A stretch of 37,735 bases of DNA from a virus. Below, in pieces: positions 1 to 37,735 of this stretch (its first letter is position 1; every line of letters begins with the position of its first letter). The stretch covers positions 1 through 37,735 of the IMG/VR virus record IMGVR_UViG_3300003322_001161; one strand, given 5' to 3'. The notes beneath the pieces are model-generated. The model was given only the letters and a program-made list of their open reading frames with translations. It searched no databases and was not told the DNA's origin. The position numbers were made by a program, and so were the translations under genes.

Positions 1-249
1 GATCCGTACCGGGCCCGATCGGGCGGGCATGGTGGAAGGGTCGGCCAGCATTTCGCCGATGCGGTTGGCGACGCGCCCTTCGGCCGGCTTCATCAGCAGG
101 CTGAACCACTGATTGCCCAGCATGTCTGCCATCAGCGTATCGGCGAGGCCTCCCGGCAGCCCCGGCGGCCCCGCCACGCTGCGCAGCAGGTTACGGCCGG
201 TGAGGTATTGGGCCGTGGGCGATCCGGTCACTGCGGCGCTCGTTTGCGC
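1..249. repeat. Terminal redundancy, left copy
   Basis: The first 249 bases match the last 249 bases of the window (37487-37735) in the same orientation, with two mismatches (C at 152 versus T at 37638; G at 164 versus A at 37650). The gene crossing this stretch continues in frame from position 1 to 37486. The repeat therefore marks closure of a circular or circularly permuted genome rather than a true gene end. The two mismatches suggest a mixed population or read error. Confidence 0.93.
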
Positions 250-2235
250 CCAGCGCTCGCTGCCCAGATCCTTTTTCATGTTTTCGATCAGCTTCACATC
301 GTCGGGCGTCAGTACATCACGCGCGCGCGCCGCCTCGGATCCGGTGGCACGGCGCACCAGCTGATCGAGGTCGCGCGTTGCATTCGCAAAACTGTTCGGC
401 GTGAGGCCTTCGGCGCCGTAATTCGTGAGCTCGGGGACGAGTTTCTCTGTGATGTACTGGCCCACGCGCAGCCGATCGATCGGCCGGCTCGCTTTTTCAT
501 ACGCGGCGCGCGCGTGCTCGTAATCGGGTGACAGCCGCTGCATGACGCGATCCATCCGGTCCATCGTGTTGGTGAGGATCCGGGCTTCATTACCGCGCCC
601 CTGCGCCTTTGCCCGTTCGATCATGTCGCCGAGGATCTGCTTGCCGTAATGCATGTTGATCAGCAGCGAGCGCGGGTCGTCACTGAAATTGATCGACGGA
701 TCGCCGCGCAAGGTATGCCCTTCCGCGCGCGCCAGCTGCGCGCCGCGGTTCATCGCTTCCCCAAAAAACGGATTGTTCGGATTGCCGGCTTGATCCTTGC
801 CGGTGAGGCCCTGAATCAGCCGCTCCGTGTCCTTGTTCATCCGGCTGGGATCCAAGCCGGTCGCAAAGGCCTGGTCGTACATTTGCCGCGCCTGGCGTTC
901 ACGATCGGCCACCAGGCGATCGAGCTCACCGGGAGCACCGGTGAGCGGCGCCAGGGCGCCCTGGCGCGCTGCCAGACGGCTGGTTTTCTCCTGGGCCATG
1001 CGGGAGGCGATCTCAGGCGCTGCGGCTTGGCTGGAGCGCTGGAGCTGCGCAATGCCGGGGTCGCGGGTGACCTCAGCGAGCGACAGCGTGGAGCCCGGGA
1101 TGAACTGCTGCGGTGTACCGCTCGCAGCCTGGAGGCTCGCCGGATCCGCGGCGAATCGCTCCAGGGCGTTGAGCGCGATGGTCTCCTGACCGCTACGGGT
1201 GAAGGGATCGACCAGGCCGCGCTTGGCCGCTGGCAGCGCGCGCGCAGCGCCGGTAATGCCACCGCTGAACAACGCACTTTCGGCCGCATTCGACAGGCGC
1301 GACTCGTCGGCCGTCGTGGGCTGCAAGGCGCCGTACAACCCACCGAGCGCCGCCGATCCGATGACCGTGTTGGCGCCGGGCACCAGTGCTGCCGGCGCTG
1401 CGGTGGCGAGATTGCCGAGGGTCAACCCCACCTTGCCGGCGCCGGTCTCCATCAGCGGCTGATCGCGCGCGCGCGCCTCGGCGACGTCTTCATCCGATAC
1501 CAGGCCCAGCACCTGGCCAATCCCGCGGCCGGTATCGGCGAAGGCCTTGCCGGCGGCAGCGCGCAGATTGCGGTTGGTGGCGGCGAACTCCTCGCGTTGC
1601 AGGCGCCCCCGCTCTGCCGCTGGCAGCGCCAGGTATTGGTCCGGCGACAGCTTTTCGAGGTCCGGCACATGCTCCACCGGAGTGTACTCGCCGCCCGGCT
1701 GCGAGCTGCTCCGGAAGGCGTCGGCGATCACATTGCCCGGGGCTGTGCCACGTGGCACAGCCTCGAAATCGTATTTCACCGGGTTACCGGGGCCGAGGGG
1801 CTGCAAGCTTTTTATGGTAGTGCCGGTCGCTCCGCCTGCGCGCTTGATGGACACCGGGATCCGCTCCAGGCCCTGTTCCTGCGCCATGAGCGCACGGTGG
1901 CGGCCGTCCTGGTCGATGACCTTGGCCATGCCATCCTTGTCGACGCGGATGTCCAGCTGGGGGATCGCATCGAGGGCGTCGCCCTTGTTGACGGATTTTT
2001 CCAGCGACTGGGTTTTGCCGGCGTGATCTGGATCCTCCTCGACGCCAGGCGCCAACGCCAGGTATTCCGCCGGCGTCATGTACACCACGTCGTAACCGGT
2101 TTTGCCCTGGTACTTCGATACGGCTTTCGGGTCGAAGGTGATGCGCTCCTGGTAGCGCGTCCAGGGCAGCCCCGATACGATCTCCTTCGGGCCATCGGCC
2201 GGTTTATCCGAATACTTTTCCCACGGTTGCGCCAT
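1..2235 (-). CDS. Large DNA-ejection protein, P22 gp16-like position (C-terminus continues at 37486-37394)
   Basis: This gene starts at ATG 2235, directly after the stop of the gp20-like gene, and runs off the window at base 1. Its last 30 codons and TGA lie at 37486-37394, so the full product is about 775 aa. Virion proteins in this place (after gp7- and gp20-like proteins) are ejected into the host with the DNA in P22-type phages; that role is inferred from order and size. The N-terminal 130 residues carry a ParB-like signature, with DGRHRAL near residue 114 after a strand-rich stretch. The middle is Ala/Gly-rich with a hydrophobic glycine-rich segment (about residues 265-305), and the C-terminal half is charged and helical. 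P22 gp16 is 609 aa, so this one is longer, partly because of the ParB-like region. No lytic transglycosylase motif was seen. Confidence 0.72.
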   Translation of the reverse strand, partial: MAQPWEKYSDKPADGPKEIVSGLPWTRYQERITFDPKAVSKYQGKTGYDVVYMTPAEYLALAPGVEEDPDHAGKTQSLEKSVNKGDALDAIPQLDIRVDKDGMAKVIDQDGRHRALMAQEQGLERIPVSIKRAGGATGTTIKSLQPLGPGNPVKYDFEAVPRGTAPGNVIADAFRSSSQPGGEYTPVEHVPDLEKLSPDQYLALPAAERGRLQREEFAATNRNLRAAAGKAFADTGRGIGQVLGLVSDEDVAEARARDQPLMETGAGKVGLTLGNLATAAPAALVPGANTVIGSAALGGLYGALQPTTADESRLSNAAESALFSGGITGAARALPAAKRGLVDPFTRSGQETIALNALERFAADPASLQAASGTPQQFIPGSTLSLAEVTRDPGIAQLQRSSQAAAPEIASRMAQEKTSRLAARQGALAPLTGAPGELDRLVADRERQARQMYDQAFATGLDPSRMNKDTERLIQGLTGKDQAGNPNNPFFGEAMNRGAQLARAEGHTLRGDPSINFSDDPRSLLINMHYGKQILGDMIERAKAQGRGNEARILTNTMDRMDRVMQRLSPDYEHARAAYEKASRPIDRLRVGQYITEKLVPELTNYGAEGLTPNSFANATRDLDQLVRRATGSEAARARDVLTPDDVKLIENMKKDLGSERWAQTSAAVTGSPTAQYLTGRNLLRSVAGPPGLPGGLADTLMADMLGNQWFSLLMKPAEGRVANRIGEMLADPSTMPARSGPVRI

Positions 2236-3648
2236 TTACTTCACCTTCTCCCAGGACGATTTGCTCGCCGGATTGCCGCCCTTGAAGCGGTACCCGTCGA
2301 TCACATCGCCCGCCTTCGGCGCCGCCGGTTGCTGCGGCTCTTCTTCCCCACCTTCGCCTTCGGCCGCGTCGACCAGGTGTTGCCGCATTTTCCGTTGCAC
2401 GATCCCCGGGGATTTCATCGCCGCATCCATTTCGCGCTGCAATTGTTTGATGACCGCCGCGTATTGCTGCGGCGACTGCGCCACTTCGATCATCTCGCGC
2501 GCGTGCTCTTTATCGGAAACCGTCGGTGTCCCCGAAGGGGATATCGCGCGCGCGTACGCATTGATAAACGAATTGTTCGCGGCTACGAATTGCGCGACCT
2601 CTTCGCTTCCGCGATTCTGATCAAACAGTTGTTGCGCGCGGTTCAGCGGCATAAACGAGCCGCGTTTGAATTTGTTCGAGGCCTCCAGCGCGAGGTCCGC
2701 AAATTGCGAGGCCTCGTTCACCGCCATTTCGATGTTCACGAGTTTTGTCTGACCGGTGCGCTGCCCCGCTTTGAAGCCTTCGAACTCGCCGATCGCCGCT
2801 GCAATTTCCGCGGGTTTCATGCCGAGGTTTTCCGCTTCCTCGTAAATCATGTTGTTGAGTGCGGTGAGGTTTGCACCGCCTTGCGCGCCGCGGCCGAGGT
2901 TTTGTTTAACGGTGCGATCGCCGGCGAGATATTGCCGCGCCATCGCACGCAGATTTTTTTCCGGAATCGACGGCTCGACGTCGACGCCTTCCATGCGTTT
3001 CTCTCGAAGGCGCGCGGTTTCCTCCATCGCCTGGTTGTGCCGCTTGGTTTCCGCCATCGTCTGCGTGTCCTTGTACGACAGGACATCCGCCCGGAAGCGG
3101 TCAGGATCGAATTGCGGGTTTTCCGGATCGGGTAGATCACCGAGCACACCCGATTTTTTCACTTCGCCGATGCGCTGGTTCAGGTGTTGCTGCGCGAGTT
3201 GCGACGCCCGTTCCGGCGAAATACCGCGGCCGAGCGCGCTGTCGTAAACACCCAGCGCACTGCCCTTCAAATCGTTGGTGATTTCGAGCGCCTTCTCGCG
3301 CAGTGCCTGTTTGTTTTTTTCCTCGGTGGTTTTCGCGCTGCGCAGATCCGCGGCGATGCGTTCTTGCTGGAGCGCCTGTTGCCGATAGGCCATCGCCGTA
3401 TCGGGCGCGAGCTGGGCAATTTGCCCCAGTGCGACCGTCGTGGGGCTGCCGGTGGTCGGATCTATCGCGCCAGGTTGTGACAGCAACTGACGGACGCCCT
3501 GCTGCTGCTGCGCCGCGTACTGCTGCTGTTGCAACGCCAGCTGGTGCAACTGCGCCTGGGTGGCGATGTCCTTGAGCTGTACCATCTGCGCCGGCGTCAT
3601 GAACTCCGGCGGTTTGACGGCCAGCGGGATCTGCGGGTTGAGCGCCAT
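2236..3648 (-). CDS. DNA-ejection protein, P22 gp20-like position
   Basis: This 470-aa protein is almost the size of P22 gp20 (471 aa) and sits between gp7-like and gp16-like genes, the P22 order. The N-terminus is very Gln-rich (runs of QQQQ near residues 38-50), followed by long predicted helices rich in Ala, Lys and Glu, and an acidic, Pro-rich tail (GGEEEPQQPAAPK). This composition is typical of internal virion proteins ejected ahead of the genome. The start is ATG 3648, with GGAGG upstream. The stop abuts the next ATG at 2235, suggesting translational coupling. The function rests on synteny, size and composition, not on a conserved motif. Confidence 0.72.
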   Translation of the reverse strand: MALNPQIPLAVKPPEFMTPAQMVQLKDIATQAQLHQLALQQQQYAAQQQQGVRQLLSQPGAIDPTTGSPTTVALGQIAQLAPDTAMAYRQQALQQERIAADLRSAKTTEEKNKQALREKALEITNDLKGSALGVYDSALGRGISPERASQLAQQHLNQRIGEVKKSGVLGDLPDPENPQFDPDRFRADVLSYKDTQTMAETKRHNQAMEETARLREKRMEGVDVEPSIPEKNLRAMARQYLAGDRTVKQNLGRGAQGGANLTALNNMIYEEAENLGMKPAEIAAAIGEFEGFKAGQRTGQTKLVNIEMAVNEASQFADLALEASNKFKRGSFMPLNRAQQLFDQNRGSEEVAQFVAANNSFINAYARAISPSGTPTVSDKEHAREMIEVAQSPQQYAAVIKQLQREMDAAMKSPGIVQRKMRQHLVDAAEGEGGEEEPQQPAAPKAGDVIDGYRFKGGNPASKSSWEKVK

Positions 3649-3658
3649 CGGCAGCCTC

Positions 3659-4354
3659 CTATTTCGTCGGTACCGCGCCTTGGTTCATATAGCGCGACAG
3701 CAGCTTTTGCCCCTGGTAGTTATTCCACGCATCGCCGAGGCCCTGACCAAACGCATTGAACATGCCCACGGTGCCAGCAGCCTGTGCGTTGCCCTGATCG
3801 AGGAGGTTGGCATTGATCTGCGCCGCCGTGTTCTGGCCGACGCCGGCGAGCGAACTGGCTGCGCCCAGGCCCTGCCCCGTCAAACCGGTCAGCATGTTGT
3901 AACGGCGGCTCTGATCGCCCACAAAGCGGTTATACGCATTGGTGAATTCGTCCGAGGCGATGCCCTGGCTGAACTGCGTCAGGTCTTTGAGTGTGCCCCC
4001 GGAAAAGGCCCCGCCCAGCGCCGAGTGCTGGTTCTTGATCTCGTCTTGACCCTGCTGGAGGCGGAACGCATACCCCGGATCTGCCGTGAAATCGGCCATG
4101 GTGAACTGCCGGGCGCCGGGCGCGTTCGGGTTGACCGCGCCGCCCTCCCCGATACCGAGGAACGCGCGCAGCGCGCTGAGGGCATCGGTGCCCCCGCTGA
4201 TGAACGGCTGGAGCAAGTCCTTGTTCGTGTCGTACATCTGCCATTGCAGGGCGTTCGCCTTGTCGGCGGACCGTGACTGCTGGCCGGCCGCTTTCTTCGA
4301 TCCATATGCGCCAATAGCGGCCGATCCGATTGCTGCTGCTGCTCCCCAAGGCAT
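3659..4354 (-). CDS. DNA-ejection/injection protein, P22 gp7-like
   Basis: The 231-aa product compares with 229 aa for P22 gp7. It opens with an Ala/Gly/Ser-rich hydrophobic segment (MPWGAAAAIGSAAIGAYGS) that could insert in a membrane, then a Gln-rich helical region and a Gly-rich C-terminal half (LTGQGLGAASSLAG, FNAFGQGLGDAWNNYQG). This pattern is common to phage DNA-transfer proteins encoded upstream of the two larger ejection proteins. The ATG at 4354 lies two bases beyond the stop of the cupin gene. It probably travels in the virion and helps conduct DNA across the cell envelope. Confidence 0.75.
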   Translation of the reverse strand: MPWGAAAAIGSAAIGAYGSKKAAGQQSRSADKANALQWQMYDTNKDLLQPFISGGTDALSALRAFLGIGEGGAVNPNAPGARQFTMADFTADPGYAFRLQQGQDEIKNQHSALGGAFSGGTLKDLTQFSQGIASDEFTNAYNRFVGDQSRRYNMLTGLTGQGLGAASSLAGVGQNTAAQINANLLDQGNAQAAGTVGMFNAFGQGLGDAWNNYQGQKLLSRYMNQGAVPTK

Positions 4355-4358
4355 GGTT

Positions 4359-4778
4359 TTACACCTTCTGTAAAAGGCTCACATTCAGCTGATGTTCGCC
4401 GGTGATCTCGACCGCGCCACGGCCCTGTACGTTGTGGATGCAGTACAGGACGGTGTCCGGCTCCAACGACATAAACGTGTGTTTCTCGCCCGCGGGAATC
4501 AGGATCGCTGTCGGCGCCTGGTAGTCGCCGAGCCACTTGGTATCGCGCCAGACGCGAACGGATCCGCGCGCCAGCATGCTGTGGTGGCTGTACCGATGCT
4601 GATGCTGCGGCACGAACGTGAAAGCCACCTGCAGGTGCATTTGCTTGATGAAAACACCGTCGGTGCAGACGAATTCCCAGTGATCGATGGCGACCGGTTC
4701 CAGGCCGATACCGGACGCCTGCAACCAGTCCTTGCGCCGCTCTACTGGGTTTTTATCCAGGTCCTCGGCTTCGTTCAT
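4359..4778 (-). CDS. Cupin-like protein, possible metal-binding partner of the adjacent hydroxylase
   Basis: This 139-aa protein shows a cupin-like pattern. A His-rich first motif (VPQHQHRYSHH, residues 57-66) is followed by SMLARGSVRVW. A second motif, PAGEKHTF (residues 95-102), sits in a strand-turn-strand context. Together they could form a metal site. The start was taken at ATG 4778, which overlaps the hydroxylase stop as ATGA; a GTG nine bases upstream (4787) is less likely. Its substrate is unknown. Tight coupling to a 2-oxoglutarate-type hydroxylase and to ejection genes suggests both proteins act on the same target, possibly a virion or cell-surface component. Similar small cupins occur in phages without an assigned role. 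Confidence 0.6.
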   Translation of the reverse strand: MNEAEDLDKNPVERRKDWLQASGIGLEPVAIDHWEFVCTDGVFIKQMHLQVAFTFVPQHQHRYSHHSMLARGSVRVWRDTKWLGDYQAPTAILIPAGEKHTFMSLEPDTVLYCIHNVQGRGAVEITGEHQLNVSLLQKV

Positions 4779-5338
4779 GCTTCGCACCTCAGGCAGATGA
4801 TTAGGGTGATCCGGTCATCCTGGCCGTTGTTCACCACCTCATGTTCCTTCGTGTTGTCGAAGGTCCAGACCTCCCCCGCTTTCATCGCCACGAACTCGTC
4901 TTCCGTGCGGTTCACGCACTGCGGGTTTGACTGCAAAATGCAGTACAACTTGCAGTTGTAGTACTCAACGTGCCACCCCCGATCCGTGTGCGCATCGATG
5001 CGGCCGCCCGGCGGGATCCGCGTCAGCAGCACACCCCCGAGCCGTGTCGCCTCGCAGCGCGCCATGAGCCCGAACACGATCGGCCGCAGCGCCGGCAGCG
5101 CGCGCCAGGCCGGGTAAAAGATCGGATCGTGCGCGTCGTTGAACCGCGAGTAGTCGCCCGTCTCCTTGAACCGCTCCTCATCGTTATAGCGCACCCAGAT
5201 ATCCTGCATGTCACCGTGAGGCGAACCCGGCGCCGCCCGCCGGGCGCTATGGGCATCCCACAGCGCCGGCTGACGGTGCAGCTGGGCCAGCAGCGGCACC
5301 ACGTCCACCCCGTCCGCAATCTTGAGAAAGTACTTCAC
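4775..5338 (-). CDS. Aspartyl/asparaginyl beta-hydroxylase-like Fe(II)/2-oxoglutarate dioxygenase
   Basis: The 187-aa protein matches the Asp/Asn (Asp/Arg) beta-hydroxylase family by pattern. Residues 105-121 give the TRIPPGGRIDAHTDRG strand-turn with H117 and D119. Residues 154-170 give GEVWTFDNTKEHEVVNN with H166, and R176 follows as the probable 2-oxoglutarate contact. H117-x-D119...H166 would form a complete iron-binding triad. Family members hydroxylate Asp or Asn side chains using O2 and 2-oxoglutarate. The start is GTG 5338, overlapping the upstream TGA; the next start with the expected frame is far downstream. It sits between tail-fibre and ejection genes, so a virion or host-envelope protein is a plausible target, but this is inference. 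Confidence 0.82.
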   Translation of the reverse strand: MKYFLKIADGVDVVPLLAQLHRQPALWDAHSARRAAPGSPHGDMQDIWVRYNDEERFKETGDYSRFNDAHDPIFYPAWRALPALRPIVFGLMARCEATRLGGVLLTRIPPGGRIDAHTDRGWHVEYYNCKLYCILQSNPQCVNRTEDEFVAMKAGEVWTFDNTKEHEVVNNGQDDRITLIICLRCEA

Positions 5339-5637
5339 AACAATTTCCCAAGATTGCTGATTCCCGGAATTTCTTCCTCGTCGCTTGGTGGCTTCGCACC
5401 ATTGAGCCGCTGTGCGCTGGATCCTGCAACAGCCGGTTCGTTCGGTTTCTTATCTTCCGGTGTTACTGGAGGAGTCATCGGTATTGCATTGATTTGCTGA
5501 GCACTTTGACTGTGTAGCTTGTTGATGACCACCCAGGTCAGTTTCGCCGGCTGCTCGCCCAGGGCGGCCAAAATGGTGTTCGTATCCGCGATGGTAAGTT
5601 GAAATTGCAGGGTCTGATTCTCAGGTAATGCTTGCAT
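5335..5637 (-). CDS. Conserved small phage protein downstream of the tail fibre
   Basis: This gene encodes 100 aa from ATG 5637, with a clear GGAGG nine bases upstream. Residues 1-45 (QTLQFQLTIADTNTILAALG...VVINKLHSQ) resemble a small domain often found after phage tail-fibre genes, where a strand is followed by two helices. The rest is Pro/Asp/Glu-rich, probably disordered and acidic, ending ISNLGKLL. It may be a fibre-assembly or virion-associated factor, but no function is established. Its stop overlaps the GTG start of the hydroxylase. Confidence 0.6.
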   Translation of the reverse strand: MQALPENQTLQFQLTIADTNTILAALGEQPAKLTWVVINKLHSQSAQQINAIPMTPPVTPEDKKPNEPAVAGSSAQRLNGAKPPSDEEEIPGISNLGKLL

Positions 5638-5656
5638 GTGTGCCTCCAAGTGTTTG

Positions 5657-8600
5657 TTACCACGCTGGAATATAGCGCGTCGTGCCCGCGTCGTTAATCG
5701 GAATCCACTTGGTGGGGTTGCCCGCAGCGGGTGCATTGGTCAACGTGCCGGTATTGCCAGCGGCGCCATTGGTGAAGGCGGTATAAGTGCGGATCATTGT
5801 CGCGCTGCTGATCGAAAGGCTGCCGTTCACCTGTAGCTTTTCGGCGCCGGCGGTTTCCGTGGTGGTGCCAATCAAGATATTTCCAGTGGTGGCAGCCCGA
5901 AGCACGGTTGTGGAGGTAACCACCATATCGATCGGCAACAGCGTGCCAGTGCCGACAGGACTGGTGATGACCTGCACAGCGCCGGCGCCCGGATTGACCT
6001 GCAGGATGCCGCGAGGGGCATTTTCGACATCGGAGCTGCCGTACAGCTGAATGCTGCACGCCGTCGCGGTGCCGTTCGGCGCAACGGTCAGTGCGGTACC
6101 GACATTGGTTGTCGACGTTTGAAAGATCAGGCGATTCGCGATCGAGCCAATACCGCTGCTCATGTCCCCGGTGATGCGCCGCCCGTTACCGGGGAAATTC
6201 AAATTGCCAGCGACCTGTAGCTTGCTGGTGCCATCGTCGGTCGTCGTGTTGATCAGCAGATTCCCGGTCGTATTCAGTCGCACGCCTTCGGTCAGCGTCG
6301 TGCTGCCCGCCGGCGTCACGCTGAGAGTCAAATAAGCACCGCGGGCGCTACTGGTCCAGTTTTCCCCCGCGACACCGATCAGCGCGGCTTGCGCGCCGGA
6401 ATACGCGGAGCCTGAGTGGTAACCCGACCAGGACAGACGTCCCAGCTCATTGCCCGATACCACTTGCGAGGGCGCCGCCGCCGTGGTGTTTGCCCGCCGA
6501 ATAGTGATGTTTGCCAGGTTCGCATACGCATCCAGCACCAGACGTGGGCTGTTGCCGTCGCTGTTCGCAATCATGAACAAGGTATCGCTCGGCGGCGTTT
6601 GCGGTGCAGCGGTGTTGCGGTTGACCAGCAGGGCAGGGCCGACGTCGGTCGTAGCGCCGATTAGCAGGTTGCCGGATCCCGCTAGGCGCATGACTTCGCG
6701 CAGCGTGGTGGTGGTGTTGGCGACATTGGTCCACGAAAAATACGTGCCGTGGGCGGTGGAGCTCCAAGCCTCGCCGGCCAAAATGAGCGCCTGCGCCACG
6801 CCGCCGGTGTACGCAGTACCGTCGTACCCGAAGCCCTGGATAGCGCCAATCGCATTGTCGGCGGCAAGAGCGCTCGGCGCGGCCGCCGTCGTGTTCGCCC
6901 GCCGAAACGCCACCTGACAGGTTTGCGCAAATGAATCCACCATGATGCGCGCGACGCCGCTGTCGGCTGCACCCAGATGCAGGACTGTGCCCGAGGCAGG
7001 GGCGGCGAGGGCCGCCGTATTCCGTGATACGGTCAGCCGCGCTTCTGAATCCGTGGTTGTGCCAAGCAGGAGATTAAGCCCGGTGCTGAATCGGCCGGCT
7101 TCTGTACCCAACAAAAATGCGAGCGGCAACTGTGTGCCAGTGCCTGTAATACCTGACTCCAGGAATATCGCGGCAGAGCCGGCGTTGGCCTGGAGTCGCC
7201 CATAGGAAGCATTGGTGGGATTGGACTGTGCATACAAAATTACCGAAGACAGGCCTGCGGTGCCGTTCGGAATAAACCCGACATTGGTATTGCTGTTCGC
7301 TGTCGAGGTTTGGAACATCGCGCGGTTCGCCACCGTCGCGTTGCTGAAATCAGCGAGAAATCGCCGGCCGGTGCCAATGAAAGCCAGATTTCCGGCGATC
7401 TGGAGTTTATTGGTGCCGTCGTCAGTGGTGGTGCCGATCAATAGATTTTGCGAGGTGGTGAAGCGAGCCGCTTCTGTGCCGGCAATGGAAATTGCGAGCG
7501 GCAGCGCGGTGCCGGATCCCACCGAGGTACTCGATAACGTCGACAGGGTCGACGAAATAAACGCCGTGAACAGGCCGGCGTTGGTCGGCGTGGCGTTGTT
7601 GTACAGGTCAATGCCAGACTGTACGGCAGTGCCGCTCGGCAGCACCGTGATGCTCGTGTTGCTGTTCGCGGTGGATGTCTGCAATGCCAGGCGGTTCGCC
7701 CGCGTCGCGTTGCTCATATCGCCGCGCAGGCGCCGCGCACTGCCGATAAACGCCTGGTCACCGGCTACCTGCAGGAGGTGCGTCGCATCGTCTGTAATGG
7801 TGCCGATCAGCAGATGGCTGGCCGTCGACAATCGCACCGCGGTGGCGTTGTTGATTTGCAGGTCGAAGGGCAGCACCGTGCCCGCCCCTTGCGCGGCACT
7901 GTTGATCGTGACATTGGTACCGGAGGTGACGCCGAACGTACCATAAGACGCATCGGTGGTAGTCGCGCTGGACATCACCACCAGACGTGCGGACAACCCG
8001 CCAGTCGCCGGCAGCACCCCCACCAGCGTGTCCTGGGCGGCAGCGGCGTTCTGGAAATAGGGCGACGTCGCACTGAGCGACCAGTCCGCCAGAATGCGCT
8101 GGTTGGTACCGGTGAACGCCAGATTGCCGGTCAGGGCCGCGCTGCCGCCCACCTGCAAATCATGCGTACCATCGTCGGTGGTGGTATTGATCAACAGGTG
8201 CCCGTTCGTTGCCAGGCGCACCTGCGTAACGCCATCCACCTGAAGATCGAGGGGCAGCGTTACCCCAACACCCATGGCGGCCGTGTTCACCGCCGAGGCG
8301 TCACCCCCGGTAATGCCGACAGTAACGTACGGCGAATCGGTGTAAGTGGGATCCGCGAGGGCCGCCCAGGCCGATGCCGTGCCGCTATCGGCACCTGGCA
8401 ACAGCCCCACGAACGTATCGGCCGCAACGTCGGTGTTCTGGAAGTAGGGCGACGTCGCCAGCAAATCCCAGGGGCCATACAAGCGCAGGTCGTCGCCATC
8501 GAGGAGGAGGGAACCCGTCAGCGTCACCCCGTCGAACGTCGGGTGATTGCCAGGACCCAGCGACTGCGGCAGCGACAGGACCAAATCCGCGGCGTCGTTA

Positions 8601-9055
8601 TCGTAGGCCACCACCACCTGGTCTGGCGTGCCGACCAGTCGACCGAGGCGTGGCGCCTCGCCCGTGCGACCAATGAGCAGCTGCCCTGACTGCGCGGCCG
8701 CCGTGCTGGCAATCGTGCGTTCATTGTCGGCGTAGAGGAAGGAATCCGGCAGCACACCCGCGAGCGCGAGGCCGTCGGGCGTGAACTGCGCTACCGCGGT
8801 GCCGCCGGCGCTGATCGCCAGCGTATTCGCCGCGCTGCGGTACAGGCCGGTATTCGTGTCCGCTTTGAAGCTGAGCGCCGGCTGATCGGCCGAACCGTCC
8901 GACAGCGTAATGGTCAGCTGATTGGGCAGGATGCCCTGGCCACCGCCCAGCACACTGACCAGGCCCGCGAGCGATCGCAGCGCAAGCGGTGTCAGGCGCC
9001 CATCTGGCAGCGTCCAGCGCTCCTGCGCCGGGAACAGCAGGACGGCATCAGCCAC
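5657..9055 (-). CDS. Large modular tail fibre
   Basis: This 1,132-aa protein is rich in Thr, Ala, Gly, Ser and Asn with almost no Cys. It is built of repeats, each opening with a variant of NLLIGTTTDDGTNKLQVAG. I count about seven copies, alternating between two kinds of insert. One kind has GDMSNATxANRL...QTSTANSNT...PNGT. The other has RRANTTAAAPS...GYxGxAY...AGExWxSxARGxY. The N-terminus (about 150 residues) probably attaches to the tail, and the C-terminus ends GNPTKWIPIND...TRYIPAW, a common fibre tip. The start is GTG 9055, preceded by AAGGAG and overlapping the gp10-like stop at 9048; TTG 9085 is an upstream alternative. It likely binds the host receptor. Confidence 0.85.
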   Translation of the reverse strand: MADAVLLFPAQERWTLPDGRLTPLALRSLAGLVSVLGGGQGILPNQLTITLSDGSADQPALSFKADTNTGLYRSAANTLAISAGGTAVAQFTPDGLALAGVLPDSFLYADNERTIASTAAAQSGQLLIGRTGEAPRLGRLVGTPDQVVVAYDNDAADLVLSLPQSLGPGNHPTFDGVTLTGSLLLDGDDLRLYGPWDLLATSPYFQNTDVAADTFVGLLPGADSGTASAWAALADPTYTDSPYVTVGITGGDASAVNTAAMGVGVTLPLDLQVDGVTQVRLATNGHLLINTTTDDGTHDLQVGGSAALTGNLAFTGTNQRILADWSLSATSPYFQNAAAAQDTLVGVLPATGGLSARLVVMSSATTTDASYGTFGVTSGTNVTINSAAQGAGTVLPFDLQINNATAVRLSTASHLLIGTITDDATHLLQVAGDQAFIGSARRLRGDMSNATRANRLALQTSTANSNTSITVLPSGTAVQSGIDLYNNATPTNAGLFTAFISSTLSTLSSTSVGSGTALPLAISIAGTEAARFTTSQNLLIGTTTDDGTNKLQIAGNLAFIGTGRRFLADFSNATVANRAMFQTSTANSNTNVGFIPNGTAGLSSVILYAQSNPTNASYGRLQANAGSAAIFLESGITGTGTQLPLAFLLGTEAGRFSTGLNLLLGTTTDSEARLTVSRNTAALAAPASGTVLHLGAADSGVARIMVDSFAQTCQVAFRRANTTAAAPSALAADNAIGAIQGFGYDGTAYTGGVAQALILAGEAWSSTAHGTYFSWTNVANTTTTLREVMRLAGSGNLLIGATTDVGPALLVNRNTAAPQTPPSDTLFMIANSDGNSPRLVLDAYANLANITIRRANTTAAAPSQVVSGNELGRLSWSGYHSGSAYSGAQAALIGVAGENWTSSARGAYLTLSVTPAGSTTLTEGVRLNTTGNLLINTTTDDGTSKLQVAGNLNFPGNGRRITGDMSSGIGSIANRLIFQTSTTNVGTALTVAPNGTATACSIQLYGSSDVENAPRGILQVNPGAGAVQVITSPVGTGTLLPIDMVVTSTTVLRAATTGNILIGTTTETAGAEKLQVNGSLSISSATMIRTYTAFTNGAAGNTGTLTNAPAAGNPTKWIPINDAGTTRYIPAW

Positions 9056-11063
9056 GGAGTGCAGCTCCTTCCATGTCGGCGCCAATCAGGCTTTCGAACA
9101 CGGGATCCGTGGCCGAGATTTCGAACAGGCGGTTCACGTTGCGCGTACGCGAGGCACCCAGGCGGCGCCACACCAGGGTGCGTTTCGTTTCGCCGATTTT
9201 TCCCTGGTCCGCAAACCGCGAGAATGACCAGGTTTGGCCGCCATCATCGGAATACCGCAGGATCACCTGGGGGTTGTCACCCTGCCCCGCCGCCAGCCCA
9301 ACGCCCATTTGTCCGTCGACCATCAGCCGACTGTACTTGTAGCGGCCGGTGGGCGTTTTGCCGGTTGGATGCGCCTGCCAGGTGCGCAGCCACCGCCGCG
9401 GCTGCTCGTTGTCCGTGTAGCAGCCAGGATCCAGCGCATACAGGTTGCCGTTGCGGTAGTCACCCACTACATGCACGCCATTGAAATACACATGGCCGCT
9501 GGAGGCGTGCCGCGTCCATTGGCCGTTGCTCCATTCCGCGAGCTCGTGCCAGTATCCGGTCGAGGCGTCGTAACACCAGGTCGCGTTGCCAGTGGGGAAG
9601 GTGATCACGTAAAACAGGTGCCCCACGATCTCGTACGTGTAGGCGCGCGCGTCGTCGATCGTCGCATACTGCTGCCAGGCCCATTCAACTCCGTGGGTCG
9701 ATACCCGCTGCGCCGAATACCCTTGAGCCATCCAGACAGAGCCGGCGCCGCGGTCGCTGTGACCGAGCCAAAAGATCGCCTCGTTCGAAATAGCCACCGA
9801 GTAAGGCGCCTGCAACCCCTGCTCTATCAGCACGCCCTGGAGACGCTGGAACGCGAATCCGGACAGGCCTCCGTTCACCCAGACCTCGATCGTGCTGGGG
9901 CCGAACAGCCACTGCTGGCGGTTGAATTCGGCCATGCCGTTGATGTTGTCCGGCTGCGAATCAGCGCTGCTGAAATTCAGGCCCGACCAGGCGTACACGT
10001 CATTGAGGTCTGACTGCCACCAGTTCTGCGTGCCCATTTGGTTGATCAGGAAAAATCCGTCCTGGAAGGTCGCCACCGCAGGTCCCGCGCCCGTGAAGGG
10101 CAGATCAATGCGACCGAACGTCGACACGGTGCTATCGAGCAGGATCGAGGGCGTAATCGCGATGGTGGCCTCGCCGCCGCCGGATGCCACCACGGTCGTC
10201 TGTACGGTGAATTGACGCAGCGTGGCCGTGTTCGGCACGAACAGGCCTTTGATGGTGAACACAAGGCCTGCCGGGATGATGGTCTTGGCGGTCCAGCCGC
10301 GCGTGGCCAGCGTGGCCCCGGTCTGGTTGGAACCGTTGACCACCGGGCTGCCCGCGGTGGTTTTGAATTGCACCGCCGCATTGTCCGGGGGCGCCTCGGT
10401 GACGTTCTGGTTGGCCCCGGATAATACGATCGCCGGCGTGATATTCAGCGTCGCGGTGCCGCCGCCGCTGGCGGTCACGTTGGCCAGCACAGTGAAGGTC
10501 CGCAGCGCGGATCCACCGAACTCGAAAACGCCTGGCACGGTGAACTGGCTGCCGGCGAGTACTTCCACACCAGCGGTCAGCCCGTCGATGTTGAGGTTCG
10601 CGCCGCTCTGTCCTCCACCGGCGATTTTGGTGTTGGTCTGAAAGGTATCGCCGCTGATGATTGTGATGGTCGCGGCATCCGTGGTGCCCTGCGCGCGGGT
10701 GTCATACCCGTACGCCTGGTGCCCGTCGACGATCAGGAGCTGGCCGTTGTTGTTCTTTTTCAGCGTGACCGGGCCCGTGCGACCTACCAGCATGCCAACC
10801 GCCGTATACGTCCAGTTCTTGTCGACCGCATAGGCCGCGTTGCCAGCGACAACATACAGAAAACCGCCGATCTGGATAGGGTCTCCGCGTACCGGGCCTG
10901 TGGGCAAAGACACGAGTCGCCGCAGGCCTTCGGTGCGATAAAACCCGGCCACTTCTTTTCCGCCGCGCGATTCGGTGGTCTCCACACGCAGGTTGATGCA
11001 GCGCTCGCCGGCGAGCACGCTGGACAGGCTCTGATAAGCGCCACCGAGAAAGGGCGTTTTCAT
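9048..11063 (-). CDS. P22 gp10-like tail hub/DNA-stabilisation protein with two inserted capsid-type modules
   Basis: The 671-aa product begins MKTPFLGGAYQS...LAGERCINL, the usual opening of the P22 gp10 (packaged DNA stabilisation, tail hub) family. Its C-terminal half, rich in Trp, Tyr and Gly, fits that propeller-like protein. ATG 11063 overlaps the upstream stop (ATGA). Longer in-frame starts to 11147 would lie inside the preceding gene. P22 gp10 has 472 aa; about 200 extra residues here are explained by two tandem modules at about 161-237 and 256-317 (G-W/L-TA...FTV/I.G...GGGxAT...ITPxI), which resemble residues 235-318 of this phage's coat protein. It closes the portal channel after packaging. 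Confidence 0.85.
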   Translation of the reverse strand: MKTPFLGGAYQSLSSVLAGERCINLRVETTESRGGKEVAGFYRTEGLRRLVSLPTGPVRGDPIQIGGFLYVVAGNAAYAVDKNWTYTAVGMLVGRTGPVTLKKNNNGQLLIVDGHQAYGYDTRAQGTTDAATITIISGDTFQTNTKIAGGGQSGANLNIDGLTAGVEVLAGSQFTVPGVFEFGGSALRTFTVLANVTASGGGTATLNITPAIVLSGANQNVTEAPPDNAAVQFKTTAGSPVVNGSNQTGATLATRGWTAKTIIPAGLVFTIKGLFVPNTATLRQFTVQTTVVASGGGEATIAITPSILLDSTVSTFGRIDLPFTGAGPAVATFQDGFFLINQMGTQNWWQSDLNDVYAWSGLNFSSADSQPDNINGMAEFNRQQWLFGPSTIEVWVNGGLSGFAFQRLQGVLIEQGLQAPYSVAISNEAIFWLGHSDRGAGSVWMAQGYSAQRVSTHGVEWAWQQYATIDDARAYTYEIVGHLFYVITFPTGNATWCYDASTGYWHELAEWSNGQWTRHASSGHVYFNGVHVVGDYRNGNLYALDPGCYTDNEQPRRWLRTWQAHPTGKTPTGRYKYSRLMVDGQMGVGLAAGQGDNPQVILRYSDDGGQTWSFSRFADQGKIGETKRTLVWRRLGASRTRNVNRLFEISATDPVFESLIGADMEGAALRG

Positions 11064-11407
11064 TCGTGCGCCTCGCCGTTGGTGATGTAACCATGCCACT
11101 GGCAACCGCTGGTGAGCAGGATCGATCGCGACTGGCCCTGCTCGCATTCCAGCGTCACATCTTGGAGGCCGGTACCGACCAGGCGCCAGCGGCCCGGGCC
11201 CGGCGTGATCTCATCGGGCACGCCGGCGCTGCGAGACCAACAGAGAATGTGATGACAGCCGCGCGTCGTCTCGCCGCGGTTGCGAAAACAGAGTGGGCAG
11301 ACGAACCACAGGCCTTGGGCTTCGGCGACCGTGGGGACAATTTGAAACCCGCCGCCGCTGCCCTCTTTGAGTCGGACGAACTCGGGTTCGAGCAGTGACA
11401 ACCGCAT
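11060..11407 (-). CDS. Small cysteine-rich conserved phage protein (family often mislabelled ammonia monooxygenase; DUF6527-like)
   Basis: This 115-aa protein contains CPLCF...CHHILCWSR (about residues 37-58) followed by a PGPGRWRLVGTGL segment and a C-terminal SGCQWHGYITNGE. The paired Cys and His residues suggest a zinc site. I recognise the pattern from tailed phages, where it is commonly and wrongly annotated as ammonia monooxygenase. No membrane segments or copper-site histidines support that name. It lies between the gp4-like and gp10-like tail genes, overlapping the latter by four bases, so a role in tail assembly or in the virion is possible. Its biochemical function is unknown. Confidence 0.7.
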   Translation of the reverse strand: MRLSLLEPEFVRLKEGSGGGFQIVPTVAEAQGLWFVCPLCFRNRGETTRGCHHILCWSRSAGVPDEITPGPGRWRLVGTGLQDVTLECEQGQSRSILLTSGCQWHGYITNGEAHE

Positions 11408-11410
11408 GGA

Positions 11411-12148
11411 TCACCCCCAGCCGATGCCGCCGTCGGTGTCCCGGTAAATGTTATAGGTGGCATTCGGACGGCTGATAATTTCGTTGTCGTAGGCGGCAAC
11501 CACTTCGCGATTCGCATTGTTGATGCGTTTCACGTTCGCTTTCGCTTCGCTGGCTTTATCGAGCAATTTTTGCGTGGGCTCGACGCCGTAAAAATCCGCG
11601 AGCTCGATCGCAAGGTTCGTGCGCAACGCGCGCTTGTAGCCTTTCGGAAAACGGAGCACCGTCTGCTGGTTGGTGAATTCAGTCAGTTGCAGATAGGAAT
11701 CGAAAAAGAGCGTGTACGGAATGAGCGGGATCGGAAAAATATTGATGATACCGATGGGATCCTGCGGATCATAAAACAGCACGTCCGGGATCTGGCTCGT
11801 GATCGTGCGCAGACCCAGCTGGTTCCACCGATATTGCGTGTACAGCGTCATTCCGTAATTGTTGCCGTTGTTGTCTTGGATATAGGCCTGCACGATTTGC
11901 AGCGGCCGCGCGCTGTTCACATCGGCGCTAGGATCCGGGCCGATGGTGTACGCCGATTTATTGATCTCCAGCACCAGGCTCTGTTCCTGGATCGCAAAAC
12001 ACGCGAGCTCCTCCGTGCTCCACGAGTCCAGCATATCGTTGGCAACCGTCAGGCAGCGCGCGATGTCGGCCGCATTGATGGATTCGCCCGGCTCATACAC
12101 GCTGAGCTCCTCCAGCGACTCCTGAAACAAATCACGCGCCGTCGCCAT
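11411..12148 (-). CDS. P22 gp4-like tail accessory factor (head-to-tail adaptor)
   Basis: The 245-aa protein begins with helices matching the P22 tail accessory factor family: RDLFQESLEEL, then GESINAADIARCLTVANDML, and SWSTEELACFAIQ. A strand-rich middle (YTIGPDPSADVNSARP...) and an RTNLAIELADFYG helix follow. This adaptor binds below the portal after DNA packaging and carries the gp10-type hub. P22 gp4 is shorter (166 aa). The extra length here is usual in related podoviruses, which can carry a C-terminal extension. The start ATG 12148 lies six bases after the upstream stop. Confidence 0.85.
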   Translation of the reverse strand: MATARDLFQESLEELSVYEPGESINAADIARCLTVANDMLDSWSTEELACFAIQEQSLVLEINKSAYTIGPDPSADVNSARPLQIVQAYIQDNNGNNYGMTLYTQYRWNQLGLRTITSQIPDVLFYDPQDPIGIINIFPIPLIPYTLFFDSYLQLTEFTNQQTVLRFPKGYKRALRTNLAIELADFYGVEPTQKLLDKASEAKANVKRINNANREVVAAYDNEIISRPNATYNIYRDTDGGIGWG

Positions 12149-12154
12149 CGATCA

Positions 12155-12598
12155 TCAGGCCTTCGGCTTACGCTTCGACGTGGCATCAGCGGCGGGCGTT
12201 TCGTCCGGCGTCTCTGCATCGCCCTCGTTATTCAGCCGATCGGCGATCGCCTGCAGAGCCTGTTCGGTACCGTCCGCAAAATTCTCGTAATCGGTGCGCA
12301 ACTGCTCCACCTGGCTAACCAGGTCCTGGAGGCCGTGCTCCAATCTCTGCAAGGTTTCGGTGATTTCCGTCGGCACGGTCGCCGACGACGCCTGCGGGGT
12401 GCCATGCGCGGACGACAGCAGTTCCTGGGCCCGCTTCTCCACGATTTCGATGGCATTTACTACGCCGCCGATTTTCTGGTTTGCCGCTTCAGCAAAGGCC
12501 ACCAGCGAATCCCATACATGGCCGTGTTCGGCGCTGCCAACCTTGAAGCGGCCCACCAGATTTTTGAGAGCATTGAGTTGATCGGTCAAAACAGTCAT
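12155..12598 (-). CDS. Coiled-coil small protein of unknown function
   Basis: This 147-aa protein is largely helical. Heptad-like stretches cover about residues 1-50 and 80-125 (ETLQRLEHGLQDLVSQVEQL, then QALQAIADRLNNEG). A low-complexity acidic/basic tail ends ATSKRKPKA. The start ATG 12598 overlaps the glycosyltransferase stop (TAATG). It lies between glycosyltransferase and gp4-like genes. I do not recognise the family; an assembly chaperone or virion-associated coiled coil would fit the position. Confidence 0.55.
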   Translation of the reverse strand: MTVLTDQLNALKNLVGRFKVGSAEHGHVWDSLVAFAEAANQKIGGVVNAIEIVEKRAQELLSSAHGTPQASSATVPTEITETLQRLEHGLQDLVSQVEQLRTDYENFADGTEQALQAIADRLNNEGDAETPDETPAADATSKRKPKA

Positions 12599-13323
12599 TA
12601 CGCAGTCTCCTGTTCAAGGGCGCCGGCGACGTCGCCGGCGGTGGGCGCAGTATACAAATCGCCTCCCGGCTGGCGCCGCAGGAACTGGTGGTAATTACCC
12701 GGGTACACCTGGTCGCCGGCGTGGTGCGCGATGTCCAGGTTCGGCACAACCCACAGATCACCGCCGCACTCACGCCAGCGTTTACAGAACGCGTAGTCCT
12801 CCCCGTACCAGGTGCCATCGATCGCGCCATGGTTGAACAGATCCACGGCCGGCCGATACGGGACGCCGTACACCAGGTGCGGATAGGCGCGCATGAAACG
12901 CCCGATCGCTGCGCTGGTGACTTTGAGGAAACCCGCCGGCACTTTTTCAGCAGCGATCGCTCCGTCACTTCGCACGCGCGGATACCCTTCGGCGTCCGTC
13001 TGCAGGACGCCCATGTACTCCTCGGGTTCCTTTTTGAACCGGTACAGGCCTGCGACGACGTCGCCCTGGGTTTCGAGCAAGCGCAGCAGATCCTCAGGCC
13101 GCCAGGACAGGTCGTAGTCCAGATAGACGATGACGTCCGCCTCGGCGTCCAGGGCCTTGCGGGTCATCGTGGCGCGCGCGGCCGAGATGTACGGGCAGCC
13201 AAGCTCCTGCACATAGGCTTCCTGCCAGCCAGCGGCGACGATCAACGGAATGGAGGCCTCCAGCGCCGCGATATAGGGGGCGGTGGGGCCGGCGAGGGAG
13301 GGCGTACAGAAAACGACTTTCAT
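12598..13323 (-). CDS. GT-A fold glycosyltransferase
   Basis: The 241-aa protein has a nucleotide-sugar transferase layout. An N-terminal Rossmann-like strand (MKVVFCTPSLAG) is followed by a DVIVYLDYDLSW strand with a D-x-D type metal motif (YLDYD, about residues 71-75). A C-terminal GEDYAFCKRWRECGG segment (about 173-187) is typical of the catalytic acid region, followed by WVVPNLDIAHHAG. Such enzymes transfer a sugar from an NDP donor. It lies between the coat/head-fibre genes and the tail genes, so glycosylation of a virion protein or host surface is plausible. It could instead modify DNA, but no hydroxymethylated-base pathway is visible. The start is ATG 13323; transcription may be reduced by the terminator just upstream. 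Confidence 0.75.
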   Translation of the reverse strand: MKVVFCTPSLAGPTAPYIAALEASIPLIVAAGWQEAYVQELGCPYISAARATMTRKALDAEADVIVYLDYDLSWRPEDLLRLLETQGDVVAGLYRFKKEPEEYMGVLQTDAEGYPRVRSDGAIAAEKVPAGFLKVTSAAIGRFMRAYPHLVYGVPYRPAVDLFNHGAIDGTWYGEDYAFCKRWRECGGDLWVVPNLDIAHHAGDQVYPGNYHQFLRRQPGGDLYTAPTAGDVAGALEQETA

Positions 13324-13349
13324 GCAACAATTCGCCTGTTTTATGCAAC

Positions 13350-13384
13350 AAACCCCCGGTTTTTGGAAACGCGGGGGCCTTTTT
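13350..13384 (-). terminator. Hairpin terminator between head-fibre-like and glycosyltransferase genes
   Basis: An inverted repeat CCCCCG (13353-13358) and CGGGGG (13372-13377) frames a 13-base loop. On the plus strand it is followed by five Ts; on the minus strand by TTTG. It may act in both directions, but as a leftward terminator its U-tract is weak. Copies of ATGCAAC flank it at 13322, 13343 and 13384. Confidence 0.55.
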
Positions 13385-13405
13385 ATGCAACGCCCCGGAA
13401 ACTGA

Positions 13406-13657
13406 TCAGGCCGAACCTTTCCACAAGCCCAGCGCAGTCAGCGTGTTCATGACCTCGATCAACGCCGCTTTCGTGGCCGTGTCGAGGGCGGTCGAACTCG
13501 CGGTACCGACGGCGCTGGTAGCCTGGGCGGCGCCAGAACGTTGCACGATCGGGGTTTTGCCGTAGAAGCCGATCAGATCGGTTGCACTCGCACCCAGCTG
13601 CGTGCCTTGCGAGTTTTGATCGGACAGCTGTTTAACGGCAGTCGACGTCAGAGTCAT
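13406..13657 (-). CDS. Head-fibre/decoration-like protein
   Basis: This 83-aa protein, encoded directly after the coat gene, contains DLIGFYGKTPIVQRSGAAQA (about residues 26-45). It ends in a predicted helical segment, KAALIEVMNTLTALGLWKGSA. This FYGxTPxxQ plus C-terminal helix layout is recurrent in small phage proteins next to major capsid genes, including head-fibre-type proteins. A surface decoration role is therefore likely but not proven. The start ATG 13657 follows AGGTGA. The Shine-Dalgarno lies directly behind the U-tract of a terminator, so this gene should be expressed less than the coat. Confidence 0.6.
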   Translation of the reverse strand: MTLTSTAVKQLSDQNSQGTQLGASATDLIGFYGKTPIVQRSGAAQATSAVGTASSTALDTATKAALIEVMNTLTALGLWKGSA

Positions 13658-13669
13658 AAGTCACCTCAA

Positions 13670-13697
13670 TAAAAAAAAGGCCGCAGGGCACGGCCTC
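13670..13697 (-). terminator. Intrinsic terminator after the coat gene
   Basis: Reading leftward, GGCCG (13695-13691) pairs with CGGCC (13683-13679) around a seven-base loop and is followed by eight Us (13678-13671). It begins 16 bases after the coat stop. It probably caps high coat transcription while letting some read through to the decoration and tail genes. Confidence 0.8.
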
Positions 13698-13712
13698 CCG
13701 AGAACAGTTGGA

Positions 13713-14906
13713 TCAACCCACCAGGCGCGTGGCGAGCTCGTCGTAATACACCGTGGTGCCGTACAGCACGTCGCTTCGGCAGGGGAAAACGTCGTTGTTG
13801 ATGTCATACGCCCGAATGACGCGCATGCTGATGTTTTTGTACAGCTCGCGCGCGCCGAAATCGACGCCGCCGGGGATTTCCATGGGCACCATCACGAGAC
13901 CGAAGGCGTCCTGACAGAACGCAATATTCATCGGATTCGACGCGCCGGTCAGGCCGGTTTTGATGGTGATCGCTTTGCCGTCGGCGACAGCCGCATTCAC
14001 GTTCTGGTACGGGCCGCTGGTCACGATCGCCGGCGAGAAGGTGATGGTGGAATTACCGCTGCCATCGGTCACCGTGTCCTGGGTCACCACGAAGTTTTTA
14101 AGCACGCCGGTGGACTGCCGGTTTTGCGGGTTGATGTTGTACACACCGTCGATCGTGAACACGGTACCGGCTTTCAGCACCGTGGTGGTCGCGGTCCACC
14201 CATCGGTCACCACGGTATTGCCGGACTGTGGGGTCACGATGTTGGTCAGCGGCGTGCCGCCGTAGGTGGAAGCGGCGAGCACCTGCACGTTCTGATCCAT
14301 GTACACGTCGTGATTACCGATCGTCGACAGATAGCCTTTGATCAGCGCCGGGCCGCTCGTCTGCGTCACGAAGTTATTCGACAGACCGTTCGCGATCGAC
14401 CAGTAAGCGGCCGGGTTCAACACCAGGCGCCGGCGTTCCTGCGGCGCTGCGAGCTCGTCCAGGCGCTGACCGGTGAGCTGCACGCTGGTCGCAAAGGAGG
14501 TGGGCGTCGATGCCGGCGAGCCCACCACATTCGACACGGACAGCGCGTTGGTCATCACGTCGTAGTCGATCTGGTTCGCAAGCGATTCCATCGCGGGCTT
14601 GAGGTACCGCTCGGCAAACTCTTCGATCACCAGCGTCAGATCCTGCGACGAAAATTCGAAGTCGACGTGTTTCTGGTTGCTAATCGTGATGTTGACCGAC
14701 GGTTCGGCAATATCTTGGATCTGAAGGCCCGGGCCACTCGATACGGTAAAGCGGTTCGGTTTGCGAATGGTCAGGCTGGCGCCGATTTTCACGAATTGGT
14801 TTTCAAATTTGCGGTTGACCAGGTTGGCCATGCACAAATTGTTCGCGAGGATCAGCAGCGTTTCTTTCGTGATGATGGTCGGGGTTAGCAGGGTCTGGCT
14901 GGACAT
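13713..14906 (-). CDS. Major capsid (coat) protein, P22 gp5 family
   Basis: The 397-aa protein opens with residues matching the P22 coat family: a first helix with NNLCMANLVNRKFENQF (about 22-38), SLTIRKPNRFTVSSGP (45-60) and NQKHVDFEFSSQDLTL (77-92). These belong to the N-arm and HK97-fold region. Residues 235-318 form an inserted beta-rich module (VTDGWTATT...GTVFTIDGV...NSTITFSPAIV), and LYGTTVYYDELATRLVG closes the chain. P22 gp5 is 430 aa. The gene follows the scaffold by 40 bases, a spacer that can fold into a hairpin, and is followed by a strong terminator. P22 coat folding depends on GroEL/GroES, which gives the phage's own GroES-like gene a possible purpose. Confidence 0.93.
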   Translation of the reverse strand: MSSQTLLTPTIITKETLLILANNLCMANLVNRKFENQFVKIGASLTIRKPNRFTVSSGPGLQIQDIAEPSVNITISNQKHVDFEFSSQDLTLVIEEFAERYLKPAMESLANQIDYDVMTNALSVSNVVGSPASTPTSFATSVQLTGQRLDELAAPQERRRLVLNPAAYWSIANGLSNNFVTQTSGPALIKGYLSTIGNHDVYMDQNVQVLAASTYGGTPLTNIVTPQSGNTVVTDGWTATTTVLKAGTVFTIDGVYNINPQNRQSTGVLKNFVVTQDTVTDGSGNSTITFSPAIVTSGPYQNVNAAVADGKAITIKTGLTGASNPMNIAFCQDAFGLVMVPMEIPGGVDFGARELYKNISMRVIRAYDINNDVFPCRSDVLYGTTVYYDELATRLVG

Positions 14907-14946
14907 GGTTCACTCTCACTGTCTGCCCGGACCCTGGAAGGGCGGG

Positions 14947-15918
14947 CTACGTTCGTCGTCCCCGGGTGTAGGCGTCGCCGCGGTGCGCGGCATACTCCTC
15001 CATCGACATCTCGCCGGGGTCCTTGGTTACTGCTGCACGGCTGCCGCCGACCGGTTTTATCGGCGGCGGTGTTTCCGAAACGCGGCGCACCGGTGCCGCC
15101 GGCGCGCCCAAAACCTTCGCTTCAAGACGACCCATTTCACGTACCTGGCTGATCGGATCCAGCGCCGCGATGCGTTTCGCTTCATCCGTATTGCGCCCCA
15201 GGTAGTACTGCAATTTCGGGCCGATCTCGCTGGTCAATATGGCGTGCGCCATCGGTATCGTGACCGGCACATCCTCGCGGCTCGTGACCTCATCGAAATC
15301 CGCGTACTCCTTGCGCGCTTCCGTCGCGCGCTCGCGAAACAGGCGCTGCGTCTCCTTCGCCTGGTTCGCCACTGCATCGGCCTGCGCCCGTTCCGCATCC
15401 TGCTGGCGTTGCTCGCGGACCTTCTGGTCGGCCTTGAACTCCGACAGGGCCTCGATGTAGTCATCGGGGTCCGTGTAGTCCTCACGCCGCGGCGGCTGCG
15501 GTGCCGGGGCCTCCGCTTCGGCCTGGCGTAACCGCGCGAGCTCCGCATTCGCAGCCTCCAGCTGACGCGCATAGGAATCGGCCCGCTCGCGTGCCTCTTC
15601 CCGCTGCTTGGTCAGCCGATCCAGCGCGACCTTCACGCCTTTCGCAGGCTTGGCTGCCTGCGGATCCGCCGTGACGTCGTCGTCGCCCTCATCGGAGCTT
15701 CCTTGCTCCCCTTCTTCATCCTTGGGGGGGGGCGGCGGCGTGTCCTCGGTGCCCTGCTCCTCGACCGGCGTTTTCGGCGCGGGCTTCGGTGCGGTTTCGT
15801 CGGTAGGCGCGGCCTGGCTGTCCGGCTTCGTGGTGACCACCGGAATATCCGAGGTCGACGAAGTGGCAGGGCCGGTCGTCGGGTGAATATCGATCACCCG
15901 TTCTTGTTCGATTCGCAT
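14947..15918 (-). CDS. Scaffolding protein
   Basis: This 323-aa protein has the classic scaffold composition. An acidic Pro/Thr/Glu-rich disordered N-terminus comes first (residues 10-95, including PPPPPKDEEGEQG). A long charged coiled coil covers about 95-235 (LDRLTKQREEARERADSYA..., then KADQKVREQRQQDAERAQA), and a basic C-terminus ends RGDAYTRGRRT, suited to coat binding. It lies between portal and coat, as in P22, where gp8 is 303 aa. I chose ATG 15918 because the charged N-terminus begins there, and a promoter and 5' hairpin lie just upstream. Start sites further out would place the promoter inside the gene. Confidence 0.88.
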   Translation of the reverse strand: MRIEQERVIDIHPTTGPATSSTSDIPVVTTKPDSQAAPTDETAPKPAPKTPVEEQGTEDTPPPPPKDEEGEQGSSDEGDDDVTADPQAAKPAKGVKVALDRLTKQREEARERADSYARQLEAANAELARLRQAEAEAPAPQPPRREDYTDPDDYIEALSEFKADQKVREQRQQDAERAQADAVANQAKETQRLFRERATEARKEYADFDEVTSREDVPVTIPMAHAILTSEIGPKLQYYLGRNTDEAKRIAALDPISQVREMGRLEAKVLGAPAAPVRRVSETPPPIKPVGGSRAAVTKDPGEMSMEEYAAHRGDAYTRGRRT

Positions 15919-15982
15919 GGGATTCGTCTCAGGTTGCCCGCCAGGGTGGCGGTACTCCTCGGTCCTACGGGCCGATACGGCC

Positions 15983-16001
15983 GGGGGAACGACTGTCCCC
16001 C
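15983..16001 (-). other. 5' untranslated hairpin in the scaffold-coat transcript
   Basis: Arms GGGGGA (15983-15988) and TCCCCC (15996-16001) frame a seven-base loop. They lie only a few bases after the predicted start of transcription from the promoter at 16011-16038. A hairpin at the very 5' end could stabilise the mRNA for scaffold and coat; there is no U-tract to make it a terminator. Confidence 0.5.
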
Positions 16002-16010
16002 GACACTTCA

Positions 16011-16038
16011 ACTATAAACCACGAATTTACATTTGCAA
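16011..16038 (-). promoter_or_regulatory. Sigma70-type promoter for scaffold and coat
   Basis: On the minus strand, TTGCAA (16038-16033) and TATAGT (16016-16011) are separated by 16 bases. The -10 box matches the consensus at five of six positions. It lies about 95 bases before the scaffold ATG and after the small basic gene. This internal promoter would boost the scaffold-coat segment of the late operon. Confidence 0.6.
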
Positions 16039-16049
16039 CAGCAGGCAAC

Positions 16050-16175
16050 TTACCGTTTTACCGAGGGTTTTTGCCTTTTGATCACTTGATCCGGTGGAAC
16101 CACGCCCGGCGTTTTTACTTGTTTATTGGGCGGTAATTTGGCGGGTTTGCCGAAGCCGGCGGCCTTTTTGGTCAT
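16050..16175 (-). CDS. Short basic protein between portal and scaffold
   Basis: This 41-aa, strongly basic protein (MTKKAAGFGKPAKLPPNKQV...) has a good AAGGAG site eight bases before ATG 16175. Lys and Pro dominate, so it is probably unstructured or nucleic-acid binding. I do not recognise it. A longer in-frame reading to 16295 would cross three hairpins and lacks a better start. It sits just upstream of the scaffold promoter. Confidence 0.55.
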   Translation of the reverse strand: MTKKAAGFGKPAKLPPNKQVKTPGVVPPDQVIKRQKPSVKR

Positions 16176-16204
16176 GATGAACTCCTTACAGGTTTTCGAG
16201 ATAC

Positions 16205-16287
16205 GCCGCATAACATAGCGGCACCGTTGGAAAAATCTTTTCCGTTTGAGCTGGGTTTCAATATTGCCGCCAAAGCGGCCAATATTG
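16205..16287 (-). repeat. Cluster of three hairpins in the spacer before the small basic gene
   Basis: Three separate inverted repeats lie within 83 bases: GCCGC/GCGGC (16205-16222), GGAAAA/TTTTCC (16229-16243) and CAATATTG/CAATATTG with inner GCCGC-type pairing (16259-16287). None has a U-tract of the usual length on the minus strand. They may process or protect the late mRNA, or bind a regulator. Otherwise this 134-base spacer holds nothing recognisable. Confidence 0.6.
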
Positions 16288-16309
16288 GTTGTCATTGGCT
16301 ATGAGCTCA

Positions 16310-16897
16310 CTACTCCGGAAATTTCGGCGGATCGCACGTCACAACGTATTCCGCCGTGTGATGAAGCAACCCGGACAACCACATGACGCCCAGATAATCA
16401 CCCAGGACCAACGGCGTGACTTTGCTGCCTTCGTGGAGAAATTCCAGCAAGACCATCGTATCGGCCTCACGCTCACCCTGATCCAGTTCGTCCGCGATCC
16501 GGCGCAAGGTACCCGGTATATCGGTGATCGGCCGATCATACAGCAGCGGTACTGCCGACAACCTGGTATCCCCTTCCATGATCTTTTTAAAACCGGGAGA
16601 CATCACTTCCTCGCTGACTAGTGGCTCAGCCATCTCCTTCGAATCCTGCACTGACGGCCATCGCCACGCTAAACGCAGCAGCGCGCTACGGGTATGTTCG
16701 AGGGCCAGCAGGTAGGTATCACCACTATCGATATCGAAGAGCCATTGAGCTCTGGTGCGGTCGTATCCATGCCGCACCACCACCTTCTCCCCGATGTGAA
16801 CGGGTGTTCTTTCGAGCGAAAACTCTTCGGGTCCCGGTTGATAGGCTTCAGGCCCCTCACCCACGTTGATAAAAATGCAATCCACACTTTTACTCAT
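16310..16897 (-). CDS. Unrecognised protein downstream of portal
   Basis: This 195-aa protein starts at ATG 16897, overlapping the preceding gene by eight bases. It has a mixed alpha/beta prediction: an N-terminal strand (CIFINVGEGPEAYQPG), a Trp-containing middle (WLFDIDSGDTYLLALEHTRS), and a C-terminal hydrophobic stretch, LVLGDYLGVMWLSGLLHHTA (about residues 168-187), that could be a membrane or buried helix. I do not recognise the family. The position between portal and scaffold suggests a late role. Confidence 0.6.
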   Translation of the reverse strand: MSKSVDCIFINVGEGPEAYQPGPEEFSLERTPVHIGEKVVVRHGYDRTRAQWLFDIDSGDTYLLALEHTRSALLRLAWRWPSVQDSKEMAEPLVSEEVMSPGFKKIMEGDTRLSAVPLLYDRPITDIPGTLRRIADELDQGEREADTMVLLEFLHEGSKVTPLVLGDYLGVMWLSGLLHHTAEYVVTCDPPKFPE

Positions 16898-17078
16898 CGT
16901 CGTGCCCCCTGGGAGGCACGACCTGTACTTGAACCGACTGCAAGGCCTCCTTCGCCTCACAGTATTCCCGGTGCATGCGCGCCACTTTCTCCACGAGTAA
17001 CCAACCGTGTTTATCGATGCTGGCCGGAAATGTCAGGGTGATGCCGGAAGGGAGTTTTAATTCAATTTCAATTTGCAT
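16890..17078 (-). CDS. Small unrecognised protein downstream of portal
   Basis: This 62-aa protein from ATG 17078 (GAGG eight bases upstream) has two predicted strands (MQIEIELKLPSGITLTFPA) and one helix (VEKVARMHREYCEAKEALQS). It overlaps the next gene by eight bases. No family is recognised. Confidence 0.6.
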   Translation of the reverse strand: MQIEIELKLPSGITLTFPASIDKHGWLLVEKVARMHREYCEAKEALQSVQVQVVPPRGHDDE

Positions 17079-17096
17079 TGCCGACCTCGCTTGTTG

Positions 17097-19241
17097 TTAA
17101 TCCATCGGGTTGAGTGCCGCTCGGCGCTGTTCATCACCGGTCAGCGGGTTTTCAGCACGGCTCGCTACCTGGAGCTTTTCTAGCATCTCAGTGACGCGGC
17201 CGAGTTTTTTGTCCAGCATCTCGTTCGTTTTGATCTCCAGATCCGCGGCGATCTTGAGTAGCTTCGCCGTGAATTCATTGTCGTTTTTCTCCTTCTGGAT
17301 CGCCCTATCCTTGTCCTGTGAATTGACTTCCAACATGGCCTGGTCGCGTTGCTGCGTCAGCTGCTCGATCTGGTTCTGGAGGTTCTGCACCAAGGCCTGC
17401 ACCTCAGGATCCAGATCCGAACGCTCGACATCGGCGAGACCCGGCGGCAGCGCCTTCGCGAGGCGGGCGGCGATCTGATCGGCCCCGGGCCAGTCCATGT
17501 TCTTGGCTACCAGGTCCTGGATCAACGGGGCCGCCTGCGGGAACTGGCGCCCGAATTCGATCATCTGGTTGCTGGCCTCGATACGGCGCGTTGCGTAGGA
17601 CGGACCGATCGTGACAGCCACGCTGTACTGACCGATCTTCGGGTTGTAGGACTTGGTGGTGCGGCCCTCGTGATCGGCTTCTTTCTCTGCGTACGCCATG
17701 GTTTGATCGGGGTTGATGCGCACCTGCTCCTCCGTGCCGTCTTCACCGAGAATCGTAACCACGCGGTCCGTGTCGTACACGAGCGGAATAAGGTCCACCA
17801 GGATCTCGCCGGTGCGTTTCAGCGAGCGCCCCAAATTGTCGATGTAGTGAAACGCGCCGATGTCGCCCATTTGTTGCAGGCGATCGATGGCGACGCCAGA
17901 CTCATCCGCCATTCGCTCCGCTTTCGTGCCGTCGAAACGCAGGCCTGTGGTCGCCTGCATGTCCATCGCAGCGCCCTGCTTCGCCTGGATCACGCCGGCG
18001 GCAATCGTTTGTGCAGGTTGGCGCTGCGGCGGCGGCGCTTGTTTGCCGCCGATGTTCGTCCCCTTGTAGAGCAGGTACGGATAGGATTTCGTGTTCGCCT
18101 GGCGCCACTGCGCCGTGTGGCCCTCGATCTGACCTTCCTCCAAAATGAAGGGCGCCTTCGGTTGCAGGGCCACCATCTCCGCTTCGGAGGTCACCCAGTA
18201 GTTGTACATCCGCTGCGCGTCCTTGGCGTCGCGCACGATGCCTGCGCGGTTCACCTTACCTTCCACATCGACCTCATCACCAACGCATTCGACGATGGGA
18301 ATATAGCGACCGGGTACCTCCCGCTCGTCGAGAATTTCCTTCGCGGTGATTTTGTACCACTTCACGGTTCTGCAGGGGACGGAACGCCGTTTCAACACCA
18401 TCTCAGGGCGCGCTGCTATTTGCTCCTTCAACGCCGGCGCGAGCTCATCCTCGTAGCCGATATGGCCGTTTTCCAGGGCCACCAGCTCCTTCATTTTGGT
18501 TTCGTAAACGTAGTACTCCGCAATGCGCACATGCGTTTTACTGACCCACTCCTTGGTGTCATCGCCAATCCCACGCTCCAACCAGGCCTGCAAATCATCC
18601 GCGTCCGGGAACTCTTCCTTAAACTCCTCGATCGGCACCAGGTCACTGATGAATCCCCATTTCGCGTCAGCGCCGGTGGGATCCTTGCGATCCGGATCCA
18701 GGTACACCGTGAACGGGTTGCGGATCCGCTCGACACGGATGCACTGGTTGAAAGAGTCCTCGCCCTCGTACTCGGTGAGAATCCGCCAGTAACCGAACCC
18801 GTTCGACACGCAATTATCAAAGCCGGTGTCGTACGCCACATCGGCGCTGCTTTCCCGCTCGATCGCGCGAATCATGCCCTTCAGCATTTTGGCGATTTGC
18901 TTGTTGCCCTTTTCGCCGACCGGCGAGATGTTGATGGCGGGCCGCGATTGCCGTTGCGGGTTTGTCACCTGGTGCACGAACGTTTTCATTTTGTTGACGG
19001 TCAGGCATGGACGGTTGTCGGCGTTTCGATTCGCCATGATGCCCTGGGGCCACTGCTCACCGGCTTTGAACTTCAGGTCCTCGACCGCCTGCAGGCGGTT
19101 TTTGGATTCGGCCGATACCACCCGTGAGAATCGTTTTTTGGCGGTTGCCAGAAAATCGGCTTCTTGGTCTCCTTCGGCACCGTCGCGAGGTCCGCTACGG
19201 TTGATCTCGCCATCAGCCGGCTTGCGCATCGAGTCAGCCAT
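17097..19241 (-). CDS. Portal protein, P22 gp1 family
   Basis: The 714-aa protein is close to P22 gp1 (725 aa) and shows family features: RFSRVVSAESKNRLQAVEDL (about residues 38-57), FKAGEQWPQGI, NRPCLTVNKMKTFVHQVTNPQRQSR split over residues 78-102, and YDTGFDNCVSNGFGYWRI. An FTVYLDPDRKDPTGADAKWG segment follows near 175-195. The C-terminal 120 residues are Gln/Glu-rich and helical, consistent with the barrel. It forms the dodecameric DNA entry ring and binds terminase and the gp4-like adaptor. ATG 19241 overlaps the upstream stop by eight bases. Confidence 0.93.
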   Translation of the reverse strand: MADSMRKPADGEINRSGPRDGAEGDQEADFLATAKKRFSRVVSAESKNRLQAVEDLKFKAGEQWPQGIMANRNADNRPCLTVNKMKTFVHQVTNPQRQSRPAINISPVGEKGNKQIAKMLKGMIRAIERESSADVAYDTGFDNCVSNGFGYWRILTEYEGEDSFNQCIRVERIRNPFTVYLDPDRKDPTGADAKWGFISDLVPIEEFKEEFPDADDLQAWLERGIGDDTKEWVSKTHVRIAEYYVYETKMKELVALENGHIGYEDELAPALKEQIAARPEMVLKRRSVPCRTVKWYKITAKEILDEREVPGRYIPIVECVGDEVDVEGKVNRAGIVRDAKDAQRMYNYWVTSEAEMVALQPKAPFILEEGQIEGHTAQWRQANTKSYPYLLYKGTNIGGKQAPPPQRQPAQTIAAGVIQAKQGAAMDMQATTGLRFDGTKAERMADESGVAIDRLQQMGDIGAFHYIDNLGRSLKRTGEILVDLIPLVYDTDRVVTILGEDGTEEQVRINPDQTMAYAEKEADHEGRTTKSYNPKIGQYSVAVTIGPSYATRRIEASNQMIEFGRQFPQAAPLIQDLVAKNMDWPGADQIAARLAKALPPGLADVERSDLDPEVQALVQNLQNQIEQLTQQRDQAMLEVNSQDKDRAIQKEKNDNEFTAKLLKIAADLEIKTNEMLDKKLGRVTEMLEKLQVASRAENPLTGDEQRRAALNPMD

Positions 19242-19458
19242 CGTCGTCGTTCTCCAGAATCACGGGTCCAGGCGGTTTTCCGAGCAGTATAGCCGCTTCA
19301 ATCGCGTCACAGGCACGGGCCCGGCGGGCGCGCCAAGCGGTGCCGGAATCGTCGGGCAGATTAATCCAGTATTCGTGGCCCCGACGATTGAAGGCTGACA
19401 GGCGCACCACCTCCTGGTCCGAACTGATGTCGTAATACCGGTATTCATTAAACCGCAT
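19234..19458 (-). CDS. Small unrecognised protein before portal
   Basis: This 74-aa protein has a strand-rich N-terminus (RFNEYRYYDISSDQEVVRLS) followed by WRARRARACDAIEAAILLGK, a basic helix. ATG 19458 is favoured by GGAG eight bases upstream; GTG 19467 would lie inside that ribosome site. It follows two related WWC-type small proteins and may be a distant relative by position, but the motif is absent. The acidic C-terminus (ENDDDG) overlaps the portal start. Confidence 0.6.
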   Translation of the reverse strand: MRFNEYRYYDISSDQEVVRLSAFNRRGHEYWINLPDDSGTAWRARRARACDAIEAAILLGKPPGPVILENDDDG

Positions 19459-19642
19459 GCCGATCACTCCGACGCACCAGGTTATGCGCCCTGCGCCATT
19501 TCAGCAGCTCGTCGTGCTCCTTCGACCAGTGGCAATACGCCTGTTCCATGGACTTTCCGAAGCCCATGGCCCCGTCGCCGGCACAGAGCCACCACACCGT
19601 CTTACCATGCCTGAACTTCGCGCGTCGCATGCGTGGTTTCAT
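19448..19642 (-). CDS. WWxC small protein, second copy
   Basis: This 64-aa protein shares a pattern with its upstream neighbour: VWWLCAGDGAMGFGKSMEQAYCHW versus the other copy's VYRWWCTTGEFNGFGDSPMAAY (each split here for clarity: WW-x-C, then G-FG-S-x3-AY-x2-W). Both begin MKP and have the same length. They look like tandem duplicates that have diverged. The conserved Trp, Cys and Tyr residues suggest a small folded domain. The start ATG 19642 overlaps the previous stop by four bases. Function unknown. Confidence 0.6.
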   Translation of the reverse strand: MKPRMRRAKFRHGKTVWWLCAGDGAMGFGKSMEQAYCHWSKEHDELLKWRRAHNLVRRSDRHAV

Positions 19643-19833
19643 AACCAGGCAGCCCCAATCGATAGTGCATAACAGGCTGCATCACGCCGAACAACTTTGT
19701 CGCGAAGCCACTGCTGATAAGCAGCCATCGGCGAATCACCAAAACCATTAAATTCGCCGGTCGTACACCACCAGCGATATACCCGTTCGCCGCGCCTATC
19801 CGTATAGGGCAAATACCGAATCGTAGGTTTCAT
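19639..19833 (-). CDS. WWxC small protein, first copy
   Basis: This 64-aa protein from ATG 19833 overlaps the terminase stop (ATGA). It begins MKPTIRYLPY and contains WWCTTGEFNGFGDSPMAAYQ, then WLRDK. The length and motif match the next gene, so the pair is a likely tandem duplication. Small proteins of this kind occur next to terminase genes in tailed phages; no activity is known to me. Confidence 0.6.
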   Translation of the reverse strand: MKPTIRYLPYTDRRGERVYRWWCTTGEFNGFGDSPMAAYQQWLRDKVVRRDAACYALSIGAAWL

Positions 19834-21218
19834 GCGCCCATCCACCCAGTGTTTGCACCTTCCTGATGTTCCAGCTGCGCCGCCCGCTCCGCCTGTTCCT
19901 CGCGTTTTCGGCGTGTCACCTTGTGCCCCACTGCCAGATAGCGAAACGCGTCGGCGCCATTGCTGGCCCAATTGTGCAGCGGGTACGACCGAAACCGCTG
20001 CGTCTTCTCATCGTACTCCTTCTGATAGCTCCACAGTGCGTCGAGGCCGCGCTCGCATTTTTTGCGGTCGAACCAGCACCGACCAAGAAAACCGCGGACG
20101 GCGTTGATGCCATCATCAACGGATAGATCCGGGACAACTTTGATCTCCATCCCCAACAGTTGTTTGCCCACTTCAATGCGACTGAGCGGCCGCTCGGCGC
20201 CGCCGGCGGCATATTCACGCACCCGCAAATCGTGCGGCCCATTGTGCGACAGGTAAACGTACGGTTTTGCCTTGAGCTCCTTCGCGTAAAAGGCCATCGA
20301 CTCGCCCGAGGCCTCCAGATAGTCAATGACGCGCACCTCGCGGCCGATCGATTGCGTGAACCAGATAGCGTTCGTGTCACCGACACCGATATCCCACCAC
20401 GTTTCCACCCCCAGATCCGGTTCCCAGGGCACCACACCGATACGCCCCTCCGCCTCCGCCCGCGCCAGGTCCTTCGCGTAGTACGCGCCCTGTAACACGC
20501 CCTCGAAGGAGCAGTAATACTCCTGCTCGATCATCTCTTCCGTCATGCCGTCGGCGCGTTCCTGCTGGATCATCTCATCGGTAATCACGCGCGTGCCGTC
20601 AGGCCGAAATGTTTGCGCAACGGTGAGCTTTTCGACAAACCAGTGATCGGGCTGCGCGAGCGCATTGTTGTACAGCCTGAATGCATGGTTTTTTCCGCGC
20701 GGCGTGAAATCGAAAACGGCAATACCACCGTTCTCCAGCAGAATCGGGCGGATATAGTCCCAAGCGCGCGGATCCTGCAGAGAGTATTCCGAGAACACAC
20801 AGAAAATGGGGTTTGTCCCCATGATGTGGTCGAATTTGTCCGTACCGATCAGCTGAAAAATCGATCCGTTCTTGTACTCAATCAGCATCTCGGTGGAATT
20901 TTTTCGCTTCACCAACGGCGCCGGAAAGTGATTCAGGAATTTAAATCCTTCGCGGTCCATCCCGTCCCAGATGACTTTGCGGGCCTGCACCGCGGTGGGA
21001 AAAAAATAATAATAACTACCGACGCGGTCGTGCATCGCACGGGCCACGTAATTGATCATCGTCTTTTCTTTGCCGGCGCGGCGATGCCACACAACGACTG
21101 CGCGCTTTTTGCCGCTGTCCAGGGCGCGGAGCACGGGAACCTGGTAGGTGCGTGGCGTAAAATTGAAGGGCAGCGCCACATCGACGTGGCGCCGGGGGAC
21201 TTTAATCGGGCTGCCCAT
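19830..21218 (-). CDS. Terminase large subunit (ATPase and nuclease)
   Basis: The 462-aa protein has an N-terminal ATPase with a terminase-type Walker A (WHRRAGKEKT, residues 44-53), a Walker B region (IFCVFSEY, residues 138-145) and a C-motif region near VFDFTPRG (168-174). The C-terminal RNase H-like nuclease starts near ETWWDIGVGDTNAIW with D275. HNWASNGADAFRYLAVG closes the domain. It pumps DNA into the head through the portal and cuts concatemers. ATG 21218 lies within the 3' end of the small-subunit gene (17-base overlap), as is usual. Confidence 0.93.
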   Translation of the reverse strand: MGSPIKVPRRHVDVALPFNFTPRTYQVPVLRALDSGKKRAVVVWHRRAGKEKTMINYVARAMHDRVGSYYYFFPTAVQARKVIWDGMDREGFKFLNHFPAPLVKRKNSTEMLIEYKNGSIFQLIGTDKFDHIMGTNPIFCVFSEYSLQDPRAWDYIRPILLENGGIAVFDFTPRGKNHAFRLYNNALAQPDHWFVEKLTVAQTFRPDGTRVITDEMIQQERADGMTEEMIEQEYYCSFEGVLQGAYYAKDLARAEAEGRIGVVPWEPDLGVETWWDIGVGDTNAIWFTQSIGREVRVIDYLEASGESMAFYAKELKAKPYVYLSHNGPHDLRVREYAAGGAERPLSRIEVGKQLLGMEIKVVPDLSVDDGINAVRGFLGRCWFDRKKCERGLDALWSYQKEYDEKTQRFRSYPLHNWASNGADAFRYLAVGHKVTRRKREEQAERAAQLEHQEGANTGWMGA

Positions 21219-22010
21219 AGTAGGTTTTAGTCACGGTGATGGGCAGATCTTCCAGGTCCATCTGCTTGAACAACCCCTGTATCTTCGCCAGGCTGTCCAA
21301 CGCTCCCAGCTTATTGGCAATTTTCAACTTGCGCGTCACGCCGAGAACCAGCCGCTGTTTCCCGGACTCCTTTTCCTTCTTCGTCGGCTCATCGCCGAGA
21401 ATCAAGTCCTCCTCAGCGCCGGCGATCGCCGCGGCCGTGTCGGCGTCCAGTTCGTGCAGCTCCAGTGGCTTCCCATCGGCTGTGCGAAGACGCCTCGGAT
21501 CGAAAAAGGCGATGCGCGCGTACTCCTGGAGGATCCGCTCGGCGGTGATGTTGAGGGACTGGTGGAGGCGAGCGTGGAGGACCTCCAGCTGACGCTGAAC
21601 CTTCACTTTTGTTAACAGGCGGCTGGCCTGCTGGGCGGCCGTTTTTTGGCTATACCCGGCCCGGATCGCAGCAGCGGCCCCGTTTGAGTCGACCACGTAT
21701 TCGTGGCAGAACCGCAACTCTTTGTCGGAAAGATCGTCACTACCGCGCTGGCGCTTCTGCGTCTTGGGGGCGCTCGGTTTGCGCGGGGCAGACGTCGCCG
21801 GCGAGGGACCCTTCCGCCTGGACGGAATAGGTATCGCCGGCGCCGCGGTTCTGCCACTTACTTTTTTCGGCTACCGCTGCCGCGGATGGCCTGCGGTGCG
21901 GACGGGGACGAGGTGGCAATGGGGATTTTGCCACCTCGCGGCCGCGAACCGCTGCCGACGGCCGTGCCTTGCGGGGCCGAACTGCCTTTTTTCTCACCTT
22001 GCTTTTTCAT
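21202..22010 (-). CDS. Terminase small subunit, apparently made by a -1 frameshift
   Basis: The recognisable domain (about 21733-21202) has LSDKELRFCHEYVVDSNGAA, then IRAGYSQKTAAQQASRLL, the DNA-binding start of the terminase_2 family, followed by helices and a short tail. Its frame opens at 21870 yet holds no ATG or GTG; the first near-start, TTG 21717, falls inside the conserved helix. Upstream in the neighbouring frame, ATG 22010 (GGAG nine bases before) begins a Lys/Ser/Pro-rich 50-codon reading frame ending CGA AAA AAG TAA. The heptamer A AAA AAG (21867-21861) allows a -1 slip straight into the terminase frame, giving about 269 aa (50 + 219). A one-base error in the A6 run would look the same. 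Confidence 0.7.
21796..21867 (-). promoter_or_regulatory. Candidate -1 ribosomal frameshift signal
   Basis: Slippery heptamer A AAA AAG (21867-21861) is followed at once by a zero-frame UAA (21860-21858). Eighteen bases further on, arm CGCCGGCGA (21842-21834) pairs perfectly with TCGCCGGCG (21804-21796). A nested TTCCG/CGGAA hairpin (21827-21823 with 21816-21812) sits inside. The spacer is longer than the usual 5-9 bases, but the stem is strong. See the terminase small subunit entry. Confidence 0.6.
21858..22010 (-). CDS. Unshifted 50-aa product ahead of the terminase small subunit
   Basis: Without frameshifting, translation from ATG 22010 gives a basic, Gly/Ser/Pro-rich 50-aa peptide (MKKQGEKKGSSAPQG... 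ending GSGSRKK). The composition matches the linker that continues in the shifted frame (PAIPIPSRRKGPSPATSAPR), supporting one gene rather than two. The peptide alone shows no domain. Confidence 0.55.
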   Translation of the reverse strand: MKKQGEKKGSSAPQGTAVGSGSRPRGGKIPIATSSPSAPQAIRGSGSRKK

Positions 22011-22067
22011 GGATAAAACTCCAGTCGTTTGAGGGATTGGGCTACGCCCGTTTACACGATAGCAGGG

Positions 22068-22514
22068 TTAATCGGCCAATGAACCGGCCTGGATCGTCGG
22101 TGGCTCACCGCGCCTGCTCGCCTCCACCACCACGGCATTGGCGACGGCAATTTCGGCAGTGGCAGCTGACAGAGCCTGGAGCGAACATCCATCCAACGGC
22201 TCGGACGAAATCGCCGTATAGCCTTCGGTGAAAGCCTTGTCTGGCGAATAACTCGTATACCCGTCCTCATACACCACGAACCAGCCGCCGGCTTCCGCTT
22301 TACGCTGCTCGACCCATTCTGTAGTGACCAACACGTACGCGGTCATATCTTTGTCCGCGAGCAAATCACCAAGGATCAACCGCTTTTCCTCCGGCTTATC
22401 GACCACGGCGGGTGCTGTCTCAATGCCGGTGATGCGCGCGGCGCGCACTACCTTGTGGGACCGATACTGGGGCAGAACCTCCGGTTGAACCGATTGCAGG
22501 GTTAAGAAAGTCAT
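22068..22514 (-). CDS. Conserved phage protein of unknown function
   Basis: This 148-aa protein starts at ATG 22514 with AGGAG nine bases upstream. An N-terminal region (LPQYRSHKVVRAARITGIE) precedes TAYVLVTTEWVEQRKAEAGG and GYTSYSPDKAFTEGYTAI. The motif VRAAxI followed by GWFVVYEDGYxSYSP occurs in a small family of tailed-phage proteins I know only as hypothetical. The C-terminus is Ala-rich and helical. A weak terminator precedes it, so expression may be reduced. Confidence 0.62.
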   Translation of the reverse strand: MTFLTLQSVQPEVLPQYRSHKVVRAARITGIETAPAVVDKPEEKRLILGDLLADKDMTAYVLVTTEWVEQRKAEAGGWFVVYEDGYTSYSPDKAFTEGYTAISSEPLDGCSLQALSAATAEIAVANAVVVEASRRGEPPTIQAGSLAD

Positions 22515-22527
22515 GCTGAGCTCCTGT

Positions 22528-22553
22528 AAAAAATGAAGGGGAAACTGGCCCCT
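22528..22553 (-). terminator. Weak intrinsic terminator
   Basis: Reading leftward, AGGGG (22553-22549) pairs with CCCCT (22541-22537) and is followed, after TCA, by six Us (22533-22528). The ribosome site of the next gene follows directly, the same arrangement as after the coat gene. Confidence 0.5.
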
Positions 22554-22587
22554 CCCGTTGCTGATCAGGCAAGATCGTTCGGGGCAC

Positions 22588-22812
22588 TCAGGGTTTAAGG
22601 GAAACTTTCCGAGGGTTGGTCAGGCAATTCAGCGGGACGGCCGATGACCGATCGCCGCTCTGATAACGCACCAGGTGATCCGGACAACACGAACACACAC
22701 CGGTGCCATCGGTACGGTCGACTGCCAACCAGTGACACGGCTCGCCGGTATTTTCATCCCAGCAGGCCGCAAAGTCGTGACAACCACAGCCAATGCAGTG
22801 CGCTCTTTCCAT
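22588..22812 (-). CDS. Small zinc-binding-like protein
   Basis: This 74-aa protein contains CIGCGCHDFAAC, CHWLAVD and CSCCPDHL, a set of Cys and His residues that would make at least one zinc site. I recognise the general pattern from phage and bacterial small proteins without a defined role. ATG 22812 has AGG ten bases upstream; ATG 22827 and GTG 22851 are alternatives in frame. It lies in the lysis-to-terminase interval. Confidence 0.6.
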   Translation of the reverse strand: MERAHCIGCGCHDFAACWDENTGEPCHWLAVDRTDGTGVCSCCPDHLVRYQSGDRSSAVPLNCLTNPRKVSLKP

Positions 22813-22861
22813 GTCGCCAGACCTCATGTACAGCGCCCGAGCAGGCGCCACAACAACGCTT

Positions 22862-23245
22862 TTAACCAGCTGTAGCCTTGGCAGCTGTCGGAGCTGCCGG
22901 TGGTGCCTTTGGGGTGCAGACTTTACTCCCCAGCAACACGATGGAACTGAGCGCCGAGGACTGACCGTCAGTGTCCACGGCCGTGGCCGCGAAGCCGGTC
23001 GCAGGATCCAGACAGGTCCCCTTGGGCACCGGGTAGGCGTAGCTGCACGTACTCGACAGCGTGCTATTGAGCGTAGTCGAGCCTGATGCGGTCGTCATAA
23101 AAAAACGATAACCGGCAATCTCGGCTGCAGGCAGCGCGTCGCCGTCGGTGCGTGTCGTCGGGCCAGTGCAAGTCAGCGTCACCTGCCCCGCATTGACTGC
23201 CATCGCCATGCCGATCATCAATGCGAACATGACTCGGTTGAACAT
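22862..23245 (-). CDS. Secreted fibronectin type III-like protein
   Basis: This 127-aa protein begins with a signal peptide (MFNRVMFALMIGMAMAVNA, cleavage probably after residue 19). The mature part shows a fibronectin type III-like pattern: LTCTGPTTRTDGDALPAAEI, then AGYRFF, and ATAVDTDGQSSALSSIV. Four cysteines may form disulfides in the periplasm. A Pro/Ala-rich tail follows. ATG 23245 has GGGGGAG six bases upstream and was preferred to GTG 23251. It could be a periplasmic lysis accessory or a surface-binding protein; position with lysis-like genes favours the former. Confidence 0.65.
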   Translation of the reverse strand: MFNRVMFALMIGMAMAVNAGQVTLTCTGPTTRTDGDALPAAEIAGYRFFMTTASGSTTLNSTLSSTCSYAYPVPKGTCLDPATGFAATAVDTDGQSSALSSIVLLGSKVCTPKAPPAAPTAAKATAG

Positions 23246-23247
23246 CT

Positions 23248-23457
23248 TCACTCCCCCTGAGGTTTGGCGGCGGCCGCCGCATCGAGCGCGGCTTCCGCAT
23301 CGGCAGACGCCTGTTCGAGCTCCGCGTCCGATACATCGCGCCCCTGCGCAACAGCCTGCGCAACGACAGCGCGGTACTTTTCCGAGGCATGCGCTACGCC
23401 CAGGGCCACGTTTAGCGCTGTCAGGGCGCCCTGCACCAGGCGATCGTTCGCGTTCAT
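23248..23457 (-). CDS. Ala-rich helical small protein in the lysis-like cluster
   Basis: This 69-aa protein is nearly all helical and Ala-rich (NDRLVQGALTALNVALGVAH, then DAEAALDAAAAAKPQGE). It has no clear membrane segment, although residues 8-24 are hydrophobic. ATG 23457 overlaps the lipoprotein stop by four bases. No family recognised. Confidence 0.6.
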   Translation of the reverse strand: MNANDRLVQGALTALNVALGVAHASEKYRAVVAQAVAQGRDVSDAELEQASADAEAALDAAAAAKPQGE

Positions 23458-23894
23458 AGGCTAGCCCCTTCCGGTGGCGGCATCGGCACCGGCGCTGGCT
23501 GCGGCGGCGGCATCGATTGCTGCAAGGTGGTCAGGATGGAGATGGCGGCCTGCAGGGCGCCGGTGACAGGAGAACTGGCGGAGTCGGACGCCCCCAAGCC
23601 GATTTTTGCGTCGTCTAACAGTTGTTTCGCGGTCCGCAACTTGCCCAACATCTCGACCTGCTGTTCGGCCGTGATCTGCTGGTTCATGCGCGCCAGCGCG
23701 ACATCCTGGCTCAGACTCTCCACCAGACCGTAACCCCAGAGCAGCGTCTGACGCGGCGTTTTCGGAACGTATTCCGCCGCCGGCGCCGCGCATCCTTGCA
23801 GCAGGATCACTGCCAGCGCGAGAACCACCAGCAGGCTGATCAGCGGTGGATTGAGGCCCAGATCCGCCGGCAGGCGGTGTAGTTGTCTTCGCAT
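23454..23894 (-). CDS. Outer-membrane-type lipoprotein, possible spanin-like lysis component
   Basis: The 146-aa protein has a lipobox: a hydrophobic helix (SLLVVLALAVILLQGC) ends in LQGC with C35 as the predicted lipidation site. The mature chain is helical (QTLLWGYGLVESLSQDVALA, then EMLGKLRTAKQLLDDA) with a Pro-rich C-terminus (PPPQPAPVPMPPPEG). Lipoproteins with Pro-rich tails encoded inside or beside a holin-like gene are typical of outer spanin subunits, though this one is longer than most. The gene lies almost wholly within the holin-like frame. ATG 23894 has GGGGGGAG seven bases upstream. Confidence 0.6.
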   Translation of the reverse strand: MRRQLHRLPADLGLNPPLISLLVVLALAVILLQGCAAPAAEYVPKTPRQTLLWGYGLVESLSQDVALARMNQQITAEQQVEMLGKLRTAKQLLDDAKIGLGASDSASSPVTGALQAAISILTTLQQSMPPPQPAPVPMPPPEGASL

Positions 23895-24063
23895 CGCGCT
23901 CCCCCCACCACAGCAACACCTGGTTGATCACCAGGCCCAAAATCGAAAACGTCAGCGTCATCGCTTCTTGCGCCTTCGGATCGATGTCGACGCCGAGAAC
24001 CGCGGCCAGCAACACCACGATTCCCACCAGATTGGCCACGAGGCCCTTTTTAGACGTTTTCAT
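23461..24063 (-). CDS. Holin-like membrane protein (C-terminal extent uncertain)
   Basis: The first 60 residues carry two predicted membrane helices (LVANLVGIVVLLAAVLGV, about 8-25; TFSILGLVINQVLLWWG, about 38-54) after a basic N-terminus, a holin-like layout. The frame stays open for 200 codons, but beyond residue 60 it overlaps the lipoprotein gene and reads like a shadow (Gly/Arg/Ala-rich). A G6 run at 23900-23905 could hide an indel; one extra G would end the protein at a TGA near 23840 with about 75 residues. It is the first late gene, directly under a predicted promoter. Confidence 0.55.
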   Translation of the reverse strand: MKTSKKGLVANLVGIVVLLAAVLGVDIDPKAQEAMTLTFSILGLVINQVLLWWGERDAKTTTPPAGGSGPQSTADQPAGGSRAGSDPAARMRGAGGGIRSENAASDAALGLRSGGESEPGCRAGAHEPADHGRTAGRDVGQVADRETTVRRRKNRLGGVRLRQFSCHRRPAGRHLHPDHLAAIDAAAAASAGADAATGRG

Positions 24064-24086
24064 ACAAACCTCAGCTCGTGCAAATC

Positions 24087-24116
24087 AGTATAGGGAACTG
24101 CGTTCGACCAATGCAA
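24087..24116 (-). promoter_or_regulatory. Leftward late promoter
   Basis: On the minus strand, TTGCAT (24116-24111) and TATACT (24092-24087) are separated by 18 bases. Transcription would start near 24080, close to the holin-like ATG at 24063. It is the best candidate for the start of the long late operon and overlaps one copy of the 16-bp motif. Confidence 0.6.
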
Positions 24117-24117
24117 C
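24102..24117. promoter_or_regulatory. Operator motif copy 1
   Basis: GTTCGACCAATGCAAC fits the consensus RTTCGACVAAYGCAAY shared with 32564-32579 and 32606-32621. It covers the -35 box and part of the spacer of the leftward promoter, so a protein bound here would block late transcription. Confidence 0.6.
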
Positions 24118-24134
24118 GGCCGGCCGCCCGACGA

Positions 24135-24168
24135 ACGGTCACCCACGGTCACATTGTGACGCTATACT
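24135..24168 (+). promoter_or_regulatory. Rightward promoter with GGTCAC repeats
   Basis: Two direct copies of ACGGTCAC (24135-24142, 24145-24152), ten bases apart, are followed by an inverted GTGAC (24156-24160). A TATACT -10 box follows at 24163-24168. No -35 box is visible. A promoter without -35 but with phased repeats in that place suggests activation by a protein. It would drive the rightward genes from 24206. Confidence 0.5.
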
Positions 24169-24205
24169 GTACTGGCATCCCTCATCCTTGGTCGGAGTTC
24201 CAAAC

Positions 24206-24571
24206 ATGAAAACCGTTACTGCCCCTACCCTGCTTGAACTTGTCCTTGCAGCACAATCTGCTCACGCCGGCGCTGCGCGCACACTGACCGATGCGCGCAG
24301 CGCACTGGATGCCGGTGAGATGCCACAGGCCGCCTTTCTGATGATTCTCGACACCGAACGCTATGCCGCACAGCGCGCTGAGCGGCTCGAAAAAACTCAA
24401 CGCACCAACCAACTGATCCAGTTTATTCGCGTCCATGGCCATCAGTGCGGTCTCGGCGCCGACGGCAATATTTCAGCGGTGGAAGTGATCTGCATCGACG
24501 GCGTTGCGTCAGAGCAAACCGTATCGATTGAGCCCACCTGGAAAGCCGTTCGCCTGTGGCTCGGTTACTGA
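24206..24571 (+). CDS. Unrecognised protein, first gene of rightward cluster
   Basis: This 121-aa protein starts at ATG 24206 with GGAG ten bases upstream. The N-terminal two thirds are helical and Ala-rich (LLELVLAAQSAHAGAARTLT, then MILDTERYAAQRAERLEKTQ). The C-terminus has strands (AVEVICIDGVASEQTVSI). No family recognised. It is the first gene downstream of the GGTCAC repeat promoter. Confidence 0.6.
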   Translation: MKTVTAPTLLELVLAAQSAHAGAARTLTDARSALDAGEMPQAAFLMILDTERYAAQRAERLEKTQRTNQLIQFIRVHGHQCGLGADGNISAVEVICIDGVASEQTVSIEPTWKAVRLWLGY

Positions 24572-24581
24572 GGAGATTCTC

Positions 24582-24788
24582 ATGGACATCGAATTTGACG
24601 TTGAAATGAGTCTGTTGTGCGAGGCAGCGTATCACTCGCCGAATGCCCTCACCCCGCTGCAATGGCAAATCCACCGCGACTTCCTGGACTATCAGCGGCG
24701 GCTTCGTATCGAGCAGGCGAAAGATCGCTATAACTGTGAACTGCCGCCCTTCGCGAAAAATTGGGAGTTTTTTGGAGGAACTATCTAA
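24582..24788 (+). CDS. Small unrecognised protein
   Basis: This 68-aa acidic-to-neutral protein has GAGGAG seven bases before ATG 24582. It is mostly helical (SPNALTPLQWQIHRDFLDYQ, then RRLRIEQAKDRYN). The stop overlaps the next start as TAATG. No function recognised. Confidence 0.55.
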   Translation: MDIEFDVEMSLLCEAAYHSPNALTPLQWQIHRDFLDYQRRLRIEQAKDRYNCELPPFAKNWEFFGGTI

Positions 24789-25303
24789 TGAATACCAAGC
24801 GTGTAATTCCCCGACCCACCAACATGGCCGAAACCGCTTTCGATAGTGTTTGTGGCGGTGAAGGCTTTATGGGCATCGCACTGGCTATCGGTCTTGCTCG
24901 CATGTCTTGTGTTGAAACTGTGGATTACAAATATATCGGTTCTAACAAACGGGTTTCGATGGATTTCACTTTCAAAGATGGTTCTGTGCTGCGCTGGAAT
25001 GTCGACGACAGTATCGGCGTCATAGGCCCCAGATCGGCGTCCAGAATTGCCAATGAAAAATGCTTTCGCGTCGTTAAGTTCGATCTGCCCGTCACCGACA
25101 AACTGATTAAAAGTCAAATTGATTACCCCGGGGCACGCGTTCATGTGTATCTGCTGAACGGGCGGGAATATCACCCCGGGTGCATCCTCAAATTGCGCAC
25201 GCCCATCAAACGCGAAGGCGTCTGGCATGTTCGCGATCAGGGATTAGTTCCCTTGATCGGCGCCTATGAATCGGGGAATGGCCATCTTATTTTTTCTACC
25301 TGA
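24788..25303 (+). CDS. Unrecognised beta-rich protein
   Basis: This 171-aa protein from ATG 24788 has a TGGAGG site nearby. It is rich in strands (VSMDFTFKDGSVLRWNVDDS, then RVHVYLLNGREYHPGCILKL) and has few charged helices. The base composition is visibly AT-richer than the late genes. No domain recognised; a DNA-mimic or host-interaction role is only a guess. Confidence 0.6.
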   Translation: MNTKRVIPRPTNMAETAFDSVCGGEGFMGIALAIGLARMSCVETVDYKYIGSNKRVSMDFTFKDGSVLRWNVDDSIGVIGPRSASRIANEKCFRVVKFDLPVTDKLIKSQIDYPGARVHVYLLNGREYHPGCILKLRTPIKREGVWHVRDQGLVPLIGAYESGNGHLIFST

Positions 25304-25313
25304 GGGTCTTTTC

Positions 25314-25553
25314 ATGCAAAAGCAAATAGTTACCGGGTTTCGCGTCATCCGCCGAGACAAACTGCTTAACCAGTTGCGGCAGATTATTGTTGCGCACGAA
25401 CGAGCGGTTGCCGCTAAACAACGGCATCTACAATACGCTGGCTTTGTCACAGGTACAAAAGCGGCTGTTCGTTTTGAATACTGGGAAAATCGATTCCTTT
25501 CCCTGTGTGATGATATTCACCAGAAAATTGATGAAGCCGAGGAACTCCTGTGA
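25314..25553 (+). CDS. Small helical protein
   Basis: This 79-aa protein from ATG 25314 is helical and basic in the first half (IRRDKLLNQLRQIIVAHERA), with an acidic end (DDIHQKIDEAEELL). GAGG lies nine bases upstream. It overlaps the next start as GTGA. No family recognised. Confidence 0.55.
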   Translation: MQKQIVTGFRVIRRDKLLNQLRQIIVAHERAVAAKQRHLQYAGFVTGTKAAVRFEYWENRFLSLCDDIHQKIDEAEELL

Positions 25554-25765
25554 TTTATTTCGAGTTCACCGCATGGTTATCCTGCGATTGCCGGCAATGC
25601 TCTAATGGCATTATCACCGAGGAAAAAATACCGTTTTGCGAACTTAAAAAGGATGCCATTTTTGTCGCTCAACAGCTGGGATGGACAGTTTCACGTCGTG
25701 GGAAATGCTATGCGCCTGGCCATGTCCGCCAATTAAGAGATAAGGTGATTGAAGATGAAAGCTGA
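25550..25765 (+). CDS. Small Cys-containing protein
   Basis: This 71-aa protein starts at GTG 25550. CDCRQC near residues 12-17 and single later cysteines hint at a metal site. The sequence DAIFVAQQLGWTVSRRGKCY would form a helix-strand unit. The pattern of a CxCxxC start and a C-terminal WxV(S)RxGxxYCP-like segment resembles small zinc-binding phage proteins. Function unknown. Confidence 0.55.
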   Translation: MIYFEFTAWLSCDCRQCSNGIITEEKIPFCELKKDAIFVAQQLGWTVSRRGKCYAPGHVRQLRDKVIEDES

Positions 25766-25967
25766 AAAAAAAGGCCGCTCGAAAGGGGCGGCCAAACAAT
25801 CGCGCTACAAAAACTCACTGGCCTCGAAAGGCCTCATCAATGTGCAGCTGGTGATTTCGGCCGAGGACCACGAGATGTTCAAGGCACAGGCGGCGATCAG
25901 CCGATCGGTGGCCCTCAAATCTCGCGGATCCGAACCTGGTGCACCCACAGCATCAGTTTCCGCTTGA
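25755..25967 (+). CDS. Small basic protein, possible ribbon-helix-helix type
   Basis: This 70-aa protein has a very basic N-terminus (MKAEKKGRSKGAAKQSRYKN) followed by INVQLVISAEDHEMFKAQAA, which has a strand-then-helix layout like ribbon-helix-helix regulators. ATG 25755 overlaps the previous stop. The DNA also encodes a leftward terminator (25764-25793) in its first codons, and its 3' end overlaps the convergent nuclease gene by 53 bases. The last 15 residues may be spurious. Confidence 0.45.
   Translation: MKAEKKGRSKGAAKQSRYKNSLASKGLINVQLVISAEDHEMFKAQAAISRSVALKSRGSEPGAPTASVSA
25764..25793 (-). terminator. Strong terminator of the leftward early operon
   Basis: Reading leftward, GGCCGCCC (25793-25786) pairs with GAGCGGCC (25780-25773) around a five-base loop and is followed by eight Us (25772-25765). 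It lies about 120 bases beyond the stop of the last leftward early gene. Confidence 0.8.
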
Positions 25968-26253
25968 TGATGTAATCCTTGGTGCGCGTCTCTGGCCGCT
26001 TCACATCCTCGACCACCAGGCGCGCGCTCACCCCGTCCGACTCCCAATACACAAAGTCCGCGTAATAGTTCACCGGCCTTTCGCCCTCCTGGGAGGGGAT
26101 CAGCTCGAACTTCACCTGTTCCTGCAACCCACTGATCAACCCTTGCCGCTGCAACGCATGCAGCTCCATCGCGCGGCGAGCCTCCTTGCGCGAATCGTAG
26201 TTACCACTCTTCTGCGACAGATACTTCGATCGCTTCGGCTTTACGCCAGGCAT
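25915..26253 (-). CDS. DUF1064-family nuclease-like protein
   Basis: The 112-aa protein shows the DUF1064 pattern: DSRKEARRAMELHALQRQG (about residues 19-37), then QVKFELIP, NYYADFVYWE (about 62-71) and VVEDVKRPETRTKDYIIKRKL split over residues 79-99. The E...D...ExxK arrangement (E24, D66, E81-D-V-K84) fits a PD-(D/E)xK nuclease fold, as suggested for this family (resolvase or endonuclease). It could process DNA during replication or packaging. ATG 26253 was chosen because homology starts there; an in-frame extension to 26430 would overlap the upstream gene. It is the last early leftward gene. Confidence 0.75.
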   Translation of the reverse strand: MPGVKPKRSKYLSQKSGNYDSRKEARRAMELHALQRQGLISGLQEQVKFELIPSQEGERPVNYYADFVYWESDGVSARLVVEDVKRPETRTKDYIIKRKLMLWVHQVRIREI

Positions 26254-26257
26254 CGCA

Positions 26258-26578
26258 TCAAGCCGGATCGTGCGCGTCACCACCCACCCCCGCTGCCAGA
26301 ACATTCTCGTCCCGCTCGCGTTCAAAATCCGGCGGGTTGCGTGGATGGAGGGCGAGCTCGGTATAGCCAATAAACCCTGGAATGGGATCATATTTGTCGG
26401 GTGAGACTTTATAGGCCCAATCTTTAACAACCCGGCTAATGATGCAGTGGTCCCCCATCGATCTGACGCGCCGATCCACCCAGACAGCGTCGATTACAAC
26501 ACTGGCAAATCGGTCGCCCGGTATGATCACCCACACGGGATCGCCTGGCTGAAATTTTTGAGTCGGTCTATCGTCCAT
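26258..26578 (-). CDS. Small SH3-like beta protein, unrecognised
   Basis: This 106-aa protein begins with a basic/aromatic strand pattern (KFQPGDPVWVIIPGDRFASV) reminiscent of SH3- or KOW-like barrels. It continues with CIISRVVKDWAYKVSPDKYD and a charged Ala/Gly tail. ATG 26578 lies one base after the upstream stop region. No function recognised. Confidence 0.55.
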   Translation of the reverse strand: MDDRPTQKFQPGDPVWVIIPGDRFASVVIDAVWVDRRVRSMGDHCIISRVVKDWAYKVSPDKYDPIPGFIGYTELALHPRNPPDFERERDENVLAAGVGGDAHDPA

Positions 26579-26579
26579 G

Positions 26580-26873
26580 TCAGATTTTTGGTTTCCTCGC
26601 TGCCAGATATTTTTCGCCCATGTAAGCGCTAAACTCCTCCAGTTCATCGTGCATCGCACTCATCATTTGTTCATCGTCGGCCGAGGGTTCATCACCGTCG
26701 GATATCTCATACAACAGTTGAAAAAAGACTGCGGCGGCCCCTGAAAAAAAGGCTTCCCTCACTTGCCGCATAGCCTCGTCTAACTTTTCTTTGGGATGAT
26801 GCGACAGATGCAGATTCGGGTAAGCCATTTTTTTGTAACGCTGCCAAGCTTGTTCGACCGGATTTTCGTCCAT
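26580..26873 (-). CDS. Unrecognised acidic helical protein
   Basis: This 97-aa protein from ATG 26873 is helical and acidic in the middle (ISDGDEPSADDEQMMSAMHD). It has a basic N-terminal segment (EQAWQRYKKMAYPN) and a hydrophobic stretch (FFSGAAAVFFQLLYE) too short and interrupted for a sure membrane helix. No family recognised. Confidence 0.55.
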   Translation of the reverse strand: MDENPVEQAWQRYKKMAYPNLHLSHHPKEKLDEAMRQVREAFFSGAAAVFFQLLYEISDGDEPSADDEQMMSAMHDELEEFSAYMGEKYLAARKPKI

Positions 26874-27059
26874 TCATGACCCCCAAATTAACCGCAGCGG
26901 TGAAAACCAGACCGCAGCGCCATAACACGCCAGCGCTGCAATAATGAGTATCCAGGTGGCCCGCACGTTGCCTTCGAGCCACTCCACGCAAAAGACAATC
27001 CAGGCTGCAACGGAAAACAGCACCCCCACCAACAGGCAAATAACCGATAGCAGCATCAT
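26874..27059 (-). CDS. Two-helix small membrane protein
   Basis: This 61-aa protein is almost wholly hydrophobic: helix one is LLSVICLLVGVLFSVAAWIV, helix two TWILIIAALACYGAAVWF, joined by EWLEGNVRA. ATG 27059 overlaps the upstream stop (ATGA). It may act in superinfection exclusion or as an early membrane factor; that is inference from size and early position. Confidence 0.6.
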   Translation of the reverse strand: MMLLSVICLLVGVLFSVAAWIVFCVEWLEGNVRATWILIIAALACYGAAVWFSPLRLIWGS

Positions 27060-27730
27060 AAGTAATCCTTCGTGTCCCGCGTGTGCTCGCTGAGGCGTTT
27101 TTGCCAGTGCTCCCAGGCTGCAAATGCAGCAGCTACCCGATGCGCGAAAAATGGACCTATTTGGTTGAGATTCATAACCGCGGGATCGGTTCGTTTGTAA
27201 GTCCAGCTCCAATTCGAACCTTCCAATCGATAATGTGGCGGCATCGGTACTTCCGGCATCCACGTTACATCGAAATAATTCTGGCGAAGCGCATCTAAAA
27301 TCAAAACCGCGTGATTTCCTAACGCCTCCGTATACCCCTCATAGTAATCAGGGCAACCGATATCCCATTTTCGGATTGTTTCCCAGACCACTTTGAAAGC
27401 CGGATCGTTTTCGTGTTCAGCCTTGACCATTGGCAACGCCAGGAAGGTTTTGCCGTCGATCCGCTGAACGGTTGACTCGCCGTTTGATTTTGCGGCCCAC
27501 TCGTCGGCGGGTTCCGCATGTCCCTTACATCCCGTCTGATAATCGAAATTGTCGCACTTCGCTGCCGGGATCACGCGGTGCCCTTTGCTCAAGTGATCGC
27601 ACAAGAAATCGAAGGCCTCCCACCGCGACAACGCCTTCCCGTCCGGCCCCTGGAATAAACCGCTCAAATTGCCGTTCGCAAAGTGGTTACGCAGGCAACC
27701 GCGCACGTCGATACATAGGTGTTTCATCAT
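27056..27730 (-). CDS. Unrecognised early protein
   Basis: The 224-aa protein begins MMKHLCIDVRGCLRNHFANG and contains GCKGHAEPADEWAAKSNGES and KAEHENDPAFKVVWETIRKW. Several His, Cys and Asp residues are spread along it, but I see no catalytic signature. The C-terminal part (FFAHRVAAAFAAWEHWQKRL) is helical. Either of two adjacent ATGs (27730, 27727) may be used. No function assigned. Confidence 0.6.
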   Translation of the reverse strand: MMKHLCIDVRGCLRNHFANGNLSGLFQGPDGKALSRWEAFDFLCDHLSKGHRVIPAAKCDNFDYQTGCKGHAEPADEWAAKSNGESTVQRIDGKTFLALPMVKAEHENDPAFKVVWETIRKWDIGCPDYYEGYTEALGNHAVLILDALRQNYFDVTWMPEVPMPPHYRLEGSNWSWTYKRTDPAVMNLNQIGPFFAHRVAAAFAAWEHWQKRLSEHTRDTKDYL

Positions 27731-27752
27731 CTCGTTTTCCTCGGTAGTGAAT

Positions 27753-27956
27753 TTAGCGTTGGGTTTTTTTCAGGATTTTTCCGGCGTAAGCCGCTACCGC
27801 AATGACAGATATCCCGCCGATCTCCGTGCGATGGGTCAAAAAAACCTCCTTCGGAATGTCATGGTATTTATGTTCAGTAACCACCAATTGAATATCCGCT
27901 CGAATATCGGCGCCCTGGATGGCGTAACCCCGATCAAAAATTTCCTTGCTAGTCAT
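27753..27956 (-). CDS. Small unrecognised protein
   Basis: This 67-aa protein has a helix (TSKEIFDRGYAIQGADIRAD) and a C-terminal hydrophobic stretch (EIGGISVIAVAAYAGKIL) that could be a membrane helix or a buried strand-helix. ATG 27956 overlaps the J-domain stop as ATGA and was preferred to ATG 27965. Confidence 0.55.
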   Translation of the reverse strand: MTSKEIFDRGYAIQGADIRADIQLVVTEHKYHDIPKEVFLTHRTEIGGISVIAVAAYAGKILKKTQR

Positions 27957-28519
27957 CCCTTCCACGCTCGGTAGTTATCCCACGCTTCGCAGACTCGCTG
28001 AAAGGCATCGGGGTCACCTCCGTGATCGGGGTGGTGTTTTTTTCTCGCGCGCTGATAGGCCAGCAGCACCTCCGTGTCCGGCGCGTCCGGATCGCATCCC
28101 AGCACTTCGTGCCAGGGTTCATTGGGCGGCGGTAATTGTTTAAATCCCTGGAAGGACGCCTGCACCAGGTGCAGCGACCCATGCCGCAACTCGACGCGCC
28201 GCGCCTCGATAATGTGGTGGATCGCTTGCAGGTTATCCTCCACGCGCAAATACCGATCCACCGGTATGCAGCACGTCAGATTATTCCAGGTAAACCACAC
28301 CGCGACTCCCGGATCTGAAGGCTTATCCATACCGAGACTTACATTGCTGCTGATCGCAATCAGATAAAGTTTTTGTCCGGAGTCCGCGGCTAAGCGGTGT
28401 AGGCTATCTTTCACATTTCGCAATGCACCCGGCAGCGTCGTCTTGAATAAACTTTTTTCCCGTTTGGTCGCGCGTGGGAATCCAGGCGGCCAGTGCAATG
28501 GATACCCTTGAACACTCAT
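27953..28519 (-). CDS. J-domain protein (DnaJ-like co-chaperone) with phage-type N-terminal domain
   Basis: The 188-aa protein ends in a J-domain (about residues 136-188) with the HPD motif at 163-165 (RARKKHHPDHGG), so it can stimulate a DnaK-type ATPase. The domain is C-terminal rather than N-terminal as in DnaJ. The N-terminal 130 residues (GYPLHWPPGFPRA..., later DPGVAVWFTWNN and VDRYLRVEDNLQAI) match a domain I know from many phages of Pseudomonas and relatives, where it is annotated only as a J-domain protein. ATG 28519 overlaps the AraC-type stop as ATGA. Together with the adjacent GroES-like gene it forms an early chaperone set. Confidence 0.8.
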   Translation of the reverse strand: MSVQGYPLHWPPGFPRATKREKSLFKTTLPGALRNVKDSLHRLAADSGQKLYLIAISSNVSLGMDKPSDPGVAVWFTWNNLTCCIPVDRYLRVEDNLQAIHHIIEARRVELRHGSLHLVQASFQGFKQLPPPNEPWHEVLGCDPDAPDTEVLLAYQRARKKHHPDHGGDPDAFQRVCEAWDNYRAWKG

Positions 28520-28971
28520 AGGCGCCGATCCTTTCTCGCGAAACGAAACGATTGACCCGTTTGATGCCGCCACCAGCGGTACAACGCAGGTACACTGTTC
28601 AATCCGCTCACAATGGCAATATGCTTCGGGGGCAATCCCTGTTCCACCAGTGGCTCTATAATCGCCATGCGCTGCTCGTCGACAATCTGCTGATAACTGG
28701 TGCCACACGCTGCCATGTAACGCCGTAATGTCGGTGCCGATATGCGCAGTCGGATGGCCACGTCCTCCTGGGTGATCTTTTCACCTTCGGCCAGCGCCTG
28801 GATCACCAGCAACCGCACGGACTCTCTAAAGTACAGCAAGGCAGTCTGACTGTAGCGATCACCCAACTGATCGTGATGCTGCGCCTGCTGCTCCACAAAC
28901 CAGACAATCGCATTCGTAATCCACTGCGTCTGGCGCTGGGGAGTCAACGCCAGAAAATCAGTTTTCTTCAT
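28516..28971 (-). CDS. AraC-type transcription regulator
   Basis: The 151-aa protein carries an AraC-like double helix-turn-helix: TQEDVAIRLRISAPTLRRYM (about residues 70-89) and KHIAIVSGLNSVPALYRWWR (about 118-137) followed by TGQSFRFARKD. There is no separate ligand domain, only a helical N-terminus. Lone DNA-binding modules of this sort could switch early or late transcription or redirect host genes. The GGTCAC repeats at 24135-24160, next to a promoter lacking a -35 box, are one possible target. ATG 28971 overlaps the GroES-like gene by 14 bases. Confidence 0.75.
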   Translation of the reverse strand: MKKTDFLALTPQRQTQWITNAIVWFVEQQAQHHDQLGDRYSQTALLYFRESVRLLVIQALAEGEKITQEDVAIRLRISAPTLRRYMAACGTSYQQIVDEQRMAIIEPLVEQGLPPKHIAIVSGLNSVPALYRWWRHQTGQSFRFARKDRRL

Positions 28972-29281
28972 AGTCGACCACCGCGGCGATGTGCATTTCA
29001 TGCATCGCGAGCACGTCGCGTTCTGTCGGGTTTTGCTCGAAGCGGTCCGCCGCCGGGTAGATCGGCTGGCCCGTGCGCTCCAAAAAGAAAACCGTGTCTT
29101 TTTCCTTGACCAGTTTCACAGCGGGCCCGACGCGCAATACAACCCCGGTCTGAAGATTTTCCATCGGTACTTGCAGCACCAGGCCCCACGGCGTAGTCAC
29201 CTGCCGGATCCGGTGCACCAGCACCAGGTCGCCGAGCGGGCGAACATTCACAGGTAAATAAAAATTCGGGTAAACCTTCAC
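28958..29281 (-). CDS. GroES-like co-chaperonin
   Basis: The 107-aa protein follows the Cpn10 pattern: VNVRPLGDLVLVHRI near the N-terminus, then TPWGLVLQVP, LQTGVVLRVGPAV, and the C-terminal MHEMHIAAVVDYEEN. The GroES mobile-loop position (between TPWG and LQVP) is shortened. Phage co-chaperonins (T4 gp31 type) replace GroES to fold the capsid. Here the coat is P22-like, and P22 coat needs GroEL/ES. The start is GTG 29281, overlapping the previous TGA. Confidence is high for the fold, moderate for a capsid-folding role. Confidence 0.75.
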   Translation of the reverse strand: MKVYPNFYLPVNVRPLGDLVLVHRIRQVTTPWGLVLQVPMENLQTGVVLRVGPAVKLVKEKDTVFFLERTGQPIYPAADRFEQNPTERDVLAMHEMHIAAVVDYEEN

Positions 29282-29568
29282 GTTTGACTCTCCGCTGCTG
29301 GGAGCTCCCACAAAATGTGGCAGCCAAGATAGGGTTTTAGGCTGATGGCGAACTGACGCGGTGACCCATTGCTGTCGACCGTAACCACCTGGTGTGGTGC
29401 CGCCTTGCCGTACTCCATAAACGGCCGGTCAATCACAAGCCGAGCATCGCCACAGCGCACGCGCACCTGCTGCACCTGATAACCGTGCGCGCTCAATCGC
29501 AACGCCGCGAGAAAGGCGCTGTTCATAGCCACCATCACCGCCGAATTTTCCTTGTACGTGCAATTCAT
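29278..29568 (-). CDS. Unrecognised early protein
   Basis: This 96-aa protein from ATG 29568 has helix then strands: NSAFLAALRLSAHGYQVQQV, RVRCGDARLVIDRPF, SPRQFAISLKPYLGC. It looks like a small alpha/beta fold. Its stop overlaps the GroES-like GTG. No family recognised. Confidence 0.58.
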   Translation of the reverse strand: MNCTYKENSAVMVAMNSAFLAALRLSAHGYQVQQVRVRCGDARLVIDRPFMEYGKAAPHQVVTVDSNGSPRQFAISLKPYLGCHILWELPAAESQT

Positions 29569-29780
29569 GATTCGCCCTGAAATATCCGATCGTAAATCGC
29601 TGCTGTCGCCAAACGGCTGGCCACCGTCGGCTTTCCGAAACGACCAAACGACACGAAATACGAAAAATCCACGCAGGCCAGTCGATGCGCCCGGCACAGC
29701 GGCGCTTTCTCGCAGGTCTGGCACGGCTCGATCTGCGCCGGGCTATAGGTGGAATTCACAAACGGATGACCGGCTGACAT
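29565..29780 (-). CDS. Small Cys-cluster protein
   Basis: This 71-aa protein contains CQTCEKAPLCRAHRLACVDF, four cysteines and a histidine that probably bind zinc. YFVSFGRFGKPTVASR follows. I know the CxxCxxxxxCxxxxxACxxF pattern from pseudomonad phage small genes but not its function. ATG 29780 overlaps the upstream stop by one base; ATG 29786 is an alternative. Confidence 0.6.
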   Translation of the reverse strand: MSAGHPFVNSTYSPAQIEPCQTCEKAPLCRAHRLACVDFSYFVSFGRFGKPTVASRLATAAIYDRIFQGES

Positions 29781-30043
29781 CAGCAACCTGCCTCAGGCCC
29801 ATTGCCCGTCGGCGCCTCCTCCGCGTTTTTCTGCCGCTCCAATCGCGCTGCCTCGGCGCGTGCTGGCGCCCCAACGATGATTATCTGGTGACGCCGAATA
29901 TAAAATTTGCCGGTTGGCGTCTCCTCGAAGTACATCCGCAGTGTCTGACGCTGGACCTGCACATGAATCTTCGCAAATGGCTTGCCCAGATCGTCCAGGA
30001 CCTTCGCCAGAGCCACAATGCGAGAGCCGATCGTGCCCGTCAT
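29780..30043 (-). CDS. Unrecognised small early protein
   Basis: This 87-aa protein starts at ATG 30043 (1-base overlap with the upstream stop). An N-terminal helix (GSRIVALAKVLDDLGKPFAK) precedes three strands (HVQVQRQTLRMYFEETPTGK, YIRRHQIIIVG) and a charged tail. It could be a small nucleic-acid-binding fold, but no motif shows this. Confidence 0.58.
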   Translation of the reverse strand: MTGTIGSRIVALAKVLDDLGKPFAKIHVQVQRQTLRMYFEETPTGKFYIRRHQIIIVGAPARAEAARLERQKNAEEAPTGNGPEAGC

Positions 30044-30300
30044 CAATGGGTCTCCCGCTTCTGCTGCCGGGCCGATGCAATCTGCAAGTCACTCAAGGCC
30101 TGCGCCAACAACCGCTCTACGGTTTTTGGATCCTGATTCGACGCCGATAACGGAGCTTTTCCGTTGCCCCGATCCAGCACCAGCACGAAGCCCACTTCGT
30201 GGCCGACCTCTTGGAGCAGCACGTTGTGCAGCGCGTAAGCCACTTCGGTAAAGGCTTTTGCAATTTTCGCGAACTCTTCCTGTGACATTTCTTGAGGCAT
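30043..30300 (-). CDS. Unrecognised small early protein
   Basis: This 85-aa protein begins MPQEMSQEEFAKIAKAFTEV with GGGGGAG six bases upstream of ATG 30300. The first half is a long helix; a strand (GHEVGFVLVLDRGNGKAPLS) and another helix (DPKTVERLLAQALSDLQIAS) follow. It is the first gene after the 520-base non-coding stretch, so a promoter should lie upstream. None of good quality was found. Confidence 0.58.
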   Translation of the reverse strand: MPQEMSQEEFAKIAKAFTEVAYALHNVLLQEVGHEVGFVLVLDRGNGKAPLSASNQDPKTVERLLAQALSDLQIASARQQKRETH

Positions 30301-30577
30301 AACTCCCCCTTTATCCACTACCTGGGCCGTCCACCGGACAGCATGGCTTTACGGGAATAGTGTCCACCACCTCCCTCCGTGGCTGCGGAGAGCACGGCAT
30401 CAGCCTGTGACCGGCCAATCAATGCCGCGGGGCCAGCGCATCGATAGCGCCGCCCTTTTCGTGACCAGGTTGTCAGGGGGGGACAGAGCCTGGCTTTTGG
30501 CCACCGGTTCGTGTTGGTATCGCAGGGGAGCCGTGCGCTGCGTCGAAGGCCTGCGCTGCAACACGGTTTTGGGGGAT

Positions 30578-30689
30578 TTGACAAGAGGGAGAGAAATCGA
30601 ACAGAATTCGACTTATCCACCGATGCCGACCAAGCGAACCGTGGATGCAGACCCCCGGTGATCGCCAGACCCCCGGGGGTTTGTTTTTT
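30578..30689 (+). ncRNA. Candidate small RNA with terminator
   Basis: TTGACA (30578-30583) is followed, 19 bases on, by CAGAAT, a weak -10 box. The predicted transcript (about 70 nt from near 30615) would contain CCAC/GTGG pairing and end in the terminator at 30651-30689. It lies antisense to any leftward read-through across this spacer. The spacing is not ideal and no homology was tested. Confidence 0.3.
30651..30689 (+). terminator. Rightward intrinsic terminator
   Basis: ACCCCCGG (30651-30658) pairs with CCGGGGGT (30673-30680) around a 14-base loop and is followed by TTG and six Ts (30684-30689). On the minus strand there is no U-tract after it. It is odd that a rightward terminator sits among leftward genes. 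Confidence 0.6.
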
Positions 30690-30820
30690 ATACAAACCGG
30701 GGCGGAATTTGCAGCAGTTTCTAACACTTGTCAACTGTGCGGATAACCATCCCTGTGCATTTAAACAGTATCCTTTGTGGGTCATCGCACACTCTCCTTG
30801 TAAAATCTGCTCGGAAAAAA

Positions 30821-31105
30821 TCAGTTCTTTTCATGCACCGGGATATTGGGCATCCCCTGTTCCCAGCTGGCAATAATTCGTTTGATTTCGTCGCCGGCGA
30901 CCTTCCGATCGACGTTGCCCACGTAGGTACATACCTGATCTGGCCAAATGAACAGCTGAAACCCAATCGTTGAGCCGGTCACTTTTTCAAGATACTTTTC
31001 GATCAGCTCTGCAAGCTCCTGTGCGTGCCGGCTAACCTGCAATGCCGTGTTACTGACCACCACTTTGTTGACCTCCGAACAGGGCAGTTTTTTTCTGGTT
31101 GGCAT
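30821..31105 (-). CDS. Conserved phage protein of unknown function
   Basis: This 94-aa protein has a helical N-terminal half (VSRHAQELAELIEKYLEKVT) and a C-terminal segment QLFIWPDQVCTYVGNVDRKV followed by IKRIIASWEQGMP. A strand-turn-strand with YVGNVDR then a helix is shared with hypothetical proteins of several phages. It starts at ATG 31105, inside the 3' end of the upstream gene (56-base overlap). Confidence 0.6.
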   Translation of the reverse strand: MPTRKKLPCSEVNKVVVSNTALQVSRHAQELAELIEKYLEKVTGSTIGFQLFIWPDQVCTYVGNVDRKVAGDEIKRIIASWEQGMPNIPVHEKN

Positions 31106-31313
31106 ATTTACGCCCGTTGCTCGCGTGCAGGCACAGACCGCCGGCGATAAATTCCAAGAGCGCCATCGCGAGGAACAAACTCAGCTTGAAAGTAATCAGT
31201 GCCTCGATAACACGCATGAACAAATAAAACATGCAGAGCATGCAAACAAACTGTACAAGCGCGGCGACGCCTTCCGCGAATAACCACGCCAGAATTGCCA
31301 GACCTTTTATCAC
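31050..31313 (-). CDS. Two-helix membrane protein
   Basis: The 87-aa protein has strongly hydrophobic stretches at LAILAWLFAEGVAALVQFVC and FYLFMRVIEALITFKLSLFL, then LAMALLEFIAGGL, so two or three membrane helices. A hydrophilic C-terminus (SNGRKYANQKK) follows. The start is GTG 31313 with AAAGGAG nine bases upstream. It is probably an early membrane protein; exclusion or host takeover are possible roles. Confidence 0.58.
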   Translation of the reverse strand: MIKGLAILAWLFAEGVAALVQFVCMLCMFYLFMRVIEALITFKLSLFLAMALLEFIAGGLCLHASNGRKYANQKKTALFGGQQSGGQ

Positions 31314-31341
31314 GCTAATCTCCTTTGCGCTGTTGCGCGGT

Positions 31342-31668
31342 TTATGATTTCGGTTCGACGATAATCCAGTTCGCTACCGCTTTGCGCTCAGCCGGGTTAC
31401 GCGATATGCGCAACAGCTCGGCGTACACCTCGGGCGGGTATTTGCGTTTCCACCGTTGCAGGAGGCGCTGGGTTTTGCTGGTGCATTTTAATGCCGCGAT
31501 GCAGGCCTGCATTTCGCGTTTCAATATTTTGCGATGCGCGAGTATTTCTCTCAACAGCGTATCTTTTCCCGGTCGACGAGCACCCGTGATAAGCCGCACC
31601 TTGCCACCGGCCTTCAGGTGATCAATCACGCGCAACAATTCGCGCTGGTACGGCTGCAACTCTTTCAT
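31342..31668 (-). CDS. Basic helical protein with Walker-A-like motif
   Basis: The 108-aa, strongly basic protein has GARRPGKDTLL (about residues 29-39), which resembles a P-loop (GxxxxGK) except that Asp replaces Ser/Thr. The rest is helical (REILAHRKILKREMQACIAA, then LLQRWKRKYPPEVYAELLRI). With no Walker B it is unlikely to be an ATPase on its own; RNA or DNA binding fits the charge. ATG 31668 overlaps the preceding stop (ATGA). Confidence 0.55.
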   Translation of the reverse strand: MKELQPYQRELLRVIDHLKAGGKVRLITGARRPGKDTLLREILAHRKILKREMQACIAALKCTSKTQRLLQRWKRKYPPEVYAELLRISRNPAERKAVANWIIVEPKS

Positions 31669-32084
31669 AATTTTTGACCTACCATAATGGATTCAGGACG
31701 CGGCAGCGCCAGCTCCACGGGGCGCCACAAATGTAAGGTATATGGATGCTGATTCACATAGTCCGATTCGGGCGGATGAAACTGCACCACGCAATCTTCC
31801 GGTTCCCAGAATATCGATTTCGCCAGGCACATGTCCTCCCAGCTCGGACACATCTTTCTGCGAAATATCGACACGGATACGTGTTCCCATTTGGACAGAC
31901 CTGCTTCGGTTGCTCCAAAACCATTCGATGCGATGCACAACAGGAAATTACCGCTGTCGCTTTTTCGGCGATGACTGAAGGGACGCGGAATTTTGAAACA
32001 GCCGACAGAGAGCCCCTCGCAAGTCTGTCCGGCGGAATATATTTCGGCCGCCTTCAATCGATATTTTTCGGGTACACGGAACAC
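31665..32084 (-). CDS. DUF7694-like conserved phage protein
   Basis: The 139-aa protein contains the block KWEHVSVSIFRRKMCPSWED, then MCLAKSIFWEPEDCVVQFHP, and YVNQHPYTLHLWRPVEL, a well-conserved pattern in many phages and prophages (DUF7694). The family seems to read WEHVSVS...W.EM...K..FW...E.V.QFHP.. and is of unknown function. The N-terminal 45 residues are less conserved. The start GTG 32084 has weak support; a later start is possible. Confidence 0.72.
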   Translation of the reverse strand: MFRVPEKYRLKAAEIYSAGQTCEGLSVGCFKIPRPFSHRRKSDSGNFLLCIASNGFGATEAGLSKWEHVSVSIFRRKMCPSWEDMCLAKSIFWEPEDCVVQFHPPESDYVNQHPYTLHLWRPVELALPRPESIMVGQKL

Positions 32085-32105
32085 CTTTAGATTTCTCCAA
32101 TATCC

Positions 32106-32339
32106 TCAACCAGGGTAATACTCGTCGAGCAACCGTCGCAGTTCCGCGATCGCCTCACGTTTCAGCAATATCGACAGAGCGTCCTGGCGCGGATAATTGC
32201 GCAGGATGAAAGCCGCCGCATCGGGGGCTGTGGTGACCTCCAGCATAGTCAATGTTGTCCGCGGTTGATCCATTTCATCCACAACCCGCAGCGTCCGGAG
32301 ATCTCGGCTGTCTCGATGGACCTTCTGTACCCTCTTCAT
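32106..32339 (-). CDS. Unrecognised early protein
   Basis: This 77-aa protein has an N-terminal basic region (MKRVQKVHRDSRDLRTLRVV), a middle strand and a C-terminal helix pair (AAAFILRNYPRQDALSILLK, REAIAELRRLLDEYY). ATG 32339 overlaps the repressor-like stop as ATGA, so the two are translationally coupled. Confidence 0.58.
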   Translation of the reverse strand: MKRVQKVHRDSRDLRTLRVVDEMDQPRTTLTMLEVTTAPDAAAFILRNYPRQDALSILLKREAIAELRRLLDEYYPG

Positions 32340-32524
32340 ACTTTTGGCGTCCTTAACGTTTCTGCAGGCAGATCCCACAATGCTTTACAGGTGCTCAGAT
32401 GCGGCGTGGCGCCCGACAGCAATCGGCTGATCGTCGACGGGGACACGTCGATCAGCGCAGCGATCTCTTTCTGGTTGTAACCCAATTTCAATAGCTTATC
32501 GACGATCTTTTTGGGGTCTCTCAC
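32336..32524 (-). CDS. Helix-turn-helix repressor-like regulator
   Basis: The 62-aa protein is a compact helix-turn-helix domain: IVDKLLKLGYNQKEIAALID, then VSPSTISRLLSG. This is the Xre/Cro type. The size equals small Cro-like repressors without a C-terminal dimer domain. The start is GTG 32524 with GGGAG seven bases upstream. Its own promoter (32551-32578) overlaps one copy of the 16-bp motif, with a second copy 42 bases away and a third at the late promoter. It is the obvious candidate to bind them. Autoregulation is inferred. Confidence 0.75.
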   Translation of the reverse strand: MRDPKKIVDKLLKLGYNQKEIAALIDVSPSTISRLLSGATPHLSTCKALWDLPAETLRTPKV

Positions 32525-32550
32525 AACGCACTCCCACAAGGTTTTCCAGC

Positions 32551-32579
32551 AGTATAAGGCGCAATTCGACAAACGCAAT
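32551..32579 (-). promoter_or_regulatory. Leftward early promoter with operator copy 2
   Basis: On the minus strand, TTGCGT (32578-32573) and TATACT (32556-32551), 16 bases apart, precede the repressor-like gene. The operator ATTCGACAAACGCAAT (32564-32579) covers the -35 box and spacer. Confidence 0.62.
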
Positions 32580-32596
32580 TATTTTCGGTAAGCTGC

Positions 32597-32626
32597 TTGA
32601 CAGCGATTCGACGAATGCAATACTTA
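32597..32626 (+). promoter_or_regulatory. Rightward promoter with operator copy 3
   Basis: TTGACA (32597-32602, a perfect -35) is followed 17 bases on by a weak -10 (ATACTT 32620-32625). The operator ATTCGACGAATGCAAT (32606-32621) fills the spacer. It would drive the gene at 32660. The two divergent promoters and their operators form a classic genetic-switch layout. Confidence 0.55.
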
Positions 32627-32659
32627 TCATAATCGCTAATCTGTTGCTTGGGTAGCCTC

Positions 32660-33151
32660 ATGAAAATGGTGTCCGTAGTGGAAATGCCGGACGATGAATT
32701 CGGCATTTATGCGAAGTGCGAAGGCGGTGTTTGGCGTGCCTACGGTTTTTCCGTGTATGGCGCGTTCGATGCGGTGGGCTTGACGGCCGCGTCGGCAGCC
32801 AGCAATTGCCGGCTCCTGATTCGTGCGGTTATCCAAGCAGAACAGGAATTGGCCGATCTGGCGCAGTGGCGCCGGATCTGGGGTATTCCAACCGACACGG
32901 AGTCTGATGATGCCTTTTCATCCGCCCTACCACCGCGCCTGTTATCAACTGCAAGAACCCCGGGTGCTGCACCCGCAGCCCTGGCGGCTGCTTGTCCTGC
33001 TCGCCGCTGGATACAACCTCAACGAAGCGGCCGCCCGTCTGCATATCGCGGTTTCGACAGCCAATGTTCAGATAGCGACCGCCAAAACCGTCCTCGGCAC
33101 CAGGACTACCACGGGAGCGGTGGTCAAGGCGATCCAGATGGGCCTGATTGA
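32660..33151 (+). CDS. Unrecognised protein; second half doubtful
   Basis: From ATG 32660 the frame runs 163 codons. The first 80 residues look real: MPDDEFGIYAKCEGGVWRAY, LTAASAASNCRLLIRAV, EQELADLAQWRRIWGIP. After about residue 82 the frame overlaps the LuxR-type gene and turns Ala/Pro/Ser/Arg-rich like a shadow. The next frame over has TGA at 32905-32907 as part of TGATGATG, just where the LuxR gene begins. Either a small indel hides the true stop, or the genes truly overlap by 245 bases. The position under the rightward promoter recalls cro-like genes, but no helix-turn-helix is seen. Confidence 0.5.
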   Translation: MKMVSVVEMPDDEFGIYAKCEGGVWRAYGFSVYGAFDAVGLTAASAASNCRLLIRAVIQAEQELADLAQWRRIWGIPTDTESDDAFSSALPPRLLSTARTPGAAPAALAAACPARRWIQPQRSGRPSAYRGFDSQCSDSDRQNRPRHQDYHGSGGQGDPDGPD

Positions 33152-33203
33152 TCTGGCTGCATTGCCGCGAGCGCCGTGGCATGTGCCTGAAACAGCCGCG
33201 TAA
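32907..33203 (+). CDS. LuxR/GerE-type helix-turn-helix protein
   Basis: The 98-aa protein contains a GerE-like module, PWRLLVLLAAGYNLNEAAAR then LHIAVSTANVQIATAKTVLG and AVVKAIQMGLIDL, the four-helix DNA-binding domain of LuxR/NarL regulators. There is no receiver or autoinducer domain. ATG 32907 or 32910 is used. It may act as a late-gene activator, transcribed rightward. Its 3' end overlaps the endolysin gene on the other strand by 80 bases, so its mRNA is antisense to the end of the late operon. Confidence 0.7.
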   Translation: MMPFHPPYHRACYQLQEPRVLHPQPWRLLVLLAAGYNLNEAAARLHIAVSTANVQIATAKTVLGTRTTTGAVVKAIQMGLIDLAALPRAPWHVPETAA

Positions 33204-33660
33204 ACCAGCCTTCCGCGTAAATGGTGAAGGCCCTGGCCTGGCTATACCGAACCGCACGGCGCGCGGCATAGCGCGCCAGGAACGCGGTTCCACGCGCCAT
33301 GGCGAGGGTTTGCGGCCCTATTTTCCCGTCTACCGCCACCCGGGCGGCCATCTGTAAATCTCGGATGGTCACCAGTCCCTGATTCACGGCGCCATCCAGC
33401 GCGAACAGATCCACCCCCGCCGGCAGATCATCGCCCCGGATCGGCGTCCAATAATCGCGGCGATAAATCGCCTTGGCCTCGTCCACCGTCAGTGTACGGA
33501 TATCCAGTGTCGGGTACGCCGCCGCGGAGATGCCGAAGTTTGTTCCCTTCAGCTCGCCTTTGCCGATAGCGCCGCCGGTCCAGTTGCCCGGATCCCCGCG
33601 CTGATCCTGGAACTGCCCCTCACGGGCCAGCACAAATCCGATGGCGTTGTCGAAGTCCAT
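33124..33660 (-). CDS. Endolysin, glycoside hydrolase family 108-type muramidase
   Basis: The 178-aa protein matches the GH108 layout: FVLAREGQFQDQRGDPGNWT (residues 9-28) holds the family's catalytic glutamate (E14). KGTNFGISAAAYPTLDI and IYRRDYWTPIRGDDLPAGV follow, then a C-terminal peptidoglycan-binding-like part with DGKIGPQTLAMA. It cleaves the glycan backbone of peptidoglycan. No signal peptide is seen, so release needs a holin. It is the last gene of the late operon and converges with the LuxR-type gene. Confidence 0.85.
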   Translation of the reverse strand: MDFDNAIGFVLAREGQFQDQRGDPGNWTGGAIGKGELKGTNFGISAAAYPTLDIRTLTVDEAKAIYRRDYWTPIRGDDLPAGVDLFALDGAVNQGLVTIRDLQMAARVAVDGKIGPQTLAMARGTAFLARYAARRAVRYSQARAFTIYAEGWFTRLFQAHATALAAMQPDQSGPSGSP

Positions 33661-33663
33661 GGA

Positions 33664-33882
33664 TCACTCCCACTTGATGTGTTGCGCGGATAGCCACGCC
33701 GCCACCGCCAGCAGAATGGCGCCGGCGGCCCACTGCACTTTACGCAGCACCGAACGCCCCACTTCCAGCTGGATCCGCTCGAACGCACGATCCACCGCGC
33801 GATCTGCAATCTCGTCGAGTTGCTCCTCGCTCAGGCTCAGTACATGGCGACGTTCCGCCTCTCTCTGTTCGGGCGTCATCAT
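33664..33882 (-). CDS. Single-helix membrane protein, possible holin or spanin component
   Basis: The 72-aa protein has a helical acidic/basic N-terminus (EQREAERRHVLSLSEEQLDE, then RAVDRAFERIQLEVGRS) and one C-terminal membrane helix (WAAGAILLAVAAWLSAQHI, about residues 51-69). Its position just upstream of the endolysin suggests a lysis role: a type III-like holin or inner spanin with inverted order. ATG 33882 or 33879 starts it two bases past the upstream stop. Confidence 0.65.
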   Translation of the reverse strand: MMTPEQREAERRHVLSLSEEQLDEIADRAVDRAFERIQLEVGRSVLRKVQWAAGAILLAVAAWLSAQHIKWE

Positions 33883-33884
33883 CG

Positions 33885-34910
33885 TTACCCCTGTGGCAAT
33901 AAGGCCATCGAAACGGCATTGCTGTAGTCGCCGGCGTCCGGGATCTGGGATCCGGTATAGCCCGGCGGCGGATAGACCCAATAGGTATCGAGCCACAGGG
34001 CGACGGTGGGATCGTTCACCCAGCACAAATGGCTGCCGAGGCCTGCGTCGTCGAACTCGGTCGAGGCGTCCAGTGACCAGGTGCCCGTCGCGCCACCGCT
34101 GGTGTCGTACACCATGGCGTAGGGCGACGTCGTGCCAGTGCGCAGCGCCAGGAGCGTACCGGCCGCATTCCACTGCGCGGCCCACGCGATGGCGCTCGGC
34201 AATGGAGATGGGTTCGCTTCCTTCGTGAACGTGATGCCGTCAGTGGTGTACACCGAAATGAACGGGCTGTTGAAATGCCCGATCACCAGCTGATTCGAAT
34301 CCGGACTCCAGGCGCAGCCCGAGGCGTTGCCGGTGGGCAATGTTCCGGGGTTACTCAACTTCGTCCAATTCGACACGGTGTAGATCGTGACAAAGGGCGT
34401 CGTGTTGTGCGCGATCGCCGCCCAATTGCCGTTGGGCGAGAACGCGCAGGTGACCGCGGCGCCGGTAGGCGTGACCGCCGGATTGCTGCGCTTGGTCCAG
34501 TCGGCCGTGTTGTAGATCGCGATATACGGCGAGCTCTGCAGGGCGCAGAGCAGGTACGCCCCGTCGGGCGAAAAGGCCATGCTGTTCACCTGGCTGCCGG
34601 CATTCGGCACGGTGATGCCGGCATTGTCCCAGGTGGAGGCGTCCAGGAACGTGATGAACGGGTTCGACTGCTGGCTGACCGCAATCAGGGATCCGTCCGG
34701 GCTGCAGGCAATGCAGGTCGGCGCGTCGTTGATGCCCTGGTCCTCGCCGGCGCTGTGCAAGAGCTCACCGGTGGCACTGTCGAAGCCCAGCACCCAACCG
34801 GGCGTATCGGATCCCTGCGCCACCACCATCATCGGGCCCGGCGCGCCACCGGCGACGATGGCCAGATGCCCGGTCAATGCCAGGCTGCCGCTGAAGGCCA
34901 GAGTGCTCAT
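33885..34910 (-). CDS. WD40-like beta-propeller virion protein
   Basis: The 341-aa protein holds about five propeller repeats of roughly 42 residues, each with a variant of CAFSPNGNWAAIAHNTTPFV then TIYxxxxW. Examples are SMAFSPDGAYLLCALQSSPY and GCAWSPDSNQLVIGHFNSPF. A low-Lys N-terminus and a Pro/Tyr-rich C-terminus (WVYPPPGYTGSQ) flank them. It is coupled to the second tail fibre by ATGA, so it is probably a virion or tail component that binds a ligand. The repeat number suggests an incomplete or open ring, or assembly with another chain. Confidence 0.72.
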   Translation of the reverse strand: MSTLAFSGSLALTGHLAIVAGGAPGPMMVVAQGSDTPGWVLGFDSATGELLHSAGEDQGINDAPTCIACSPDGSLIAVSQQSNPFITFLDASTWDNAGITVPNAGSQVNSMAFSPDGAYLLCALQSSPYIAIYNTADWTKRSNPAVTPTGAAVTCAFSPNGNWAAIAHNTTPFVTIYTVSNWTKLSNPGTLPTGNASGCAWSPDSNQLVIGHFNSPFISVYTTDGITFTKEANPSPLPSAIAWAAQWNAAGTLLALRTGTTSPYAMVYDTSGGATGTWSLDASTEFDDAGLGSHLCWVNDPTVALWLDTYWVYPPPGYTGSQIPDAGDYSNAVSMALLPQG

Positions 34911-35974
34911 GCGCGCAACCCCAGGCAGCGCCAGTGCAGCGTGATGTCCTCGGTCAGCGGGAAATCCTCATACCAGGTAATAACCGCTTGGGTGGTCGAC
35001 AGCGAGGTCAGGAAGGCGCTGGGGACCCCACCGAAACCGGTCGTTTGCAAAGCGAACAGGAAATTGAAGACGCCGCCCTCGAACGGTTGCGGAAAGGTGA
35101 TCGTGGTGGTGTTGCCCGGCGCAATGTCACCCTGATGCACGCGGCCCCACTGGTCCATGAGGTTACCGCCCAGGATCACGTAGCCGTCCGTGTCGAAGGA
35201 TCCGCTGCCCGCGCCGGTCTGGAACGACAGGTTGCCGGCGCCATCGGTGGTCAGTACCGCATTGGCTGCGCCATCGGCGGTCGGCCAGCTGAAGCCGGCC
35301 AGCGACAGCGGCAGGCCCGCAGACTGCAAGCTCAGCGTACCGCCCGACGTGGAGAACGACATATTGCTGTCGCCCGTGAACGTGCTGATACCCGTTACTG
35401 CGACGGACAAACCGTTTCCGGCTTCGAGGGTAAAAGCCTGCCCAGATGTCAGCGTCAGCGTGCTGTCGCTACTGATGGTGAACGGATCGGGGGTGGTGAT
35501 ACTGGCGGTCGTTTGCGCAATGGGATCGATGGTCACCACCGGCGTGCCCGTCACCCCGTCCACAACCGGCGCGATCTGAAATAAACCGTCGCCGACGCCG
35601 TACGCCAGGCTCACGCCGTTCGCATCGTTATCGATCAGTTCGATCTGCGGCAGGCTCGCGTCGCGAATGACCAGCGGGTTGCCGTTGTCGTTGATGTCGT
35701 CGACCGTCCAGATCGGATCCGTGGGTGGATCCGTGTCCGTCGGCGGCGCGAACACGAATTTGTAACTCAACAGCGGGTTGAGCCAGATGGAGGCCTCGCC
35801 GCGGTCATCCAAAACGATCGGGTTGGTGTTCGCCGTGTTGCCGGTGAAATCCGTATAAGTCGGCGTCTTGGTCGACGAGTCGGCAAGGTACGTGAACAAC
35901 TGGTAGCCCACCGCCGGCGCGCCATCGTTGTCGAAAAATTGCGGCCGCGCCAGCGGCGCCAGAATCGTGCTCAT
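34907..35974 (-). CDS. Second tail fibre or fibre tip
   Basis: The 355-aa protein starts with a domain common at the N-termini of short tail fibres (ARPQFFDNDGAPAVGYQLFT, then LDDRGEASIWLNP). The middle is beta-rich and Thr/Ser-rich. The C-terminal 95 residues have GGNLMDQWGRVHQGD and TTTITFPQPFEGGVFN, like the gp53-type fibre C-terminal domain. It probably attaches to the tail hub or the large fibre. ATG 35974 overlaps the ATP-grasp stop (ATGA). Confidence 0.8.
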   Translation of the reverse strand: MSTILAPLARPQFFDNDGAPAVGYQLFTYLADSSTKTPTYTDFTGNTANTNPIVLDDRGEASIWLNPLLSYKFVFAPPTDTDPPTDPIWTVDDINDNGNPLVIRDASLPQIELIDNDANGVSLAYGVGDGLFQIAPVVDGVTGTPVVTIDPIAQTTASITTPDPFTISSDSTLTLTSGQAFTLEAGNGLSVAVTGISTFTGDSNMSFSTSGGTLSLQSAGLPLSLAGFSWPTADGAANAVLTTDGAGNLSFQTGAGSGSFDTDGYVILGGNLMDQWGRVHQGDIAPGNTTTITFPQPFEGGVFNFLFALQTTGFGGVPSAFLTSLSTTQAVITWYEDFPLTEDITLHWRCLGLRA

Positions 35975-37311
35975 GAGGTCACCCCGTAATCCATATTTTT
36001 GGCGTAGCCGAGGCGGTGCAGCTCCGGCAATTCTTTCGCCAGGCGCTCGCCGATATCGTCGCGCACCATCAGGTTCGGTACGTGGATTCGATCCACGGCC
36101 GCGTAGGCTTTTTCTGCCGCAGCACGCACGGTTTTGCCCAGTCCCGTGACGCAGGCGATGTACTCGCGCGTGGTCACATTGGTGGGCTGTTCGACCAGTT
36201 TTCCGTCGACCATCACCGGCGCTTTTTGCCAGCGAATGCCGACGCGGTGCACCTGGTCTTCGACGTCCTCGATGCCGTACACCGGCACCCCCTGGGTCGC
36301 CGGCGGCGCGTCATCGGAATACGGGTACTGCGGCTGCGTCAGTACAACTCCGATGGCCACGTCATAGGACGGTTTGAGCGTGTCGTGGCCGTCGAGCAAG
36401 TCGCGCATCCACTGCGCGGGGTCGCCTTTGTGGCTGGCGGTTTGGATCCACCAGGCCGGCCAGCCGGCGCGGCAGGTAAATTCCAACGGCCACGGTCTGC
36501 CTTTGCGATCGATCATCACATTGACGTCGACGTCACCGATATGACGGCGCCGCCGCAGTTCCTCGGCGACGGGTTCCAGCACCGCCTGCGCGAGCGCGCT
36601 GTCGCGCACGTATTGCAATACCGATCCCTGCTCGCCGGTGTTGGGCCCGTAATTGCCCGACATCAGTTTCTTGAACTCGAAATTTTCATTCCAGGCATTC
36701 GGCAGAAATCCGTCCGGCCCCATCCAGCCGGATACCCCCATCTCAATACCGTCGATTTTTTCCTGGAGAATGCAGGGGCCTTTCAATTTCATGCCGAGCC
36801 GCTGCCAGTGTTGCAGGCGCGCCACCAGGTCAGCCGGATCCGCGGCGACATACGACAGCGATTTATCTTCCTCATCGCCGAGGGTTTTAAACACGTAGCC
36901 GACCGATTGTTTGCGCGCGAACTGCTCGGCCTCTTTCAGCGTGGCGAACTGCTGGTAACGCGGCACATCGATGCCGGCTTTGACAAAGGCCTGCATGCCG
37001 ACGCCGCGTTTTATTTCGAGTTCCGCGCTGCGCACCGACGGGCCGAACACGGGGAAGCCCATTTTTCGCCAGTTATCGAGTTCACGCGTATACCGCGTGT
37101 TAAACAGATTCACCACCAGGCCTTTCTTCGCCCATTGCATCGAGGGAATCCAGTCCTCGACCTTCTCGAACTGCTCGAAACCCAGGCCGTCGGTCGGGTA
37201 TTCGCCGCGCTTGTTCTTCGGCTGAAACCAGCGCACGGCATGCCCGGCGGCACCGCAACGATAGGCAAAATCTAGTCCGCAGCCGTCTGGATCGATGATT
37301 AGGATATTCAA
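35971..37311 (-). CDS. PurD-like ATP-grasp enzyme
   Basis: The 446-aa protein has the ATP-grasp layout of phosphoribosylamine-glycine ligase: Rossmann-like start (LNILIIDPDGCGLDFAYRCG), FGPSVRSAELEIKRGVGMQA (about residues 89-108), lysine strand YVFKTLGDEE, ILQEKIDGIEMGVSGW, and GPNTGEQGS (222-230). A magnesium-binding strand, PLEFTCRAGWPAWW (E277), follows. PurD is about 430 aa, so length agrees. The start TTG 37311 has GAGGGG eight bases upstream; GTG 37353 is an alternative. No other purine genes are near, so it may ligate an amine to a different substrate. It lies between ejection and fibre genes. Confidence 0.85.
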   Translation of the reverse strand: MNILIIDPDGCGLDFAYRCGAAGHAVRWFQPKNKRGEYPTDGLGFEQFEKVEDWIPSMQWAKKGLVVNLFNTRYTRELDNWRKMGFPVFGPSVRSAELEIKRGVGMQAFVKAGIDVPRYQQFATLKEAEQFARKQSVGYVFKTLGDEEDKSLSYVAADPADLVARLQHWQRLGMKLKGPCILQEKIDGIEMGVSGWMGPDGFLPNAWNENFEFKKLMSGNYGPNTGEQGSVLQYVRDSALAQAVLEPVAEELRRRRHIGDVDVNVMIDRKGRPWPLEFTCRAGWPAWWIQTASHKGDPAQWMRDLLDGHDTLKPSYDVAIGVVLTQPQYPYSDDAPPATQGVPVYGIEDVEDQVHRVGIRWQKAPVMVDGKLVEQPTNVTTREYIACVTGLGKTVRAAAEKAYAAVDRIHVPNLMVRDDIGERLAKELPELHRLGYAKNMDYGVTS

Positions 37312-37371
37312 GGTGTTGCACCCCTCGCGGACGAGAGTGCGCGCGCGTAGCACACAATCGTCCAGTTGTCA

Positions 37372-37387
37372 GTAACCGCGCGGTTAC
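37372..37387. repeat. 16-bp perfect palindrome between the ejection and ATP-grasp genes
   Basis: GTAACCGCGCGGTTAC lies in the 82-base spacer after the ejection-protein stop. It could form a hairpin or bind a dimeric protein; no U-tract follows on the minus strand. It may attenuate or process the late mRNA. Confidence 0.55.
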
Positions 37388-37393
37388 CCGGCC

Positions 37394-37735
37394 TCATTGG
37401 TTGGAGGCGCCGTACAGACCGCCGGCGACTGCCGCCGGCGGCAGCGCCACATCGCTGATTCGCGACAACGGCACCTGCGTGAACGGGATCCGTACCGGGC
37501 CCGATCGGGCGGGCATGGTGGAAGGGTCGGCCAGCATTTCGCCGATGCGGTTGGCGACGCGCCCTTCGGCCGGCTTCATCAGCAGGCTGAACCACTGATT
37601 GCCCAGCATGTCTGCCATCAGCGTATCGGCGAGGCCTTCCGGCAGCCCCAGCGGCCCCGCCACGCTGCGCAGCAGGTTACGGCCGGTGAGGTATTGGGCC
37701 GTGGGCGATCCGGTCACTGCGGCGCTCGTTTGCGC
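37394..37735 (-). CDS. Right-hand part of the gp16-like ejection protein (same gene as 1-2235)
   Basis: The frame is open at the window edge and ends at TGA 37394 with the residues VALPPAAVAGGLYGASNQ. Bases 37487-37735 duplicate 1-249 of the window and encode the same residues except two differences (LPEG here versus PPGG in the left copy). Only 37394-37486 adds new sequence: 30 codons plus the stop. Confidence 0.85.
   Translation of the reverse strand, partial: AQTSAAVTGSPTAQYLTGRNLLRSVAGPLGLPEGLADTLMADMLGNQWFSLLMKPAEGRVANRIGEMLADPSTMPARSGPVRIPFTQVPLSRISDVALPPAAVAGGLYGASNQ
37487..37735. repeat. Terminal redundancy, right copy
   Basis: This is the right-hand copy of the 249-base repeat at 1-249, with two mismatches. 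The first bases (GATCC) complete a GGATCC site at the join (37486-37491). Confidence 0.93.

Follow-up and report, generated by a model that had tools for sequence, protein, structure and literature searches.

The gene at positions 35971–37311 of this phage genome encodes a protein that keeps the fold and the ATP site of PurD, has lost PurD substrate-binding residues and lies between the DNA-ejection genes and a tail-fibre gene, a combination which suggests that it probably makes a non-purine product during virion production. Our working hypothesis, held with middling confidence, is that the protein is an active PurD-derived ATP-grasp amide ligase with a switched substrate, that it is read late in infection, and that it most likely serves the ejection or tail apparatus. 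PurD itself forms glycyl phosphate and then passes the glycyl group to phosphoribosylamine. The phage ligase would similarly activate a carboxylate, perhaps that of an amino acid, as an acyl phosphate, as PurD does glycine, and would pass the acyl group to an amine other than phosphoribosylamine. Its gene, which occupies a fixed site with the gene-16-like ejection protein on one side and the tail fibre on the other, would be expressed along with the late virion genes, and the enzyme would modify the ejection or tail apparatus, or make a small conjugate used there; that the target is a component of the virion is our guess.

Gene and genome

The window (the whole stretch of 37,735 bp analysed) ends in a 249-bp repeat of 99% identity, from which we deduce a circular map of about 37,486 bp. 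On this map the large ejection gene, split between the two ends of the window (37394–37735 joined to 1–2235), lies directly upstream of the PurD-like gene. The phage is P22-like by its Pfam matches (P22_CoatProtein, 1.6e-45; P22_portal, 1.3e-172), and the order on the minus strand is portal, coat, GT2-like protein, neck and tail genes, hydroxylase, cupin, the ejection proteins EJ1, EJ2 and EJ3, PurD-like protein, fibre, beta-propeller protein and endolysin. The features discussed below are as follows.

35971–37311, minus strand: PurD-like ATP-grasp ligase, 446 aa, TTG start
37394–37735, minus strand: C-terminal end of EJ3, the large ejection protein, joined to 1–2235 over the circular map
1–2235, minus strand: N-terminal part of EJ3, in the position of P22 gene 16 (family comparison)
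2236–3648, minus strand: EJ2, second ejection protein (family comparison)
3659–4354, minus strand: EJ1, DNA-ejection protein (phrog_598, 'DNA ejection', 2e-36)
4359–4787, minus strand: cupin-like protein (Cupin_2, E 0.005, below the gathering score), in the same slot as the hydroxylase
4775–5338, minus strand: 2OG-Fe(II) Asp/Asn- or proline-hydroxylase-like protein (Asp_Arg_Hydrox, 1.8e-13), in a variable slot before EJ1
12598–13323, minus strand: GT2-like protein of the head module (phrog_1574, of unknown function, 5.7e-15; Glycos_transf_2, E 0.03, below the gathering score)
34907–35974, minus strand: tail fibre, family FIB (Gp53-like_C, 4e-5, slightly below the gathering score)

The open frame of the PurD-like gene runs on the minus strand from a GTG at 37353 to 35971. 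This GTG lies in frame upstream of the TTG at 37311, which is favoured as the start by the family alignment and by a GAGGGG sequence resembling a ribosome-binding site; on the plus strand 35971–37311 holds a shadow frame only. The stop of the gene shares 4 bp with the start of the tail-fibre gene. The predicted protein consists of the N, A and C domains of the GARS fold followed by a family-specific C-terminal tail, and it matches GARS_A (8e-8) and GARS_C (5e-9), both above the gathering score, as well as solved PurD structures (2.8e-23), so that its resemblance to PurD is far beyond chance. These matches confirm the PurD-like ATP-grasp frame proposed in the sequence-only reading and place it on the minus strand. 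The same reading had stated that no other nucleotide-biosynthesis gene is nearby, and indeed no partner in purine or nucleotide synthesis was found by Pfam among the window proteins scanned, a set that lacked some small ORFs.

Several other genes of the window were noted in passing. A WD40-like beta-propeller protein (33885–34910; phrog_19311, 5e-27) adjoins the tail fibre, and this small phage also encodes a Cpn10/GroES-like protein (28958–29311, 3e-4) and a DnaJ-like domain (27953–28708, 3e-6); a Cpn10-like gene is annotated in MW202796 too. The N-terminal part of EJ3 (1–2235) contains a DGRHR stretch that looks ParB/sulfiredoxin-like by eye and has no Pfam match, and the EJ3 of one relative carries Phage_lysozyme2.

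Fold and active site

The AlphaFold model of the protein (pLDDT 95.1, pTM 0.93) has the three-domain GARS fold that characterizes PurD, in agreement with the GARS_A and GARS_C matches: in structure comparison its 13 best PDB entries were all PurD (Z 31.2–35.1). PurK, PurT, biotin carboxylase and PylC followed at Z about 22–23. These enzymes, and the L-amino acid ligases (seen by Foldseek only), share the ATP-grasp fold with the phage protein but are structurally further from it than PurD and have no match to the GARS C domain. The phage ATP-grasp amidoligase clusters described by Iyer et al. in 2009 are said to represent another ATP-grasp branch, with partner amidotransferases; such clusters, named in papers on Pa11virus and PhiM6, also bring an ATP-grasp enzyme into podoviruses and, on that description, would differ from the present family.

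Residues were mapped by aligning 54 relatives with Aquifex PurD and eight true PurD sequences. Roles follow PMC8880213, in which (A. aeolicus numbering) E100, K103, K143, E192 and K214 are assigned to ATP/Mg, and Asp212, Arg287 and Glu292 to glycine. In all 54 relatives E99, R102, K142, K150, E190, K214, E277 and R281 are invariant. Their counterparts in PurD are E100, K103 (conservatively replaced by R), K143, E192 and K214 of the ATP/Mg site and the glycine contact R287. The invariant residues include the lysines (K142, K214) and glutamates (E190, E277) expected of an ATP-grasp enzyme, and the core of the ATP site is intact, most ATP-site residues being invariant. The changes at the ATP/Mg site (K103 to R, E185 to Q and EFN to EFT) leave altered or weak catalysis possible. 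The last two could even be taken as signs of a catalytically dead scaffold or assembly factor, an explanation that we find scarcely credible given a core of Lys, Glu and Arg invariant in 54/54 sequences at a mean column identity of 55%. Nine of 11 close pairs gave a dN/dS of 0.02–0.15, and the remaining two had a saturated dS; the low ratios point to purifying selection on the gene.

The substrate residues give a different picture. Of the glycine contacts, Arg287 is kept and Asp212 is changed to Glu, each in 54/54, and Glu292 is replaced by A, T, L, I and others; G227 is changed to E in 54/54 and D290 to W or Y. The R-E-H of the N-terminal GGREH motif, which we take to be the phosphoribosylamine site, is present in 8/8 PurD and is lost, like Glu292, in essentially all 54 relatives, where V/C, G and L are the main residues of these columns. 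Compared with PurD structures (PDB 2YW2, 1GSO, 2QK4, 2XCL), therefore, the phage protein has in common the N-A-C fold, the ATP lysines, the glutamate that binds Mg and the acyl-contacting Arg, and differs in the loss of GGREH and E292, in D212 to E, in GGMG becoming GE(M/Q)G and RFGDPE becoming R-x-G-(W/Y)-P-x, in an extra conserved C-terminal tail and in its location in a phage virion operon. That the Arg is retained and the ammonium contacts have changed suggests that an acyl phosphate is formed from a carboxylate other than glycine, and the loss of GGREH suggests a different amine; the invariant R281 does not in itself prove an amino-acid acyl substrate. Residues newly invariant in the phage family (G44, W60, N71 and E227) mark a family-specific site.

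We considered whether the gene is simply a phage purD that, as an auxiliary metabolic gene, raises host purine synthesis, because the protein has the full PurD fold, GARS_C is matched in 54/54 and GARS_A in 47/54 members, and papers on snow and vent viruses name purD as a phage gene (PMC11097641, PMC12043954), although those genes may or may not belong to the present family. Against this, the score to NCBIfam purD (TIGR00877) is 84.7 bits, short of the equivalog cut-off of 288, and the glycine and phosphoribosylamine residues are lost. Moreover, in a tree of 64 sequences, including the 54 phage proteins and eight true PurD (two of them phage-borne), the 54 phage proteins formed one clade (98/99) and true PurD, the two phage-borne sequences included, formed a separate clade (100/100). 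By score, substrate residues and tree, the phage protein appears not to be a GAR synthetase, and, with no purine gene found nearby among the Pfam-scanned proteins, we rejected an ordinary purD as hardly tenable. The sequence-only reading had likewise taken the protein to be PurD-like yet non-purine, and its substrate pocket, aligned over 54 relatives and eight true PurD, bears this out, the glycine and phosphoribosylamine residues being not all intact (two of three glycine contacts changed or lost).

Position and accessory enzymes

We surveyed 51 dereplicated loci with at least 1 kb of upstream sequence, using a codon-usage gene caller; many of the contigs are fragments. Of these, 46/51 have an ejection-family gene upstream on the same strand, and 31/51 have a fibre gene of the window's family no more than 3 kb downstream, so that the proposed place of the gene, between ejection proteins and tail fibre, is not only correct for the window but conserved. 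The PurD-like gene often overlaps its neighbours by a few bases; this synteny, and the overlaps with late genes, suggest that the protein is made during assembly. About sixteen loci have, next to the PurD-like gene and mostly on its immediate upstream side, a small protein of about 110–135 aa with a HELvE motif and EPGD...APY and without a Pfam or PHROG match, whose gene often overlaps the start of the PurD-like gene by 4 bp (for example L004:9400-9741, L005:9645-10004 and L007:9621-10004, and others).

In seven phage contigs that carry the same module without the ligase, the fibre gene follows EJ3 directly, with a gap of 0–167 bp. This near-empty junction identifies the ligase gene as accessory, with a single fixed site that one clade occupies, and from the existence of related phages without it no essential virion role follows. 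A search for module-bearing phages with a single ejection-protein query found no relatives; the ejection and fibre alignments were too variable for profile scanning. The gene-16/tailspike junction of P22 and its relatives carries accessory genes as well, and the place beside the ejection genes may reflect a permissive insertion site. The main rival to a virion target is accordingly a moron with another role, such as host takeover, phage exclusion or small-molecule metabolism, linked to the virion by nothing more than the shared site, and we give it a real if minor chance of being correct. Insertion at a fixed site speaks for this explanation. Morons usually turn over, however, whereas here one clade holds the site across wide divergence (42–56% identity to the window protein for most members), on the same strand and often with overlaps of a few bases.

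A further explanation is that the enzyme is itself carried in the virion, is ejected together with the DNA and works in the cell that has just been infected. Other phages are known to eject effector enzymes (PMC5512222), and the gene directly follows the ejection genes in most loci, but the protein has no packaging signal and its model is compact and fully folded, without a helical region of the ejection type; we consider this explanation unlikely. Returning to the substrate-switched ligase, the more specific proposal that such enzymes covalently modify an ejection or tail protein, or make a small conjugate that is packaged with the DNA, is put forward tentatively.

It had also been proposed that the ligase, the hydroxylase, the cupin and the glycosyltransferase form one dispersed modification pathway. 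The accessory enzymes do exist in the window, as hydroxylase, cupin-like and GT2-like proteins, although the Pfam matches of the last two are below the gathering score. Co-occurrence was counted over whole contigs, in the other contigs of at least 31 kb found via the PurD-like gene, with near-identical ones merged into 23 clusters; two contigs fetched via the hydroxylase (L098 and L099) were excluded, as they would have biased the counts. The hydroxylase was present in 8, the glycosyltransferase in 5, the cupin in 4 and all four genes in 1 of these clusters (L057, the same as G438), and among 20 contigs fetched via the glycosyltransferase none had the ligase and none the hydroxylase. The four genes thus fail as a unit. 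Their joint presence in the window and in that one contig, and the recurrence of the hydroxylase with the ligase (8/23 against 0/20), speak for a common pathway, but most ligase-bearing genomes lack one or more partners, glycosyltransferase contigs lack the ligase, and other enzymes take the place of the hydroxylase in the slot before EJ1, which makes such a pathway very improbable. This slot is visible in 21 loci: 9 have a hydroxylase there, 9 a sulfotransferase-like P-loop protein, 3 a cupin and 2 a GNAT protein, as if small modifying enzymes rotated through it; that the ligase is constant across these loci reflects no more than their selection through it. The hydroxylase has an intact H-x-D...H...R motif and is by sequence a 2OG-Fe(II) enzyme, and the best matches of its model (pLDDT 85) are free L-proline hydroxylases and AspH, which fits either a protein or a small-molecule substrate. 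The sulfotransferase-like proteins carry the sequence GLPRSRTAWF (L002:2948-3523, L003:4591-5115, L005:1282-1863).

Distribution and significance

In an alignment scan at least 576 viral contigs encoded a relative, the 80 retained of which are 42–56% identical to the window protein, and only three genome contigs did so, all from metagenome-assembled genomes. The annotated phage collection holds one member, MW202796, in which the locus is unannotated. No PHROG covering the family was found, none of the BFVD viral models has the full fold (best TM about 0.4), and no description of the family was found in the literature searched; the family is widespread and apparently undescribed.

Two rare cellular orphans, WP_123078225 from Halarchaeum (annotated 'phosphoribosylglycinamide synthetase C domain-containing protein') and WP_207415351 from Roseomonas (annotated hypothetical), have FEHK, TGEMGT, EFTxR and the C-terminal tail in common with the phage family, lack GREH, and group with the phage clade away from true PurD, although their exact place in the tree is unsure because of long branches. 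They differ in being stand-alone cellular genes, 27–33% identical. A query with the Roseomonas protein, run without a positive control, matched 0/398 Pseudomonadota genomes at E <= 1e-30, and one with a phage protein matched 1/398, an already-known genome. Cellular orphan PurD-like genes with the altered signature were seen at L095:8989-10305, L096:9001-10275 and L097:8600-9900, the last being a Sphingomonas copy that appears to be broken by a frameshift.

Environmental phage contigs with the PurD-like gene number in the hundreds, and an annotator relying on its Pfam matches could easily call it purD, a purine auxiliary gene; since the residues of the family differ from those of PurD, some published viral purD calls may need review. 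The gene also pinpoints a fixed place of insertion next to the DNA-ejection genes, and it makes it possible to ask directly whether the ejection or tail proteins of podoviruses undergo enzymatic modification. If such a modification, or a conjugate packaged with the DNA, proves to be real, it would be a maturation step as yet undescribed in podoviruses.
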